Positions 1-64,000 of a stretch of 64,000 bases of DNA are shown one piece after another. The DNA lies in contig JAQUIJ010000003.1 of assembly GCA_028683385.1 (NCBI GenBank), forward strand, positions 62,001 to 126,000, in the 5' to 3' direction. The notes below the pieces were generated by a model, which ran no database searches, had not been told where the DNA came from, and worked only from the letters and a program-made list of their open reading frames with translations. Each line of letters starts with the position of its first letter. Position 1 is the stretch's first letter. The translations under genes and the position numbers were made by a program. Source of the stretch: Prolixibacteraceae bacterium (GTDB taxonomy: Bacteria > Bacteroidota > Bacteroidia > Bacteroidales > Prolixibacteraceae).

Positions 1-34
1 GCCTAAAGTGAGCTAAAGTTAACAACTCCGAATT

Positions 35-889
35 CTAGGCACTCCGAACTCCAAACTCGATGTTGTCAATCAACCTTATTTTTCCGCAATGAACAGCGAT
101 ACATCCAAACTTTTTGCAGCTTTCATCCCAGCTTTTCACGGGTAAAAGTGTCGTTTCATTAACAATCTCGAAGTACTCCGTGTTCAGGAATTCGTTTTCG
201 TTGATGCGATTTATTACCCATTGGCACAATTCGTCTACGGATAATTCACCAATTTTGTTTGCCGCCTCAAATAAAGTAGCCGAAATATGAACGGCATTCA
301 GTCGGTGTTCGGGGCTTAGCAGCATGTTGCGCGAGCTCATTGCCAATCCATTTGTTTCACGGATAATGGGACAGGAAACAATTTCGACCGGCAAATTCAA
401 TTTTCGCATCATTTCGTTGATGATTGCCAGTTGCTGAAAATCTTTCTGGCCAAAAAAGGCTTTGTCGGGCTGAACGATGTCGAACAATCGGCTTACCACC
501 TGGGCCACTCCATTAAAATGTCCGGGTCTGAATTTTCCTTCCATCACCTGTTCAAGCTGACCAAAATTAAATTGGCGGGTATCTGGTTCAGGATAAATTT
601 CTTCAGGTTCAGGAGCGAAAATAAGCTGACAAGCACTTGTTGAAAGCAAATCGACATCTTTCTGAAGATTGCGTGGGTATCGGTCAAGGTCGCCTTTGTC
701 GTTAAATTGAGTCGGGTTTACAAAGATACTGACAACGACGAAGTTGGTCTGTTCTCCGGCTATCTTAACTAACGAAAGGTGTCCTTCGTGTAGGGCGCCC
801 ATTGTAGGAACAAACCCGATTTTTAAACCGTCTTCCCGCTTGATGTTCAGTATTGTCTGAAGATCACTAATGTGTTTTACTACCTGCAT
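35..889 (-). CDS. panC: Pantothenate synthetase
   Basis: Condenses pantoate with beta-alanine using ATP, the last step of pantothenate (vitamin B5) synthesis, in the cytosol. The nucleotide-binding motif MGALHEGH is at residues 30-37, followed by VNPTQF, FGQKDFQQL and the SSRN loop, which are the standard PanC active-site blocks. The frame stays open upstream to 976, but starting at the ATG at 889 gives 284 aa, the usual family length, and removes 29 atypical residues. It is transcribed away from the gene at 1169; panD is not in this window. Identification is secure. Confidence 0.95.
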   Translation of the reverse strand: MQVVKHISDLQTILNIKREDGLKIGFVPTMGALHEGHLSLVKIAGEQTNFVVVSIFVNPTQFNDKGDLDRYPRNLQKDVDLLSTSACQLIFAPEPEEIYPEPDTRQFNFGQLEQVMEGKFRPGHFNGVAQVVSRLFDIVQPDKAFFGQKDFQQLAIINEMMRKLNLPVEIVSCPIIRETNGLAMSSRNMLLSPEHRLNAVHISATLFEAANKIGELSVDELCQWVINRINENEFLNTEYFEIVNETTLLPVKSWDESCKKFGCIAVHCGKIRLIDNIEFGVRSA

Positions 890-1114
890 TTTGGTATAAA
901 AATGAGGCAGCAAAGTAAATAAATAATTCAACACGGTAGTCTCTGAATGAAGTTTGAAAAATTGAAAGTTTAACATTGGCTATCCGCGCTGAGTCCAAAA
1001 TTGAAAGAATTTCAATGGGTTAAATCAGATTTTGAAACATCGGGTCATATTTAGCAACTTTAACATATCACGGGCATATCTTAAGGTTTTTTAATGTCTC
1101 TGAAAATCACGGGA

Positions 1115-1145
1115 ATTGAATATTGCCGATATTTTACTAATTTTG
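1115..1145 (+). promoter_or_regulatory. Bacteroidota-type promoter for the GT5-like gene
   Basis: ATTG at 1115-1118 (a -33-like box), a 19-nt spacer and TAATTTTG at 1138-1145 match the Bacteroidota consensus TTTG / TAnnTTTG. It ends 23 nt before the ATG at 1169. Assigned by pattern only. Confidence 0.5.
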
Positions 1146-1168
1146 CGCAATTAACTTAGGCGATATAA

Positions 1169-1972
1169 ATGGAAAAGAAGAAAGTCTTATTTATTTCATC
1201 AGAAATTACCCCTTATCTTCCAGAGACAGAAATGTCGAAGAAATCCAGATACCTCCCACAGGGAATTCAGGAAAGAGGAAAGGAAATCCGGACTTTTATG
1301 CCAAGGTATGGTAGTGTGAATGAACGCAGGAATCAACTGCATGAGGTTATACGGTTGTCGGGTATGAATTTGATTATTGACGATACCGATCACCCATTGA
1401 TTATTAAGGTAGCTTCCATTCAATCGGCACGAATGCAGGTTTATTTTATCGATAACGAAGATTATTTTCAGCGGAAACATATTTTTAAAGATGCAAAAGG
1501 AAATGAATTCGCGGATAATGACGAAAGAGCTATTTTCTTTGCCCGGGGAGTACTCGAAACGGTTATCAAACTTCGGTGGGCTCCTGATTTAATTCATTGT
1601 CAAGGTTGGCTGACTTCACTTGTACCCCTATACATCAAGAAGGCATACAACGACGATCCCTTGTTTGTTAATTCAAAAGTAGTTTATTCTGTTTATAACG
1701 ATGATTTTAAGAAACCATTGGATGCAACTTTCAGGAGTAAACTAAAAATGAATAACATTACGAATGAAGATACCGAATTGGTTGATGACCCAAGCTATGT
1801 TAATCTTAGCAATATGGCGGTTCAGTATTCGGATGCAATTATTCAGGGAAGTCCGAAAATTAACACTGAAATAACAGAATTTATACAATCCTCCGGAAAA
1901 TTATTTTTAGATTACCAACCTGAACATACCTATATCGATGCTTACAATGATCTTTATGATAAAGTATTGTAA
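1169..1972 (+). CDS. Glycogen/starch synthase-like protein, N-terminal domain only
   Basis: A 267-aa protein matching the N-terminal Rossmann half of GT5 glycogen/starch synthases: it opens with VLFISSEITPYL, and contains the PDLIHCQGW block near residue 145. Full-length GT5 enzymes are about 470-500 aa and carry the ADP-glucose-binding C-terminal domain, which is absent. The frame is intact and ends cleanly before the next gene, so it does not look like a recent truncation. Short versions of this kind occur next to DUF4270 and panC in Bacteroidota, and that order is seen here. Catalytic activity is doubtful; a binding or regulatory role is possible but unproven. Confidence 0.8.
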   Translation: MEKKKVLFISSEITPYLPETEMSKKSRYLPQGIQERGKEIRTFMPRYGSVNERRNQLHEVIRLSGMNLIIDDTDHPLIIKVASIQSARMQVYFIDNEDYFQRKHIFKDAKGNEFADNDERAIFFARGVLETVIKLRWAPDLIHCQGWLTSLVPLYIKKAYNDDPLFVNSKVVYSVYNDDFKKPLDATFRSKLKMNNITNEDTELVDDPSYVNLSNMAVQYSDAIIQGSPKINTEITEFIQSSGKLFLDYQPEHTYIDAYNDLYDKVL

Positions 1973-2005
1973 GAAATAGGTTTAACAATTAAAAACAAAT
2001 CATTG

Positions 2006-3382
2006 GTGAAAAGAGAAATCGCAGCAAAGTACAGATTCGTAATCGGATTTGTAGGCATGGTAATGATATTTTGGGGTTGTACAAATGACATCAATGACCT
2101 GGGGAAAAATTTATTGCTCCCTGGCGATTTGGTACAGGTTCGAAATTACTCAGAGAAAAACATAAAGGCATATACTGTATCCGATGGAAATCAACGAACA
2201 GACGAGCCTGGATATAATTTACTTGGAACATTCAACGATCCATTGTTTGGCAAATCTACGGCTGATTTTGCCTGTCAGTTTCGTTTAAGTGCGTATCCTG
2301 ATTCTTTGAAAGCCATTTCTAAAAATCCGGTAATCGATTCGCTGGTGCTGGTTCTTTTGTACAAAGAAGTATATGGCGATACATTAACCCCTCAGCAACT
2401 AAAAGTATATGAACTTGGGTCTGATATGGATGTTGACCAGAAATATTATCAGGATATAGACCTTAAGAGCATGTCGAAAGGCGAATTGGTTGGAGCAAAA
2501 AATTACATTCCTAAGTTTAAACTCTTTTTTGATTCACTTGCAACAACTCCTACCCCAGGATCGACAAAAGCGACACCTAAAGACTTAAAGATTCAGGAAA
2601 TTAGGATCAAACTTGATCAAAAATTAATTACGAAGCTGATGTCTGCTGATTCTCTTACATGGTCAGACAATGATAAGTTTATTAAGTATTTTAAAGGCTT
2701 ATATATTGAAGCCGGTGATTTAACTCAGGGAGGATCCGTCATGAAAATAAATACTTTGGCTCCCGGTTCAAATATGGCCATTCATTACCACACCAACAAA
2801 ACCGATTCGTTAACCTACATATACAACATTAATGAAAGCTGCGCCCGTGTGAGTCGCTTTGCGCACGATTATTCAAAAACTGCTTTTGCTGCCCACCTTG
2901 ATAAGACTGATGTTCAGGACAATCTGATTTATGTACAAACAACTGGTGGCTTGCGAACTAAAATATTAATTCCAGATCTTGAAACATGGAAAGATTCGAC
3001 TGATTTTGCTATCAATAAGGCAGAACTTGTTTTTCAGGTAGACTCAACTATAACCGATTTAACCAAGCTATTACCTCCAGAGCAGTTGGTCTTTTCGGCT
3101 ATTGGCGTTGATAAAGATGGAAACGAAATAAAATACCTTCCATCTGATTATACTTTTTCTTCGGTTTATTATGGAGGTACCTACAATAGTAAAGACAAAA
3201 CCTATAGGTTTAACATTGCTAATCACCTTCAGGAAGTCATTGACGGAAAGAAAGGAAAGGAAAATCTTGGGTTCTATCTGGCCACATCTCAACCAAGTGC
3301 AACTTTCAGGCGGGTGGTATTAAAAGGAGCCACCAGTGAAACAGGAATAAAGCTGGAGATAGCATATTCAAAGATAAAATAG
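2006..3382 (+). CDS. DUF4270 family lipoprotein
   Basis: A predicted outer-membrane or secreted lipoprotein of about 458 aa. A basic N-terminus, a hydrophobic stretch and the lipobox FWGC near residues 24-27 give a type II signal peptide. The start codon is not ATG: TTG (2003) is followed directly by GTG (2006), and the first in-frame ATG would cut into the signal peptide, so GTG at 2006 is preferred. The body resembles DUF4270 proteins, a Bacteroidota family of unknown function. It lies 33 nt after the GT5-like gene and 31 nt before glmS, so the three may be co-transcribed. Confidence 0.8.
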   Translation: MKREIAAKYRFVIGFVGMVMIFWGCTNDINDLGKNLLLPGDLVQVRNYSEKNIKAYTVSDGNQRTDEPGYNLLGTFNDPLFGKSTADFACQFRLSAYPDSLKAISKNPVIDSLVLVLLYKEVYGDTLTPQQLKVYELGSDMDVDQKYYQDIDLKSMSKGELVGAKNYIPKFKLFFDSLATTPTPGSTKATPKDLKIQEIRIKLDQKLITKLMSADSLTWSDNDKFIKYFKGLYIEAGDLTQGGSVMKINTLAPGSNMAIHYHTNKTDSLTYIYNINESCARVSRFAHDYSKTAFAAHLDKTDVQDNLIYVQTTGGLRTKILIPDLETWKDSTDFAINKAELVFQVDSTITDLTKLLPPEQLVFSAIGVDKDGNEIKYLPSDYTFSSVYYGGTYNSKDKTYRFNIANHLQEVIDGKKGKENLGFYLATSQPSATFRRVVLKGATSETGIKLEIAYSKIK

Positions 3383-3413
3383 TCCCCCATTTTATTAACT
3401 TAAAATAAATGGT

Positions 3414-5252
3414 ATGTGTGGAATTGTTGGCTACATTGGTGATAAGGATGTTTATCCAATCCTGATTCAAGGACTTCAACGACTGGAATATCGGGGATAT
3501 GATTCTGCCGGATTGGCAATCTATAATAACACATTACAAGTTTTTAAGTGTAAAGGCCGTGTTTCTGACTTGGAGAAACATGTTGCTGAAGAAAATATTA
3601 GTGGGCAAATCGGAATAGGACACACGCGTTGGGCAACCCATGGCGAACCGAATGACCGGAATGCACACCCACACACTTCGATGAATGGTGACTTTGTTTT
3701 GGTTCACAATGGTATTATTGAAAACTACGCCGAACTTAAATCAGATCTCCAGAAAAAAGGTTATACTTTTCAATCAGACACCGATACGGAAGTACTGGTA
3801 AACCTCATTGAATATTTTTACCGGAATGCCGAGGATGTTACTGCCGAAATCGCGGTTAGGCTTGCTCTTTCGAAGGTTGTTGGTGCTTATGGCATTGTAG
3901 TGATTTGTCGAAACGAAAAAGATCAACTGATTGCTGCCCGCAAAGGAAGTCCACTGGTCATTGGTATCGGTAAAGGCGAATATTTCATTGCGTCAGATGC
4001 CACTCCGATTGTGAATTATACGGATAGCGTCATTTACCTGAACGACCACGATGTGGCAATCATCAATAAAGACAGCATTACCCTGAAGACGGTTGAAAAC
4101 AACCCGGTGGCCTTCAAAATCACGAAAGTTGATATGACTATTGGTGATCTGGAAAAAGGAGATTTCGAGCATTTTATGCTGAAAGAAATTTTTGAACAGC
4201 CCAAAACCATCGAAGATACTTTTAGAGGCCGCATAAATCCGGAACATACTGAAATTGTATTGGGTGGTTTGCTCGATGTTTTGCCCAAGATTCTGAAAGC
4301 CAGAAGAATTATCATTATCGGGTGTGGAACGTCGTGGCATGCTGCTTTGGTTGGCGAATACCTGATTGAAGAATATGCCCGGATTCCGGTTGAAGTTGAA
4401 TACGCTTCAGAATTCCGCTACCGAAATCCTATTTTGAATAGCGACGATGTTGTAATTGCCATCAGTCAGAGTGGCGAAACTGCCGATACATTGGCCGCAC
4501 TTCGCATGGCTAAGGAAAGAGGTGCTACCATTCTTGGTATATGTAATGTGGTAGGTTCGAGCATCGCACGAGAAACCGATGGCGGTGTTTACACGCACGC
4601 CGGTGTTGAAATCGGAGTAGCATCCACCAAAGCTTTTACTGCCCAGGTTACCATCATGACTCTATTTGCATTGAAGCTGGCCAAAGAAAACGGCCGCATT
4701 TCATCCGGATTATACCTCGACTTAATTAAAGAATTGTCGGAAATTCCGGAGAAAGTAAAATCGATACTTGTTAAGCATCCGCACATTAAAGAAGTGGCTG
4801 CCAAATACAAAGACGCCATTAACGCGTTATATTTGGGCAGAGGCGCCCTTTTCCCTGTTGCCTTGGAAGGTGCTCTGAAACTGAAAGAAATATCGTATAT
4901 ACATGCTGAAGGATATGCAGCAGGTGAAATGAAACACGGCCCTATTGCTTTGGTCGACGATAACTTACCAGTAATTGTGGTTGCTGCAAAAGATCATTAT
5001 TACGAAAAGATTGTAAGCAATATTCAGGAAGTGAAAGCCCGGAAAGGGAACATCATTGCAGTAGTTACTGAAGGCGATACAGGATTGACGAACATGGTGA
5101 ATGATCTGTTTGAGATACCCAAATCACATCCGGCAGTCTCGCCACTACTGGCCATCATTCCATTGCAGTTGTTCTCGTATTACATTGCGGTAATGCGTGG
5201 TTGCGACGTTGATCAGCCAAGAAATCTGGCGAAAAGTGTTACCGTAGAGTAG
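3414..5252 (+). CDS. glmS: Glutamine-fructose-6-phosphate aminotransferase (isomerizing)
   Basis: Makes glucosamine-6-phosphate from fructose-6-phosphate and glutamine, the entry step to UDP-GlcNAc for peptidoglycan and LPS. The N-terminus MCGIVGYIG exposes the Cys1 nucleophile of the class II glutaminase domain after Met removal. GHTRWATHG follows, then two SIS sugar-isomerase domains (blocks IGCGTSWHA and ISQSGETADT), and the conserved C-terminus PRNLAKSVTVE. Its 612 aa match the family. It converges on the PPDK regulator with only 12 nt between them. Confidence 0.97.
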   Translation: MCGIVGYIGDKDVYPILIQGLQRLEYRGYDSAGLAIYNNTLQVFKCKGRVSDLEKHVAEENISGQIGIGHTRWATHGEPNDRNAHPHTSMNGDFVLVHNGIIENYAELKSDLQKKGYTFQSDTDTEVLVNLIEYFYRNAEDVTAEIAVRLALSKVVGAYGIVVICRNEKDQLIAARKGSPLVIGIGKGEYFIASDATPIVNYTDSVIYLNDHDVAIINKDSITLKTVENNPVAFKITKVDMTIGDLEKGDFEHFMLKEIFEQPKTIEDTFRGRINPEHTEIVLGGLLDVLPKILKARRIIIIGCGTSWHAALVGEYLIEEYARIPVEVEYASEFRYRNPILNSDDVVIAISQSGETADTLAALRMAKERGATILGICNVVGSSIARETDGGVYTHAGVEIGVASTKAFTAQVTIMTLFALKLAKENGRISSGLYLDLIKELSEIPEKVKSILVKHPHIKEVAAKYKDAINALYLGRGALFPVALEGALKLKEISYIHAEGYAAGEMKHGPIALVDDNLPVIVVAAKDHYYEKIVSNIQEVKARKGNIIAVVTEGDTGLTNMVNDLFEIPKSHPAVSPLLAIIPLQLFSYYIAVMRGCDVDQPRNLAKSVTVE

Positions 5253-5264
5253 TCACGAAAGGGT

Positions 5265-6143
5265 TCATTCTGATTTTTCATCCGGATAGGGTGAATCGAG
5301 TCTTCGTCCGCGATAATTGAACCGGTTAGCCATCATATTCAGAATTTCGTTGGCCGTGGTTTCAACTGGTTTATTCGACACATTGAGCACGGTAAATCCG
5401 CCTTTTTCAAAAATAAAGTTGGCATTGCGTATTTCCTGCGCGACCATTCGTTCGTCGACATAACTTGTATTTTCAGTATTGTTAATGCTGACCAATCGTT
5501 TCATCCGGTGCGATATTAACTGCCCAGGGCTGATACTCAATCCAAATACGCGCTGCGGATCAACTTCGAACAACTCTTTGGGCGGATCGATGCCGTTTAC
5601 CAATGGAATATTGGCTACTTTCCATCCATACATAGCCAGGTAAACGCTCAACGGAGTTTTTCCCGAACGAGAAACCCCGGTAAGGATAATTTCAGCCTTG
5701 TGTAGTTTTGCTGGACTCAAACCGTCATCGTGATTTAAGGTAAATTCGATGGCATCAATACGGTCAAAATATTCCTGATTAATTTCCCGGTATAGCCCTG
5801 GCGTCTGAAGTGAAGGAATATCAAGTGTTTCATCCAGATAGTCGGCCAGCTTGCCCATAAAATCAATATGGTTTACTCCATTTTCCTCACAAAGATTGAT
5901 CAAAAAATTCCGCAGTTTGCGGTTTACCATTGTATGTGTAATCAGGCCACCTTCCAATTTTACTTTTGCGACCAATTGAGCTAGCTGCTTTTCTTCAGTC
6001 ATATGAGGCACAATAATTACAGGAACATCATTGTTTGGATATTGAATCAGCAACGAGTGAACCATATTATTTCCGGCGAGTCCTTTACCTCCTGAAACAA
6101 TATAGATAGGTGCTGCTTTGCTTTTTTTAACGTCTGAATTCAT
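5265..6143 (-). CDS. Pyruvate,phosphate dikinase / PEP synthase regulatory protein (DUF299)
   Basis: A bifunctional serine/threonine kinase and pyrophosphorylase that inactivates and reactivates PPDK or PEP synthase. The ADP/Pi-binding P-loop TGVSRSGKTP lies near residues 156-165, followed by the SVYLAMYGWKVANIPLV block typical of the family. The track frame starts at a TTG (6152); the ATG at 6143 (MNSDVKKSK) gives 292 aa and is preferred. The target PPDK gene is not in the window, so which of the two enzymes it controls cannot be decided here. Confidence 0.9.
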   Translation of the reverse strand: MNSDVKKSKAAPIYIVSGGKGLAGNNMVHSLLIQYPNNDVPVIIVPHMTEEKQLAQLVAKVKLEGGLITHTMVNRKLRNFLINLCEENGVNHIDFMGKLADYLDETLDIPSLQTPGLYREINQEYFDRIDAIEFTLNHDDGLSPAKLHKAEIILTGVSRSGKTPLSVYLAMYGWKVANIPLVNGIDPPKELFEVDPQRVFGLSISPGQLISHRMKRLVSINNTENTSYVDERMVAQEIRNANFIFEKGGFTVLNVSNKPVETTANEILNMMANRFNYRGRRLDSPYPDEKSE

Positions 6144-6389
6144 GGTAAGCAAATGTTTTGATGAATAAATTTGGACTGATTGTTCCTTTTAAAACCCATT
6201 ATCACCGAATTTACCGGATTATTGTCATATTTATTTGGGTGTGTTTTTCAGGCCAATTAAAAACAATAATGAGTTAATAAATCCAACCATTGAATTTCAA
6301 AAAAGTTCTTGACATTGTCTGTTGTCCTGACATAATTTCTTAAATTGGCTCTATGTTTAAGAACTGAAACCAATTTAAATCATAAGAAT

Positions 6390-7379
6390 ATGCAGTATTT
6401 AGCTGATGATAACCGATATTCCGAAATGCCTTATCATAAATGTGGGAAATGGGGTTTAAAACTTCCGGCAATTTCACTCGGATTGTGGCACAATTTCGGT
6501 GGAGTTGATGTGTTTGAAAATGGCAGAGCAATGTGCCGCCGTGCATTCGATCTCGGAATCACTCATTTTGACCTGGCCAACAATTATGGCCCCCCTCCCG
6601 GATCAGCCGAGGAAAACTTCGGTAAAATTATGCAACTCGATTTGGCTCCATATCGCGACGAACTGATCATTTCGACCAAGGCTGGTTACCTGATGTGGCT
6701 TGGACCGTATGGCGAGTGGGGAAGTCGCAAAAACCTGCTTTCGAGTCTAAATCAAAGTCTGAAGCGAATGAACCTCGACTATGTTGATATTTTCTACTCA
6801 CATCGTCCCGATCCGGATACGCCATTAGAAGAAACAATGATGGCGCTCGATCAGGCTGTTCGTCAGGGAAAAGCTTTGTACGCCGGAATTTCAAATTATC
6901 CTGCTGAAATGGCGGCTAAAGCATCGCAGATTCTGAAAGAACTTGGAACCCCCTGTCTGATTCACCAACCCAAATATTCGATGTTCGAACGTTGGGTCGA
7001 AGGGGGATTGCTCGATGTTCTCGAAAAGGAGGGGATTGGCTGTATTCCTTTTTCGCCGCTAGCTCAGGGTTTGTTAACCAACAAATACCTCAATGGTATT
7101 CCTGAAGGATCACGAGCAGCCAAATCGTGGGGTTTTCTGAAACCAGATCAGGTTGCACCGGCAATCGAAAAAGTTAAAAAGCTGAATAAAATTGCACTGC
7201 AACGAGAACAAACGTTGGCTCAAATGGCACTGGTTTGGCTGCTTAAAGATTCACGGGTTACGTCTGTTCTGATTGGCGCGAGCTCGGTACCTCAACTTGA
7301 TGACAATGTGGCTGCCCTTAAAAATATGAAGTTCAGCCTTGAAGAATTACAGGCAATTGAAATGATCCTTTCTGATTGA
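6390..7379 (+). CDS. Aldo/keto reductase (YghZ-like)
   Basis: An NADPH-dependent reductase of the AKR superfamily with a TIM barrel. The YghZ/glyceraldehyde-3-phosphate reductase subfamily signature is visible: the GLWHNFGG start, DLANNYGPPPGSAEENFG (catalytic Tyr and Asp region), STKAGY (catalytic Lys), YSHRPDP (catalytic His) and SVLIGASS near the C-terminus (cofactor binding). The upstream TTG at 6345 is ignored because the ATG at 6390 gives the usual 329 aa. The physiological substrate is unknown; methylglyoxal or L-glyceraldehyde-3-phosphate detoxification is the family precedent. Confidence 0.88.
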   Translation: MQYLADDNRYSEMPYHKCGKWGLKLPAISLGLWHNFGGVDVFENGRAMCRRAFDLGITHFDLANNYGPPPGSAEENFGKIMQLDLAPYRDELIISTKAGYLMWLGPYGEWGSRKNLLSSLNQSLKRMNLDYVDIFYSHRPDPDTPLEETMMALDQAVRQGKALYAGISNYPAEMAAKASQILKELGTPCLIHQPKYSMFERWVEGGLLDVLEKEGIGCIPFSPLAQGLLTNKYLNGIPEGSRAAKSWGFLKPDQVAPAIEKVKKLNKIALQREQTLAQMALVWLLKDSRVTSVLIGASSVPQLDDNVAALKNMKFSLEELQAIEMILSD

Positions 7380-7427
7380 GAATCAGATCAGATAATTGGG
7401 AAAGTGAAAGAAATTTAGCAAAGCGAG

Positions 7428-8159
7428 ATGATGAACAAAACAGCATTAATAACCGGAGCGGCCAAACGGGTAGGGAAGGCAATGGCACAACATTTGGCCA
7501 GTCAGGGATGGAACATCGCCATTCATTACAACACATCGGAACGTGAAGCCCGGCTGTTTTGTGATGAGTTGGTCGGTGCGCACCCAAATCAGCAATTTGA
7601 AATCTTCAAGGCCAATTTGAATTCTCCGGATGAGGTTGAGTTGCTGATTCCGCAAGTCATTCAGAAAATGAAGGTCATTGATTTACTAATTAATAATGCG
7701 TCGGTTTTTGAACCAGCCTCAATAGGCGATACGACTACTGAATTTCTTGATCGCCAGATGAATGTCAATTTCAAAGCTCCGTTTATTCTAATGCACGACT
7801 TTGCTCAGTCGCTCAAGTCAGGAGTTATTGTCAACTTTGTTGACACTCGGATTGTTACTAACCAATCGAACTTTGCAGCCTATTCCATTTCCAAAAAAGC
7901 ACTTTGGGAATTAACCAAAATGGCGGCACTCGAATTTGGTCCTGATATCAGGGTTAATGCTATTGCACCGGGATTGACTCTTCCGCCGGAAGAAAAGGGA
8001 GAAGATTACCTTTTGAAATTGGCCGAAAAGATTGCCATGAAACGACCCGGAGGTTTGGAACCTATTCTGAAAAGTCTCGATTTTATTCTGAACAATGACT
8101 ATTTAACCGGACAGCTTTTGTTTTGCGACGGAGGCGAAAATTTGGGTTTAACGAAATAA
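7428..8159 (+). CDS. SDR-family pterin reductase-like protein (FolM/PTR1-like)
   Basis: A short-chain dehydrogenase of 243 aa. It has the NADP-binding TGAAKRVGKAMA near residue 10, where an Arg after the glycine motif is typical of pteridine reductases, then NNAS (residue about 88) and the catalytic YSISK (Tyr/Lys). It sits directly upstream of folB and folK with a 14-nt gap, so a role in reducing dihydropterin or dihydrofolate (FolM or PTR1 type) is inferred from context and the RVG motif. It could instead be an unrelated SDR. ATGATG at 7428 leaves the exact start ambiguous by one codon. Confidence 0.75.
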   Translation: MMNKTALITGAAKRVGKAMAQHLASQGWNIAIHYNTSEREARLFCDELVGAHPNQQFEIFKANLNSPDEVELLIPQVIQKMKVIDLLINNASVFEPASIGDTTTEFLDRQMNVNFKAPFILMHDFAQSLKSGVIVNFVDTRIVTNQSNFAAYSISKKALWELTKMAALEFGPDIRVNAIAPGLTLPPEEKGEDYLLKLAEKIAMKRPGGLEPILKSLDFILNNDYLTGQLLFCDGGENLGLTK

Positions 8160-8173
8160 AACGAAAAAAATCT

Positions 8174-8527
8174 ATGGCTTTAATCCGTGTGAAAAATTTA
8201 CTCTTGCGCACTTATATTGGGTTTAATCCTGAAGAAATTGCCAATATGCAGGATGTTGTTATCAACATCGAAATTGAGGCCGATATTCCGGAAGAAGCGT
8301 TGCTTGCTGACGAACCAGATGGCATTTACAATTATAAAACTACGACGAAACAGATTATCGGGTTGGTTCAGGAGAAACGGTTTAAATTGCTTGAGGTTCT
8401 CACCAAAAATATTCTCGATCTCATCATGACCGATGAGCGTGTGAGCTGGGCTCGCGTTGAAGTTGACAAGCCTCATGCTCTGCGTTTTGCTGAATCTGTT
8501 TCGTTCGAGATGGAGGCTGAGAGGTGA
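8174..8527 (+). CDS. folB: Dihydroneopterin aldolase
   Basis: Cleaves 7,8-dihydroneopterin to 6-hydroxymethyl-7,8-dihydropterin and glycolaldehyde in folate synthesis. The 117-aa product has the family pattern: LLLRTYIGFNPEE (active-site Tyr and Glu), DVVINIEIEAD, YKTTTKQI and the C-terminal EVDKPHALRFAESV with the catalytic Lys. The frame is open further upstream but that would overlap the SDR gene; the ATG at 8174 gives the usual length. It is followed by folK, the next enzyme in the pathway. Confidence 0.9.
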   Translation: MALIRVKNLLLRTYIGFNPEEIANMQDVVINIEIEADIPEEALLADEPDGIYNYKTTTKQIIGLVQEKRFKLLEVLTKNILDLIMTDERVSWARVEVDKPHALRFAESVSFEMEAER

Positions 8528-8603
8528 AACTTACCGTGAAAAATGGTCGGTAGATAAGGATTACTAGGGGTTACATTTGGCAATTTATAAGGATTAAGAA
8601 TAG

Positions 8604-8987
8604 ATGAATGATTGTATTATTGGAATTGGTTCGAACATTGAGGCTGAAAGGAATATTGGGGAGATGCTCAGACTTTTAGCTACAGAAGTAGAGATTGTTC
8701 AGGTATCGCAGATGGTTCAAACGAAACCAATTGGTATAGCAGAACAGGCCGATTATACAAATGGCGCCGTCCGGATCAGGACAGAAATGAGTTTGGAAAG
8801 ACTATCTTTGTACCTGAAGATGTTAGAAGACCGGATGGGACGCGACCGAAGTCAGAAGAAATTTGGCCCCCGAAACATCGACCTCGACATTCTGATTTGG
8901 AATGATGCAATTGTTGATCCGGATTATTATACCCGCGATTTTCTTCGGAAGTCGGCTCATGAATTGGGTTATGAAAGCAAAAATTAA
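8604..8987 (+). CDS. folK: 6-hydroxymethyl-dihydropterin pyrophosphokinase (HPPK)
   Basis: Transfers pyrophosphate from ATP to the product of FolB. GIGSNIEAERNI at the N-terminus and the signature FGPRNIDLDIL near residues 92-102, containing the Mg-binding DxD, are both present. At 127 aa it is shorter than E. coli HPPK (about 158 aa): the C-terminal PHP..RxFVL portion is compressed to RDFLRKSAHELGY. The frame is intact and the fold-defining motifs are retained, so it is probably functional. Confidence 0.88.
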   Translation: MNDCIIGIGSNIEAERNIGEMLRLLATEVEIVQVSQMVQTKPIGIAEQADYTNGAVRIRTEMSLERLSLYLKMLEDRMGRDRSQKKFGPRNIDLDILIWNDAIVDPDYYTRDFLRKSAHELGYESKN

Positions 8988-9103
8988 ACAGAAACAGAAA
9001 ATTTAATTGGCATGAAACGAGCCTTGAGTGATAAACTTACAAACAGGAGCATTATTATCCATGGCGAGTTCCATCTGGCAATTAAAAAACAAATTACAAA
9101 CAG

Positions 9104-10330
9104 ATGAAAAATTTTAAATTCTACCACAGCTACCTGATACTATTCATTTTCGCAGGTTTATTCCTGAATTCGTGTAAAGACAATAATACTCCGGAACCAA
9201 CTTCATACGAGTATTATCTTTCGAGCGAGTTAAAAACTCAAATAACGAGTCAGGAAGCAGCAGCTAATTTTATCAAAGCTGCGCCTGAAGCCGTTGCAAT
9301 CAGTCCTTTAATCCGGTTCGATGTTGAAGTACATAAAATAACTTACAAAACAACCTTCAAGGGGAAGAACATACAGGCATCAGGGTTGGTTTGTTTCCCG
9401 AAAGCAGCCGGTAATTATCCGATACTTAGCTTTCAAAATGGAACCAACACCCTTTACAGCGATGCTCCGAGCGTAAGTAGTGATAATGATATGTTCTCGA
9501 TCATGGAAAGTGTTACATCCATGGGATTCATTGTGGTTATACCTGATTACATTGGGTTTGGAGCGTCAGAAAATATTCCTCATCCATACCTCGATGCCAA
9601 ATCATCGACACAAAGTATTCTGGATATGATTCGGGCTGCCAAAGAATATAGTACCGACGCTAAAGTTCTGGCAAAAGCAAGCAAAGATCTGTTCATCTTC
9701 GGATATTCACAGGGAGGATGGGCTACCATGCAACTTCAGAAAACCATTGAGAAAGACTACTCATCTGAATTTAACCTGAAAGCCAGTTCGTGTGGAGCGG
9801 GACCCTATTCCATCGAATACATGAATAAATACATTGTTGATAAAATCGACTATCCAATGCCTTATTTCCTGGCTTACCTGCTAAATTCATACGATATAAT
9901 TGATGCATTTACCAATCCATTGACCGATTTTATTCAGGCTCCTTATGCTGCTAAAATACCAGGATTATTTGATGGAATGCACAGCGGAGGCGCTATCAAT
10001 GCTGAACTAACCACCCAGATGGCTAATTTTTTAACTCCTGAATATCGTGCAGGATATGCGACTGATGCCAAATTTGCAAGTGCTAGAAGCGCATTCCTTT
10101 CGAACAGCATAACCGCCTGGAACGCAACAACCCCAATGAAACTTTTTCATGGGGCTGACGATGATTTAATTCCATCAGGAATTAGCCAAAAAATGTTAGC
10201 CGACTTTAAAACCGCAGGCATGACCGATTCGAAGATTCAACTTGTGATTATTCCTGATGTTGGCCACACGACGGGCATTTATCCAACAGGTATGCAAACC
10301 ATTCTTTGGTTTCTGTCACTCTTGAAATAA
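9104..10330 (+). CDS. Secreted alpha/beta-hydrolase lipoprotein (secretory lipase-like)
   Basis: A 408-aa exported hydrolase. The N-terminal signal peptide ends in a lipobox, FLNSC, at residues 21-25, so surface or periplasmic anchoring is expected. The nucleophile elbow GYSQGGW is near residue 200, the acid lies in HGADDDLIP (about 348) and the histidine in PDVGHTTG (about 385), giving a complete Ser-Asp-His triad. The closest pattern I recognise is the secretory lipase / S9-like esterase group. Substrate unknown. It stands alone and converges with ccsA, 6 nt apart. Confidence 0.82.
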   Translation: MKNFKFYHSYLILFIFAGLFLNSCKDNNTPEPTSYEYYLSSELKTQITSQEAAANFIKAAPEAVAISPLIRFDVEVHKITYKTTFKGKNIQASGLVCFPKAAGNYPILSFQNGTNTLYSDAPSVSSDNDMFSIMESVTSMGFIVVIPDYIGFGASENIPHPYLDAKSSTQSILDMIRAAKEYSTDAKVLAKASKDLFIFGYSQGGWATMQLQKTIEKDYSSEFNLKASSCGAGPYSIEYMNKYIVDKIDYPMPYFLAYLLNSYDIIDAFTNPLTDFIQAPYAAKIPGLFDGMHSGGAINAELTTQMANFLTPEYRAGYATDAKFASARSAFLSNSITAWNATTPMKLFHGADDDLIPSGISQKMLADFKTAGMTDSKIQLVIIPDVGHTTGIYPTGMQTILWFLSLLK

Positions 10331-10336
10331 AAAAAA

Positions 10337-11146
10337 CTATTCGGAATAGATGTGAACGCTGTTTTGTGCACTTGGCAGGTAATTGACACCAAACCAGCAA
10401 ACCAGCAAAATAGCAAACGAAACGGCAAGAATTGTCATTGCTCTTTTGTGTTCCGAAGGGTGGCGGAAACGGTAGTGGATGTAAATCAGGTAAAACATCC
10501 AGGTAAGGAAGGCCCAGGTTTCTTTCGGATCCCAGGTCCAGTAATGTCCCCAGGCTTCTTTGGCCCAAAGTGCGCCGAACAATAAACCCAAAGTCAGGAA
10601 CGAAAATCCCAGATAAGCTAAGTTATCGGCCATTTGTATCGGCCCCTTTATGGTTTTGTCGCTGGGTGCAAAAAAAATGTTGCGTAAAGCTACCAGTGAT
10701 GAGGCTCCAAGCATGGCATAAGCAAAAATATAGACAATGACGTGAGGTATAAACCACGGACTTTGCAGGGCAGGCATCAGCGTTTTATCGTAAGTTTCGG
10801 GATGTTGGAGGTTAATAATTAAAAACACCATTGCCAGTCCAAGACTGTATGAAACTAACCATTTGTATTTCCAACGAAGGTAAGAACCCAGTCCGATACC
10901 TGACATAAAGATTGCGTACCAAAGCCGCGTTTCACCCAAAGTACGCATTGGTGGTCGTTGAATGTGCAGCCAAAGAATCGTCATGAAAACCAGTAGAAGA
11001 GCCGTTCCGGCAAACGAAAGTCCGGCGGCCAGCTGGTTCATCAACTTTTTTCCTGATGACAAAAACAAGCCTGATGCCGCCAACCAGCAGAGAATAGCAA
11101 CGGAAGCGTATATTGGAAAATCAAGCCACATGTTTAGTTCCTCCAT
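10337..11146 (-). CDS. ccsA: Cytochrome c biogenesis protein CcsA (ResC-like)
   Basis: The membrane haem-handling half of system II cytochrome c synthetase. The 269-aa product has about eight hydrophobic segments and the tryptophan-rich WWD-type signature WGHYWTWDPKETWAF near residues 195-210. The start at 11146 lies inside the end of the ResB gene, a 26-bp overlap that implies translational coupling. ResB and CcsA form one complex that exports haem and attaches it to apocytochrome c outside the membrane. Confidence 0.9.
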   Translation of the reverse strand: MEELNMWLDFPIYASVAILCWLAASGLFLSSGKKLMNQLAAGLSFAGTALLLVFMTILWLHIQRPPMRTLGETRLWYAIFMSGIGLGSYLRWKYKWLVSYSLGLAMVFLIINLQHPETYDKTLMPALQSPWFIPHVIVYIFAYAMLGASSLVALRNIFFAPSDKTIKGPIQMADNLAYLGFSFLTLGLLFGALWAKEAWGHYWTWDPKETWAFLTWMFYLIYIHYRFRHPSEHKRAMTILAVSFAILLVCWFGVNYLPSAQNSVHIYSE

Positions 11147-12368
11147 CTTTAGGTTTACCAGTTATAAACAGGAATGCAGCGCCGGCCATCATCAGGAAAA
11201 TGCCTAAATAAACAATTGGTAGCCATGGGTCACGAACCAATTCTAAAACACTCAGATTCGACCATCGTCCCATTTCGGTATTGTAACTCAACTGGTAGAT
11301 GCTCCATCCATCGATATGGAATGGTCGGTTAACCTCAATAGTTGTAGTCACGTTTTTGCCGCTTGGGGTCTGTATATTCAGTTCAGAACTAAATTTGCGA
11401 GGTTCGGCAGGAAGCATCACCAGGGAATGATTTTCATTCAATTTCAGTGTTTCGGGTTGATTGACGTAGCTTCCGCTGTAAACCCAACCTGAAATTTCAG
11501 AACCATCTTTAGTCACCTTCACTTTGGCTGAAGGTGCCGAACCCGGTTCATTCAATGAGACATAACTATCGCCAACTTTTCCTGAAGACTCCAGAAACTG
11601 TTCCACTTCCAGATGATATCCGTAGATATCCAGCGTGTTTCGGTCGAGCAATTCAAAAGGATTTTTATTTTTATTGAGCACTATTTGCCCGGTCTTGTTG
11701 TCAATAATGGTCACTTTTGGCCGAAATTCATCGATGTTGAAATTCAGTAATTTGATCGTAACGGGCATTTCTACTGGTTTTCCTGAAGTATCAAGTGCAT
11801 TGTGCTCCGTTTCATTTTCGTAACAGTTCATTGTTACACGTTGAATGTCGCTGCTACCCAAGGCCGTTGATAACAGCACCAGAAACAAACCAAAATGATT
11901 GAGGAAGAACCCTGCATTTTTGTAGTTAAAAGGAGTTATCCGTTTCAAGGTGGTGATGCCCAACAAGATCATTAAATAAAGGTTGATCAGCATAAATGGC
12001 CAGGTTTTGACCAAATGCGTTAACCCGAAGGTGCGAACAAGTGCCGATTTCGGTTCCACATCCTGCTTGACAAATCCCATCAATAAAACCAAGAAAGTAA
12101 AACCCAGAATAGCAGGCAAAGCAGCCTTTACACCACCCAACCACTTCATTATCGGATGGTTCTTCCAACGGTAAAATGCTAAAACGAGTAAAAACAGAAA
12201 AATGAGTCCGGCGATCAGATTCCATGGGAAGCCGGCAATTCTCAATACAATGCCACCACTTGCAGTCTGAATGACAAAGCCAAGCAATAGAATTAAGCCA
12301 GTAACGATTGTTCCTTCCCGGTACGACCAATGATGTTTCTCTATCTTTCGGCTGGTTTCATTGCTCAT
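11121..12368 (-). CDS. ResB-like cytochrome c biogenesis protein
   Basis: Partner of CcsA in system II cytochrome c maturation. It has four membrane segments (roughly residues 20-40, 55-75, 90-105 and a C-terminal one near 395) and a large extracytoplasmic domain in between, as in ResB. The frame is open to 12425, but the ATG at 12368 (MSNETSRK) gives 415 aa without an odd N-terminal extension. It is the first gene of a two-gene minus-strand unit with ccsA. No cytochrome gene is nearby. Confidence 0.85.
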   Translation of the reverse strand: MSNETSRKIEKHHWSYREGTIVTGLILLLGFVIQTASGGIVLRIAGFPWNLIAGLIFLFLLVLAFYRWKNHPIMKWLGGVKAALPAILGFTFLVLLMGFVKQDVEPKSALVRTFGLTHLVKTWPFMLINLYLMILLGITTLKRITPFNYKNAGFFLNHFGLFLVLLSTALGSSDIQRVTMNCYENETEHNALDTSGKPVEMPVTIKLLNFNIDEFRPKVTIIDNKTGQIVLNKNKNPFELLDRNTLDIYGYHLEVEQFLESSGKVGDSYVSLNEPGSAPSAKVKVTKDGSEISGWVYSGSYVNQPETLKLNENHSLVMLPAEPRKFSSELNIQTPSGKNVTTTIEVNRPFHIDGWSIYQLSYNTEMGRWSNLSVLELVRDPWLPIVYLGIFLMMAGAAFLFITGKPKDGGTKHVA

Positions 12369-12568
12369 TGCTGAATGTAGATTTGTCGCCGAAGATACAA
12401 AAATGTGTTCAAAAATGTGAAGCATTTTGACATTGCAAAGGCATTCGGTTTAATGATAGGATGGAGCGCCTGGTTGAAAGATGACATTCAATTTACATTT
12501 ATTTAACTATTCCGGGGAAACATTTTGGGCTTATATTGCTTATATAAATAGACTTGAAATGTGTGAAT

Positions 12569-12823
12569 ATGAAAATTCTACTTATATTAATTGTATTTAC
12601 TGGCGGTGCCTTGGGGTATTTAGGGTATAAATTGAAATATACAAAGCCTAACTATCAATTTGAAAAAACAACGACTGGTCGTACGGTTAAATTTCTGGAC
12701 TATCGTGAATCGAAAAGATATGAGCGGAATAAAGTATTTGGAATACTTATTTTGGCACTAAGCATAGTGATTTTTGGGATAAGTCTTTTGGCATTATTTT
12801 TTGCTGGAAGATTTGGGTTATAA
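12569..12823 (+). CDS. Small two-segment membrane protein, unknown
   Basis: An 84-aa protein starting at the ATG at 12569 (the track frame begins at a TTG 15 nt upstream). It has an N-terminal hydrophobic segment (LLILIVFTGGALGYLGY), a charged middle containing YRESKRYERN, and a second hydrophobic segment (ILILALSIVIFGISLLAL). No family recognised. Isolated, with no obvious operon partner. It could be a real small inner-membrane protein; only the strong two-helix pattern supports it. Confidence 0.5.
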   Translation: MKILLILIVFTGGALGYLGYKLKYTKPNYQFEKTTTGRTVKFLDYRESKRYERNKVFGILILALSIVIFGISLLALFFAGRFGL

Positions 12824-12917
12824 CATTTTCAATTTGTACTGATTTTTTCAGAACATTATTCTCATCAACTTTTTTAAGCTTCTAAATGTTACCTATTCGT
12901 TATTTAAACGGAGACTT

Positions 12918-13537
12918 ATGAATCGCACACGTTTGGAAGCCTTTAGCGACGGAGTTTTAGCCATCATTATTACACCATTATGGTTTTGGAAATCAAAGTT
13001 CCGCATGGGAACGATTTCACTGTGCTAAAACCTTTGATTCCTGTTGTTGTGAGTTACATCCTTAGCTTTATTTATATTGGTATTTACTGGAACAATCACC
13101 ACCATATGATGCACACCGTGAAGCATGTGACCGGAGGTATTTTATGGGCAAATCTGCATTTGCTTTTCTGGTTGTCGCTGGTTCCGTTTGTAACAGGCTG
13201 GATTGGCGAAAACCATTTCGATCCGATTCCCATGGCGCTATATGGATTTATACTGCTTATGGCGGCTATTGCTTATTTTATACTTCGTTCGCTGATTATC
13301 AGTTCCCAGGGAGAGAACTCCTTACTCGCCCGCGCAGTGGGAAACGACATCAAGGGAAAAATTTCACCCATTCTGTACTTGCTGGCCATCGCCTCTAATT
13401 TTGTCAGCCAGTGGATTTCGGGCGCATTGTACATTTTGGTAGCGCTTATCTGGTTAATTCCTGATAAACGGATCGAGATCATTATCCGTGAAGAAATCGA
13501 AACAAAACACACGAAAACAAGAAGTAAACCAAGCTAG
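12918..13537 (+). pseudogene. TMEM175-family potassium channel, frameshifted
   Basis: The family start MNRTRLEAFSDGVLAIIIT, with the channel-forming FSD motif of helix 1, is encoded from the ATG at 12918. Around 12972-12975 (acac) the frame shifts by two bases, and the rest of the protein (VLEIKVPHG, then YIGIYWNNHHHMMHTVKHV) continues in another frame from 12980 to 13537. Removing one dinucleotide restores a continuous 205-aa protein of normal family length. The downstream frame alone lacks helix 1 and so cannot make a standard pore. It is either a recently broken gene, a phase-variable site or a sequencing error. Confidence 0.85.
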
Positions 13538-13695
13538 CACAACACTAGTTTTACTGCCCGGAATTTACCTAATTTGTATAGTCGACTCGGGAGTATTTAA
13601 AATTTTTGCAAATTTACAATCCTTGATTTTCAGGATAAAACCTCTTATGAAATTCATTCTGTAACTGAGCAAAAAACCAAAATCACCGAAATTCC

Positions 13696-15048
13696 ATGAA
13701 AAGGATAAATCTGCCATTTTATTACATCAGCATTTTATTTTTGATTTCATTCCTGAAAACTCAGGCACAAACCGAATACAATCAGCAATGGCCTCAGTTT
13801 CGCGGCCCATGGGGAAGAGGTTTTGTCGAAAATGCAAAAACGGCAACAACATGGAATGTAGAAACCGGAGAACACATCAAATGGAAAACGGAAATTCCTG
13901 GATTGGGACATTCTTGTCCGGTCATTTGGGGCAACTACCTGTTTGTGACAACTGCGGTGAATACAACGAATAGTGAATCGCTCAAAGTTGGTCTTTATGG
14001 CGACATTGACGAGGCAAACGATAGTGTTGTGCACGAGTTTAAAGTTTATTGTTTAGATAAAGCCTCCGGAAAAATTATCTGGGAAAGGGTTGCTCACAAA
14101 GGAATACCAAAATCAAAACGCCACACCAAAGCTTCGCAGGCTAATTGTACTCCGTCAACTGACGGAAAACATTTGATTGTTCATTTTGGGTCGGAAGGAT
14201 TGTATTGCTATGACCTTAGTGGCAATCTGATTTGGAAGAAAGATATGGGCATATTAGCTCCCGGGCCTTATACCGATCCTGGTGTGGAATGGGGGTACGC
14301 CAGTTCACCAGTTATTTACAAGGATAGAATCATTGTCCAGTGTGACATTCCGAAAACGCCATACATCACTGCCCTTGATTTGGCTACGGGCCGTGAAATC
14401 TGGAAAACCTCGCGTGGCGATGAGGTTTCAACCTGGTGCACTCCGGCCATATATTCAAAAGATGGAAGGACGCAGGTAATTGCAAACGGGTTTAATCATA
14501 TTTGTGGATACGATTTTGAATCAGGGAAGGAAATCTGGAAATTGAGTAATGGGGGTGATGCTCCTGCTCCTGCACCTGTTGTGGCCAAGGACCTGATTTA
14601 CCTGAATAGTGCGCATGGAAAATTTTCTCCAATTTTCGCTGTGCGTCCAAATGCGATTGGCGATATCACTTTGGCTTCTGACAGTACCAAAAACCAATAT
14701 ATTGCCTGGAGTATCAAACGAGGTGGGGCATATATGCAAACACCGCTCATCTACAATGGATACTTATACAATCTACAAGTGAACGGCCAACTGATGTGTT
14801 TCGATGCAATGACTGGAGAACTGAAATACAAAGACAGTCTAAAAGAGGCTTTTACGGCTTCTGGTATTGCTGCCGATGGAAAACTCTATTTCAGTTCCGA
14901 AGAGGGGAATATTTTCGTGGTTCAGGCTGGTCCTGAATTTAAACTTCTATCTAAAAATGCACTGAAAGATATTTGCATGGCGACGCCGGCAATTTCAGAA
15001 AATGCAATTTATTTTAGAACGCAGCACTTTTTAATTGCAGTTGAATAG
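13696..15048 (+). CDS. Secreted PQQ-like beta-propeller protein
   Basis: A 450-aa exported protein. The signal peptide (residues 1-24) ends in TQAQ. The mature part opens with WPQFRGPWGRG and has repeated YCLDKASGKIIW, YDLSGNLIW, LDLATGREIW, YDFESGKEIW and FDAMTGELKY blades, the pattern of PQQ-binding-like (BamB/quinoprotein) propellers. No haem or dehydrogenase catalytic domain is fused, so enzymatic activity is not implied; binding or scaffolding is as likely. Single gene with gaps on both sides. Confidence 0.85.
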   Translation: MKRINLPFYYISILFLISFLKTQAQTEYNQQWPQFRGPWGRGFVENAKTATTWNVETGEHIKWKTEIPGLGHSCPVIWGNYLFVTTAVNTTNSESLKVGLYGDIDEANDSVVHEFKVYCLDKASGKIIWERVAHKGIPKSKRHTKASQANCTPSTDGKHLIVHFGSEGLYCYDLSGNLIWKKDMGILAPGPYTDPGVEWGYASSPVIYKDRIIVQCDIPKTPYITALDLATGREIWKTSRGDEVSTWCTPAIYSKDGRTQVIANGFNHICGYDFESGKEIWKLSNGGDAPAPAPVVAKDLIYLNSAHGKFSPIFAVRPNAIGDITLASDSTKNQYIAWSIKRGGAYMQTPLIYNGYLYNLQVNGQLMCFDAMTGELKYKDSLKEAFTASGIAADGKLYFSSEEGNIFVVQAGPEFKLLSKNALKDICMATPAISENAIYFRTQHFLIAVE

Positions 15049-15225
15049 ATTTGAAATCAGTCTATCATAAGGTTAGGAGGTTTGCCTTAGCGGAAGTAAA
15101 TCTAATCAGGACTTTCTGAATTGAATGATTTTGCGTATATTCATGAGGTGAGCAAATTCGGGAGGACACTTTCCACGCATAAACATACTCAAAAAGAGTG
15201 TGTTACATCCATTAAATGAGTTAAT

Positions 15226-16746
15226 ATGAAAGAAATAGAAAATATTGAACTAACTTTTTTAAGTCTCGACGATTATCAGGAGCTAAAAAAGGCCATGATT
15301 GAATCCTATACCAATATGCCAAACTCCTATTGGAAAGAAGCGCAAATCAAATCACTGATCGATCGGTTTCCTGAAGGTCAGGTAGTTATTAAAGTGAATA
15401 ATCAGATTGCAGGATGCGCCTTATCCATTATTGTAGAATATTCAAAATTTGGCGATCAACATACGTACAAGCAAATTACAGGTGATTATACGTTTAAAAC
15501 TCACACGCTAAAAGGAGATACACTTTATGGAATTGACGTATTTATAAAGCCTGAATTCAGAGGCTTACGGCTTGGGCGAAGACTTTATGACTACCGAAAG
15601 GAATTGTGTGAACGCATGAACCTGAAAGGAATTGCTTTTGGTGGCCGAATACCGCATTATCACAAATACGCTGATTCGATATCACCCAAAGAATACATCG
15701 ATAAAGTCCGGAGAAAAGAAATCCACGATCCGGTCTTTAACTTCCAGATATCGAATGATTTTTATCCCTCAAAAGTTCTGAAAAATTATCTGGATGGAGA
15801 TAAAGAATCTGGTGAATTCGCTGTTTTATTAAAGTGGGACAACATTTATTATGAAAAAGAAAATATAAAAGCGAGTACAATTAAAAAGATCGTCAGGCTT
15901 GGATTGATTCAGTGGCAAATGCGTCCCTATAAAGATCTGGAAGAATTAATGCAGCAGGCTGAATTTTTTATTGACGCAGTTTCAGGATACCGTTCAGATT
16001 TCGCCTTATTTCCGGAGTTCTTTAATGCTCCTTTAATGGCCGAAAACAATCATTTGACTGAGCCTGAAGCTATCCGCGAATTGGCCAAACATACCGCAAT
16101 CATTGTTCAGAAATTCTCCGAACTGGCCATCTCATACAACATCAACATTATTTCCGGAAGTATGCCAGAAATTAAAAACGAAAGGCTATTCAATGTGGGA
16201 TATTTATGCCGACGCGATGGTTCTGTCGACCGGTACGAAAAAATCCATGTAACTCCCGATGAAGAAAGAGTTTGGGGAATGCAACGCGGAAACCAAATAA
16301 AAGTATTCGACACTGACTGTGGTAAAATTGGTATCATGATTTGCTACGACGTTGAATTTCCGGAACTGAGCCGGTTATTAGCCGACGATGGAATGGATAT
16401 TTTATTTGTACCTTTTCTCACCGATACTCAAAACGGATATTCCAGAGTACGAAGTTGTGCCCAGGCCAGAGCCATCGAAAATGAATGTTTTGTCGCCATT
16501 GCAGGCTGTGTCGGAAATTTGCCCAAGGTTCATAATATGGATATTCAATTCGCACAATCAATGGTGTTTACACCTTGTGATTTTGCTTTCCCCACAAACG
16601 GTATAAAGGCTGAAGCGACTCCAAATACTGAAATGATACTCATTGCAGATGTGGATATTGATTTACTCCGGGAATTAAATCAGCAAGGCAGTGTCAGGAA
16701 TTTAAAAGACAGACGGAAGGATCTTTACGAGCTCAAAAGAAAATAA
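15226..16746 (+). CDS. GNAT acetyltransferase - nitrilase fusion
   Basis: A two-domain cytosolic enzyme of 506 aa. Residues 1-215 are a GNAT N-acetyltransferase (acetyl-CoA loop in RGLRLGRRLYDYRKEL). Residues 225-500 are a carbon-nitrogen hydrolase with the full Glu-Lys-Cys triad: FPEFF (Glu), YEKIHVTP (Lys) and MICYDVEFPE (Cys). This fusion is a known architecture; its substrate is unsettled. It ends 14 nt before the AraC regulator, so the two may share a transcript. Confidence 0.9.
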   Translation: MKEIENIELTFLSLDDYQELKKAMIESYTNMPNSYWKEAQIKSLIDRFPEGQVVIKVNNQIAGCALSIIVEYSKFGDQHTYKQITGDYTFKTHTLKGDTLYGIDVFIKPEFRGLRLGRRLYDYRKELCERMNLKGIAFGGRIPHYHKYADSISPKEYIDKVRRKEIHDPVFNFQISNDFYPSKVLKNYLDGDKESGEFAVLLKWDNIYYEKENIKASTIKKIVRLGLIQWQMRPYKDLEELMQQAEFFIDAVSGYRSDFALFPEFFNAPLMAENNHLTEPEAIRELAKHTAIIVQKFSELAISYNINIISGSMPEIKNERLFNVGYLCRRDGSVDRYEKIHVTPDEERVWGMQRGNQIKVFDTDCGKIGIMICYDVEFPELSRLLADDGMDILFVPFLTDTQNGYSRVRSCAQARAIENECFVAIAGCVGNLPKVHNMDIQFAQSMVFTPCDFAFPTNGIKAEATPNTEMILIADVDIDLLRELNQQGSVRNLKDRRKDLYELKRK

Positions 16747-16760
16747 TATATCCCCGATTC

Positions 16761-17582
16761 ATGAAAAAGCTGTTTCGCATATTCGAAATCACTAAGGAAC
16801 TGGTTGATGATATTCAGGCAAAAACTTACGACGCCCATTTGCACGATTTCGAAGAAGTGATTCTGGTTACCGAAGGAAGTCTGGAACACTACATCGATTT
16901 CAAAGTTGAACAGGTTACAGCGCCAATGGCTTGTTATGTGTCGATGAATAAGATGCACAAGTTGATTCCAAACAATGACTTGCGGGGCTGGGTCATCAAT
17001 TATAAACCCGAATTTATTCCTGATTCGAACCTGAGTTTTTATTCCAATTTTTTCACCTCAACCAATGTTCCGCTCAGTTCCGGATCGTGCATCAGCCGGT
17101 TCACGAACCTTTGCGAAATCATCCAGGCAGAATACAAGCAGGAATTTGCAGATTTTCCAACTATCCGCCATTTAGCCGAAGGCCTGTTGTCGATGATTGA
17201 TGCCGAAAGGAAGCGAAATATTCCAATAGAAAATGTAGCGAAACCCACGCAAATTAACACGTTTAGTACATTCCTGAAAATTCTGGAAGAAAATTTCCGT
17301 CGCGATGCAGGGGTTTCGTTTTATGCCGAGAAGATGAACATGTCGGAACGAAATCTGAATCTGATTTGCAAAAATAACTTTCAGAAAAGCGTTTCCGAAA
17401 TCATTGAAACCCGCAAACTGATTGAGGCCAAGAACCTGTTATTGCATTCGGACAAAACCGTTTCCGAGATTGGTTTTGAGCTCGGATACAACGAAAAGTC
17501 TTATTTCACAAGGGTTTTCCACAACAAAATGGGAGTAACTCCATCGCATTTCCGCGAAATGACCCGAAGCTTGATTTCCTAA
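16761..17582 (+). CDS. AraC-family transcriptional regulator
   Basis: 273 aa: an N-terminal cupin-like sensing domain (HLHDFEEVILVTEG pattern, residues 27-90) and a C-terminal double helix-turn-helix. The second helix carries the family signature SEIGFELGYNEKSYFTRVFH with G.TPS.FR after it. It probably acts on neighbouring genes, either the GNAT-nitrilase upstream or yceI and the dioxygenase downstream; the sequence does not decide which. Confidence 0.9.
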   Translation: MKKLFRIFEITKELVDDIQAKTYDAHLHDFEEVILVTEGSLEHYIDFKVEQVTAPMACYVSMNKMHKLIPNNDLRGWVINYKPEFIPDSNLSFYSNFFTSTNVPLSSGSCISRFTNLCEIIQAEYKQEFADFPTIRHLAEGLLSMIDAERKRNIPIENVAKPTQINTFSTFLKILEENFRRDAGVSFYAEKMNMSERNLNLICKNNFQKSVSEIIETRKLIEAKNLLLHSDKTVSEIGFELGYNEKSYFTRVFHNKMGVTPSHFREMTRSLIS

Positions 17583-17676
17583 AAGTACTACACCTTTTCC
17601 TGAAACTGTTACCGCTTGCCTGTTTGCTTGCTGCATCTTTGTATCATTAAAATATTCACAATTAAATAGTACAAAA

Positions 17677-18219
17677 ATGAAAACACAGGAAACAAAATGG
17701 GCAATAGACCCTATCCACAGCAAAGTAGCTTTTAAAGTAAAACACCTTATGATTTCTAACGTTCTTGGAAATTTTAAAGAATTCGAAGGACAAGTTTCAA
17801 CCGATGGCGATGATTTTTCAACCGCAGAAATCAATTTCTCGTTGAGCGCCGCATCCATCGATACTGAAATGGCTGATCGTGATGGACACCTGAAAAGTCC
17901 TGATTTTTTTGATGCCGAAAAATATCCAAAAATTACGTTCTCCGGAAAAGGAATGAAAGATTTGGGCGACGAGATGTTTGAACTGACCGGCGACCTGACC
18001 ATAAAAGATGTAACCAAATCAGTTACTTTAACGGTAGAATACGGAGGAATCATGTCCGATCCATGGGGAAACGTAAAAGCCGGGTTTTCGCTCTCCGGAA
18101 AAATTAACCGCAAAGATTTTGGTCTGAATTGGAATGCAGCTTTGGAAGCTGGTGGTGTCTTGGTTGGTGAAGAGGTAAAAATCTCTGGCGATATCGAATT
18201 GGCTAAAGTTGTTGCCTAA
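17677..18219 (+). CDS. YceI-family lipid-binding protein
   Basis: 180 aa with the YceI lipocalin-like barrel: WAIDPIHSKVAFKVKHLM at the start, and the family block RDGHLKSPDFFDAEKYPKI in the middle. YceI proteins bind polyisoprenoid-type lipids. No signal peptide is visible, so unlike E. coli YceI this copy may be cytosolic. It is followed 84 nt later by the dioxygenase gene; the pair is likely expressed together after the AraC gene. Confidence 0.88.
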   Translation: MKTQETKWAIDPIHSKVAFKVKHLMISNVLGNFKEFEGQVSTDGDDFSTAEINFSLSAASIDTEMADRDGHLKSPDFFDAEKYPKITFSGKGMKDLGDEMFELTGDLTIKDVTKSVTLTVEYGGIMSDPWGNVKAGFSLSGKINRKDFGLNWNAALEAGGVLVGEEVKISGDIELAKVVA

Positions 18220-18303
18220 AGAGTTCAGGAATAACGATTGCAGATTCAAAAATCGTTAATCTTCAATCGTTATTCCTTGATCGTTAATCTTCAATCAATT
18301 ATT

Positions 18304-19188
18304 ATGAAACGTCGATCTTTTATAGGATCAGCTCTTTTATTCCCATTTGCAGTAAAAGCCATGAATTACAATGAAATCAATCAGCTAATAACTTCCGGCG
18401 AAAACACGCCACGAATGCCGGTTTTGTTCATTGGGCACGGAAGCCCAATGAATGCCATCGAAGAAAATGAGTTTGTTCTGGGTTGGCGAAACCTTGGAAA
18501 AACACTGCCACATCCAAAGTCCATACTTTGCATTTCGGCACATTGGGAAACGCGCGGAACTTTCGTTACGGCAATGCCAAAACCGAAAACCATTCACGAT
18601 TTTGGTGGTTTCCCCAAAGCTTTGTACGATGTGGAATATCCTGCTCCCGGAAGTCCGGAATTGGCTGTTGAAACCAAACAGATCATTAAAAAGACCACCG
18701 TTGGCCTCGACGAAAAATGGGGATTGGATCACGGCGCATGGAGCGTCATTCGGAGAATGTATCCTGAAGCTGATGTTCCGGTTATTCAGATGAGTCTCGA
18801 TTATGGCCAGGCACCGCAATATCATTTCGAACTGGCCAAAGAACTTGCGGCTCTGCGAAACAAAGGTGTTCTAATTATTGGTTCCGGAAATATGGTTCAC
18901 AACCTCCGGATGGTTGCCTGGGACAAAATGAATGAACCTGATTTTGGTTTTGACTGGGCCATTGAAGCAAACGATAGATTTAAAAAGTTGATTGAATCAG
19001 GTGATTTCAAAAGCCTGACGAATTATACAAATCTCGGTGGTGAAGTACAGTTGGCTGTTCCAACTCCCGACCATTTTCTGCCATTGCTTTATTCACTAGC
19101 CTTGAAAGAAAAAGACGAACCAATTTCCTTTTTCAATGATAAGCCCGTGATGGGTTCGTTAACGATGACTTCGGTGAAGATCGGTTAA
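18304..19188 (+). CDS. DODA-type extradiol ring-opening dioxygenase (YgiD-like)
   Basis: A class III extradiol dioxygenase resembling 4,5-DOPA dioxygenase. The metal ligands are in FIGHGSPMNAI, CISAHWET and MGLD-type WGLDHGAWSV, and PDHFLPLLY is the C-terminal block. The start at 18304 gives an N-terminal RRSFIGSA segment resembling a Tat signal, suggesting possible export, which is unusual for the family. The upstream extension to 18238 is rejected because it begins without a proper start. Confidence 0.85.
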   Translation: MKRRSFIGSALLFPFAVKAMNYNEINQLITSGENTPRMPVLFIGHGSPMNAIEENEFVLGWRNLGKTLPHPKSILCISAHWETRGTFVTAMPKPKTIHDFGGFPKALYDVEYPAPGSPELAVETKQIIKKTTVGLDEKWGLDHGAWSVIRRMYPEADVPVIQMSLDYGQAPQYHFELAKELAALRNKGVLIIGSGNMVHNLRMVAWDKMNEPDFGFDWAIEANDRFKKLIESGDFKSLTNYTNLGGEVQLAVPTPDHFLPLLYSLALKEKDEPISFFNDKPVMGSLTMTSVKIG

Positions 19189-19229
19189 TAAATTAGACTG
19201 ATAATGGTCTTTTAAACCCAATCGTTTCA

Positions 19230-19237
19230 TAACTTTG
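19230..19237 (+). promoter_or_regulatory. Candidate -7 box for the RhuM-Fic gene
   Basis: TAACTTTG fits the Bacteroidota TAnnTTTG element and ends 14 nt before the ATG at 19252. No convincing -33 box was found. Confidence 0.35.
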
Positions 19238-19251
19238 GGAAAATTGTGGTT

Positions 19252-20244
19252 ATGAACAACTCGGAAATTACCATTTACAAAACAGAAGAAGGTAGAACTG
19301 AAATTCAGGTTAAACTGGAGAATGATACAGTTTGGCTTTCTCAAAAGCAAATGTCAGTTCTTTTTCAAAAAGATTCTGATACAATTGGGTTACATCTTAA
19401 AAACATTTTTGATTCTGGAGAATTGGAAGAAAATTCAACTACCGAGGAATTCTCGGTAGTTCGACTGGAGGGGAAAAGAAATGTCGCCAGAAAAATTACG
19501 TATTATAATCTTGATGCAATAATTTCTGTTGGATACCGTGTAAATTCAAAAAGAGGAACCCAATTCAGAATTTGGGCCAACAAAATATTAAAAGATTATC
19601 TAATCAAAGGCTACTCTATCAACGAAAATCGATTGCGTCAGCAAAACGAACAGCTCCGGCAACTTCAGGATTCGGTGAAATTACTTGGTCAAGTGCTCAA
19701 CCAGAAGGAACTTTCAGGAGAGGAAAGCTCCGGATTGCTAAAAATTATTTCCGATTATGCCTATGCGCTTGACATTCTTGATCAATACGATTATCAAAAG
19801 CTTGAAATAACCGAAACTTCCGGTAAAGAAATTTATCAGATCACCTATGAAGAGGCTATTTCTCAGATCGAAAAGGTTAAAATTGCATATGCGAATAGTG
19901 AACTTTTCGGGCGCGAAAAGGATGATTCATTTAAGAGTTCGGTCTCAACTATTTATCAGACATTTAACGGCACTGATTTGTATCCCAGTGTCGAAGAAAA
20001 GGCAGCCAATTTATTGTATTTTGTAACCAAGAACCATTCGTTTTCCGATGGAAATAAACGCATTGCAGCATTCCTGTTTCTTTATTTTTTGGAGAAGAAT
20101 GGAATTTTGTTTGATGAATTCAGGAATAAACGCATTGCAGACAACGCTTTGGTTGCGCTCACTCTGATGATTGCAGTCAGTCGGCCCGAAGAAAAGGACA
20201 TCATGACCAAAGTTATTGTCAACCTGATAAATAAGAAGAATTGA
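19252..20244 (+). CDS. RhuM-Fic fusion protein
   Basis: Two domains in 330 aa. Residues 1-110 match the RhuM virulence-protein N-domain (TVWLSQKQMSVLFQ, RGTQFRIWANKILKDYL). After a Gln-rich helical linker the C-terminal part carries the Fic/Doc signature HSFSDGNKRIAAF, with the catalytic His. Its Lys in GNK, in place of the Gly of AMP-transferring Fic proteins, is Doc-like, and Doc is a kinase that phosphorylates EF-Tu. No separate antitoxin gene is adjacent, so it may be self-restrained or not a toxin. Start at the ATG at 19252 rather than the GTG at 19246. Confidence 0.85.
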   Translation: MNNSEITIYKTEEGRTEIQVKLENDTVWLSQKQMSVLFQKDSDTIGLHLKNIFDSGELEENSTTEEFSVVRLEGKRNVARKITYYNLDAIISVGYRVNSKRGTQFRIWANKILKDYLIKGYSINENRLRQQNEQLRQLQDSVKLLGQVLNQKELSGEESSGLLKIISDYAYALDILDQYDYQKLEITETSGKEIYQITYEEAISQIEKVKIAYANSELFGREKDDSFKSSVSTIYQTFNGTDLYPSVEEKAANLLYFVTKNHSFSDGNKRIAAFLFLYFLEKNGILFDEFRNKRIADNALVALTLMIAVSRPEEKDIMTKVIVNLINKKN

Positions 20245-20455
20245 TCGGAATTCGCAAATCTTTCCTAAATTACAACGTAATTTCAGATTCTCTTAACTTC
20301 TTCTAACATTGCGAATGAAACGAACATGCCGCGGAATTAATTTTAAAGGAGGTGGTACAAAAAGAAATGAAATAGTGTTCGAAGTGGAGAGCTCCTCGCA
20401 TGAGAGTTACATGTGAACGTACAGACATTCAATTTATTAATACCATCATTTTCAC

Positions 20456-21874
20456 ATGAAAATCTTACTCACAGGAACAACTGGTTATATTGGTCAACGT
20501 TTACTCCCAACTTTACTCGAAGCTGGACATGAGGTGATCTGTTGCGTCAGGGATAAAAACAGGTTCGATTTTCGAAAGTACCTTTCGGATCAGCTTAAGG
20601 TGATTGAGGTAAATTTTCTGGACACAGAATCGCTGGTCAATATTCCCGACGACATCGATGCTGTCTATTACCTGATTCACTCCATGTCGGCTCCTAACAC
20701 AGATTTTGAAAAACTGGAGAAGATTTCGGCAACCAATTTCAGGAACCGGATTCAAGAAACCAAAGCGCGACAGATCATTTACCTGAGCGGGATCGTTAAC
20801 GATCAGAAATTGTCAAAACATCTGAAATCGAGAAAGTTGGTTGAGGAAATTTTATCCTCCGGAAGTTATCACCTTACCACGCTTCGAGCAGGTATCATTT
20901 TGGGCTCCGGAAGCGCATCTTTCGAGATCATCCGCGATCTGGTTGAGAAATTGCCGTTCATGATAGCTCCGAGATGGCTCAACACCAAATCACAGCCAAT
21001 TGCCATCCGAAATGTGATTGAATATTTAAACGGCGTTTTACTTTTTGAACCTTCATTTGATCAAAGTTTCGACATTGGCGGGCCGGAAATATTGACTTAC
21101 AAGGAAATGTTGAAAGGATTCGGTAAAGTGCGCAACTTAAAACTGCGGATTTTCACTGTTCCTGTCATGACTCCAAAGTTTTCGTCGTACTGGCTCTATT
21201 TTGTAACATCAACATCATACACACTGGCAGTAAATCTGGTTGAAAGCATGAGCGTAGAAATTATTTGTCGCCCGAATGATTTAAAAGATTTGCTGGGAAT
21301 AAAACTTCTAACTTTCGAAGAAGCCATCCATCGGGCTTTTGGTCGGATTCAAAACGAAGGGGTTGTTTCGAGCTGGAAAGATGCCCTTTCTAGCCATGTT
21401 TTAAATAAAGGAATTTCGCCGCTGCTCGAAGTTCCAACCTATGGGTGCTTTGTGGATAAGCGGAAATGCGAAGTAAAAGATGTGGAAAAAACACTCAGCA
21501 AAATTTGGTCGATTGGCGGCGAAAATGGATGGTATTATGCCAATTGGCTTTGGGAATTGAGGGGTTTTATCGATAAACTTTTCGGCGGGGTTGGATTGCG
21601 TCGTGGAAGAAAAAACACGACGATAATTTTTGCCGGAGACTCACTTGATTTCTGGCGGGTGCTCTATGCCAGCAAAGAAGAAAAAAGATTGTTGCTTTAT
21701 GCCGAAATGAAATTACCGGGTGAAGCCTGGCTCGAATTCGAAATCAGGAATAACATCCTGTACCAAACAGCAACCTTTCGTCCGTGGGGAATCTGGGGCC
21801 GAAATTATTGGTATGTACTCATACCAATTCATCTTACCATTTTCAAAGGGATGATTAAACGGATTGCTTCCTGA
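20456..21874 (+). CDS. NAD(P)-binding SDR protein with C-terminal DUF2867 domain
   Basis: 472 aa. Residues 1-300 are an extended/atypical SDR with the GTTGYIGQRL dinucleotide-binding loop. The remainder resembles DUF2867 (WYYANWLWELRGFIDKLFGG, LRRGR, then FRPWGIWGRNYWYVL). This arrangement is common in Bacteroidota and proteobacteria but has no assigned reaction. A run GGCGGGGTTGGATTG in the DUF2867 part is ordinary coding sequence. It converges with cysS with 6 nt between them. Confidence 0.82.
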   Translation: MKILLTGTTGYIGQRLLPTLLEAGHEVICCVRDKNRFDFRKYLSDQLKVIEVNFLDTESLVNIPDDIDAVYYLIHSMSAPNTDFEKLEKISATNFRNRIQETKARQIIYLSGIVNDQKLSKHLKSRKLVEEILSSGSYHLTTLRAGIILGSGSASFEIIRDLVEKLPFMIAPRWLNTKSQPIAIRNVIEYLNGVLLFEPSFDQSFDIGGPEILTYKEMLKGFGKVRNLKLRIFTVPVMTPKFSSYWLYFVTSTSYTLAVNLVESMSVEIICRPNDLKDLLGIKLLTFEEAIHRAFGRIQNEGVVSSWKDALSSHVLNKGISPLLEVPTYGCFVDKRKCEVKDVEKTLSKIWSIGGENGWYYANWLWELRGFIDKLFGGVGLRRGRKNTTIIFAGDSLDFWRVLYASKEEKRLLLYAEMKLPGEAWLEFEIRNNILYQTATFRPWGIWGRNYWYVLIPIHLTIFKGMIKRIAS

Positions 21875-21880
21875 TCAAAG

Positions 21881-23356
21881 TTACTTTTTGAGTTCCCAGC
21901 TTACACCTTCTTTGCCATCTTTAATTTCGAATCCAATGGCAGCAAGTTCATTCCGAATTTTATCTGAAGTTGCCCAGTCTTTGTTGGCTTTGGCATCAGC
22001 TCGTAGTTTCATCAGCAAATCAACGACCTCATTCAAAACTTCATTATTTCCTGAACCGGACTGATCTTCGGCCATTAATCCGAAAATATCGAAAACAAAA
22101 GTGTTGAAAAGAGATTTCAGTGAATCTTTATCAGCAGTGGTGGTAGTCGATTTCCCATCTGCAATTGAATTGATGATTTTGACGCCATCGAACAAATGAG
22201 CGATAGCAATCGGGCTGTTCATATCATCGGCCATAGCCGAATAGCAATTGGCTGAAAGTTCTGAAATGTTTACGGAAGAAGATTCTGAAATTGGCAATGA
22301 ATCAATTTTTGCGACGGCTTTCATCAATCGTTCCAGCCCTTTTTCTGACGCCTGAAGTGCTTCATTCGAGAAATCGAGTGTGCTGCGGTAATGAGCCTGC
22401 AACATGAAAAAGCGGATGGTCATCGGGCTGTAGGCTTTTTCGAGAAGCGGATGGTTTCCGGTAAAAAAGTCTTCGAGCGAAATGGCATTTCCGAGCGACT
22501 TGCCCATTTTCTGGCCATTCAGGGTAATCATGTTGTTGTGCATCCAATATCGAACTGCCGGTTTTCCATGAGCAGCCTGCGATTGCGCCATTTCAGCTTC
22601 ATGGTGCGGAAAAGTTAGATCCATTCCACCGCCGTGAATGTCAAAAGTATCGCCTAAATATTTGCAACTCATGGCCGTGCATTCCATGTGCCAACCGGGA
22701 AACCCGTCGCTCCAGGGAGATGGCCAGCGCATAATATGTTCGGGCGATGCCTTTTTCCAGATGGCAAAATCCAGTCCCGAGCATTTTTCATCCTGACCAT
22801 CCAGGGTTCGTGTATTGCTGATCAGGTCTTCGATTTTGCGACCTGAAAGTTTTCCGTATTCATTTTCAGAAGCAAATTTTTCCACATCAAAATACACCGA
22901 CCCATTGCTTTCGTAGGCATATCCGGAGTTCAGTATTTTTTTAACTTCTTCAATTTGCTCGATGATGTGACCCGAAGCACGGGGCTCAATACTTGGTTCT
23001 TCCAAATTGAGCATGGACATTGCCTTGTGATATAAATTGGTGTATTTCTGCACCACTTCCATCGGCTCCAACTCATCGAGTTTGGCCTGTTTGGCAATTT
23101 TATCCTCACCTTCGTCGGCATCGGCCACCAAATGCCCAACATCGGTAATGTTGCGTACATAGCGCACTTTGTAGCCAATCTGTTTCAGGAAACGAAATAC
23201 CAGGTCGAAGCTTATAGCAGAGCGCGCATGACCCAGATGAGGTGGCCCATAAACGGTTGGTCCACAAACGTACAACCCTACTTTGCCGGGAACCAGCGGT
23301 TCAAAAACTTCTTTCTTGCGAGTAAGTGTGTTGTAAATTTGTATTTCCTGAATCAT
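21881..23356 (-). CDS. cysS: Cysteinyl-tRNA synthetase
   Basis: Charges tRNA-Cys. The class I signatures are clear: HIGH as PHLGHARS near residue 41, KMSKS as [10 protein letters not shown] near 275, and zinc ligands beginning at VCGPTVYG. The start is set at the ATG at 23356 (MIQEIQIYN, 491 aa); an upstream in-frame start adds eight residues without family support. A TAnnTTTG box (TACATTTG) on the minus strand at 23385-23378 is 22 nt upstream. Confidence 0.96.
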
Positions 23357-23377
23357 GATCGTTGATTTTTCGTGCTG

Positions 23378-23385
23378 CAAATGTA
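23378..23385 (-). promoter_or_regulatory. Candidate -7 box for cysS
   Basis: Minus-strand TACATTTG fits TAnnTTTG, 22 nt before the cysS ATG. The -33 side is weak (ATTG about 17 nt further up). Confidence 0.4.
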
Positions 23386-23491
23386 AAAATTATTGATGAA
23401 TTCAATTGGATGAACATTTTCTATACTGAAATGCATCGGAATAAATCAGAAAAAATTAACTAAACCTTAAACGATTATATTCTGAAGTAAT

Positions 23492-24241
23492 TTATTTCGC
23501 TCCTGATTCCATTTTTGCAAGCCGCCACTCGCTGAGTTGTTTTATGCGGTTCAATACATTTGCGGTTACCCGATTATGAACCGCCTCCCAAATTTTATTG
23601 ATGAAGGGCCATTTTGATTTGTATTCTTTTCCATAGAAATTAAACCCAACAGTTAAAAAAAGCTGCGACTGCGCCGTTTCACCCATATCGTCAATCGACG
23701 AACGCACGTACATCATAAAAATCCCGATTGGGTAACCACCGCTGCATTTGTATAGCATATAACGTGCATTGTCGAAATCGAACGGATCGGGTACCCGTTT
23801 AATGCGAATGGAACTCAGGAGGAACAAAGGAATGAATTTCATTCCCAGAAAGCTTTCCCCCCCTCCAAATGGGTACTTTGTCCAGCCAAATGGCAAAACG
23901 CGGATCGATTCAATGTCGTTATCAATGCGCTCTATTTTTGCGATATGATTTGGCCAGCATGACGAATCGCCATTCCAGTTTAAAAGCTCATTAAAGACAT
24001 AACTTACAGGCGCTTCAATTCCAATGCGATGAACATTTAATACGGTATATCGATCAACACCTTCCCCAACCCGCTGTAATATTCTGTTGTTGTACTCAAG
24101 TCTTTTTTCTTCGGATGTGAATTTAATGAGTGTAGCTAATTTCGGCTTATTCCATAGAAAATTCCTGAAATCTGAAAACAGCCCCTTGCTTTTCGCAGGT
24201 GGCGACTGAATTGAGTTGGTGAAGGAATTCGTTTTATTCAT
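23492..24241 (-). CDS. Conserved hypothetical protein, possible START/SRPBCC-like fold
   Basis: 249 aa, not recognised. No signal peptide or membrane span. The middle (HRIGIEAPVSYVFNELLNW, then an aromatic beta-rich stretch and a C-terminal long helix with WPFINKIWEAV) is reminiscent of polyketide-cyclase/START-like ligand-binding domains, but this is impression rather than a motif match. Single gene on the minus strand between cysS and the methionine operon promoter, facing away from the latter. Confidence 0.55.
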   Translation of the reverse strand: MNKTNSFTNSIQSPPAKSKGLFSDFRNFLWNKPKLATLIKFTSEEKRLEYNNRILQRVGEGVDRYTVLNVHRIGIEAPVSYVFNELLNWNGDSSCWPNHIAKIERIDNDIESIRVLPFGWTKYPFGGGESFLGMKFIPLFLLSSIRIKRVPDPFDFDNARYMLYKCSGGYPIGIFMMYVRSSIDDMGETAQSQLFLTVGFNFYGKEYKSKWPFINKIWEAVHNRVTANVLNRIKQLSEWRLAKMESGAK

Positions 24242-24340
24242 TTTCCTGAATAATCATGAAAATTGGCGACTAAATGATCTTCTAAAATTAACTAAATCTG
24301 AAGATTTAGACGATTAACTTCGGGCAAAATCCCCAATTGT

Positions 24341-24372
24341 TTGATAAATCGGTTTTTTGAACTTACTTTTGT
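24341..24372 (+). promoter_or_regulatory. Promoter of the SAM-riboswitch methionine operon
   Basis: TTTG at 24341-24344, a 20-nt spacer and TACTTTTG at 24365-24372 match both Bacteroidota promoter boxes with proper spacing. It places a transcript start shortly before the riboswitch at 24408. Confidence 0.7.
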
Positions 24373-24407
24373 TCTCATTATCAAATAATCCTTCTCAAAA
24401 CTGATTG

Positions 24408-24520
24408 TTTGGTTATAAAGAAGAGTGGAGAGATCGGGCTCAGCGAAGCTCTGGCAACCATCGGCGAAAAAGTTGAAACGGTGCCAATACCCGGCCGGAA
24501 ACGGAATTATAATTTAAACA
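24408..24520 (+). promoter_or_regulatory. SAM-I (S-box) riboswitch
   Basis: The conserved S-box core is visible: AAGAGTGGAGAGAT at 24422-24435, then CTCTGGCAACC at 24450-24460, and GGTGCCAATACCCGGCC at 24481-24497, which corresponds to the GGUGCUAA..CC segment of the family. The P1 closing helix forms between 24408-24419 and 24508-24520 (GTTT with AAAC, TTATAA with TTATAA). It sits in the leader of the homocysteine genes at 24689. No intrinsic terminator follows, so the mode of control is unclear; 168 nt separate it from the first ATG. Confidence 0.87.
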
Positions 24521-24688
24521 AAACGAATGAAACAACTTTCAATTTTGCATCTTCTTAGCTTCATGTACTTTTCGAATATGTGCATGCGCTGATTCCCATG
24601 ATATAAACTGCCAAAATATTTCAGGAGAACACAGCCAGATGTTTTCCCAATTCATCATTAACCATTCATAATTTACCATTAATACGAT

Positions 24689-25852
24689 ATGGCTATTCAA
24701 AAAACATACGAAGAAATCAACGAAAAAATCCGGCGGGGTGAAGCGGTGGTACTCACTGCCGAAGAAGTTTCGCAAATGGCGCTCACTTGCACTCCGGAAG
24801 AAATAGCAGAAAAAGTTGACGTAGTCACCACTGCAACTTTTGGAGCCATGTGTTCTTCTGGCGCTATTGTCAATTTTGGTCACGCCAATCCACCAATCCG
24901 GATGGAAAAAATTAGGCTCAACGGAGTACCAGCCTACGAAGGTTTGGCAGCTGTTGATACCTACATCGGAGCCACGGCCTGCGATCCGGAAAACCCAAAA
25001 TACGGTGGTGCACATGTTATTCAGGATTTGGTTGATGGTAAAGACATTGAACTGGAAGCCTGGGGAAAAGGTACCGACTGCTACCCGCGAAAACACATCA
25101 AAACTGTCATCAACAAGGAAACGGTAAACGAAATGATTCTGTTCAATCCGCGCAATGCCTACCAGAATTATCCCGTTGCCGTGAATTCCACCTCGCAGAT
25201 GAAATACACTTACATGGGCAGTTTGTTGCCGAACATGCGCAATGCGACTTATTCAACTTCCGGAGAATTAAGCCCATTGTTGAACGATCCTGAAATGAAA
25301 ACCATTGGTATCGGAACACGCATTTTTCTTGGTGGGACGCAGGGATTTGTGGTTTGGCCGGGAACGCAGTTCAATACCTCGAAGCCAAAAAATGAGTTTG
25401 GTATCCCTGTAGGCAATTCGGCAACGCTTGCGGTAATGGGCAACTTGAAAGAAATGTCGTCGGAATTTTTGCAGGCTGCTTATTACGAAAAATATGGGGT
25501 CAGTTTATTTGTAGGTATCGGAATCCCCATTCCGGTGTTAAATGCCGACATCGCAAAAAACGTCTCAATCAGGAATGAGCAGATTGAAACCACAGTTTGC
25601 GATTATGGAGTAGAAGGCAGCCCTGCTTTGGGGCGGGTAAATTATGCCGAGCTTCGTTCAGGAGAAATTGAAGTTCAGGGTAAAAAAATACGCACAGCGC
25701 CGGTTTCGAGCTTAAGCAAAGCGCGCAAAATTGCTGAAATACTGAAACAATCCATATTGGCTGGCGAGTTCGAAATCAGCAAACCGGTACAGATGTTTCC
25801 AACAAATACATCTCTCAAATCTCTTAAAGAAGTTAAAGGAGGAACCGAATAA
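24689..25852 (+). CDS. DUF39 homocysteine biosynthesis protein
   Basis: 387 aa, matching the DUF39 family. In Methanosarcina the homologue (MA1821), with a NIL-ferredoxin (MA1822), converts aspartate semialdehyde and sulfide to homocysteine. Two conserved-looking cysteines are visible: C55 in FGAMCSSGA and C131 in GKGTDCYPRKH. The FLGGTQGFVVWPGTQ block is also typical. It is first in an operon behind a SAM-I riboswitch and ends in TAATG, where the ferredoxin gene begins. Function here is inferred from family and context. Confidence 0.9.
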   Translation: MAIQKTYEEINEKIRRGEAVVLTAEEVSQMALTCTPEEIAEKVDVVTTATFGAMCSSGAIVNFGHANPPIRMEKIRLNGVPAYEGLAAVDTYIGATACDPENPKYGGAHVIQDLVDGKDIELEAWGKGTDCYPRKHIKTVINKETVNEMILFNPRNAYQNYPVAVNSTSQMKYTYMGSLLPNMRNATYSTSGELSPLLNDPEMKTIGIGTRIFLGGTQGFVVWPGTQFNTSKPKNEFGIPVGNSATLAVMGNLKEMSSEFLQAAYYEKYGVSLFVGIGIPIPVLNADIAKNVSIRNEQIETTVCDYGVEGSPALGRVNYAELRSGEIEVQGKKIRTAPVSSLSKARKIAEILKQSILAGEFEISKPVQMFPTNTSLKSLKEVKGGTE

Positions 25853-26271
25853 TGGATATGCAGAAAAAAAGATATGTGCTGAAGTTTCCGCCACAAAGTG
25901 GGGATCAGCCGTTTAGCTATCATTTAGTCAAAGATTTTGATATCCGGATTAACATTCTTCGTGCTGAAGTTTGGCCTGGCAAGACCGGTAGTTTGGTCCT
26001 AGAACTGGAAGGCACCACCACCAACCTGAAAAATGGAATTGCTTATTTGCAGGAAAATCAAGTAAGTTGCGAGCCGCTGAACAAGAAAATTACCTGGGAT
26101 AATGCACGTTGCATCAGTTGTGGCAATTGCACCGCCGTATGTTTTGCCGGCGCTTTGCAAATGGATCCGGAGAAATGGGAATTGCAGTTCGATCCGGAGA
26201 AGTGCATCGTTTGCGAATTGTGTGTTCCTGCTTGTCCGCTGAATTTGTTCAAGATTGATTTTCGGGAGTAA
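25852..26271 (+). CDS. NIL-domain 4Fe-4S ferredoxin for homocysteine synthesis
   Basis: 139 aa: an N-terminal NIL domain (residues 1-75) followed by two ferredoxin motifs, CISCGNCTAVC and CIVCELCVPACP, for two 4Fe-4S clusters. It resembles MA1822, the partner of the DUF39 protein. The start codon overlaps the upstream stop by one base (TAATG), and a strong Shine-Dalgarno-like AAAGGAGG lies at 25836-25843 inside the upstream gene, unusual for this phylum and consistent with tight coupling. It probably supplies electrons or holds sulfur in the sulfide transfer step. Confidence 0.9.
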   Translation: MDMQKKRYVLKFPPQSGDQPFSYHLVKDFDIRINILRAEVWPGKTGSLVLELEGTTTNLKNGIAYLQENQVSCEPLNKKITWDNARCISCGNCTAVCFAGALQMDPEKWELQFDPEKCIVCELCVPACPLNLFKIDFRE

Positions 26272-26310
26272 GAAGACCGAAGTCAGAAGTCCGGAGACCG
26301 AAGTAAAAAA

Positions 26311-27057
26311 ATGATCGAACCCCGCACATATCGCAATCAATTTTCGCAAGAGCGATTTCATTCGTTTGTTGTGAATTACAAGGAAACGGATTTGTGGATA
26401 GGTGTTGATCCGGCATCGTTCAGGGATGAAATGAAAGAAATCTCTTTGCTGAAAGTCAAAGAATTGCGGTCAGTTTTGGAAGTGTATTTATTGAACGATC
26501 CAGTTTTTGGAACGACCTTCGAACCGCATCAGGTAGAACAGAATGCGCCTGAAATTGTTAGAGTGATGGCTCAGGCCGGACAAAAGGCTGATGTTGGACC
26601 AATGGCGGCTGTAGCAGGCGCTTTTTCGGAAGCGGTTGGACACCATTTATTGGAGATGTTTGATATTCAGGAATTGGTGGTAGAGAATGGCGGTGATATT
26701 TTCCTGAAAATTAACCGAAATTTGCTGATGTCGGTTTATGCCGGAAATTCACCTTTATCGGAGAAAATCGGCATTGAAATTCTAGCCAGTGAATCACCGC
26801 TTGGCGTGTGCACTTCGGCCGGAACAGTCGGCCCATCGGTCAGTTTTGGCAAGGCGGATGCAGCGATGGTTATTTGTAAAAATACTGCTTTGGCCGATGC
26901 TTTTGCTACCGGATTTGGGAATTTGGTTAAAACGCCGGAAGATGTTCCGAAGGTAATTGATCAAACAGCACAGTTTCCTGAGATCCTGTCGGCAGTAATT
27001 ATTTGCCGCGATAAAATCGGGATTCGTGGGAAATTTGAGATGAAATTGATAAAATAA
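26311..27057 (+). CDS. UPF0280 (ApbE-superfamily) protein
   Basis: 248 aa of the UPF0280 family, the third protein (MA1715 type) linked genetically to homocysteine formation from sulfide in Methanosarcina. Visible family blocks: GPMAAVAGAFSEAVG near residue 93, ENGGDIFL near 128, and GVCTSAGTVGPSVSFGKADA near 170. Related to flavin-transferring ApbE proteins by fold. Its exact reaction is not established. Gap to the ferredoxin is 39 nt, so the three genes form one unit. Confidence 0.87.
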   Translation: MIEPRTYRNQFSQERFHSFVVNYKETDLWIGVDPASFRDEMKEISLLKVKELRSVLEVYLLNDPVFGTTFEPHQVEQNAPEIVRVMAQAGQKADVGPMAAVAGAFSEAVGHHLLEMFDIQELVVENGGDIFLKINRNLLMSVYAGNSPLSEKIGIEILASESPLGVCTSAGTVGPSVSFGKADAAMVICKNTALADAFATGFGNLVKTPEDVPKVIDQTAQFPEILSAVIICRDKIGIRGKFEMKLIK

Positions 27058-27068
27058 TTTAGCATGTA

Positions 27069-27093
27069 AGCGGGTGACTTCGAGTCACCCGCT
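27069..27093 (+). repeat. Perfect 11-bp stem hairpin before metH
   Basis: AGCGGGTGACT at 27069-27079 pairs perfectly with AGTCACCCGCT at 27083-27093 around a TCG loop. No T-run follows on the plus strand, and it ends 15 nt before the metH ATG. It resembles the queC-queF hairpin at 37453. It may tune read-through or metH translation, or be a copy of a genomic palindrome. Confidence 0.8.
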
Positions 27094-27108
27094 CACTAAA
27101 TAAAAACG

Positions 27109-30100
27109 ATGACAACGAAAAAAAACATACAACACGAACTCGAATCGCGGGTTTTGGTGCTCGACGGTGCCATGGGAACGATGATTCAGAAACACCGACT
27201 TTCGGAAGATGATTTTCGGGGCACGATTTTTACTGATTTTCAGTTCGACCTGAAGGGCAACAACGATTTGCTGTCCATCACCAAGCCGGAAGTCATTCGT
27301 GAAATTCATGCACAGTTTCTGGAAGCCGGAGCCGATATTATTGAAACCAATACCTTCAATTCGACCAGTATTTCGCAGGCCGATTACCATTTGGAAGAAT
27401 GGGTGTATCAGCTTAATTTGCAGTCGGCACAACTGGCGGTTAAGATTGCTGAAGAGTTTACGGCCAAAAATCCGGAGAAACCACGTTACGTGGCCGGTGC
27501 AATTGGTCCAATGAACAAAACGCTTTCGCTTTCGCCCGATGTGAACGATCCTGGATTTCGCTCGGTTTCGTTCGACGAAGTGAAGGCATCGTACCGCGAA
27601 CAATTGAAGGGTTTGTTGGATGGAGGCGTGGATTTGCTGCTGGTTGAAACGATTTTCGATACGCTGAATGCCAAAGCAGCTTTGTTTGCCATTGAGGACG
27701 AATTGGAAGAACGCGGAATACGCCTTCCGGTGATGGTTTCAGGAACAATTACTGATGCCAGCGGACGAACACTTTCAGGCCAAACCGTTGAAGCATTCTT
27801 GACTTCGGTTTCGCACATCGATTTGCTCAGTATCGGGCTAAATTGCTCATTGGGTGCAAAAGATATGCGTCAGTATTTGGAAGAACTTTCAAAGAAATCG
27901 CCGTTTTTTATCAGCGCCTATCCAAACGCTGGTTTGCCCAACCAGTTTGGCGAATACGACGAAACACCGTCTGAAATGGCGCATCAGGTGGGCGATTTTC
28001 TCGACAATAAATTTGTAAACATCATTGGTGGTTGCTGCGGAACAACACCCGATCACATTCGTGAACTGGCCAAAATTGCGGCTAGATCAAAACCACATCA
28101 CCGAAATAAAAAAGATAAAAATACAAAGCTGAGCGGATTGGAGCCTGTTGTTTTAACTCAGGAAACCAACTTCGTGAATATTGGTGAACGTTGCAACGTG
28201 TCTGGTTCGCGCAAATTTGCCCGGTTGATCCGCGAAGGAAAATACGAGGAAGCCATTGCCATTGCCCGAAATCAGGTCGACGAAGGGGCGCAGGTCATCG
28301 ACATCAATATGGACGATGCCATGCTTGATGCCAAAAAGGAAATGGTAACCTTCCTGAATTTGCTGATGGCCGAACCCGATATTGCACGTGTTCCGATGAT
28401 GATTGACTCCTCGAAGTGGGAAGTGATTGAAGCCGGGCTGAAATGCGTTCAGGGCAAAGCGATTGTAAATTCCATCAGTATGAAGGAAGGTGAAGCAGTG
28501 TTCCGCCAACAAGCGCAACTTCTGAAACGGTATGGTGCGGCTGTTGTGGTCATGGCTTTCGACGAAATTGGACAGGCCGATTCGTTCGAACGACGTATCG
28601 AAATCTGCCAACGCGCTTACAACATTCTGGTCAACGAAATTAATTTTCCTCCACAGGATATCATTTTCGATTCGAATATTTTGATCATCGGAACCGGAAT
28701 GGAGGAACACATGAATTATGCGGTTGACTTCATTAATGCCGTAAGCTGGATCAAAAAGAACTTGAAACATGCGAAAACCAGTGGCGGTGTAAGCAATGTG
28801 TCGTTCAGTTTCCGTGGAAACGATCAGGTTCGCGAAGCCATTCATTCGGTTTTCCTTTATCATGCCATCCGTGCCGGACTGGATATGGGTATTGTGAACC
28901 CGGGAATGTTGCAGATTTACGATGAAATTCCGAAGGACTTTCTGGAGAAAGTAGAGAATTTGGTTCTAAATAAAAAACCGGAAGCCACCGAAGAATTGCT
29001 CGAATTCGCACAGACTTTAAAAGCACAGGATGCCAAAGAAGAGCGAAAAGACGAATGGCGCGACTTCCCTGTCGAAAAGCGACTGGAACATGCGCTGGTA
29101 AAAGGTTTGCCCGATTATATTGATATTGATTTGGCTGAAGCGTTACCGCTTTATACTCCGGTTTTGAATATCATCGAAGGTCCGCTGATGGACGGGATGA
29201 ACGTAGTTGGCGACTTGTTTGGCGCCGGCAAAATGTTTCTTCCGCAGGTGATCAAATCGGCGCGCGTGATGAAAAAAGCGGTGGCTTATTTGCTGCCTTA
29301 CATTGAGGCCGACAAAGACAAATTCGATACATCCGACAACCGGAAAGTAGTACTGATGGCTACTGTAAAAGGCGATGTACACGACATCGGCAAAAACATT
29401 GTTGGTGTAGTTTTAGGCTGCAACAACTATAAAGTCATCGATTTGGGTGTGATGGTTCCAACTGAGAAAATTCTGGAAACCGCCATTCAGGAAAATGTAG
29501 ATATTATTGGGCTGAGCGGCTTGATTACTCCCTCGCTCGAAATTATGGTGGAAGTAGCTACCGAAATGGAGCGTCGCGGCATGAATTTGCCACTTTTGAT
29601 TGGCGGAGCAACTACATCGAAAATACACGCTGCGGTGAAAATAGCGCCCCAGTATAAAAATCCGGTGATTCACGTGAAAGACGCGTCGCGTGCGGTAAGT
29701 GTGGTTTCGAACCTGCTCTCCGGAAACGAAGATTTCCTGAAAGAAATTCGCGATGATTATCAGGCTGTACGCGATTTGCATGGACAGAAAAAAGCGAAGA
29801 AATACTTGTCGATTGAGGAAGCACGCGCCAATAAACTGAAAATTGACTGGGACAATACGCCAATCTACAAACCCAATTTTGTGGGCATCAAACAACTGAT
29901 TGATTACCCGATTTCGGAACTCCGGAAATACATCGACTGGACATTTTTCTTCTTCGTTTGGGAACTGAAAGGCAAATTTCCGGATATCCTGAACGATGAA
30001 CTTCAGGGCGAAGAAGCCCGGAAATTGTATGCAGATGCCAACCGCATGCTGGACATGATGGAAGCCGAAAAGATGGTTCAGGCCAATGGTGTTTTTGGCA

Positions 30101-30783
30101 TTTGGCCAGCTAATGCTGATGGCGACGACATTGTTTTGTATGAAGATGAAACCAGGAACAAAGAGGTTGGACGCTTTTATCACCTTCGTCAGCAGGAGGC
30201 CAAAAAAGCTGGTTCGCCAAACTATTGCCTGTCTGACTTTATTGCGCCTATAGAAAGTGGTAAAACCGATTATTTTGGCGCCTTTGCCGTTACCGGCGGA
30301 GTCGGCATCGAAAAATGGATGAAGTATTTCCACGACGATCACGACGATTATAACGCCATTTTGCTCGAATCGCTGGCCGACCGCTTGTCGGAAGCTTTCG
30401 CTGAATTGTTGCATTTACAGGTTCGGAAAGATTACTGGGGCTATGTTCCGGATGAAAATCTTTCGTTGGAAGAAATGTTCCATGTTGATTACCAGGGAAT
30501 CCGCCCGGCCATCGGCTATCCGGCATGTCCGGAACACCATGAAAAGGCCAACCTGTTCAATATGCTGAAAGCAGATGAAATTGGAATGACTTTGACCGAA
30601 CACTTTATGATGCAGCCGACTGCTTCGGTGAGTGGAGAATTCTTTGTACACCCGGAATCGAAATATTTCAGTTTGGAAAAAGTGGGCAAAGACCAAGTCG
30701 AAGATTACGCCCGACGCAAAGGGGTGAGCGTGGAAGTCATCGAAAAATTTATGCCCGCGAATCTGAATTATAAAGGGATATAA
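27109..30783 (+). CDS. metH: Cobalamin-dependent methionine synthase
   Basis: Methylates homocysteine to methionine using methyl-tetrahydrofolate and B12. All four modules are present in 1224 aa: the homocysteine domain with zinc ligands ([19 protein letters not shown]), the pterin-binding domain ([20 protein letters not shown]), the B12 domain with the DxHxxG motif [11 protein letters not shown], and the SAM-dependent reactivation domain ([15 protein letters not shown]). It sits directly after the homocysteine genes and downstream of the SAM-I riboswitch, so one locus makes homocysteine and converts it to methionine. Confidence 0.97.
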
Positions 30784-30820
30784 GAAAGTTGGTAGGCGCA
30801 GTGATTAGTCTGGCTCATTC

Positions 30821-31077
30821 ATGAGAAATAACAGAGTTCGGCCAATCTATGATAAGGAAATAGAAGTTGAAGAACTTATATTTCCTTATACGCCAATGAA
30901 AATAATTCTGGATACAAATAGCCTAAAAGTGATTTCGGAACAAGTGGGAAACTTGTGGATCTTGGTATCAAAACCTTTTCTACCATAGTAATTCCAATGA
31001 TTGTGCAGGAAGAATTGCTTGTCCTGTCAGTTCACGACACCGATCAACGTTCTCATCAATGCCAGCGAAGTTTTTAG
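30821..31077 (+). pseudogene. Decayed fragment, possible PIN-domain (VapC-like) remnant
   Basis: A 55-aa open frame runs from the ATG at 30821 to 30988. Its second half begins MKIILDTNSL, which resembles the start of PIN-domain toxins (Asp at the active site), but the frame then stops. A different frame continues with IPMIVQEELL and runs into the repeat at 31029. The whole region appears to be a degraded toxin-antitoxin pair or similar gene. Too short and broken to be functional; identification is tentative. Confidence 0.4.
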
Positions 31078-31117
31078 AGTGGACAAAATAAAAAGGAGAT
31101 CATTTTTGATCTCCTTT
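31029..31117. repeat. Repeat copy 1 flanking the beta-galactosidase gene
   Basis: A segment closely similar to 34014-34103. The first 22 bp (AGTTCACGACACCGATCAACGT) are identical, followed by CTCATCAATGCC in both and by a terminator hairpin with the same outer AAAGGAG/CTCCTTT arms. The two copies lie on either side of the GH2 gene and in the same orientation. Confidence 0.85.
31092..31117 (-). terminator. Intrinsic terminator of the beta-galactosidase gene
   Basis: AAAGGAGATCA pairs perfectly with TGATCTCCTTT (11-bp stem, TTTT loop). On the minus strand it is followed by a T-rich tract, 36 nt after the GH2 stop codon. The A/T flanks could let it work in both directions. Confidence 0.8.
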
Positions 31118-31152
31118 CCTATATGCTCTTCAAGCTGTTTTTGCAGAGCAGA

Positions 31153-33771
31153 CTATTTTGCTGTTAATACAAGTGATGATCCTTTCAGTCCCTCGGCGGC
31201 TGCCTTGAGGGTAATAGTTCCAGGGGTTGTTTCCGGCCGAATGATTGCCAGACATATTCCCTGATAGGCTTTTTTGTGTGGTAGCTGAAAACTTGACATA
31301 TCTCTTGGATCACCACTTGCAACTCCGGCGATCGTGCCGTTACCAGCCACTTCAAAATTCACGACAATCTTGTCTGCATCAGGAACTATGTTCCCATTAG
31401 CATCAATTATTTCGGCCATTACATACGACAAGTCGTTACGATCAGCCCTGATATTGGTTCTATCTGCAACCAGTCGCACAGATGCTGGCTTCCCGGTTGT
31501 TTTCAGTGTTTGCGATGCTGTTTCCTTTCCATTGTCGTAACAATGTGCAATAAGTGTTCCAGGCTCATAAGCAACCTCGAATGTTGCAGTAATCGATTTT
31601 CCAAAATCCACATTTTGTTCGCCTACAATCTTTCCGTTTAATTCGAGTTTTACCAGTTGGCTGCGGGTGTATACATGAATCGTGAATTTTTTACCTTCCA
31701 GACCCGCCCAGTTCCAGCTTTTCAGTTCATCAGGAAATCCCCAGTTACTTATTTGCTCTTTTTTACCTTCAGGTATTGGCCGGTGTACAAATAGTTCAAC
31801 TTTACTTTTACCCCAAACAACATGCTGATAAAATGAAGGCACTTTTCTGTTACCTATCAGGTCAATGTCGCCCTGATAATTGGTATAAACCGGCCATACA
31901 TCGCGTCTGAAGAAGCCACCTCCAGCCGCTGTAGCAGGTCGGGCTCCCGGGCCAGTTCCCTGCAAACCTTGTGGCACATTCCCTGCTTGTATTACTTGTC
32001 CGGGTGCTCCTGATGTTTGTGGATTGGCAGCACCGGGTGATGCCGGATTATTTTCAGGAACAATATCTCTAAGCTGCGGCAGACCGACACCAGCCTCTCC
32101 AATGTTATCGATGGCAGTCCACACAAAATACCCAATAACATATGGAAGCTTCTTGACGATCTCATAGTTTTCCAATGCAAGCGGAGGATTCGTTTCAGTT
32201 CCAACCATTACACGGTCAGGATATTTAATATGATCCGACTCATACCTCTTGTATGCGTAATTATAACCGATGAGATCAAAGATCGCCATGTGTTCGGGAA
32301 TCGAATCCCATTTACTTGGCTGACCTCTCATCCAGGCAAAATCATTAAAACATTCCGTAACAAAACGCGACTTATCGAACTTGCGGATTTCTCCGGTCAG
32401 GTTTTTGGCAATCCTTAACCCAGTAGGATCGAATGTTTCGCGTATTTCGTTCCCGATACTCCAGATTAAAATGGAAGGATGATTGCGGTCTCGCTTGACC
32501 CATGACTCCACATCTCTCTGCCACCATTCAGCGAAGTTCAAATGGTAGTCCTGATCCTTTTTAGGAGTTTCCCACATATCGAATATTTCATTGATCACAA
32601 CCATTCCCAGACGGTCACAAGCATCAAGCAATGCTGGTGAAGGTGGATTGTGGCTGGTCCTGATTGCATTAAATCCTGCTTTCTTCAAAACTTCAATTTT
32701 GCGCTCCTCAGCCCTGTCGATTGATGCTGCTCCCAGTGGCCCATTGTCATGATGGTAGCATCCACCAATCAAATCAACCGATTTCCCATTGATCGTTAAA
32801 CCGTTCTTTGCATCAATTTTTATGCTGCGAATGCCAAAAGTTGACTCCTGATTATCGATTTCCCTTTTATCCTCAAGTATGGAGACTTTTGCCTTATATA
32901 GGTTCGGTTCTTCGATTGACCAGAGTGACGGGCTCTTAACCTGAACATTCTGTGTTAGTTCTATTGTCTGACCAGATGACAATGCAGAATTGCTTTTGGT
33001 TGACCCAACCAATTTACCTGAAGGGTCAAATAACTGAGTTTGCAGGACTATATTTTTATCATTAATACTTGTATTCTCAAGGGTGGTAGTAATTTTCACA
33101 TCAGCAGAATTCTCGGAGACCTCCGGAGTTGTAATGTAAAGGCCACCGGCCACAGCGATATGAACAGGATTTACGCTGGTTAGCCATACATGTCGGTTTA
33201 TACCTGATCCGGAATACCAACGGGAATTTAATCCTGTGTTTCTGACACGCACTGCAACAACATTAGCTTGTCTGGCAGGTTTGAGGAATGGAGTAATATC
33301 ATAATAAAACGGTGTATATCCATACGGATGAAATCCAAGATGTTTCCCGTTGATCCATACATCGGAATTCATATATACACCGTCAAACTGCAGGTAATTA
33401 ACTTTGTTCCGGTCTTCTTCTTTAACGGTAAAAGTCTTTCTGTACCAGCCAGTCCCTCCAATCAGATAGCCTGAGCTCATTTTGTCGACAGAAGATTTAT
33501 CAAATGGCCCGATTATATTCTCTCCATTCTGACCGGGTAGATCTTCAATACTCCAGTCGTGAGGCACATCAAGAATTCTCCATCCTGAATCATTGAAATC
33601 AGGGTTTTCGGCTCCCGACAGACTATCTTTTATAAAACGCCATCCATCATCAAATGATATGGTTCTGGAATTAAGATCAGATGGCGGTTTATTAAATGTG
33701 GTGAATCCAAATAACAGGACAAGAGAAAGGCTTAAAAGAAGAGCACTCAAAGAAAGTTTCTGCTTTTTCAT
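31153..33771 (-). CDS. Secreted GH2 beta-galactosidase-like glycoside hydrolase
   Basis: 872 aa with a signal peptide (residues 1-26). Domain order is that of GH2: the sugar-binding jelly roll (GGTGWYRKTF, NSDVWINGKHLG), an Ig-like domain, the TIM barrel with the acid/base in SIGNEIRE and the nucleophile in GTET, then C-terminal Ig-like domains (MAEIIDANGN). A Pro/Gly/Ala-rich stretch of about 50 residues (roughly 570-622) interrupts the end of the barrel, before WPVYTNYQGDIDL. Galactosidase is the likeliest activity, but other GH2 specificities cannot be excluded. Monocistronic, flanked by repeat copies. Confidence 0.9.
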   Translation of the reverse strand: MKKQKLSLSALLLSLSLVLLFGFTTFNKPPSDLNSRTISFDDGWRFIKDSLSGAENPDFNDSGWRILDVPHDWSIEDLPGQNGENIIGPFDKSSVDKMSSGYLIGGTGWYRKTFTVKEEDRNKVNYLQFDGVYMNSDVWINGKHLGFHPYGYTPFYYDITPFLKPARQANVVAVRVRNTGLNSRWYSGSGINRHVWLTSVNPVHIAVAGGLYITTPEVSENSADVKITTTLENTSINDKNIVLQTQLFDPSGKLVGSTKSNSALSSGQTIELTQNVQVKSPSLWSIEEPNLYKAKVSILEDKREIDNQESTFGIRSIKIDAKNGLTINGKSVDLIGGCYHHDNGPLGAASIDRAEERKIEVLKKAGFNAIRTSHNPPSPALLDACDRLGMVVINEIFDMWETPKKDQDYHLNFAEWWQRDVESWVKRDRNHPSILIWSIGNEIRETFDPTGLRIAKNLTGEIRKFDKSRFVTECFNDFAWMRGQPSKWDSIPEHMAIFDLIGYNYAYKRYESDHIKYPDRVMVGTETNPPLALENYEIVKKLPYVIGYFVWTAIDNIGEAGVGLPQLRDIVPENNPASPGAANPQTSGAPGQVIQAGNVPQGLQGTGPGARPATAAGGGFFRRDVWPVYTNYQGDIDLIGNRKVPSFYQHVVWGKSKVELFVHRPIPEGKKEQISNWGFPDELKSWNWAGLEGKKFTIHVYTRSQLVKLELNGKIVGEQNVDFGKSITATFEVAYEPGTLIAHCYDNGKETASQTLKTTGKPASVRLVADRTNIRADRNDLSYVMAEIIDANGNIVPDADKIVVNFEVAGNGTIAGVASGDPRDMSSFQLPHKKAYQGICLAIIRPETTPGTITLKAAAEGLKGSSLVLTAK

Positions 33772-34013
33772 AGTTTATTTAGGTTAGATTTTACAATGCT
33801 GTTTATAAAGGACTTAGACTAGAAGGAAGTGAATGAGTTTAATTTGAGTTTAACTTTATTTTAGACCTGACATTATATCTCAGAATTCTGGTTTGAGGAG
33901 GTTGGAAAACTGGGTGAAATATTGCAGGAAGTCGGATGGAAAGCCCCAAAAGATACTGTGTTGCATCTTTTCAAAAAAATCGTTTTGGAAAAAATCAAGA
34001 GTTGCAATCTGTG

Positions 34014-34103
34014 AGTTCACGACACCGATCAACGTACTCATCAATGCCGGCAAGGTTTGCAGAGGGGATAAAAATAAAAAGGAGGTCGAAAATGACCTCC
34101 TTT
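34014..34103. repeat. Repeat copy 2, between tRNA-Asn and the GH2 gene
   Basis: Second copy of the segment at 31029-31117, sharing a 22-bp identical core. It is immediately downstream of tRNA-Asn (minus strand) and contains the tRNA terminator. The sequence 33893-34013 beyond it has short open stretches (for example EILQEVGWKAPKD) with no full gene, and looks like decayed coding sequence. Confidence 0.85.
34078..34103 (-). terminator. Terminator of tRNA-Asn
   Basis: AAAGGAGGTC pairs with GACCTCCTTT around a 6-nt loop; the minus strand continues with a T-rich run. It lies 7 nt after the encoded CCA of the tRNA. Confidence 0.8.
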
Positions 34104-34109
34104 CCTGTC

Positions 34110-34186
34110 TGGCTCTCCAGGTAGGACTTGAACCTACGACCTACGGATTAACAGTCCGCCGCTCTAACCAACTGAGCTACTAGAGA
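34110..34186 (-). tRNA. tRNA-Asn (GTT), CCA encoded
   Basis: A complete cloverleaf on the minus strand: acceptor TCTCTAG pairs with CTGGAGA, D arm GCTCAGTTGGTTAGAGC, anticodon arm CGGACTGTTAATCCG with GTT, T arm GTAGGTTCAAGTCCTAC, discriminator G and then CCA in the DNA (34112-34110). It is 1.25 kb from asnS, the enzyme that charges it. Confidence 0.95.
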
Positions 34187-34238
34187 ATTTTGTTGTGGCT
34201 TTCGCCTGTATTGTGAACGTTTTGCTTTTAAAGCGTTG

Positions 34239-34246
34239 CAAAAATA
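34239..34246 (-). promoter_or_regulatory. Candidate -7 box for tRNA-Asn
   Basis: Minus-strand TATTTTTG fits TAnnTTTG, 53 nt before the tRNA 5' end. It is back-to-back with a plus-strand box at 34270, making a divergent promoter region. Confidence 0.4.
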
Positions 34247-34269
34247 GTAGCTTTTCCGAAAAGAAAAAA

Positions 34270-34277
34270 TATTTTTG
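34270..34277 (+). promoter_or_regulatory. Candidate -7 box for the PfkB kinase gene
   Basis: TATTTTTG fits TAnnTTTG and ends 15 nt before the ATG at 34293, implying a very short leader. The -33 box is not evident. Confidence 0.4.
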
Positions 34278-34292
34278 CAAAAAAATATTTTC

Positions 34293-35306
34293 ATGAAATC
34301 ATTTACTGGCGCTCAAATCAAGAAAAAATCAGTTCTCGGAATCGGAAATGCACTCATTGATGTTTTGATTACAATCACGGATGATGCTGTATTACAAAAA
34401 TTTGGACTTCCAAAGGGAAGCATGACTTTAGTGGATGCAATTCTTTCTGCTGAAATAAAAAAAGAAACAAAAAATAGTAAAAGAAGTATTCAAACAGGAG
34501 GTTCTGCTGCGAATACAGTGCATGGAATCGCCAAATTGGGAGGCCAGTGTGGTTATATTGGGAAGATTTCGACCGATGAATTTGGAGATTTTTATCTCGA
34601 AGACTTCAGGAATAATAAAATCAATACTCATTTTTTCTACAGCGAAACCGGTACCGGACATGCAACTGGATTAATCAGTCCTGATTCGGAGCGTACTTTT
34701 GGCACTTATTTGGGTGCTGCAATGGAATTGACTGCCGATGAAATGACTCTTGAAATCTTTCGCGATTATGGAATTCTGCACATTGAAGGTTATTTGGTGC
34801 AAAATCACGCATTGATTGAAGCTGCCATGAGAATTGCCAAAGAAAACGGACTGCTGGTCTCGATCGATATGGCAAGCTTTAATATTGTGGAAGCAAACAT
34901 CGATTTTCTTCACCGCATTATTCGTGAATATGTCGACATTGTTTTTGCTAACGAAGAGGAAGCAACATCGCTGACAGGGAAAAATCCGGAAGAAGCATTA
35001 CTTGAAATTGCTGAAATGTGTTCCATTGCTGTTGTAAAACTGGGAGCTAATGGTTCTTTAATTAAGTCAGGCGATCGCGTTATTCGTATTGATGCTATTT
35101 CGGCAAAAAGTATTGACACTACAGGTGCTGGCGATATTTATGCCTCTGGATTTCTATACGCATTGACAGAAAACCTCGATCTTGAGATTGCCGGAAAAAT
35201 AGGTTCATTACTTGCCGGCAATGTGGTTGAAATTATTGGTGCCAAAATTCCGGATGAAACATGGAGTAAACTACTTCCTCAGATAGAACTGCTTAAAAAG
35301 AATTAA
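34293..35306 (+). CDS. PfkB-family carbohydrate/adenosine kinase
   Basis: 337 aa of the ribokinase superfamily. The N-terminal ALIDVLITI, the glycine-rich QTGGSAANTVHGIAKLGG and the C-terminal anion-hole signature DTTGAGDIYASGFLYA (catalytic Asp) are all present. The overall pattern is nearest to the adenosine kinase-like sugar/nucleoside kinases, but the substrate cannot be read from sequence. The ATG at 34293 is used because the frame upstream begins only at a TTG. Confidence 0.88.
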   Translation: MKSFTGAQIKKKSVLGIGNALIDVLITITDDAVLQKFGLPKGSMTLVDAILSAEIKKETKNSKRSIQTGGSAANTVHGIAKLGGQCGYIGKISTDEFGDFYLEDFRNNKINTHFFYSETGTGHATGLISPDSERTFGTYLGAAMELTADEMTLEIFRDYGILHIEGYLVQNHALIEAAMRIAKENGLLVSIDMASFNIVEANIDFLHRIIREYVDIVFANEEEATSLTGKNPEEALLEIAEMCSIAVVKLGANGSLIKSGDRVIRIDAISAKSIDTTGAGDIYASGFLYALTENLDLEIAGKIGSLLAGNVVEIIGAKIPDETWSKLLPQIELLKKN

Positions 35307-35385
35307 GGTTTCGTTCAGAATCTTAAATTATTATAACCTGACCCGAGTTTTAAGGGGGACGGCTGCGTTTTCAGGCAGAAAAACA

Positions 35386-35393
35386 TATTTTTG
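35386..35393 (+). promoter_or_regulatory. Candidate -7 box for asnS
   Basis: TATTTTTG fits TAnnTTTG, 41 nt before the asnS ATG. Upstream -33 match is weak. Confidence 0.4.
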
Positions 35394-35434
35394 TACACAT
35401 TAGAATTATTTAGAATCAGACAACAACATACAGC

Positions 35435-36871
35435 ATGAAACGACTAAAAATCAAAGAAATCCTGAAGGGAGAATTAATTGGACAACAAGTAGTTGTTAAA
35501 GGTTGGGTACGAACCAAAAGAGGTAGCAAAAACGTCAATTTTATTGCATTAAATGATGGGTCAACTATTCATAACCTTCAGGTTGTTGCTGATGTTGAAA
35601 AATTAGGTGAAGAATTACTGAAAGATATCAATACCAGCGCCGCATTGGGAATTACTGGCGAATTGGTTGCTTCTCAGGGAAGTGGTCAGTCAGTAGAACT
35701 GAATGCTACCGAAATCATTATTTACGGTAAATCTGATCCGGATAAATACCCGATTCAGCCAAAGAAACACAGCCTCGAATTTTTACGCGAGAATGCTCAT
35801 TTACGTTTCCGCACAGCTACATTCAGCGCAGTTTTCCGCATTCGTCACGCCATGGCTTTTGCCATTCACAATTATTTCAACAGCAAAGGTTTTGTGTATC
35901 TGCACACGCCAATTGTAACCGGATCGGATGCCGAAGGCGCCGGACAAATGTTTCGTGTGACCACGCTTGACGCTAAAAATCCACCGCTTTTGGAAGACGG
36001 ATCCATCGATTACTCACAGGATTTCTTCGGGAAAGCGACCAATTTGACAGTTTCAGGTCAGTTGGAAGGCGAACTTGGAGCAACTGCTTTGGGCGAGATT
36101 TATACTTTCGGACCAACATTTCGTGCCGAAAATTCGAATACCGCCCGTCACCTGGCTGAGTTCTGGATGATTGAACCTGAAATGGCATTTTACGAACTTC
36201 AGGATAACATGGATTTGGCTGAGGATTTCCTGAAAAGCCTGATTAAATATGCGCTTGATAATTGCATGGACGATTTGGAATTCCTGAGCAAACGCCTTCA
36301 GGAAGAGGAAAAGAACAAACCAATGGACGAACGCTCGATGGAGCTGGTTGAAAAACTTCGTTTCGTTTTGGAGAACGATTTCATTCGTTTGCCTTATACC
36401 GAAGCCATCGACATTCTGAAAAACTCGAATCACTACAAAAAGAATAAATTTCAGTATCCGGTTGATTGGGGTACCGATTTGCAGAGCGAACACGAACGTT
36501 ACCTGGTTGAAAAGCACTTCAAGAAACCAGTGATCCTGATCAATTATCCGAAGGACATCAAAGCGTTTTACATGAAACAGAATGCTGATGGCAAAACGGT
36601 TGCCGCGATGGACGTATTATTCCCCGGAATTGGAGAAATTATTGGTGGATCGCAGCGCGAAGAAGACTTAGATAAACTGGTCACCCGTATGGATGAAATG
36701 GGCGTTCCGGCTCATGAAATGGAATGGTATTTAGATACCCGTCGTTTTGGAACTGTACCTCATGCCGGTTTTGGTTTGGGATTCGAACGTCTGCTTCTGT
36801 TTGTAACCGGAATGGGAAATATCCGCGATGTCATTGCTTTTCCACGTACGCCAAAGAACGCCGAATTCTAA
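35435..36871 (+). CDS. asnS: Asparaginyl-tRNA synthetase
   Basis: A class IIb synthetase of 478 aa: an N-terminal OB-fold anticodon-binding domain ([20 protein letters not shown]) and a catalytic domain with motif 2 ([19 protein letters not shown]) and motif 3 ([21 protein letters not shown]). The last block ([12 protein letters not shown]) is typical of AsnRS. Its substrate tRNA lies 1.25 kb upstream. It converges with queF. Confidence 0.96.
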
Positions 36872-36886
36872 AGTCAATCCGAAATA

Positions 36887-36957
36887 TAAACACAAAGTCA
36901 CAAAGACACGAAAAAGGAAATAAATCAATTCTTTGAGACTTCGTGACTTCGTGTTTA
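36887..36957. repeat. Imperfect inverted repeat between asnS and queF
   Basis: TAAACACAAAGTCACAAAG on the left is matched, inverted, by CTTCGTGACTTCGTGTTTA on the right, with a loop of about 25 nt. The cacaaagtcac-type sequence is a familiar dispersed motif in Bacteroidota genomes (recollection, not checked). Lying between convergent genes it could act as a bidirectional terminator. Confidence 0.6.
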
Positions 36958-36965
36958 AATCTTTT

Positions 36966-37436
36966 CTAGCGGTTATCCACTTTCTCCGGATACAAATCGT
37001 GGTTCATCATTCGGTATTCGGCCATTTGCTCGTATTTGGTACCGGGCTTGCCATAATTGCAGTACGGGTCAATGCTGAGGCCGCCACGGGGCAGGAATTT
37101 TCCCCATACTTCAATATATTTGGGTTCCATTAGGGCAATCAGGTCTTTCATGATGATGTTCATGCAATCCTCGTGAAAAGCGCCATGGTTGCGGAAACTA
37201 AAGAGGTACAGCTTTAAACTTTTACTTTCTACCAATTTCTGATCAGGAATGTAACTCAGGTAAATGGTTGCGAAATCGGGTTGTCCGGTAATCGGGCAGA
37301 GGCTGGTAAATTCCGGACAGTTGAATTTGACCATGGTATCGTTCTCCGGATGTTTGTTGTCGAAGCTTTCCAGCATTTTCGAAGAATATTCAAACAGGTA
37401 TTTGCTTTCGTTTCCGAGGTTTTTTAATTCGCTCAT
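36966..37436 (-). CDS. queF: NADPH-dependent preQ0 reductase
   Basis: Reduces the nitrile of preQ0 to preQ1 for queuosine synthesis. 156 aa, the single-domain (type I) form: the nucleophilic Cys is in [14 protein letters not shown], the QueF motif is ESKSLKLYL, and FHEDC is present. It is the last gene of a minus-strand unit with the transporter and queC, separated from queC by a strong hairpin. Confidence 0.95.
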
Positions 37437-37452
37437 AAGTGCAATATTTTAT

Positions 37453-37485
37453 AGTGAGGGTTTCACTTTGAGTGAAGCCCTCACT
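37453..37485. repeat. 15-bp stem hairpin between queC and queF
   Basis: AGTGAGGGTTTCACT at 37453-37467 pairs with AGTGAAGCCCTCACT at 37471-37485 (one G-T pair, TTG loop), overlapping the last codons of queC. A T-run follows on the plus strand, where no gene ends; on the minus strand it is followed by ATAAAATATT. Similar in design to the pre-metH palindrome at 27069. It may reduce read-through into queF. Confidence 0.75.
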
Positions 37486-38134
37486 GGTTTTTTTGAAGTA
37501 AATAGCTTTCCAATCCATTTCTGCGCAGTTGGCAAGCGGGGCAATGTCCGCAGCCATCGCCAATAATGCCGTTGTAGCAGGTTACGGTTTGAGAGCGAAC
37601 CAAGTCGAAAACGCCCAGTTCGTCTGATAGCGCCCAAACATCTTCTTTCGATCTCCACATAAGCGGGGTATGAATGCTAAATTGATAATCCATTGACAAG
37701 TTCAGCGTTTGGTTGAGCGATCGGATAAACTCATCACGGCAATCGGGATAACCACTGTAATCGGCCTGCCCAACGCCAGTTACCAGATTGGGAATATCTT
37801 TCCCTTTGGCAAAGATGGCGGCGAAGGTCAGGAACAGCATGTTGCGTCCTTCAACCAAGGTGTTTGGTGGGCGGTTTTCAGGCTTGTTTTCTTCCACATC
37901 CATAGCCTGATCGGTTAATGAATTGTGAGTTATCTGTTTCAGCAAATCGAGATTCAGCAGGGTAAACGGAACGCCAGCCTTTTCGGCGATGTCGCGAGCA
38001 GCTTCTTGCTCGATGCGATGTCGCTGTCCGTAATCAAAACAAAGCGTTTCTACCTCGTCAAACTTTTTCAATGCCCAGAACAGACAGGTGGTTGAGTCCT
38101 GTCCTCCGGAAAAAACTACTAATGCTTTTGTCAT
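37481..38134 (-). CDS. queC: 7-cyano-7-deazaguanine (preQ0) synthase
   Basis: ATP-dependent conversion of carboxy-deazaguanine to preQ0. 217 aa. The PP-loop [14 protein letters not shown] is at the N-terminus, and the zinc-binding cysteines are in [19 protein letters not shown] near the C-terminus. The 1-nt gap to the transporter gene upstream and 45 nt to queF indicate one operon. queD and queE are not in this window. Confidence 0.96.
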
Positions 38135-38135
38135 T

Positions 38136-38816
38136 TTAAATCTCTTTTAAACGGAAAAGATTGTACGAAAGGTTGGTGTCATAGGCGTCCACTCCTTCCA
38201 CGCGTTTCACGAAATTAACAACCCAGATAGTGACTGGTAAAATCAGGATTTCGTAAACGGTTTTCAACGTGGCCTGAGTAAAAATCATGGTGACAAGTAC
38301 GCCGATTGGGAAAACTCCGGCAAATGCGATGCTGATGAAAATCAACGAATCGGCACTTTCGCCTACTAAAGTTGATGCGATTGCCCTTCCGGAGAAACCT
38401 TTGCCTTTAGTCATCACTTTCATGCGGCTCATTACAAAAGCATTCAGGAACGAGCCAATTAAATAGGCACTTAAACTTGCAATAACAATTCGTGGTGTGT
38501 TGCCCAAAACGGTTGAGAATGCTTCCTGATTTTGCCAGAAAGGCGCTCCGGGAATTACAATTCCTACGGTGAAGAACAGCACGGCCAAAATGTTTACCGC
38601 AAATCCCGTCCAGATAATCAGACGTGCTTTTTTAAATCCCCAAACTTCGGTGATAACATCGTTCAGGATGTAAGCAATTGGGAAAATCAGCACTCCGGCG
38701 GGTGCAGCCCACGATCCGATCATTAAAATTTTGGTAGCTAGAATGTTGGAAATCAACAAACAGGTGGCAAATAAAATGCCGGCAAGCATAAAGATTACAG
38801 ATACTTCTTTTTTCAT
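38136..38816 (-). CDS. Queuosine precursor transporter (YhhQ/COG1738)
   Basis: A 226-aa inner-membrane protein with six hydrophobic segments; conserved blocks [27 protein letters not shown] and ESADSLIFI identify the family that imports preQ0/preQ1. It is the first gene of the operon with queC and queF, so salvage and de novo synthesis are co-expressed. Its short leader carries a candidate preQ1-I aptamer that ends a few bases before the ATG. Confidence 0.92.
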
Positions 38817-38818
38817 TT

Positions 38819-38848
38819 CTTGTTTTTTACGTGGTTACCAAGTACACG
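38819..38848 (-). promoter_or_regulatory. Candidate preQ1-I riboswitch
   Basis: On the minus strand: stem CGTG/CACG (38848-38845 with 38833-38830), loop TACTTGGTAAC and an A-rich tail TAAAAAACAAG. This is the preQ1-I layout: a short stem, a loop ending in GTAAC whose last C would read the ligand, and a 3' tail whose CAAG (38822-38819) pairs with CTTG in the loop to form the pseudoknot. The tail ends two bases before the ATG, so ligand binding would hide the start. The stem is only 4 bp, shorter than usual. Confidence 0.6.
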
Positions 38849-38870
38849 GCTTTCACCTGAAAGCTCGGCG

Positions 38871-38878
38871 CAAAAGTA
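38871..38878 (-). promoter_or_regulatory. Candidate -7 box for the queuosine operon
   Basis: Minus-strand TACTTTTG matches TAnnTTTG, 54 nt before the transporter ATG, with TTGG about 18 nt further upstream. It would start the transcript just before the preQ1-like leader. Confidence 0.45.
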
Positions 38879-38930
38879 TAAATTTAATTTAGGAACCCAA
38901 AAAAGAAGTTTAGGAAGAATTATAACGCAT

Positions 38931-38967
38931 AAAAAGTCCGGAAGAAAGTTATTCCACCGGACTTTTT
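38931..38967 (-). terminator. Terminator after the alkene reductase gene
   Basis: AAAAAGTCCGG pairs perfectly with CCGGACTTTTT (11 bp); the minus strand runs into TTTTT. It begins 10 nt after the stop codon of the gene at 38978. Confidence 0.85.
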
Positions 38968-38977
38968 AATGCGATAA

Positions 38978-40066
38978 CTAGGCTTTATATGCCGGATAAT
39001 CGGTATATCCCTTTTCGTCGGCAGTATAGAACAGATCCATGTTAAGTGCTTCCGACAAAGGCCAATTATTCTGCATTCGTTTTGTCAAATCCGGATTGTT
39101 GATAAACGGACGTCCGAAGGCAACCAAGTTGCCCAGTCCGCTCTGAAGATCGGCTTCTGCGCGTTCTGCCTCATAGCCACCAGAAAGAATAACCGTATTC
39201 CCGAAATTTTTCCGGATCAGTTTTTTCAACTCGGCAGGAACTTCCGGAGCACCCATTGCAGAATGATCAACCACGTGAATGTATGCGATGCCGAGTTTAT
39301 TCAGTTGTTCCGAAAGGTAATTGTACGTTTCATCAATTTCAGGATAATGTGGCATGTCGCTGGCAACTCCGTAAGGAGACAAACGAATGCCCGTTTGATC
39401 TTTGCCAATGGCTTCGGCGACAGCGGCGACTACTTCAAGCACAAACCGACAGCGATTTTCGATGCTCCCGCCGTAATTATCTTTACGGATGTTGCTTATT
39501 GGCGATAAAAACTGTTCAAGCAAATAGCCGTTGGCTGAATGAAGTTCAACTCCATCGAATCCAGCTTCAATAGCATTTTTTGCGGCAGAAACGAATTCGG
39601 CTTTTGTGCTGGCTAAATCTTCCGTGGTCATCGCTTTTGGAACTGGAAAGTCCTGCATGGCGGCAGCATCTGTCCACATTTGACCGGCAGCTTTTACCGC
39701 CGACGGCGCCAAAATTTCAGCTCCTTCAGGCATATTTAAAATGTGACTAATCCGTCCGGTATGCATGAGTTGGACAACTATTTTTCCTCCACCACGATGC
39801 ACAGCGGTAGTTACCTTCTTCCAGCCATCAATTTGCTGATTATTGAAAATTCCTGGAATTCGTGCATATCCCAACCCGTTTGGAGATGGAGAAGTGCCTT
39901 CAGTAATAATTAATCCAGCTCCTGACCGTTGCTGGTAAAATTCGGCCATTAACTCATTGGGTACGTTTCCAATTGCACGGCAGCGAGTCATCGGCGCCAT
40001 TACCACTCTGTTTTTAACTTCAATAGAACCTGCTTTTTCAGGTGTAAATAACTTGTATCCGTTCAT
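38978..40066 (-). CDS. Old yellow enzyme family alkene reductase (NemA-like)
   Basis: An FMN-dependent NADPH oxidoreductase of 362 aa that reduces activated C=C bonds or nitro compounds. The N-terminus VVMAPMTRCRA (FMN site), VQLMHTGRIS, ELHSANGYLLEQFLSP (the active-site Tyr/His region), RLSPYG and the C-terminal GRPFINNPDL are all typical. Single gene with its own terminator. The physiological electron acceptor is not known for this family. Confidence 0.92.
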   Translation of the reverse strand: MNGYKLFTPEKAGSIEVKNRVVMAPMTRCRAIGNVPNELMAEFYQQRSGAGLIITEGTSPSPNGLGYARIPGIFNNQQIDGWKKVTTAVHRGGGKIVVQLMHTGRISHILNMPEGAEILAPSAVKAAGQMWTDAAAMQDFPVPKAMTTEDLASTKAEFVSAAKNAIEAGFDGVELHSANGYLLEQFLSPISNIRKDNYGGSIENRCRFVLEVVAAVAEAIGKDQTGIRLSPYGVASDMPHYPEIDETYNYLSEQLNKLGIAYIHVVDHSAMGAPEVPAELKKLIRKNFGNTVILSGGYEAERAEADLQSGLGNLVAFGRPFINNPDLTKRMQNNWPLSEALNMDLFYTADEKGYTDYPAYKA

Positions 40067-40162
40067 GTCAAATTGTTTAAATGTTGATAGAGATGAACAA
40101 AAAAAGACCTAAAAAGTTTGTGATTATTTCAAGGCCGCGAATACTGATTCATATAAAAGAGA

Positions 40163-40170
40163 TAACTTTG
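40163..40170 (+). promoter_or_regulatory. Candidate -7 box for the DinB-like gene
   Basis: TAACTTTG fits TAnnTTTG, 28 nt before the ATG at 40199. No good -33 box seen. Confidence 0.35.
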
Positions 40171-40198
40171 GTTAAACAATAATTATATCAGAACAACC

Positions 40199-40675
40199 AT
40201 GAATCCATTCGAAAACTCTTGCCAGAAAACCCTTCAACTGATTGAAGCCTGGGAGCCACGCCTGTTGGCGCTTCCTGAAGAAACTTTTAGTAACCGAAAA
40301 AACAGTCAGAACCGGAGTATCAAACAGATTCTCGGTCACATGGTCGATTCGGCATCGAACAACACGCACCGGATCGTCCATTTGCAGTACCGTGAAAATC
40401 CAATGACATTTCCGAATTATGCAACCAATGGCAACAATGACAGGTGGATTGCCATTCAGGATTACCAGCACGAAAACTGGCAGAATCTGGTTCAATTCTG
40501 GAAATATGCCAACCTGCATTTCGTGCATGTTGTGCGGAATGTTGACCAAACAAAGCTTGAAAATCAATGGATAAGTGGCGAAGGTGAACTCATCTCGCTT
40601 CGGGAAAACATTGAAGGATACCTGCCTCACCTGGAATTGCATCTCAGGGAAATTGAAGAGCTGATCAATCCATAG
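40199..40675 (+). CDS. DinB-like family protein
   Basis: 158 aa with the four-helix DinB/YfiT-like pattern: IKQILGHMVDSASNNTHRIVHL carries the first metal-type His, and the C-terminal YLPHLELHLREIEEL carries the others. These proteins are putative metal-dependent enzymes, for example thiol transferases. No partner gene is evident. It is followed 100 nt later by the CPBP gene. Confidence 0.82.
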   Translation: MNPFENSCQKTLQLIEAWEPRLLALPEETFSNRKNSQNRSIKQILGHMVDSASNNTHRIVHLQYRENPMTFPNYATNGNNDRWIAIQDYQHENWQNLVQFWKYANLHFVHVVRNVDQTKLENQWISGEGELISLRENIEGYLPHLELHLREIEELINP

Positions 40676-40744
40676 AAAAGAGTCAATAGTCATCAGGAAA
40701 CTTTCCCCACTTCGAATGACTGATGACTAATTTATTGTTTTACG

Positions 40745-40752
40745 TATCTTTG
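40745..40752 (+). promoter_or_regulatory. Candidate -7 box for the CPBP gene
   Basis: TATCTTTG matches TAnnTTTG, 23 nt before the ATG at 40776. Confidence 0.4.
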
Positions 40753-40775
40753 CTCCTGAACAAAAAATTACACGC

Positions 40776-41729
40776 ATGGACTTTACTGCTTTCCGGACAA
40801 TGAAACCTTTTGCCCAACTGATGTTTGCCTTATTTGTTATGGTGGCTTCGGTTTTTATATTTATGGTGGTTGGGATGATTGCTGCTATGCCATTTTATGG
40901 TATCGGAAGCCTGATGAACGGTATGTCGGCAACGAGCCTCAATTCTCCTGAAGGTCTTAACTTTTTAAAATATTTTCAGGTCATTCAATCCATTGGATTG
41001 TTTGTTGCTCCGCCGTTTGCGATTGGTTGGTTATATTCTGGAAACATCGGCGAATATTTGAAAATTAACCGTTCAACCAGAGTGCAATCTTTTTTACTGG
41101 CAGCAATATCCTTGTTGATGGTTATTCCGGTTATCAACTTTTTGGGGGCGATCAATAGCCAGATGAGTTTGCCAGAGTCGCTTTCAGGACTTGAAAGTTG
41201 GATGAAAACCATGGAAGATGCCGCAAAAATATTGACTGAAAAATTTCTGAAAGTAGATAGCTTTGGTGGCTTGTTGTTCAATGTTTTCATGATCGCAATT
41301 CTTCCTGCGTTGGGCGAAGAATTGATGTTTCGAGGTGTTATTCAGCGAATATTTTCGAGTTGGACTAAAAATTACCATTGGGGTATCTGGATTACCGCTT
41401 TTTTATTTAGTGCCATGCACATGCAGTTCTACGGGTTTTTACCCCGAATGGCGCTTGGTGCCATGTTTGGCTACCTGTTGGTATGGACCGGAACCATGTG
41501 GGTACCTATATTGGCTCACTTCGTTAACAATCTGATGGGAGTTCTTGGTTATTTCCTGATTGATAAAGGAACAATCTCAAATGATATAGAAGAATGGGGC
41601 ACTGGTACCGAACAAATCCCGCTGGTTGTTTTTAGTTTTTTTGCGGTCGGGGTTTTACTCTATCTGATATACAAAGGAGAACAATCTAAAACAAAAATGC
41701 CCGTAAATCGGGTTGATTCACAGGCATAA
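40776..41729 (+). CDS. CPBP-family intramembrane metalloprotease
   Basis: 317 aa with about eight membrane segments. The glutamic-type/CAAX-like protease motifs are present: GEELMFRGVIQ (motif 1, EExxxR), FSAMHMQFYG (motif 2, His) and HFVNN (motif 3). Family roles include prenyl-protein processing and bacteriocin self-immunity; none can be assigned here. Converges with the gene at 41746. Confidence 0.88.
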   Translation: MDFTAFRTMKPFAQLMFALFVMVASVFIFMVVGMIAAMPFYGIGSLMNGMSATSLNSPEGLNFLKYFQVIQSIGLFVAPPFAIGWLYSGNIGEYLKINRSTRVQSFLLAAISLLMVIPVINFLGAINSQMSLPESLSGLESWMKTMEDAAKILTEKFLKVDSFGGLLFNVFMIAILPALGEELMFRGVIQRIFSSWTKNYHWGIWITAFLFSAMHMQFYGFLPRMALGAMFGYLLVWTGTMWVPILAHFVNNLMGVLGYFLIDKGTISNDIEEWGTGTEQIPLVVFSFFAVGVLLYLIYKGEQSKTKMPVNRVDSQA

Positions 41730-41745
41730 CGAATTGATTGATTTA

Positions 41746-42480
41746 TTAAGAAAAGACAATACTTTGCTGTAAATTTTCCACTTCGATTTTCTTTTGTTCC
41801 GAAGCGCGGTAAACATACACGATTCCGTATTCCGAAGCTTTCTCTCTCTTCTCGTCATCCGACAGATGAACGAGTGAGTTTTCAACTTCGTTCCACATTT
41901 CCTGAATGAGTTGGTCGGCTTGCTCGCGCAATTCAGCAACTTTCATCGAGGCACGGTTGGTAATGTTCTGAAGCATTTTCTGGTGACGGTAGGCATCAAC
42001 AAATTCTTCGTAATGTACTTTTACCAATGCAATCGATGGGCTGTAAATCGGACTTCCGCCTTTCATGATGCGCTTCTGCTCGCCTTCAATAATCCGTTCT
42101 CCCCATGTCATTACATTTGCTTCCAGATTTAACGGAGGTGTTGCTTTCGAATTTGCTTTCAGCCCATAAAATTCAACAACCTCAGGTTTCATTTCTCCAC
42201 GAAGGATAGCAAAATTCACCACCTGAAGAAAATGTGATAAGTAGAGTTTCGATTTCCGGAAAATTTCGCCGTAATCTTTCGACCGGTCGAACTGGTTTTG
42301 TTTGGAGACATTTAACTGGCGAATCGCTCCCAGAAAATGCGGATAAAAGGTCTGCAAATTCTCAAGGGTTTGCTGACTGAAAGCCAGCTTTTTCAACGCG
42401 GTTCTCTTACCAAGTTCCAGTCCAGCTTCAATGGCACGCAGCCTGGCCACATCTGTATTCGGTAATCTCCTGTAAGGCAT
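41746..42480 (-). CDS. Conserved hypothetical protein, helical
   Basis: 244 aa from the ATG at 42480 (MPYRRLPNTDVAR); the track frame extends 12 residues further at a weaker start. It lacks signal peptide and membrane spans, and is predicted mostly alpha-helical with heptad-like stretches. I recognise the opening MPYRRLPNTD as a pattern of an uncharacterised Bacteroidota family but know no function. Stands alone between the CPBP gene and the sdh operon. Confidence 0.65.
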   Translation of the reverse strand: MPYRRLPNTDVARLRAIEAGLELGKRTALKKLAFSQQTLENLQTFYPHFLGAIRQLNVSKQNQFDRSKDYGEIFRKSKLYLSHFLQVVNFAILRGEMKPEVVEFYGLKANSKATPPLNLEANVMTWGERIIEGEQKRIMKGGSPIYSPSIALVKVHYEEFVDAYRHQKMLQNITNRASMKVAELREQADQLIQEMWNEVENSLVHLSDDEKREKASEYGIVYVYRASEQKKIEVENLQQSIVFS

Positions 42481-42786
42481 AAAATAGATTTTAGGTACAC
42501 TATTGCGAATATACAAATTGCAGGTTCATTTTTCTGGTATTCGCAAAAGAACTAATTAACAGCCATATGTTTAAAAAGTGAGTTAATTAGTTGTAATACA
42601 GGATCTTGTCAGGTTAGCAATTTGAGATATTAACAACCAATTGCTCATAAACTAGTTCCTTTTTGCCTGAAATCGTAAGATTTTGGGTATCAGGCGTCTG
42701 AAAAAGAAGGGTTGAAGTGGGTGAAATCAACGATTTGATGATCAGGAACAATACTTCAGGAGTTGACAGCTTTAAAAAGGCATAAA
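42481..42786. other. Intergenic region without recognised features
   Basis: About 300 nt between a minus-strand gene start and the sdh terminator. It contains AT-rich sequence and short stop-interrupted frames; I see no RNA gene, repeat or convincing promoter. Confidence 0.5.
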
Positions 42787-42816
42787 AAAACTCCGAAGGA
42801 AAACCTCCGGAGTTTT
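42787..42816 (-). terminator. Terminator of the sdhCAB operon
   Basis: AAAACTCCG pairs with CGGAGTTTT, with further GG/CC pairing in the loop region; the minus strand continues into a run of Ts. It starts 22 nt after the sdhB stop. Confidence 0.88.
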
Positions 42817-42837
42817 ATTGTAAGATGTGTGATTTGA

Positions 42838-43593
42838 CTAGTCTTGCAATTTGGCGCTTAAAAATTCGCGGTTCAAGCGGGCGATGTTCGAAAGTGAGAT
42901 GTTTTTAGGACATTCTACTTCGCAGGCACCGGTGTTGGTACAGTTACCAAAACCCAGTTCGTCCATTTTGGCAACCATCGCTTTGGCACGACGGGCGCCT
43001 TCGACGCGACCCTGTGGCAACAAAGCCAGATGGCTTACTTTTGCCGAAACGAACAACATGGCAGAACCGTTTTTACAAGCTGCTACACAAGCGCCACAAC
43101 CGATACAGGATGCAGAGTCCATAGCTTCGTCGGCATCCACTTTCGGGATAGCGATGGCATTGGCATCAGGAACACCACCAGTATTTACCGATACATAACC
43201 TCCGGCAGCAATAATTTTATCGAACGCACGACGATCGACAATCAAATCTTTGATAACCGGGAAGGCAGCCGAACGCCAGGGCTCAATGGTAATGGTCTGT
43301 CCGTCTTTGAATTTGCGCATGTGCAACTGACAGGTAGTTACATCGTCGTCTGGACCGTGTGGGCGGCCATTGATGTATAATGAGCACATTCCGCAGATAC
43401 CTTCGCGACAGTCGTGGTCGAATGCAACAGGTTCTTTGTTCTCGTTAACAAGCTGCTCGTTGATCATGTCGAGCATTTCGAGAAACGAACTGTCGGTTGA
43501 AACGTTTGCTAATTTGTAGGTTTCGAAACGGCCTTTCTCTTTCGGACCATTCTGACGCCAAACCTTAAGCGTAATATTGATTGTATTTTCCAT
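42838..43593 (-). CDS. sdhB: Succinate dehydrogenase/fumarate reductase iron-sulfur subunit
   Basis: Carries electrons between the flavoprotein and the membrane cytochrome. 251 aa. Cysteines for the 2Fe-2S cluster are in [15 protein letters not shown] and TTCQLHM, and those of the 4Fe-4S and 3Fe-4S clusters in [15 protein letters not shown] and [15 protein letters not shown]. It is the last gene of the sdhCAB operon, 24 nt after sdhA, and is followed by the terminator. Confidence 0.96.
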
Positions 43594-43617
43594 GATTGAT
43601 GTCTCTTTTAAAAGCCA

Positions 43618-45558
43618 TTACTTGTAATTACGCTGAACCATTGAAACGCTTTCGTAAACCAGCTCTTCTTTGTGAAGTTCCGGCTCTACATCGTTTCCTT
43701 TGTATTCCCAACAGCCAACATAAGCGAATTTGTCGTCCTGACGAAGTGCTTCACCTTCCGGAGTCTGATATTCTTCACGGAAGTGACCTCCGCATGATTC
43801 TTCACGGTTCAGTGCATCGCGAGCCATCAGATCGCCAATTACAATGAAATCAGCCAAACGGCTTGCTTTCTCCAATTCGATATTCATGCCAGTTGTATTT
43901 CCTGGAATGCGAACATTGGTCCAGAATTCTTTTTTAATGGCAGCAATCTTTTCAATAGCATTCTGCAGACCGGCTTTGTTACGAGCCATACCTACGAAAT
44001 CCCACATCACCAAACCAAGTTCTTTGTGAAAACTGTCAACTGAACGTTTCCCTTTGATGCTCATCAGTTTCTCGAAACGAGCTTTTACTGCATTTTCGGC
44101 TTCAGCAAATTCAGGTTCATTGGTAGTCATTCGTTTAACGGCGATATGATCTGCCAGATAATTCTGAATGGTATAAGGTAATACGAAATAGCCATCGGCC
44201 AAACCTTGCATCAAAGCCGATGCTCCCAAACGGTTTGCACCGTGATCGGAGAAATTGGCTTCACCGGCTACAAATAAGCCAGGAATATTGGTTTGCAATT
44301 CATAATCAACCCAGATACCGCCCATTGTGTAGTGAATAGCCGGGTAAATCATCATTGGAGTTTCGTATGGATTTTCGTCAACAATTTTGTTGTACATCTG
44401 GAACAGGTTTCCGTAGCGGGCTTCAATTGTTTTTTGTCCCAAACGTTCGATTGACGATTTGAAATCAAGATAAACAGCCAAACCTGTTGCGCCAACGCCA
44501 TAACCGGCATCGCAACGTTCTTTGGCAGCGCGCGAAGCAACATCGCGTGGAACCAGGTTGCCGAATGCAGGGTAACGACGTTCCAGATAATAATCGCGGT
44601 CGTCTTCAGCAATTTGTGTTGGTTTCATTTTGCCCAAACGAATGGCTTCTGCGTCTTCTTTTTTCTTCGGAACCCAGATGCGGCCATCATTACGCAGAGA
44701 TTCTGACATCAAAGTCAGTTTACTCTGATTTTCGCCGTGAACTGGGATACAGGTTGGGTGAATCTGAGCATAACATGGATTGGCAAACATGGCGCCTTTT
44801 TCGTATGCCTTGATTACAGCCGAACCGTTTGATCCCATGGCATTGGTTGAAAGGAAAAAGGTATTTCCGTATCCACCGGTTGCCAGGATCACAGCATGTC
44901 CGAAATGACGTTGTAATTCTCCGGTAACCAGGTCACGGGAAATGATACCGCGAGCTTTTCCGTCAACAATTACTATTTCGACCAATTCGGTACGGGTGTG
45001 CAATTTAACTGTTCCTAAGTTTACCTGACGCATCAGAGCCTGATAAGCTCCAAGCAACAACTGTTGTCCGGTTTGTCCTTTGGCATAGAAAGTACGGCTA
45101 ACCTGAGCTCCACCGAACGAACGGTTATCGAGCAAACCGCCGTATTCGCGTGCAAACGGAACTCCCTGAGCCACACACTGGTCGATGATGTCGTTGCTTA
45201 CTTCAGCCAAACGATGAACGTTGGCTTCGCGTGCACGATAGTCACCACCTTTAATGGTATCATAAAACAAACGGAATACAGAGTCGCCGTCGTTTGGATA
45301 ATTTTTAGCAGCGTTGATACCACCCTGCGCTGCAATTGAGTGCGCACGACGTGGCGAATCCTGAATAGTGAAGCTTTTTACATTGAAGCCCATTTCGCCG
45401 AGTGAAGCGGCAGCCGAAGCTCCAGCCAAACCGGTACCAACAATGATAACATCCAGTTTGCGTTTGTTGGAAGGGTTCACCAGTTTCTGGTGATCTTTAT
45501 AATTGGTCCATTTTTGAGCCAGTGGCCCTTCTGGAATCCTTGCATTTATTTTACTCAT
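43618..45558 (-). CDS. sdhA: Succinate dehydrogenase/fumarate reductase flavoprotein subunit
   Basis: The catalytic FAD subunit, 646 aa. The dinucleotide-binding [17 protein letters not shown] is near the N-terminus, [15 protein letters not shown] follows (region of covalent FAD attachment), and the substrate-binding HPTCIP and GGIWVDYE blocks are present. In anaerobic Bacteroidota this enzyme often runs as fumarate reductase; the sequence does not decide direction. Confidence 0.96.
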
Positions 45559-45576
45559 GTTTCAGTTTTTATACAA

Positions 45577-46287
45577 TTAGAAAAACAGGTATTGCGCCAA
45601 AGCGATGACAGCGAAGCCACCACCAAGAACAATGGCAACAATGTTGCTGATACATTTCAAACGAGGCATCCATTTGGTATTGTTCCATCCGATTGTTTGG
45701 AATCCTGACCAGAATCCGTGTGAAAGGTGGAAAGCAAGTGCAACAGAACCAACGACATACAGGATTACAATTGGTAGAATTTTAAACGTTGCGTTTACCA
45801 ACGAATAAGCATCCTCACCTTTGGCCATATTCCCAAGAAATGGAAATTCAACTTCTCCGGCTTCCCAGGCAATAAAACCTTTCATTTTCATGTAGAAATT
45901 AATGATGTGTACTGCAAGAAACGAGGCAATAACAATACCTAACACCAACATATTCTGTGATGCAAATTCAACTCCTGAAGTTTTCTTCCCAGAAGCATAA
46001 GCCTGTGGACCACGGGCTTTCATGTTCTGAAGCGTCAGAATCAGAGAATAAACGATGTGTAAAATAAATCCCAAAGCCAATACTGGCTCGATGATTTTGA
46101 TCAAAGGGTTGGTTCCCATGAAGTGTACTCCGGCATTGAACATTTGACCCCGTTCGAATCCGAACACGCCATCAAGAAGCAGAAAGGAATTCAGGAATAA
46201 ATGTACAAAGAGAAATAAAATCAGGAACAAACCTGAAACACTCATCAGGAGTTTCCGTCCAATAGAGGCAGTCAGTAAATTGCTCAT
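45577..46287 (-). CDS. sdhC: Succinate dehydrogenase/fumarate reductase cytochrome b subunit
   Basis: The membrane anchor that binds haem and exchanges electrons with menaquinone. 236 aa with five hydrophobic segments and conserved histidines (LFVHLFLN, FILHIVYSL, LAVHIINFY, AFHLSHGFWSGFQT), the pattern of the single-anchor diheme B-type enzyme. First gene of the operon; a promoter box is 49 nt upstream. Confidence 0.93.
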   Translation of the reverse strand: MSNLLTASIGRKLLMSVSGLFLILFLFVHLFLNSFLLLDGVFGFERGQMFNAGVHFMGTNPLIKIIEPVLALGFILHIVYSLILTLQNMKARGPQAYASGKKTSGVEFASQNMLVLGIVIASFLAVHIINFYMKMKGFIAWEAGEVEFPFLGNMAKGEDAYSLVNATFKILPIVILYVVGSVALAFHLSHGFWSGFQTIGWNNTKWMPRLKCISNIVAIVLGGGFAVIALAQYLFF

Positions 46288-46336
46288 AAGAATAACAGAT
46301 TTTTATTTAATAATAGATTCATTTTTATTCGTGCCA

Positions 46337-46344
46337 CAAAAGTA
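46337..46344 (-). promoter_or_regulatory. Candidate -7 box for sdhCAB
   Basis: Minus-strand TACTTTTG fits TAnnTTTG; an ATTG lies 20 nt further upstream. The rest of the 315-nt gap between sdhC and tRNA-Arg (46345-46602) is AT-rich and shows nothing else. Confidence 0.5.
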
Positions 46345-46602
46345 GAGTTATGAGGCATGACAACCAATAAAAAGCGGTGTAAATTAACTAATTTATAATG
46401 TTTCTAAGCACACAGTATATTTAAAGATATAGATGACTTTATATAATATAGAAAATTTAGTCCACGTCAGCGAATGGTTATCAATTGAAAAAGATGATCA
46501 CTCCTTTGCATAAACGGCATATTTGCATATTTTTGCAGCGGATTAAAATAGGAAAAATTCATTCGTCATTTGGAAAATTTCTAATGATTATTTTCTAAAA
46601 TT

Positions 46603-46674
46603 GGTTTCATAGTTCAACGGATAGAATAGCGGTTTCCTAAACCGTAGATCCGGGTTCGATTCCCGGTGAGACTA
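46603..46674 (+). tRNA. tRNA-Arg (CCT), integration target
   Basis: Complete cloverleaf: GGTTTCA with TGAGACT (acceptor), an anticodon loop TTCCTAA giving anticodon CCT, T arm CCGGGTTCGATTCCCGG, discriminator A, CCA not encoded. Its last 16 bases are part of a 17-bp repeat found again at 56876, so the 3' end of this tRNA is the attachment site of the element that follows. Integration keeps the tRNA intact. Confidence 0.93.
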
Positions 46675-46675
46675 C
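46659..46675 (+). repeat. attL: 17-bp direct repeat
   Basis: ATTCCCGGTGAGACTAC, overlapping the last 16 bases of tRNA-Arg. Identical to 56876-56892. Confidence 0.92.
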
Positions 46676-46694
46676 TTAAATACCCTACAAAAAC

Positions 46695-46735
46695 AATCGC
46701 AATTAGCTATATACCAGCTAGTTGCGATTTTTGTT
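46695..46735 (+). terminator. Element-borne terminator after tRNA-Arg
   Basis: AATCGCAATTAGCT pairs with AGCTAGTTGCGATT (one G-T pair), followed by TTTTGTTTTT. It lies inside the element and replaces the tRNA's native terminator, which integration moved to 56916. The loop overlaps an inverted candidate arm site (46703-46714). Confidence 0.8.
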
Positions 46736-46810
46736 TTTAACAATAATAGTAATAATTACTCCTCAAATATGCTCAAAACCATACCAAAAACCTACCAAAT
46801 TGTTGATAAG
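46703..46810. promoter_or_regulatory. Left candidate integrase arm sites
   Basis: TTAGCTATATAC (46703-46714) and TGTTGATAAG (46801-46810) recur inverted near the right end (GTATATAGCTGA at 56837, CTTATCAACA at 56858). CCTACCAAAT (46791-46800) recurs twice in direct orientation at 56800 and 56811. The paired layout at both ends suggests integrase or excisionase binding sites. Confidence 0.55.
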
Positions 46811-46871
46811 TCTTTAGGCTAATTTTATCAACTTAAAGTGATTCATACTACCTTTAAGGAAAAAAAAGAAA

Positions 46872-48131
46872 ATGATTTCACTTATCAGAGAACCCAATGG
46901 GTTTATTTATATGTACTGTCACCAAGGATTTAGGGATAACCCACTGAAGATTTCAACAAAAATTAAGGTAGAGGGGAATCTGTGGGATAAAACAACAAGA
47001 AGACCGACTGATAAAAAGTTGGTCTGGAAGGGTAAAAATGTAACCAACGAGCTAAATAGGCTTGCTGGTCTATTGGAGGATGCAATTGCGGAATGTGGAA
47101 GGGAAAATATAACCTCCGCAGATGATATTAAAAAGAAATTTGGTGACAAAGCGAAAATCGTATACAGCTTTGGACAGGTGGTTGTAATCGACTTTTTGAA
47201 GTATTTCGAAAATTACGTTGACAATTTAAAAGCAGAAGGGGATAAAAACTGGAAGTTCTACCAGACAAGTTTGAATATGCTGAAAGAATTTTTCGGAAAG
47301 AAAAAACCGTCCTTCCAAATGATTGATATGAGGTTCTACGGCAGCTTTAACAGTCATCTTAAAAGCAAAAAGCTGGCTGTAAATTCCATCAGCAATGTTT
47401 GGAAACATATAAAAGTGGTAATGAAACGAAGCCAAGAGGTCGATAAACTCCATACTAATAATGATTACACGCGATTTGAACGTCACAGGGAACAGACGGA
47501 TTCAATTTACCTCACCCTTGCCGAACTTGATGCTATTTTCAATGCCGAATTAATAGGTCATTTGGATAAAGCCCGGGATTATTTCATTGTGGGTGCGTTT
47601 ACTGGCCTTCGATTTGCCGATTGGGATAGAGTTTCAGCATCCGCAGTAAAGGACGGTGTCCTTAGCCTGAGGTCACAAAAAACTAATGAACTGAGCCACA
47701 TCCCAATTCATCACTACGTTCAGAAGATTCTGGATAAATACAATGGCACACTTCCTGAAAAACCATCGAATCAGAAAATGAACGCTTATGTCAAACTTGT
47801 TGCGGAGAAAGCTGAAATAAATGAAGAAGTTGAAATAAGAACCAGCCAGGGAGACGAAAGGGTTTTTGAAAAGTTTAAAAAGCATAAACTGGTCACAACA
47901 CACACGGCACGAAGGAGCCTTGCAACAAACCTTATTTTAAAAGGTGTTTCGCCTTATGTCATAATGAAGATCACAGGCCACAAACAGTTGGATTCTTTTG
48001 AAGCATATGTTCGACTTAAAGAATTAAATGCTTTAATTGAGCTGAAAGACCTCGATTTTTTCAAACCACCCAAGCCTCTTAAAGTTAAAAGGGAAAGGAA
48101 GAAGAAAGAAAAACAGGCTAAAGTTGATTAA
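46872..48131 (+). CDS. int: Tyrosine recombinase / integrase
   Basis: Site-specific recombinase of the element, 419 aa. An N-terminal arm-binding region and SAM-like core-binding domain (residues 100-200) precede the catalytic domain with Arg in TGLRFADW, HxxR in HTARRSLATN, GHK in ITGHKQLDSF and the Tyr in FEAYVRL. Start at the ATG at 46872. It is next to attL in the orientation usual for tRNA-targeting elements. The C-terminal tail is Lys-rich. Confidence 0.93.
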   Translation: MISLIREPNGFIYMYCHQGFRDNPLKISTKIKVEGNLWDKTTRRPTDKKLVWKGKNVTNELNRLAGLLEDAIAECGRENITSADDIKKKFGDKAKIVYSFGQVVVIDFLKYFENYVDNLKAEGDKNWKFYQTSLNMLKEFFGKKKPSFQMIDMRFYGSFNSHLKSKKLAVNSISNVWKHIKVVMKRSQEVDKLHTNNDYTRFERHREQTDSIYLTLAELDAIFNAELIGHLDKARDYFIVGAFTGLRFADWDRVSASAVKDGVLSLRSQKTNELSHIPIHHYVQKILDKYNGTLPEKPSNQKMNAYVKLVAEKAEINEEVEIRTSQGDERVFEKFKKHKLVTTHTARRSLATNLILKGVSPYVIMKITGHKQLDSFEAYVRLKELNALIELKDLDFFKPPKPLKVKRERKKKEKQAKVD

Positions 48132-48313
48132 TCGATAAGCCACCGCAACCAAAGAGATATGCCATATAATACCGAATTCTAAGGCAGCCTTGAAGTTTGC
48201 TGAGCTTAGAATTCGTATTATGTGAGGATAGATCAGCTCCAACCATCGAAGCTTATCGCCCAAACGGGTTTATCGATTTCAACATGAGATAAAACCGAAG
48301 TTAAAGAGAATAA
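48131..48313 (+). ncRNA. Structured noncoding segment after the integrase
   Basis: Starting at the integrase stop codon. A long hairpin: 48167-48184 with 48206-48222 (near-perfect 17 bp, ATAATAC..GAATTCTAAG arms), extended inward by CAGC/GCTG. Around it CGATAAGC (48134-48141) can pair with GCTTATCG (48251-48258), and alternatively AATCGATAA (48131-48139) with TTATCGATT (48270-48278), so two mutually exclusive folds exist. A terminator follows at 48314. It could be a small RNA or a recombination/origin site. The following 48345-48611 shows no gene. Confidence 0.45.
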
Positions 48314-48344
48314 CAGGAGAGTTTTTAGCTCCCCTGCTTTTTTT
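48314..48344 (+). terminator. Intrinsic terminator
   Basis: CAGG.GAG pairs with CTC.CCTG across TTTTTAG, followed by CTTTTTTT. Ends the integrase transcript or a separate small RNA. Confidence 0.75.
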
Positions 48345-48611
48345 GGGTATACTGGAGGTACCTTTGACAGATTGAGTCAATTGAACCAACCCGGTAAACT
48401 TTGGTCAGGGTTTGTTTAGATATCGGGAATCAGAAGCACTCAAGTGCTATCGATAATTTATTATTCGCATCTCAGGTTTTCTGGTTTCTTATTTCCTGAT
48501 ATATTTACAATAAATAGTTAAAGTGGCGCCTATTTGCAAATTATTTAACTATAATCTTTTCGACAATTGGTTCGAATCCTTCAGTGGACAAGTACCAAGT
48601 TATTGATTTTA

Positions 48612-48872
48612 ATGAAAATGATCATGGTAGATAGAACGGAACGTATCCACATTAGAGCATCAAAAGTAACAAAAGCACGTTGGGCATCATTCTGCAATGC
48701 TTTAGATAAAAGTACGCAGTCTGAAGTATTCGAAGGCTTAATGGCAGTCGTATTTAATAGAGAATTTTCGGGTGCTGGAATTATTAAAAGTATTAAAGAA
48801 AGAAAGTTGTGGATTGAAAATTATGAATATGCTGAATGCGATGAAGATTGCGGAGAGTGCGAGAGTGAATGA
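48612..48872 (+). CDS. Small hypothetical protein, possible ribbon-helix-helix-like
   Basis: 86 aa from the ATG at 48612. The start MKMIMVDRTERIHIRASKV then an alpha-helical stretch resembles short DNA-binding RHH-type antitoxin/regulator proteins, with an acidic Cys-rich tail (CDEDCGECESE). The function is not recognised; a role as an element regulator is inferred only from size and position. It overlaps the next gene by 32 nt. Confidence 0.5.
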   Translation: MKMIMVDRTERIHIRASKVTKARWASFCNALDKSTQSEVFEGLMAVVFNREFSGAGIIKSIKERKLWIENYEYAECDEDCGECESE

Positions 48873-49059
48873 GCAAAAATGGGATTATATCTTGCCTGAT
48901 GGTTCAAGGGAAACCAATATGAAGGATGCAAAGATCAAACTCGGGGTATCAAAAACAAGAATGGTAGGGATGATTAAATCAGGAGTCGTTAAAAGAATCG
49001 AAGTAATAAATTCAAAACCGCTTACGGGCTATGAAGATAAAATTGGAATTATTAAGTAG
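48841..49059 (+). CDS. Small hypothetical protein with HTH-like core
   Basis: 72 aa if started at the ATG at 48841 (MKIAESARVN); further in-frame ATGs at 48823 and 48829 are also possible. The stretch MKDAKIKLGVSKTRMVGMI looks like a short helix-turn-helix. It overlaps the previous gene and the start of the next (49031), so the three are translated as a coupled set. No family recognised. Confidence 0.5.
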   Translation: MKIAESARVNEQKWDYILPDGSRETNMKDAKIKLGVSKTRMVGMIKSGVVKRIEVINSKPLTGYEDKIGIIK

Positions 49060-50023
49060 TGCAGCTGCTTACAGAGAAGTTGAAAATAGGGTTTTAAAGC
49101 AACCTGTAACAATTGAATTTGATCGACTATTGAAAGATACGTTCAAATATCAAGATGAACCGTTGCTTTATGAACCCTATAAAATTGTGAAAAACATTGA
49201 CAAGAAAATCCGTAATGGAAGGATAACGAAGTTAGACCAGGCACAAACTCGAAGAAAGATCTTTATCTCCCTTATAGTCAGCAGGATGATCAGATTCCAG
49301 CGTTTGTGCTTGGATTTCTTAGCGGTGGAAGAAATAACTCTGATTCAATTTAGACAAGCATACGCGCACCATTACCATTGTACAAAATTTATCACTGAAG
49401 CGATTAAAAAGCACAGTCCCATTCAGAAAAGAATAATTGATCTTGCAAAAGTTGGGACTCGGGTAAAACTGGATTCGTCAAGTAGAATTCCTGAAATCGA
49501 AGCAAAGTTAGCCGATGTTACAAATACGACTGGAAAAAATCTGTTCAGACAATTTATAGATACACGTAAAGCGCAAGATTTGGAAGAAGAACTGTTAAAG
49601 GAGAAGGAAGATACCTTCATGAGCAGTAATAAATTTTCAATTGAAGACATCTGCTATCGTTTTATTAATGGAAGCGACCTGATTCCAAACTCTATTAATC
49701 TTAGAACTGTTTTATCCAAAACACTATTTGACAGGATATGGAAGTTATCACCAACAGCTCAGAAGAAGCTGATGGAAACGGTTGTTAGTTCATACAAGGC
49801 CACGTATAGCCTGCAAATAGCCCAATTAAGAAAAAAGAATACCAAGGATAGGAAGCTGAAATGGTCGAGAAAGAATAATATAAAGGAAACATCTGCTCAG
49901 GATAAACGAGAACTGGTACGTGAGCATAGGGCTAATGGATTAACACAGAGGGAAGCAGCTATAAAAATAGGATGTTCAGTCAGCTCAGTTCACAAATATT
50001 GGAAAGAAAAGGCGGTAAATTAA
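49031..50023 (+). CDS. Hypothetical protein with C-terminal HTH
   Basis: 330 aa, cytosolic, basic. The body is helical and not recognised. The last 45 residues (NGLTQREAAIKIGCSVSSVH) form a clear helix-turn-helix of the resolvase/transposase type, preceded by a Lys/Arg-rich linker. It may be an element-encoded replication, excision or regulatory protein; the position after two small regulators suits this. Overlaps the upstream gene by 29 nt. Confidence 0.65.
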   Translation: MKIKLELLSSAAAYREVENRVLKQPVTIEFDRLLKDTFKYQDEPLLYEPYKIVKNIDKKIRNGRITKLDQAQTRRKIFISLIVSRMIRFQRLCLDFLAVEEITLIQFRQAYAHHYHCTKFITEAIKKHSPIQKRIIDLAKVGTRVKLDSSSRIPEIEAKLADVTNTTGKNLFRQFIDTRKAQDLEEELLKEKEDTFMSSNKFSIEDICYRFINGSDLIPNSINLRTVLSKTLFDRIWKLSPTAQKKLMETVVSSYKATYSLQIAQLRKKNTKDRKLKWSRKNNIKETSAQDKRELVREHRANGLTQREAAIKIGCSVSSVHKYWKEKAVN

Positions 50024-50130
50024 TTATAAAACACGTAATATATTGGACGAAAATAGTAATAAAGAAACTGGTGATATATATGTGGAAATGTGTCATGATT
50101 TTTATGTGTTCATCATGTAGATAAAAGTTT

Positions 50131-50157
50131 AAGCCCGGGTAACTCCGGGTTTTTTTA
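50131..50157 (+). terminator. Terminator of the plus-strand element genes
   Basis: AAGCCCGG pairs with CCGGGTTT (8 bp, 6-nt loop), followed by TTTTTATGCC. About 110 nt after the stop at 50023. Confidence 0.85.
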
Positions 50158-50235
50158 TGCCTTAGTGTCATCGTGATGGTTTCCGAACTGAACCGGATCA
50201 ATAATATTCCTCGATGGTACTGCCGGTGACCACTT

Positions 50236-50538
50236 TTAAATCGACTTTTCCCCAATAGAACGAGCCGGGAGTGAATGATTAGTGGTAGGCTCTTCCATAT
50301 GTACCCCCGAATTTTCAGCTGATTTATACGTGATTTCACCACCAATAGACATGATTTCAGCAAATGGAACAACTCCGATCTTGACCCCTGTGACGAGCCT
50401 GTATATGTACCAGCAAGTAAAGTTTGTAGTATCAATACAGACCCAAAACTGACCGCTAGCTGTACTCGCCTCGACACGTTCCCAAACTCCGGTGTAAGTA
50501 TATAGAAAAGCAGCACCCCGGATTGGAATGCTGCAAAA
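50236..50538 (-). pseudogene. Possible gene remnant, truncated 5' end
   Basis: A stop-free minus-strand frame of 100 codons lacks an early start; its sequence (YTYTGVWERVEASTASGQ, then FWVCIDTTNFTCWYIYRL, ending MEEPTTNHSLPARSIGEKSI) reads like real protein rather than random translation. The overlapping frame 49980-50570 has poorer composition and is rejected. No family recognised. It begins inside a terminator hairpin, so it is probably a relic left by recombination. Confidence 0.3.
50506..50534 (-). terminator. Terminator of the 50583 gene (type shared with 51266)
   Basis: On the minus strand GCAGCA..TGCTGC closes a 13-nt loop and is followed by TTTTCT. The loop CATTCCAATCCGGGG is nearly the same as in the terminator at 51266. 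Confidence 0.75.
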
Positions 50539-50582
50539 TTAGTTTCAACTGCAATAATTACAAAGAGCATAGACCTACCACT

Positions 50583-51197
50583 CTATAATTCAGGCACTAA
50601 CCCAAAATAACTGAAAATACTCCAGGTATTTGTTTTAACAAGTCCGATAATACCATCCTTCCCTCCTTTATAATCAAAGAATACTTTATAGCGTGCTCCT
50701 TCGCTATTGCAAAAAACACCATTCTCGTTGATTTCTATTTCATTGAATGGAAAATCAGGGATACTTGATTTCTCCAAGCTCCTCGCTTTCGCCTCAATAA
50801 ACTCAGAATAATCTGAATAATCAATTTGCGAAAGATACCTGGTTAGCCCATTGTTCATTTTAGAATTTGAATAAAAATGTGTTGTAGCAATTCTTGAGCT
50901 TACACTGAAAATATTTTTGGGTTTAGCTTGACTTTCAATACAAAACACATAATTATCTTGATTATACACTAATCGTCCAAGAGGAGTATAAGCGCCCGGC
51001 GAACTGGAACTGACTCTTGTGTATTTAGCTTTTGTAAGGTACTTTGTTACTATATTCGAAAATCTTTTATCTCCAAAGTGTATACTGCTAAATAATTCTG
51101 GATCATCAGGGCAATCAGCTATAAAACCGCTGCTAAGCTCTTCGTGTGGATTTCTCATAAGATCAAACAATATATAATTTTCAAAATTGCTTTTCAT
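50583..51197 (-). CDS. Hypothetical protein, element cargo
   Basis: 204 aa, no signal peptide. The start is the ATG at 51197 (MKSNFENYILFD). Features: aromatic- and Ser-rich, C-terminal GGKDGIIGLVKTNTWSIFSYF. Not recognised. It is the last gene of the minus-strand row, separated from the secreted-protein genes by a terminator, so it may have its own promoter. Cytosolic, unlike its neighbours. Confidence 0.5.
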   Translation of the reverse strand: MKSNFENYILFDLMRNPHEELSSGFIADCPDDPELFSSIHFGDKRFSNIVTKYLTKAKYTRVSSSSPGAYTPLGRLVYNQDNYVFCIESQAKPKNIFSVSSRIATTHFYSNSKMNNGLTRYLSQIDYSDYSEFIEAKARSLEKSSIPDFPFNEIEINENGVFCNSEGARYKVFFDYKGGKDGIIGLVKTNTWSIFSYFGLVPEL

Positions 51198-51265
51198 AGA
51201 TTTATAATTTATTTATAATCGACTAATAGTTCATCAGCTAAATCAATTCTACTTACATAAATGAG

Positions 51266-51293
51266 AAAAAAAGCAGCACCCCGATTGGAATAC
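51266..51293 (-). terminator. Terminator of the secreted-protein row
   Basis: On the minus strand GTAGTA..TGCTGC can pair with two G-T pairs and is followed by TTTTTTT. Loop nearly identical to that at 50506; the changed stem bases keep pairing. Confidence 0.7.
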
Positions 51294-51334
51294 TACATTT
51301 ATCGGTAGTATATTACCCTATTCATTATTGGTGC

Positions 51335-51748
51335 TCAATCAAGTTTATTCATATTAAATACCATAACTATATCTGAGAAATCAATGTATAATTGGGTTAC
51401 CTTATCGTTTGAATTTGGTTTCAAGTGACGTATTACAATGTTTTCCCCTTTATCATTTACACATTTTAGTTTGATTATTATATCTCCCCTTTCATTAGAA
51501 CTTTCCTCATCAAAATGGACTATATCATAAACTACGACTTCTCCACCGTATAGTTTAATCCTAAGATTATCAAGATCAATGGTAATCAAAATATTAAGGT
51601 CTGTATTTTCCGTCCATTCTCCCCATTCGCCTGTTGTTTCGATTCGTTTACACTCAGACCAGCTTTGTGTTCTATATTTTATAACTTGTCCAAATGTTGT
51701 TATACCAAGCGAGGTAAATAATAACAATAACAGAATAAATCTTTTCAT
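51335..51748 (-). CDS. Small predicted secreted protein A
   Basis: 137 aa with a clear type I signal peptide (residues 1-20, ending TTFGQ). The mature 117 residues are beta-rich (WSECKRIETTGEWGEWTEN, then DLNILITIDLDNLRIKLYGG) and include two Cys. No family recognised. Last member of a minus-strand row of five small exported proteins (53824 to 51335) with gaps of 28, 14, 3 and 57 nt. Confidence 0.6.
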   Translation of the reverse strand: MKRFILLLLLFTSLGITTFGQVIKYRTQSWSECKRIETTGEWGEWTENTDLNILITIDLDNLRIKLYGGEVVVYDIVHFDEESSNERGDIIIKLKCVNDKGENIVIRHLKPNSNDKVTQLYIDFSDIVMVFNMNKLD

Positions 51749-51805
51749 GACATTCTTTAATTAGTAAAAGTTATTAGGATATGCTACCAGAATTAAATCT
51801 GGGAT

Positions 51806-52246
51806 TTATTTATACTTATTTGGTATTAGCTTGCCCTTAACCTCATATTCATATTCAGGAATAACCAAACTACAGCTATCCTTATCCAGAAAGGTAGTGA
51901 TATTGATATTCGGCTCGTTCTCTGACATAGCCGTACCACAAAATACAATGCCCAGGTTCTCGAACTCCTTGATCCCTTCACCGTCTATCCGCTTACCATC
52001 CAGTTTGTACCGTTGAATCTTATACTCTGGATTCTTCGGTATTTTACCATCTTTGGGAAGTATATACTGTCTGATCTCCATTTCTTTGAATGAATTGTAG
52101 AAAGTGACAGTACCCATTGCTTTAGCCTCATAACCTTGCATGTAAAGCTTCTGGATAGTGAACCCGATTTTATCTTGACTATAGCCGTAGCATGTAAATA
52201 TTACAGCTAATAAAAGCGTCACAATAATTGCTTGTGTTGATTTCAT
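51806..52246 (-). CDS. Small predicted secreted protein B
   Basis: 146 aa. Signal peptide in residues 1-23 (ends YGYSQ). The mature part is beta-rich with several Tyr/Gly positions (KAMGTVTFYNSFKEMEIRQY) and two Cys. No family recognised. It starts 3 nt after the stop of the gene upstream, so it is co-translated with it. Confidence 0.6.
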   Translation of the reverse strand: MKSTQAIIVTLLLAVIFTCYGYSQDKIGFTIQKLYMQGYEAKAMGTVTFYNSFKEMEIRQYILPKDGKIPKNPEYKIQRYKLDGKRIDGEGIKEFENLGIVFCGTAMSENEPNINITTFLDKDSCSLVIPEYEYEVKGKLIPNKYK

Positions 52247-52249
52247 CGG

Positions 52250-52771
52250 CTATTCAGATTTAAGGATCTCTAATCTGGTAAAAGGAGTTTGGCTTTTCTG
52301 CGATATATCAACAATAGCATCAATATCACTGTCCTTTGCATAGTTTATTTGAGTAACGACCTTCTTATGCGTGGTGGTATAAATCAAGGTTAATGTTATC
52401 CGCATTCCATCTATTCTCCAGAAGTACATTTTGTTATTCCCGTGCATCTTTTCATGAGGTTCTCCATACATTGCAGTCAGGTAGGTATACTTATTACTGA
52501 ATAAGGATGAAGGATAACATTGAATTTCCGTAATGCACAGTTGATTACTGAACATGTAGGTTTGCATGTATTCAAGCAAATCATTACTCTTGGCGACCAT
52601 AAGCACAATTGGTGTTTCCTGATGGTAGATCGCTGACACCTGTGAATTATACTTTATGGATTCGTCCTTGATGTATTGATAACTTTTGCTAAGTAACTGT
52701 TGCGATTGGGCTGAATAGCAAATACCAACCAACACTAATAAAAACATTAGTTTAAAGGCTTTTTTCATCAT
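52250..52771 (-). CDS. Small predicted secreted protein C
   Basis: 173 aa from the ATG at 52771 (MMKKAFKLMFLL). The signal peptide ends near SAQSQ. The mature part has two Cys and an aromatic-rich stretch (NNKMYFWRIDGMRITLTLIY). No family recognised. It lies 14 nt after the previous gene in the row. Confidence 0.6.
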   Translation of the reverse strand: MMKKAFKLMFLLVLVGICYSAQSQQLLSKSYQYIKDESIKYNSQVSAIYHQETPIVLMVAKSNDLLEYMQTYMFSNQLCITEIQCYPSSLFSNKYTYLTAMYGEPHEKMHGNNKMYFWRIDGMRITLTLIYTTTHKKVVTQINYAKDSDIDAIVDISQKSQTPFTRLEILKSE

Positions 52772-52785
52772 CAAAATACAATTTG

Positions 52786-53325
52786 TTACCAATTTACCGT
52801 CGGTTTAGCAGGCTCTTTATAGAAATTTGAACCAATCACATATTTTAAATATACCTCACGATAGGTACCCATAAAATTCCTAGTGTCAGTTGTTGTAATA
52901 TACTTAATATTGCCACTCAGATCATAGCCTACTTCAAACTTTTCAATTTTGGCAATAGGCGGTAAAACAGAAGAATAATCAGGTACAAGGACAGTTATAC
53001 CTCGCTGAGCTTCATATTTAACATCATCATCAAGTATTTGCTTTTGTTCTGCAGTAAGCTTGATTTCTGAAATTAAAGTAACTTCTACAATTATATTGTT
53101 TGACCATAATGATTTTTCCTTTATGATATTTTTAATACGATATTCATACTCATCAATCTTAATTGTGTTTTTATTAAGTATAAATCGCGTATTCTCTTTA
53201 ATTAACTCATCTGGGAAGCCATCATTTTCATATGACTTTGAATAGCCATTACTATTAAAAACTACCTGAGAGAAAGAAATCGCAGGAATTATTATGCAGA
53301 TTAGCAATAAAATATTTTTCATCAT
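52786..53325 (-). CDS. Small predicted secreted protein D
   Basis: 179 aa from the ATG at 53325. Signal peptide in residues 1-20 ending ISFSQ. The mature part is beta-rich with YEYRIKNIIKEKSLW and TTTDTRNFMGTYREVYLKY. No family recognised. Longer upstream frame to 53364 is rejected because it would overlap the next gene and hide the signal peptide. Confidence 0.6.
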   Translation of the reverse strand: MMKNILLLICIIIPAISFSQVVFNSNGYSKSYENDGFPDELIKENTRFILNKNTIKIDEYEYRIKNIIKEKSLWSNNIIVEVTLISEIKLTAEQKQILDDDVKYEAQRGITVLVPDYSSVLPPIAKIEKFEVGYDLSGNIKYITTTDTRNFMGTYREVYLKYVIGSNFYKEPAKPTVNW

Positions 53326-53353
53326 GTTTGAGATTTGGTTTATTAATTTGTAT

Positions 53354-53824
53354 CTAAATGTCAAAGTATTCCCAGTCCCCTGAGTAATAGTTCTTCTTGT
53401 AATACCCTACTTTAGTACCATTCCTGTTAAACACATTAATTTTATTTTTATCATATGAATCTGGCTCCCTATACCCTATAACATTCCCATTCTTATCAGT
53501 AATATTTACACGATCTTTATTCCAGAAGTCTTGTTTTTCAGAACTCTGTAGATTCCCATTTTTATTATAAGTGTTAGTTTTCTTATCATCCCAATTGTCA
53601 TTTTTGACAGTTTTCACCAGATTACCAGAAGCATCATAAACGTTTATCTTTGATTTATCCCATGCATCAACTTTGTAATAGCCGACCTTATTTCCTCTGG
53701 AATCTAAAATATTCACCTTTTCCTTATCCCAAGGGTCTTGTTTGTATTGGAGGTCCTGAGCAAATAAATTTAATGATGTGACTGTAATGATAAATAGGAT
53801 AATTGCTTTAGCTAGATTTTTCAT
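53354..53824 (-). CDS. Secreted protein with five 23-aa repeats
   Basis: 156 aa. Signal peptide (residues 1-23, ends NLFAQ), then five tandem repeats of about 23 residues with pattern D-x-W-D-K-x-K-x-N-x-x-D-x-x-G-N, for example DPWDKEKVNILDSRGNKVGY and DAWDKSKINVYDASGNLVK. The repeats are likely a beta-structured, surface-type array, similar in style to other Bacteroidota short-repeat proteins; no named family recognised. It is the first gene of the row, downstream of a terminator-like hairpin at 53874. Confidence 0.7.
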   Translation of the reverse strand: MKNLAKAIILFIITVTSLNLFAQDLQYKQDPWDKEKVNILDSRGNKVGYYKVDAWDKSKINVYDASGNLVKTVKNDNWDDKKTNTYNKNGNLQSSEKQDFWNKDRVNITDKNGNVIGYREPDSYDKNKINVFNRNGTKVGYYKKNYYSGDWEYFDI

Positions 53825-53873
53825 TTTAGTTGATTTAAGATGTTTATAAATATTCAATTGACATATTCCAAAT

Positions 53874-53923
53874 AAAAGCGTGGACTGAAACATATCCAGA
53901 AACCGGAAATGAACAGCCCACGC
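53874..53923 (-). terminator. Terminator-like hairpin upstream of the secreted-protein row
   Basis: GCGTGG pairs with CCACGC and CTG with CAG (one mismatch between), and the minus strand then reads TTTTATTT. It lies 50 nt before the ATG at 53824. It could end the radC operon transcript, or attenuate the secreted row. Confidence 0.6.
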
Positions 53924-53945
53924 CAAGCGCAGCGTTCTTTGTCCC

Positions 53946-54186
53946 GGTGTGTTAAGAAACTGGCGGTTTCCTGATGCTGGACAATGCTACGCTTATTTCT
54001 TTATCACTATAAATTTGCAAATGACTCGTAAAATATTGTGGTATTTATACAAATAAAGAGGCGCAACCGTACTTAAAGATCAGAGGTACCGCCAGATACC
54101 CACACACCAATAAGCAGATTACGCCCATACGTTGACCGTTCTGCTATCACTTCGGTGTGTTAAAAACTGGCGGTTTCCTGATGCTG
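53946..54186. repeat. Three-copy structured repeat region, noncoding
   Basis: GGTGTGTTAAGAAACTGGCG with following GTTTCCTGATGCTG (53946-53979) recurs at 54154-54186 with one base missing. A third, inverted copy (CCGCCAG..ACACACC) lies at 54087-54110 and can pair with the 54154 copy, with GCAGA/TCTGC inside, forming a long hairpin over roughly 54087-54180. No gene is present in 53925-54311. An origin, a structured RNA or a recombination remnant are all possible. Confidence 0.65.
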
Positions 54187-54311
54187 AAGTAAAGCAGTCG
54201 TTAATATTTTATCTTGTCTCCGAATTATGCCATAAGCAATGTTTTATTTGACGTAAAAGTAAGAAAAGTAATCAGACATATAATGATAAATTGTATTTAG
54301 AACCATATTTA

Positions 54312-54776
54312 TTACATCAACCCTTCATCTGCAAAAGACATATATCCATCCCCAGGCAGCAAGATCAGATGGTCGAGCAACGGAATGTCAAGAGTCAGTC
54401 CGGCATCCTTTATCTTCCGGGTAATCGTTTTGTCTGTCTCGCTAGGTGTCTCATTTCCAGACGGATGGTTGTGTGCGACGATCACACTGCAAGCATTAGC
54501 CTTTAACCCGACCTGAAAAACGCATCTTACGTCCACAACTGTTCCACAGAGTCCTCCTTCAGCAACTTTGTGTATACCGAGGATTTTGTTGTTACGATTT
54601 AGATACATCGCGTAGAATGACTCTTTGTATTCCATTGATTGACTCCACAACTCCCGGAAGGCTTCTGCTGCCTCAAAAGAAGTCGTTACCTTTATCCTCT
54701 CTGATGGCTTAACGCTGGTGCTATATTTTACCTCGATTTCAGCCAATTTAAAGCATTTTGTTTCATTTATAATCAT
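54312..54776 (-). CDS. RadC-like JAB/MPN domain protein
   Basis: 154 aa from the ATG at 54776; a second ATG is 6 nt upstream. The later start is preferred because it places the leader stem 8 nt from ATG, as in the sister leaders. The JAB metal site is intact: AHNHPSGNETPSETD, with the Glu in the preceding strand. Such RadC-like proteins are frequent in Bacteroidota mobile elements; the function in DNA metabolism is not settled. Last gene of the operon. Confidence 0.88.
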   Translation of the reverse strand: MIINETKCFKLAEIEVKYSTSVKPSERIKVTTSFEAAEAFRELWSQSMEYKESFYAMYLNRNNKILGIHKVAEGGLCGTVVDVRCVFQVGLKANACSVIVAHNHPSGNETPSETDKTITRKIKDAGLTLDIPLLDHLILLPGDGYMSFADEGLM

Positions 54777-54824
54777 AATCATTGCCCGTTGATCCCGGGA
54801 CTTGTAATGGCCTGTATCAACGCC
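54777..54824 (-). promoter_or_regulatory. Two-hairpin leader E (radC)
   Basis: Minus strand: hairpin 1 GGC with GCC (10-nt loop GTTGATACAG), 9-nt linker, hairpin 2 CCCG-GGATCAA-CGGG, then 8 nt to ATG. The loops are complementary (TTGAT with ATCAA). Most divergent in sequence of five copies but same layout, which is what argues for conserved structure. Confidence 0.65.
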
Positions 54825-54879
54825 GATTTGACATTTAAAAATTTTATTAAAAGAGAAAAGAACCTTTCGGCTCTTCTCG

Positions 54880-55029
54880 TTACAAATCCGGATCAGCATC
54901 CGAATAAGATTCATCACCATGACCTGTTCCTCCTACATCTTCATCTTGATTGCAGTCATCGAAATCACGGTTATAGGATGAACAGATGGAGCAATTTCCA
55001 TCAGGTCTGATACAATTGTTTGAATTCAT
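54880..55029 (-). CDS. Small Cys-rich acidic protein (49 aa)
   Basis: A short gene found by its leader. The ATG at 55029 lies 8 nt after leader D, and the frame runs to TAA at 54880. The product begins MNSNNCIRPDGNCSICSSYN, has five Cys (two as CSIC) and a very acidic tail (DEDVGGTGHGDESYSDADPD). The function is unknown; the Cys pattern might bind a metal. It sits between radC and the 55083 gene in the same operon. Confidence 0.7.
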   Translation of the reverse strand: MNSNNCIRPDGNCSICSSYNRDFDDCNQDEDVGGTGHGDESYSDADPDL

Positions 55030-55075
55030 ATTTGTTGCTCATGCCTTTGAGACTCATTGTGGTATCTGGCACACC
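55030..55075 (-). promoter_or_regulatory. Two-hairpin leader D (49-aa gene)
   Basis: Minus strand: hairpin 1 GGT-GTGCCAGAT-ACC, linker ACAATGAGT, hairpin 2 CTCA-AAGGCA-TGAG, then CAACAAAT and ATG. Loop TGCC is complementary to loop GGCA. It fills the gap between the upstream stop and this start. Confidence 0.72.
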
Positions 55076-55082
55076 TGTTTAA

Positions 55083-55280
55083 TTAGAAAAAGATAAGTTC
55101 AGGGTAATTGTGTTCCTGCATTTTAGGCATCTTGCGGTACAACTCGTTGTAACATTCACCAAGTTCCAACAAATGAGGATGCTCACTTATACCGTTTTCA
55201 TCCAAGTAGGGACCTAAAACCCAAAGTATGGCATCCATTAACCTTTGGTATTCCTCCATCGACAATTCAACTAAATCCAT
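55083..55280 (-). CDS. Small hypothetical protein
   Basis: 65 aa from the ATG at 55280 (MDLVELSMEEYQRL); the frame track begins 6 nt earlier at a TTG. Acidic and helical, not recognised. It begins 2 nt after the stop of the upstream gene and, unlike the other genes of the operon, has no two-hairpin leader, so it is translated by coupling to 55283-55711. Confidence 0.55.
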   Translation of the reverse strand: MDLVELSMEEYQRLMDAILWVLGPYLDENGISEHPHLLELGECYNELYRKMPKMQEHNYPELIFF

Positions 55281-55282
55281 GA

Positions 55283-55711
55283 TCAATCCTCCTGAGGTTT
55301 CATAATGAAAATAGCTGGTGACGGATCGTCAAAGTCCTGTGCTTGTATCACTGCTTTTAAGGTTATAGTTCTTATCATCCTATCTCCGTCCATTCTTTCA
55401 TTCTGTTCCCAATCGCCTTTATCAGCTAAACGACAGTTGAATTTGAACATCATTAATGAACTGGAATTCGTTTTAGCAGCCCACATGAACATCCATAAAA
55501 TGTCCCATAAACGGCCTGATAAGTCTTGTTCTCCCTCCATTCCCTCAGGAACTTCAACGTACTTATCCCAAACTGATCGAGTCAAGTAAACTGGATATTT
55601 AATACCGGCTTCCTTTGATTGTCCATCAGCAACTCGAACTAAAAACCCATCTGCTACTGCTTCTTTGGTCGTGTAGGTTGAAATAATCTTCATGTCATTA
55701 AAATCTTCCAT
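55283..55711 (-). CDS. DUF6573-like plasmid/element protein
   Basis: 142 aa from the ATG at 55711, which lies 8 nt after leader C. The pattern ISTYTTKEAVADGFLVRVAD, then GIKYPVYLTRSVWDKYV and GRLWDILWM matches a family (DUF6573 by recollection) common on plasmids and integrative elements; function unknown. It is coupled to the 55083 gene downstream. Confidence 0.65.
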   Translation of the reverse strand: MEDFNDMKIISTYTTKEAVADGFLVRVADGQSKEAGIKYPVYLTRSVWDKYVEVPEGMEGEQDLSGRLWDILWMFMWAAKTNSSSLMMFKFNCRLADKGDWEQNERMDGDRMIRTITLKAVIQAQDFDDPSPAIFIMKPQED

Positions 55712-55758
55712 TAATTGCACCCATGCCTTTGGGATTTTGCTTTGGCTTCTGGCTCGCC
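55712..55758 (-). promoter_or_regulatory. Two-hairpin leader C (55711 gene)
   Basis: Minus strand: hairpin 1 GGC-GAGCCAGAA-GCC (extendable to TTGGC/GCCAA), linker AAAGCAAAAT, hairpin 2 CCCA-AAGGCA-TGGG, then TGCAATTA and ATG. Loops GCC and GGC are complementary. Confidence 0.72.
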
Positions 55759-55762
55759 AAGT

Positions 55763-56020
55763 TTAATGTTTAGAGAATGTATTAGATAGGATTTCCACAG
55801 GCCATCCATTTTTGTATTTTGATGTTTCCAAATCTTGTAAATCAAGTGCTTCAAATTCATCAAACCATTTGTGTAAATCAGTCATATTGACGTTGTAAGT
55901 TTTCTGGTCAAACTTTACATTAGCCGTTGTTAAATTATAAGGCGTTACAATTGCTAAAGTGTCTGCCGGAATTCTTGCACCTGATTTAAGTTTAAAATCA
56001 TTCACTGTGCGTATATCCAT
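55763..56020 (-). CDS. Small hypothetical protein
   Basis: 85 aa, starting at the ATG at 56020, 9 nt after leader B. It begins MDIRTVNDFKLKSGARIPAD and has a mostly beta N-half and helical C-half. Not recognised; similar short proteins accompany RadC- and DUF6573-like genes on Bacteroidota elements (recollection). The gene's end overlaps leader C. Confidence 0.55.
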   Translation of the reverse strand: MDIRTVNDFKLKSGARIPADTLAIVTPYNLTTANVKFDQKTYNVNMTDLHKWFDEFEALDLQDLETSKYKNGWPVEILSNTFSKH

Positions 56021-56067
56021 TTAATGTTACCGCTGCCTTGCGGATTTGATTTGGCATCAAGCTCGCC
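56021..56067 (-). promoter_or_regulatory. Two-hairpin leader B (56020 gene)
   Basis: Minus strand: hairpin 1 GGC-GAGCTTGAT-GCC, linker AAATCAAAT, hairpin 2 CCGC-AAGGCA-GCGG, then TAACATTAA and ATG. Loop GCTT pairs with AGGC (one G-T pair). Confidence 0.72.
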
Positions 56068-56076
56068 TGTAATTGA

Positions 56077-56556
56077 TTAGTTGAGTTGATTTGCTGTTGC
56101 TTTAGACTGGATGTTTTCATGTCCCCAGAAGTCACGTAATTCTTCCATGGAATGAATGTTCCCGGATTTTTTAGAGTATTCTCCAGCATGCCAGTACCAG
56201 GCGAGCTTTGGTGCTGAGAACATGAAGCCTTCTTCTTTTAAAATCGACTTTACTGCATAAGTGCTTCCAGTTATCCAGATCCATGATCCAATAAGTTCGA
56301 TGGTAATGTTCGGCAGATAAATGATCTTCTCGATCTTCTGCCGCAATTCTTCGGAGATGTGATGCTCTTGTTCTTTACGTTCGTCAGTAAAGTACTCATT
56401 GGTGTTGATCAGATTCTTTGAAAGCCTTTCATACTGATTGTTGATCTCCTTCATGATCTCTGTGTCACCTCCACGATCAGGATGATGCAGAAATGCTAAG
56501 TTCCGATACTGTTTGCGCAACTCGTCCAAGGTTTTGATACCTTCAAAATAGTTCAT
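56077..56556 (-). CDS. DnaJ-domain protein
   Basis: 159 aa. An N-terminal J domain, with the HPD motif in FLHHPDRGGDTEIMK near residues 24-38, is followed by a separate C-terminal domain (WIWITGSTYAVKSILKEEGF). J-domain proteins recruit Hsp70; copies of this type are carried on Bacteroidota mobile elements. It is the first gene of the operon with leader A directly upstream. Confidence 0.8.
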   Translation of the reverse strand: MNYFEGIKTLDELRKQYRNLAFLHHPDRGGDTEIMKEINNQYERLSKNLINTNEYFTDERKEQEHHISEELRQKIEKIIYLPNITIELIGSWIWITGSTYAVKSILKEEGFMFSAPKLAWYWHAGEYSKKSGNIHSMEELRDFWGHENIQSKATANQLN

Positions 56557-56602
56557 TTATGTTACTACTGCCCTGTAGCTTTTTATTGGTTTCTGGCACA
56601 CC
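56557..56602 (-). promoter_or_regulatory. Two-hairpin leader A (DnaJ-like gene)
   Basis: Minus strand: hairpin 1 GGT-GTGCCAGAA-ACC, linker AATAAAAAG, hairpin 2 CTAC-AGGGCA-GTAG, then TAACATAA and ATG. Loops TGCC and GGCA are complementary. The promoter of the operon must lie to the right (56603-56800), which shows no gene; no clear box was identified. Confidence 0.72.
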
Positions 56603-56799
56603 GATTTGAATTGATTAATCCAGGCTTGGTTACCTGCTTCAAATTGGTGGGAGTATGGTATGATGTCGGAGTATAAAATGAATAAATCAGGAGAAAAATC
56701 CGTAACTTCGGGGTAAGATTTGTTGGTGTGATTTTGCTTAATTTGTAAGTTCGCAACAAGGTGAGTTCAGTAAAACATGCGATTAAAGTATATTAATGA

Positions 56800-56867
56800 C
56801 CTACCAAATACCTACCAAATAAAAATTTAGTGTTTTGTATATAGCTGATATTCAATACTTATCAACA
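56800..56867. promoter_or_regulatory. Right candidate integrase arm sites
   Basis: CCTACCAAAT at 56800 and 56811 in direct orientation relative to 46791, plus GTATATAGCTGA (56837) and CTTATCAACA (56858) inverted relative to the left end. Confidence 0.55.
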
Positions 56868-56875
56868 GGTAAAAT

Positions 56876-56892
56876 ATTCCCGGTGAGACTAC
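56876..56892 (+). repeat. attR: 17-bp direct repeat
   Basis: ATTCCCGGTGAGACTAC, identical to attL at 46659, marking the right end of the element. Confidence 0.92.
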
Positions 56893-56915
56893 AAAAAGAG
56901 ATATCACAATAAATT

Positions 56916-56957
56916 AAAAGCACTTAAATTCAATGATTTAAGTGCTTTTTTATTTTT
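56916..56957 (+). terminator. Displaced native terminator of tRNA-Arg
   Basis: AAAAGCACTTAAAT pairs perfectly with ATTTAAGTGCTTTT (14 bp) and is followed by Ts. It lies 24 nt after attR, where the terminator of tRNA-Arg would be before the element integrated. The remaining 56958-57382 contains a short relic-like frame (57118-57276) and no gene I can name. Confidence 0.85.
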
Positions 56958-57382
56958 GTAAAGTATCAAAAAATGCACTATAAATCTACCCCCAAAGGTC
57001 TAAATCGAGACCTATCCGGGAAAGTGGACTAAAGGTCTCGCCTGTTGCTGTAACTTTCTGAAATTCAATCTATAATGTATTAAATTGGTTCATTTTAGTG
57101 CTTCTGTCAGTTTTTAGGTAAGAAATATCACACCCAGAGTTCAATGGAAAGCTTACGATGGCGATTTTCTATGGGCTCCAAAGGTTGTATCACTCTCTCC
57201 GGACGAAAGTGGCTTTTCAGATCTTCATCCTTTTAGGATTAGTTATCTTAAAGGTAATATATCCCAAAAATGTTGATGGCTTTTCTTTTCTGCCAACTCT
57301 GCCTGGATTATTGAACTAATAGGAAAAGCAAGAACTCCTTCATATATTTACTTTTGATATACCTACAATTATAAAATAGAGA

Positions 57383-58921
57383 ATGAGAAATTTACCTTTA
57401 ACCATAACTTATCTGGCTGCATTTACCTCATGTATAGCGGCCAAAAAAGAAACACCCGCGGTAAAACAACCCAATATCGTAATTATTTATCTCGACGATT
57501 TGGGTTATGGCGACCTGAGTTGTTATGGCGGGATTGGATTAAAGACTCCGAATATTGATGCGCTGGCCAATGCCGGAGTTCGGTTTACTAATGGCTATGC
57601 CACTTCAGCAACCTGTACGCCCAGTCGATATGGTATATTAACCGGAGTTTATCCCTGGCGCAACAAGGATGCTAAAATTCTTCCCGGAACAGCACCTCTA
57701 ATAATTGATACTGCTCAAGTAACCATTCCGAAAATGCTTAAAACAAGAGGTTATCAAACTGCAGTAGTTGGTAAATGGCACCTGGGAATGGGAACAGGAG
57801 CGGTTGATTGGAATAAGCATATTTCTCCAGGAGCCAATGAAGTTGGTTTCGACTATTCGTACATTATGGCAGCTACACAGGATCGTGTTCCAACTGTTTA
57901 TATCGACAACGGAAATGTGGATGGAGTGGATAGGAGTGATCCGATTGAAGTAAGTTACGAAAAGAACTTTGAAGGGCAACCAACAGCTCTGGATCATCCC
58001 GAAATGCTTACCATGAAATGGCACCATGGTCACAACAACAGCATCGTCAATGGAATTCCGCGCATTGGATTTATGAAAGGCGGTGAAAAAGCCAAATGGA
58101 GCGATATCGATTTGGCCGATCATTTTCTGGCCAAAGCCCAGAGCTACGTAAAGAGTCACAAAGATCATCCATTCTTTTTATATTATGCCTTAAACGAGCC
58201 ACATGTGCCACGCACACCAAATCCACGTTTTGTTGGTCAATCAGGAATGGGACCGCGTGGAGATGCTATTCTCGAAGCCGACTGGTGCATTGGTGAGTTT
58301 ATGAAAACGTTGGAAACAGAGGGTTTACTCGAAAATACACTGATTGTTTTCTCAAGCGATAATGGTCCGGTTTTAAATGATGGTTATTACGATGACGCGG
58401 TTGAAAAACTGGGCGATCATAAGCCTTCCGGACCGCTCAGAGGAGGCAAATACAGTTTGTTTGAAGCCGGAACCCGCGTTCCGTTTATTACCTGCTGGAA
58501 GGGAAAAATTCAGCCTAAAGTTTCGGATGCTATGATCTGTCAGATGGATTTGTTGGCATCCCTGGCCAAATTAGTTGGTTCCGAAGAAAGCAGTACCGAT
58601 AGTAAAGAATTCCTGGATGTTTTGATGGGTAAAAGCGACAAAGGTCGGGAATCTTTGATTTTAGAGGCTTCGTCACGTACTGCTTTACGCAAGGGCGACT
58701 GGATCATGATTCCACCATATAAAGGATCTGCAGTTGAAAAGTTTGTAAACATTGAATTAGGTAATTCGCCGGAATATCAATTGTATAACCTGAAAGAAGA
58801 TATTGGTCAGCAAAACAATCTTGCTAAATCGAATCCTGAAAAGCTGAAAGAAATGCTCGATGCTTTTGTTGCCCAAAGAGGTGAAGGATATGTGGAAACT
58901 GAGAAACTGGAGTTGCACTAA
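57383..58921 (+). CDS. S1-family sulfatase (lipoprotein)
   Basis: 512 aa. A signal peptide with a possible lipobox FTSC (residues 14-17) anchors it outside the inner membrane. The Ca-binding YLDDLGYGD is followed by the formylglycine motif CTPSRYGILTG (Cys type) near residue 72, then GKWHLG and SSDNGPV. It removes sulfate esters from glycans after activation by a formylglycine-generating enzyme, which is not in the window. It pairs with the second sulfatase, 120 nt downstream. Confidence 0.9.
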   Translation: MRNLPLTITYLAAFTSCIAAKKETPAVKQPNIVIIYLDDLGYGDLSCYGGIGLKTPNIDALANAGVRFTNGYATSATCTPSRYGILTGVYPWRNKDAKILPGTAPLIIDTAQVTIPKMLKTRGYQTAVVGKWHLGMGTGAVDWNKHISPGANEVGFDYSYIMAATQDRVPTVYIDNGNVDGVDRSDPIEVSYEKNFEGQPTALDHPEMLTMKWHHGHNNSIVNGIPRIGFMKGGEKAKWSDIDLADHFLAKAQSYVKSHKDHPFFLYYALNEPHVPRTPNPRFVGQSGMGPRGDAILEADWCIGEFMKTLETEGLLENTLIVFSSDNGPVLNDGYYDDAVEKLGDHKPSGPLRGGKYSLFEAGTRVPFITCWKGKIQPKVSDAMICQMDLLASLAKLVGSEESSTDSKEFLDVLMGKSDKGRESLILEASSRTALRKGDWIMIPPYKGSAVEKFVNIELGNSPEYQLYNLKEDIGQQNNLAKSNPEKLKEMLDAFVAQRGEGYVETEKLELH

Positions 58922-59041
58922 CAATTAAGTGCTTTGTTAAACCAATAATTTTCAGTTAAAAGTGCACTAATTTATTTGTTGATTTTCAACTAAACGATCT
59001 TGGTCTTAATACTTCGAACCAAGCCATAGAATGTAAATATC

Positions 59042-60625
59042 ATGAAGCTAAATTCCAAATTAGTTTATTCTGCCTCTGCGGTGCTGTTTTCTGTTTCATC
59101 GTTTGCTCAAAACCAAGTTACCAAAAAGCCAAATATCGTTTTTATTCTGGCTGATGATTTGGGATATACCGATTTGAGTTGTATGGGTAGTAAATATTAC
59201 GAAACGCCCAATATCGATAAAATTGCGAGCCATGGAATGGTTTTCACCAATGGTTATGCAGCTTGTCAGGTTTGCAGTCCATCACGGGCAAGTATTCTGA
59301 CTGGCAAATTTCCGGCACGGCATGGAATAACCAATTGGATTGGTGAAGCTTCCGGAGAAGATTGGCGTAAGATGAATAGAAGTTCGAAACTACTTCCTGC
59401 TGATTATACTCACAATTTGCCAAAAGAATATATCACGCTTCCTGAAGCCCTGAAACAAGCTGGATACAAGACCTTTTTTGCCGGAAAATGGCATTTGGGC
59501 GAAAAAGGTTCGTGGCCCGAAGATCATGGGTTCGATATCAACATGGGAGGATGGGATGCGGGAAGTCCTAAAGGTGGCTACTTTTCACCTTACGAAAATC
59601 CAAATCTTTCGGATGGACCAAATGGCGAGAATCTGGAAATGAGGCTGGCCAACGAAACGGTGAAATTTATGAAAGGAAATAAGGATAAGCCTTTTCTGGC
59701 CTACCTTTCTTTTTATGCCGTTCATGGACCTATTCAGACAACCAATGCTAAATGGAAAAAGTACCGTGACAAGGCCGAAAAAATGGGCATTGCCGAAAAC
59801 GGTTTTGCGATGGAACACCATTTGCCTTACCGATTGCATCAAGACAATCCGGTTTATGCTGGTTTGGTTGAATCGATGGATGATGCTGTTGGTGTTGTTC
59901 TGAATTCCCTTAAAGAACTGGGCCTTGATAAAAATACGATTGTCATCTTTACAGGCGACAATGGCGGCGTTACTTCCGGAGACAGCTATTCAACTAACAA
60001 TGCCCCGCTTCGTGGCGGGAAAGGCTACCAGTGGGAAGGAGGAATTCGCGAACCTTATTTTATTGAAGTGCCATGGATGAAGTTGAACGGTAAAAAATGT
60101 GATATTCCTGTCTCCGGAACTGATTTTTATCCGACCATTCTCGATTTGGCCGGATTACCGCTTCGACCCGATCAGCATAACGATGGAGTCAGTTTATTGC
60201 CGCTTTTGAAAGACGGGCAAATTGCCGATCGGGCGCTGATTTGGCATTATCCGCACTATGGAAACCAGGGAGGTGATCCTAGCTCAATTATCCGCAGAGG
60301 AGATTGGAAACTGATTCATTATTACGAAGATGACCACGAAGAATTGTATAACCTGAAAACAGACCTTTCTGAAGCGACCGATGTTTCGGCAAAAAATCAA
60401 AACATTGTCAAACGATTACATGCAGAACTTTTTGATTATCTACAAAAGGTTGGTGCTCTTTTCCCGAAGAAAGATCCAGTGTATAACACTCAAACAGAAA
60501 AAGAATACGAACAGAATATAGTGAACAAACTGTGGCCAAGTCTGGAAAATCAACGAAAAGAAATGCTATCCAATGACTTCGACCCCAAAAACAATTGGTG
60601 GGGAAGCCAAATTACTAAAGATTGA
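59042..60625 (+). CDS. S1-family sulfatase (secreted)
   Basis: 527 aa with a type I signal peptide (ends SFAQ). Metal site ILADDLGYTDLSCMG, formylglycine motif CSPSRASILTG near residue 78, GKWHLGEKG, and GDNGGV with the C-terminal metal ligands. The subfamily differs from the first sulfatase (extra C-terminal segment ending NNWWGSQ), so the pair probably cuts sulfate at different positions of one glycan. Confidence 0.92.
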   Translation: MKLNSKLVYSASAVLFSVSSFAQNQVTKKPNIVFILADDLGYTDLSCMGSKYYETPNIDKIASHGMVFTNGYAACQVCSPSRASILTGKFPARHGITNWIGEASGEDWRKMNRSSKLLPADYTHNLPKEYITLPEALKQAGYKTFFAGKWHLGEKGSWPEDHGFDINMGGWDAGSPKGGYFSPYENPNLSDGPNGENLEMRLANETVKFMKGNKDKPFLAYLSFYAVHGPIQTTNAKWKKYRDKAEKMGIAENGFAMEHHLPYRLHQDNPVYAGLVESMDDAVGVVLNSLKELGLDKNTIVIFTGDNGGVTSGDSYSTNNAPLRGGKGYQWEGGIREPYFIEVPWMKLNGKKCDIPVSGTDFYPTILDLAGLPLRPDQHNDGVSLLPLLKDGQIADRALIWHYPHYGNQGGDPSSIIRRGDWKLIHYYEDDHEELYNLKTDLSEATDVSAKNQNIVKRLHAELFDYLQKVGALFPKKDPVYNTQTEKEYEQNIVNKLWPSLENQRKEMLSNDFDPKNNWWGSQITKD

Positions 60626-60890
60626 TTTATTTCGGGTTTTTGCATATTATTGAATCCATAATGAATCCTAATGGTGACAGAATTTATTGTATTTTTAGAA
60701 CATTGACTTGCTCAAAATTGATAATAGATTGAATATTTAAGCCCCATTTACGGTGTAGCAGCAAAGGGGATTTTGCTTTTGGAGGCAATATAAAATTCAC
60801 TGTAAATTTTATGTTTGTTACTTAATTGCACTTCTTTATATGAAAATGAATTGCAATATTTTCCTAAGTTTACTCCACTAAACTGATAAA

Positions 60891-61451
60891 ATGTCGTTTG
60901 ATTCGATCAATAGCTTCAATGAGATTTATACTGCCTTTTACAGAAAATCGTATTTGTTTGTAAGGTCGTACGTGCATGATGACATGGCAGCCGAAGATAT
61001 TGTTTCAGAATCGTTGATTAAGCTGTGGCAGCAAATGAAACAACAACCAATCAATCCAATTCCTCCTTATTTATTTACAATTCTTAAAAATCGTTCACTT
61101 GACTATTTAAAACATCAATCAATCATTCGATCAGCACATCTTGATCTGGCTGAAATTTTAACCCGCGAAATTGAAATTCGAACAACCAGTCTGGAGATGA
61201 GCGATCCGATTGATATTTTCTCTACTGAAGTTAGTCAAATCATTGAGTCAACTCTTGACTCGCTACCTGAAAAAACACGAGAGATTTTTAAGTTGAGCAA
61301 GTTCGGAAATAAGCCACACAAGGAAATAGCCGAATTGTACAATATTTCTGTAAAAGGAGTTGATTATCATATTGCGCTTTCGATCAAAGAGTTAAGACTG
61401 GCACTTAAAGATTATTTGCCATTGTTGGGTGTATTGACTTTCCTGAACTAA
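60891..61451 (+). CDS. ECF RNA polymerase sigma factor
   Basis: 186 aa of the Bacteroides-expansion ECF group. Region 2 contains FYRKSYLFVRSYVHDDMAAE, followed by EDIVSESLIKLWQ, and region 4 the DNA-reading HKEIAELYNISVKGVDYHI. It acts with the FecR-like anti-sigma factor 103 nt downstream and the STN-containing SusC to switch on a glycan locus when the substrate is bound outside. Confidence 0.93.
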   Translation: MSFDSINSFNEIYTAFYRKSYLFVRSYVHDDMAAEDIVSESLIKLWQQMKQQPINPIPPYLFTILKNRSLDYLKHQSIIRSAHLDLAEILTREIEIRTTSLEMSDPIDIFSTEVSQIIESTLDSLPEKTREIFKLSKFGNKPHKEIAELYNISVKGVDYHIALSIKELRLALKDYLPLLGVLTFLN

Positions 61452-61553
61452 AAAAATATTCAAAATCCACTAGTGATTTATTGTCTTGAATCGTTTTGAT
61501 TATAGAAAGCGAAATTCTATAGGTTCCGCTTATTTAATCGAACATTTAAGAAA

Positions 61554-62504
61554 ATGAATACAGAGCTTTTATTAAAATACATTGAAGGGGATGCTACTGA
61601 TTCGGAGAAAGTATCCGTTACAATTTGGCTGGATTCTGATGTTGAAAATATGAAGGAGTATCTGGCACTTCGGAAATTGCACGATATATCCATATGGCAA
61701 ACTTCACCTGCCGCAAAACCAGAACAGGAAACCAACGGCAAATACTACCGCCGTTCACGGAAAATAACCTTCTCAGGAATATTGAAATATGCTGCAATAT
61801 TAGTAGTAGCGATTGTAGTTTCACGATTTGTTTTTCCTGAATTAAAGTCGGAACAAACACTTGCCATGCAATCATTGTATGTCCCGGCTGGACAACGGGC
61901 TGAAATTACACTTGAAGATGGAACAAAAGTCTGGCTAAATGCCAATACGACGTTAACTTTCCCGAACCAATTTTCCGGACAAACCCGTGAGGTCAGGATC
62001 AACGGAGAAGGTTATTTTGAGGTTGTTTCTAATAAGCTTAAGCCATTCATCGTTAAAACCGAAAAGTACAACATTAAAGTCTGGGGTACTAAGTTCAATG
62101 TAATGGCTTATTCGGGTCACGAAAACTTTGAAACTGCTTTATTTGAGGGATCTGTAGAAGTAATGAAGCCTGGCGGATCAAAGGGAACGCTGATTCAACC
62201 AGACCAACGGATATTTCAGAAGAATGAACAGCTAGCTATTGCTCCAATTACTGATTTGAATCACCAACTCTGGAAAGAAGGGATTATCAGTTTTCAGGAT
62301 GAATCGTTTGCTGAATTAGTGAATAAGCTACGACTTTATTTTGATATGAAAATTGAAGTAAAGAATGATAAGCTTCTGAATCACCAATGTACAGGAAAGT
62401 TCCGGACCAAAGATGGAGTTGAGCATATTCTTAAGGTTCTTCAGTTAAGAAACAAGTTCGACTATACGATTAATGAAAAAACGAATACGATAACTATTGA
62501 ATAA
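61554..62504 (+). CDS. FecR-family anti-sigma factor
   Basis: 316 aa: an N-terminal cytosolic anti-sigma part, one membrane span (ILKYAAILVVAIVVSRFVF, about residues 75-93), and a periplasmic FecR domain (VPAGQRAEITLEDGTKVWLN, GEGYFEV) with a C-terminal DUF4974-type part. It holds the ECF sigma factor until the periplasmic signal from the STN domain of SusC arrives. Confidence 0.94.
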   Translation: MNTELLLKYIEGDATDSEKVSVTIWLDSDVENMKEYLALRKLHDISIWQTSPAAKPEQETNGKYYRRSRKITFSGILKYAAILVVAIVVSRFVFPELKSEQTLAMQSLYVPAGQRAEITLEDGTKVWLNANTTLTFPNQFSGQTREVRINGEGYFEVVSNKLKPFIVKTEKYNIKVWGTKFNVMAYSGHENFETALFEGSVEVMKPGGSKGTLIQPDQRIFQKNEQLAIAPITDLNHQLWKEGIISFQDESFAELVNKLRLYFDMKIEVKNDKLLNHQCTGKFRTKDGVEHILKVLQLRNKFDYTINEKTNTITIE

Positions 62505-62553
62505 ATAATGTTTAACCATAATTAAAAATTGCCAATGAAATGAAAATGAAAAA

Positions 62554-62581
62554 GCCGGGAAGTGCGCTAACACCTTCCGGC
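62554..62581 (+). promoter_or_regulatory. Hairpin leader of susC
   Basis: GCCGG.AAG pairs with CTTCCGGC around TGCGCTAACAC, in the 142-nt leader between fecR and susC. I recall similar GGAAGTG..ACACCTTCCGGC leaders upstream of other FecR-controlled susC genes, but cannot verify it here. Confidence 0.6.
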
Positions 62582-62646
62582 CAAAGGTCAAAACCCGATC
62601 TGCTCTCTTAAACAAAATCAAGTATTAACCATCAAAAAACAAATGT

Positions 62647-64000
62647 ATGAAAAATTATTTGTCAGAGGAATTCTTTGACTTAACTAAACAACTATTCCGA
62701 AAGATGAGAACAACATGTCTTCTGATTCTGGTGTTTGCATCATCGCTTTTTGCCACTAACGTTAATTCGCAGGTAGCAAAAGTGAGTTTGTCCATCAAGA
62801 ATTCAAACCTCATTCAAGTTTTAAATGCCATTGAACGCCAGACCGATTACCTGTTTGTGTATAACAAAAATGAGATTGATTTAAATCGCGAAATAAATAT
62901 GGAGGTGAAGGATCAATCTGTAGCTACCTTACTTTCCGGAATATTTCAGAGTACAGGCATAAGTTACGCGATGGAAGGCAACAATATTGTGCTTTTTAAT
63001 AAAGTGGAGAACCTCCAGCAGCAGCAAAAATCCGTTTCAGGAAAAGTCACAGATAACAATGGTGTTGGTTTACCTGGTGTTTCAGTTGTTGTAAAAGGTA
63101 CTACTTCCGGTGTTATTACCGATATGGATGGGAAATATTCAGTTCCAAAAATTCCGGATAATGCTATTTTACAATTCTCGTTTGTGGGAATGAAATCACA
63201 GGAATTTACAGTTGGTAATAAGACAACCATAAACGTTACTCTAATTGAAGATGCAATTGGAATAGAAGAAGTAGTTGCAATTGGTTATGGAACAGTTAAA
63301 AAAAGTGACCTTACTGGTTCTGTTTCATCAGTAAAAACGAATGAGTTACAACAAACCCCAATGACATCTATCGATCAGGGGTTAATTGGCCGGGCTTCTG
63401 GAGTGCAAGTTACCCAAACATCTGGTATGCCTGGAGCGGTGGCATCAATTCGTGTTCGTGGAAGCAGCTCTCTTCAGGGAGGAAATGAACCCCTTTACGT
63501 TATTGACGGATTCCCCGTATATAGTGGAAGTGGTTTTGGAAATACCGGAGGAAATGTGCAAATGAGTGGACTTTCAACTGTTAATCCTAACGACATTGAA
63601 TCAATAGAAATTCTTAAAGATGCTGCTGCAACTGCCATTTATGGAGCTCGTGCCGCAAACGGTGTTGTGTTGATTACAACGAAAACAGGTAAAAAGGGTC
63701 ACGATATTGTTACGTTTGAAGCTAATTACGGCATCCAGAATATAACAAAAAAGATTGATGTTATGGGTGCTCAAGAATATGCCGCACTGGTTAATGAGGC
63801 CTATACAAATGACAAGTTAACAGCCCCTTACGATGCCACTAAGTTATCTGAAATTGCAAAATTAGGTCGTGGTACCGATTGGCAGGACGAAATATTCAGG
63901 GTAGGAAAAACACAAAATTACCAATTAACATTCTCAGGTGGAGATGAAAAAACCTCATACGCTATTTCAGGAAGTTATTTCGATCAGCAAGGTGTAATAA
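62647..64000 (+). CDS. SusC/RagA TonB-linked outer-membrane transporter with STN domain (partial)
   Basis: The frame runs off the window end (451 codons present; family length about 1000-1100 aa). Signal region with a basic extension (FRKMRTTCLLILVFASSLFA); an STN domain (IQVLNAIERQTDYLFVYNKN) that contacts the anti-sigma factor; a carboxypeptidase-like domain (VSGKVTDNNGVGLPGVSVVV); then the plug with VAIGYGTVKKSDLTGSVSSV and AIYGARAANGVVLITTK. Imports glycan fragments in a TonB-dependent way; susD is expected next, outside the window. Confidence 0.95.
   Translation, partial: MKNYLSEEFFDLTKQLFRKMRTTCLLILVFASSLFATNVNSQVAKVSLSIKNSNLIQVLNAIERQTDYLFVYNKNEIDLNREINMEVKDQSVATLLSGIFQSTGISYAMEGNNIVLFNKVENLQQQQKSVSGKVTDNNGVGLPGVSVVVKGTTSGVITDMDGKYSVPKIPDNAILQFSFVGMKSQEFTVGNKTTINVTLIEDAIGIEEVVAIGYGTVKKSDLTGSVSSVKTNELQQTPMTSIDQGLIGRASGVQVTQTSGMPGAVASIRVRGSSSLQGGNEPLYVIDGFPVYSGSGFGNTGGNVQMSGLSTVNPNDIESIEILKDAAATAIYGARAANGVVLITTKTGKKGHDIVTFEANYGIQNITKKIDVMGAQEYAALVNEAYTNDKLTAPYDATKLSEIAKLGRGTDWQDEIFRVGKTQNYQLTFSGGDEKTSYAISGSYFDQQGVI

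What the first reader, a model, noticed from the sequence alone, without database searches (positions are those of the whole stretch)
54774..56602. Five-copy two-hairpin kissing-loop leader, one before each of five genes in one operon
Five minus-strand leaders (56557-56602, 56021-56067, 55712-55758, 55030-55075, 54777-54824) share one layout: a 3-bp hairpin with a 9-10-nt loop, a 9-10-nt A-rich linker, a 4-bp hairpin with a 6-7-nt loop, then 8-9 nt to the ATG. Hairpin 2 stems differ but always pair: CTAC/GTAG, CCGC/GCGG, CCCA/TGGG, CTCA/TGAG, CCCG/CGGG. The closing pair of hairpin 1 swaps T-A for C-G. Loop 1 is complementary to loop 2 in every copy (TGCC/GGCA, GCC/GGC, GCTT/AGGC, TTGAT/ATCAA), suggesting a loop-loop contact. 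Spacing to ATG is nearly fixed, so it may control or drive translation initiation in a phylum that barely uses Shine-Dalgarno pairing. The one gene lacking it starts 2 nt after its upstream stop. I know no named RNA family with this form; novelty is inferred.
Basis: partly seen in the sequence, partly recalled or inferred. Interest (0 to 1): 0.88.

Follow-up and report, generated by a model that had tools for sequence, protein, structure and literature searches.

The report
Kissing-hairpin start signal in mobile genes
A small folded RNA made of two hairpins whose loops pair with each other sits at a nearly fixed distance before the start codon of many genes on mobile elements of Bacteroidales bacteria, and probably affects how their translation starts in organisms that make little use of the usual start-site signal.

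Summary
All five leaders are real. A covariance model of the core, with no start codon in it, finds 36 copies in the genome, and copies in 18 of 23 genomes of the genus and 22 of 295 sampled in the order; weak matches elsewhere in phylum and class samples look like chance. Rfam 15 has no such family. Of 292 distinct copies, 270 have an ATG 8-10 nt after hairpin 2. Hairpin 2 covaries significantly, including a bulged fifth pair. The loop-loop pairing is too invariant for statistical proof, but three copies with changed loops keep it (TTGAT/ATCAA, TGGT/ACCA, GTT/AAC). The leaders precede radC, ardC, DUF6573, DnaJ-like and small unknown genes on conjugative elements and phage-like contigs, and 0 of 9 chromosomal-type radC genes. 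It is a new cis-acting RNA family tied to translation initiation. I favour a docking element that places the 30S subunit where Shine-Dalgarno pairing would; a translational operator for a trans-acting factor is nearly as likely. No experiment was possible; the direction of the effect is unknown.

The parts
56557..56604 (-). Leader 1, before the DnaJ-like gene. P1 56602-56600/56590-56588, loop 1 56599-56591, linker 56587-56579, P2 56578-56575/56568-56565, loop 2 56574-56569, 8-nt spacer to ATG 56556
   Evidence: sequence; R1 56.8 bits
56021..56069 (-). Leader 2, before an unknown 85-aa gene; loops GAGCTTGAT/AAGGCA; 9-nt spacer
   Evidence: R1 55.2 bits
55712..55760 (-). Leader 3, before the DUF6573 gene; P1 extendable TTGGC/GCCAA; one extra linker A; 8-nt spacer
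   Evidence: R1 50.1 bits
55030..55077 (-). Leader 4, before an unknown 49-aa gene; loops GTGCCAGAT/AAGGCA; 8-nt spacer
   Evidence: R1 58.5 bits
54777..54826 (-). Leader 5, before radC; diverged loops GTTGATACAG/GGATCAA keep 5-bp complementarity; 8-nt spacer to ATG 54776 (another in-frame ATG at 2 nt)
   Evidence: R1 30.2 bits; relative L235 has TGGT/ACCA
56077..56556 (-). DnaJ-domain-like protein
   Evidence: Pfam PF00226 E 9.8e-7
55763..56020 (-). unknown 85-aa protein
   Evidence: no Pfam match at E<=1
55283..55711 (-). DUF6573 protein
   Evidence: PF20213 E 2.4e-18
55083..55280 (-). unknown 65-aa protein, no leader, starts 2 nt after the upstream stop
54880..55029 (-). unknown 49-aa protein
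   Evidence: no Pfam match at E<=1
54312..54776 (-). RadC-like JAB protein, short mobile type
   Evidence: PF04002 E 1.2e-35 on 54312-54767
46872..48131 (+). tyrosine integrase beside the tRNA gene 46603-46674; taken to mark the mobile element whose far part holds the operon (ends not mapped)

Best explanation
A new family of cis-acting mRNA leaders. Shown by comparison: P1 (3 bp, mostly a 9-nt loop), an A-rich linker, P2 (4 bp plus a fifth pair past a bulged nucleotide, 6-nt loop), and a start codon 8-10 nt after P2. Well supported but not statistically proven: a loop-1/loop-2 kissing contact. Inferred: the folded module works at translation initiation. The kissing contact and A-rich linker lock the two hairpins into one compact body that sits at the mRNA exit side of the 30S subunit, about where a Shine-Dalgarno helix would lie. 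There it holds the AUG at the P site, giving selected genes of the element independent and probably strong initiation in hosts that make little use of Shine-Dalgarno pairing. The sign (enhancer rather than brake) and the ribosomal contact are guesses.
For: 270 of 292 distinct copies have the ATG at 8-10 nt, 245 of them at 8 or 9, though the model holds no ATG. In the earlier set 170 of 176 leaders had a qualifying ATG within 30 nt, against 889 of 3520 random same-strand positions. In 209 distinct 44-nt cores, three P2 pairs and the bulged fifth pair have E 0 against 100 tree-based null alignments, and the varying P1 pair E 0.06 or 0.02 by the type of null. The loop contact survives three complete swaps, so the fold rather than the loop letters seems to be kept. 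From -5 to +9 the start region is predicted at least as open as in 150 control genes. Several genes of one operon each have their own copy, which suits start-site function better than transcript-level control. Of 30 fetched radC loci, 18 of 21 with a short frame have the leader directly upstream (one of the three without lies at a contig start), and 0 of 9 with a long, chromosomal-type frame.
Against: No expression, probing or ribosome-binding data. The kissing pairs are not significant in the covariation test (best E 9.5); only three of them pair nearly always, the outer two in 101 and 11 of 209 cores, and single copies break an inner pair. The model was trained on pattern-selected cores, so canonical loops are over-represented, and copies are related, not independent. 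116 mechanically called ORFs in the same stretches lack a leader, 30 of them with ordinary gaps, so it is no general start signal. Five near-identical phage contigs carry a copy followed by a terminator and no ORF, which a pure start element does not explain. Structure near the start usually lowers initiation (PMC6847099, passages).
Confidence: 0.45

Rival explanations
1. Translational operator: a host or element protein (or sRNA) binds the kissing-hairpin fold next to the AUG and switches the whole gene set off or on together.
For: The same fold is placed before selected genes only (21 of 23 of one unknown family, 18 of 20 RadC, 15 of 16 DUF6573, but 2 of 17 N6-methylases and 0 of 15 of a 102-aa family). 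Orphan copies with a terminator could be decoys. 36 copies in 8 clusters of one genome would form a regulon.
Against: No regulator identified, but the search was partial: the 102-aa family that never has a leader gave no Pfam or PHROG match and a poor model with no convincing PDB match; a Pfam scan of 74 ORFs of ten element loci showed only 25 of its 58 families. The narrow 8-9 nt spacing is more than an operator needs.
Confidence: 0.38
2. Riboswitch: a small molecule is bound between the hairpins and governs access to the start codon.
For: Compact kissing fold with nearly invariant unpaired positions (G at loop-1 start, A-G-A, loop-2 A's), like small aptamers.
Against: Up to eight or nine copies in one 12-17 kb stretch, DNA-handling accessory genes rather than a metabolic pathway, no sign of the start region being hidden, loop letters replaceable.
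Confidence: 0.07
3. Single-stranded or double-stranded DNA element: an ssDNA promoter or protein site used on conjugative entry, not an RNA.
For: The genes resemble entry-region genes (anti-restriction ArdC, RadC, RecT) and in some loci lie near relaxase and tra genes; leading-region papers that mention ssDNA promoters were listed (PMC11541004, listing only).
Against: Fixed distance to ATG and same-strand orientation; stems of 3-5 bp are weak as DNA; G-U outnumbers A-C in the paired columns (28 against 10, from the pair counts, though the model leans to G-U).
Confidence: 0.06

Closest known systems
radC RNA motif (Rfam RF01754, Weinberg 2010)
   Same: a structured leader that its published table marks as probably cis-regulatory, named after radC
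   Different: listed for Proteobacteria (PMC2864571 table passage); 149 positions; no match in this genome even at E<=10
STAXI motif (Weinberg 2010)
   Same: repeated pseudoknot units near antirestriction, SSB and integrase genes (passage read)
   Different: tandem units; not described there as one unit per start codon; listed for Enterobacteriales; no Rfam match at the leaders here
Dicistrovirus IGR IRES active in E. coli
   Same: tertiary-folded RNA that can start translation (search-listing title and abstract start of PMC9458429)
   Different: eukaryotic-virus triple pseudoknot; its bacterial activity is said there to be mediated by protein S1
Guanidine-II (mini-ykkC) riboswitch and T4 gene 32 operator pseudoknot
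   Same: two hairpins with interacting loops; a pseudoknot near the start of a DNA-handling gene (both recalled, from no call)
   Different: no Rfam match at the leaders; function of the present element untested
Kozak-like A-rich start context of Bacteroidota
   Same: the spacer here is A-rich, and A at -3 and -6 favours initiation in F. johnsoniae (PMC6847099, passages)
   Different: a sequence preference, not a folded module

Membership tests
any Rfam 15 family | covariance-model match at the leaders | tested here: not met
   window at gathering score, window 54200-57000 at E<=10, nine leader-rich loci at gathering score: no match at a leader
radC RNA RF01754 | match to the 149-position model | tested here: not met
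   no match at E<=10 in the whole genome
SD-led initiation | anti-SD complement 5-9 nt before ATG | tested here: not met
   spacer is A-rich, with G in 4 to 26 of 270 at each of positions -7 to -1; loop 2 AAGG/AGGG lies about 13-18 nt before ATG and is replaced in swapped copies
riboswitch | ligand binding that changes expression | not testable with these tools
   none
cis-acting structured translation leader (general kind) | conserved covarying fold at fixed place before start codons | tested here: met
bacterial IRES-like element | structure-dependent recruitment of the 30S subunit | not testable with these tools
   position fits; no functional data

The most novel reading that the evidence does not exclude
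A native bacterial IRES-like start module: a kissing-hairpin RNA that replaces the Shine-Dalgarno helix by docking on the 30S subunit, carried one per gene by conjugative elements and phages of Bacteroidales to get their establishment genes translated at once in new hosts.
Probability: 0.3. Interest if true: 0.95.

Novelty: new variant of a known kind. Interest (0 to 1): 0.82.

Why it matters
How Bacteroidota choose start codons without Shine-Dalgarno pairing is not settled. It also marks, by sequence alone, a set of mostly unknown genes shared by conjugative elements and phage-like contigs, and it occurs in a cultured Bacteroides strain (B. stercorirosoris DSM 26884), so tests are practical. 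If a trans factor is involved, it would be a new post-transcriptional regulator of gene transfer.

Tried and rejected
Rejected: (1) membership of the radC RNA or any Rfam family. (2) Spread over the whole phylum: of 395 sampled genomes 29 besides the own one have a match at E<=0.01, at 20.3-26.8 bits under the tool's stricter filters; 1 of these 29 has an ATG at 8-10 nt, and several repeat what looks like one coding stretch. An exact core pattern, which misses variants, matches 1 of 395 class genomes, the window's own. (3) An SD-like role for loop 2. (4) A search for more loop-swapped copies among 1321 other ORF starts gave 17 hits, known copies or chance-like cases. The later loop-neutral scan found 265 hits, 221 canonical and 44 not; 37 of the 44 have at least 3 complementary loop bases and 7 have none (by my reading 3 of the 7 are chance, 3 one-wobble variants, 1 a misregistered insert form). 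One of the 37, L286 with loop 2 AGCGCA, breaks a usual kissing pair. (5) The 102-aa companion protein as an RNA binder: AlphaFold mean pLDDT 66, no PDB match at E<=0.001. (6) A resemblance of loop 1 to the 16S rRNA 530 loop, recalled and not tested; a hand estimate makes it compatible with chance. (7) Annotated phage records: no relative of one leader-bearing family and one short match for a Bacteroides locus. DUF6573 relatives on 149 plasmid records were not checked for leaders. (8) Of the viral stretches fetched, 53 of 81 (78 by pattern, 3 by protein) have a model match; the rest look like chance pattern matches. Papers: no description of this element found in searches. Of PMC2864571, PMC8040213 and PMC6847099 I saw passages only, of others the listings. 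Supplements could not be read, the paper that I recall as the 2017 survey of 224 motifs is not held, and the GUCCY-hairpin of the 2010 survey (no Rfam number in its table) could not be compared, so an earlier listing is not excluded.

Full report
What is there. The minus strand from 56604 to 54312 carries six genes of what I take to be a mobile element with a tyrosine integrase beside a tRNA gene: DnaJ-like, unknown, DUF6573, unknown, unknown, RadC. The one without it starts 2 nt after the upstream stop codon.

Is it a real family. A first scan for the literal layout showed the same core in other loci. A pattern from that core matched 15 times in the window's own genome against none for the reversed pattern. 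I aligned 45 cores, the five of the window included, and built covariance model R1 with P1, P2 and one extra pair but no start codon. It finds 36 copies in the genome at E<=2e-5, in 8 clusters on 6 contigs. Counting the own genome, matches occur in 18 of 23 genomes of the genus and 22 of 295 sampled from the order, two of these weak at 24.1 and 27.7 bits. In a sample of 395 genomes of the phylum, matches outside the own genome reach only 26.8 bits, and 1 of 29 of those has an ATG at the right place. An exact pattern matches 1 of 395 class genomes, the own one.

Named records. In 74 of the 80 loci lies at least one of the 150 best of 151 model matches. The six without are four records of other phyla (Frigoribacterium, Variovorax, Neobacillus, Pseudomonas), one Flaviaesturariibacter and one Bacteroidales MAG, and look like chance pattern matches. 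Carriers include Sunxiuqinia, Mangrovibacterium, MAGs titled Prolixibacteraceae, Bacteroides stercorirosoris, Bacteroides sp. 519 and a Prevotella MAG; many are titled only Bacteroidetes or Bacteroidia. Contigs of MAGs labelled Nomurabacteria (L317) and Chitinophaga (L320) also carry a good match and may be misbinned; if not, the host range is wider. Among viral contigs 53 of 81 loci carry it.

Structure. The kissing pairs are not significant there: the three inner ones hardly vary, the outer two form in only 101 and 11 of 209. Two observations support the contact. A T after GC[CT] in loop 1 always meets an A in loop 2 (11 of 11, among 162 of 176 leaders that could be scored; p 3e-8 without correction for relatedness). 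A scan that ignored loop letters found three family members with wholly different loop 1, and in all three loop 2 had changed to match: TTGAT/ATCAA (window copy 5), TGGT/ACCA (L235, before a radC 78% identical to the window's) and GTT/AAC (L334). Loop 1 also comes in a short form (at most 20 of 292, by core length) and with an inserted third hairpin whose stem letters vary with pairing kept, judged by eye (29 of 292, plus 2 with a larger insert).

Position. Of 292 distinct leaders with flanks, from 126 loci, the ATG follows P2 at 8 nt in 102, 9 in 143 and 10 in 25; 14 have it elsewhere (window copy 5 is counted at 2, its first ATG) and 8 have no ATG ORF in reach. The window copies have 8, 9, 8, 8 and 8. 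From -5 to +9 the predicted pairing is no higher than in other genes of the same loci (150 of each).

Genes. Leader-bearing families are an unknown of about 120-150 aa (21 of 23), short RadC (18 of 20), DUF6573 (15 of 16), DnaJ-like (13 of 14), ArdC (13 of 14), a zinc-ribbon-like family (8 of 14) and small unknowns; an N6-methylase (2 of 17) and a 102-aa family (0 of 15) of the same cassettes usually lack it. These counts come from mechanically called ORFs in loci chosen for having leaders. RadC gives a control: among 30 fetched loci, 18 of 21 with the short type have a leader directly upstream, 0 of 9 with the long type of 231-275 aa that I take to be chromosomal. Genes in the fetched loci include a relaxase, TraG, DUF4134, RteC, PcfK and PcfJ, and elsewhere a portal-like protein, so both conjugative elements and phages appear to use it. 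ORFs without a leader often abut the upstream stop (40 of 116 within 25 nt, against 4 of 101 with a leader), but 30 have ordinary gaps.

Function. Shown: a conserved fold tied to start codons of selected mobile genes. Inferred: action at translation initiation. The tight spacing before unrelated genes, while the spacer letters drift, speaks for geometry relative to the ribosome, hence my preference for a docking element in a phylum said to lack Shine-Dalgarno sequences (PMC6847099, abstract and passages). Selective use, and an orphan copy followed by a terminator in five near-identical phage contigs, speak for a trans-acting factor. The two readings could both be true.

Novelty. Not in Rfam 15; not found in the papers I could search, with the limits stated. 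As a kind it is a cis-acting leader RNA; one copy per gene, AUG-anchored, kissing-loop built and seen on mobile DNA mainly of one order makes it a new variant. If it proves to recruit ribosomes by structure alone, it would, as far as I know, be categorically new in bacteria.

Noticed in passing
L039, L041, L064, L071, L083 (leader followed by terminator): An orphan leader copy with no ORF, followed at once by an intrinsic-terminator-like hairpin, downstream of a helicase-like gene (by eye) in five near-identical phage contigs; possible decoy RNA or remnant.
   Followed up: partly
L214:6570-6636, L229:5240-5306 and 27 more: About one in ten leaders carries an insertion of about 20-24 nt in loop 1 that can form a third hairpin with a varying stem; two more have a larger one with a GCCTG...CAGGC palindrome.
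   Followed up: partly
L059:4513-4821 and 14 relatives: A 102-aa companion family without leader; 7 of 11 aligned members end in DDLPF after a Lys-rich stretch, like the tip of single-stranded-DNA-binding proteins (motif recalled); structure model poor.
   Followed up: partly
window 56905-56958: A terminator-like hairpin (AAGCACTTAAAT...ATTTAAGTGCTT) upstream of the operon; a weak match to Bacteroides sRNA BTnc005 (27.4 bits, gathering 174.8) rests on it.
   Followed up: no
window 24410-24515: SAM-I riboswitch before genes that by eye look like methionine synthesis.
   Followed up: no
L227:8552-8637 and 11504-11589; L059:3504-3537: Flavo-1 RNA twice and a DUF805b RNA in leader-bearing loci, not at leader positions.
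   Followed up: no
L214:395-2016 and relatives: AbiE type IV toxin-antitoxin pair (named by Pfam in L214) beside the leader cassettes in six loci.
   Followed up: no
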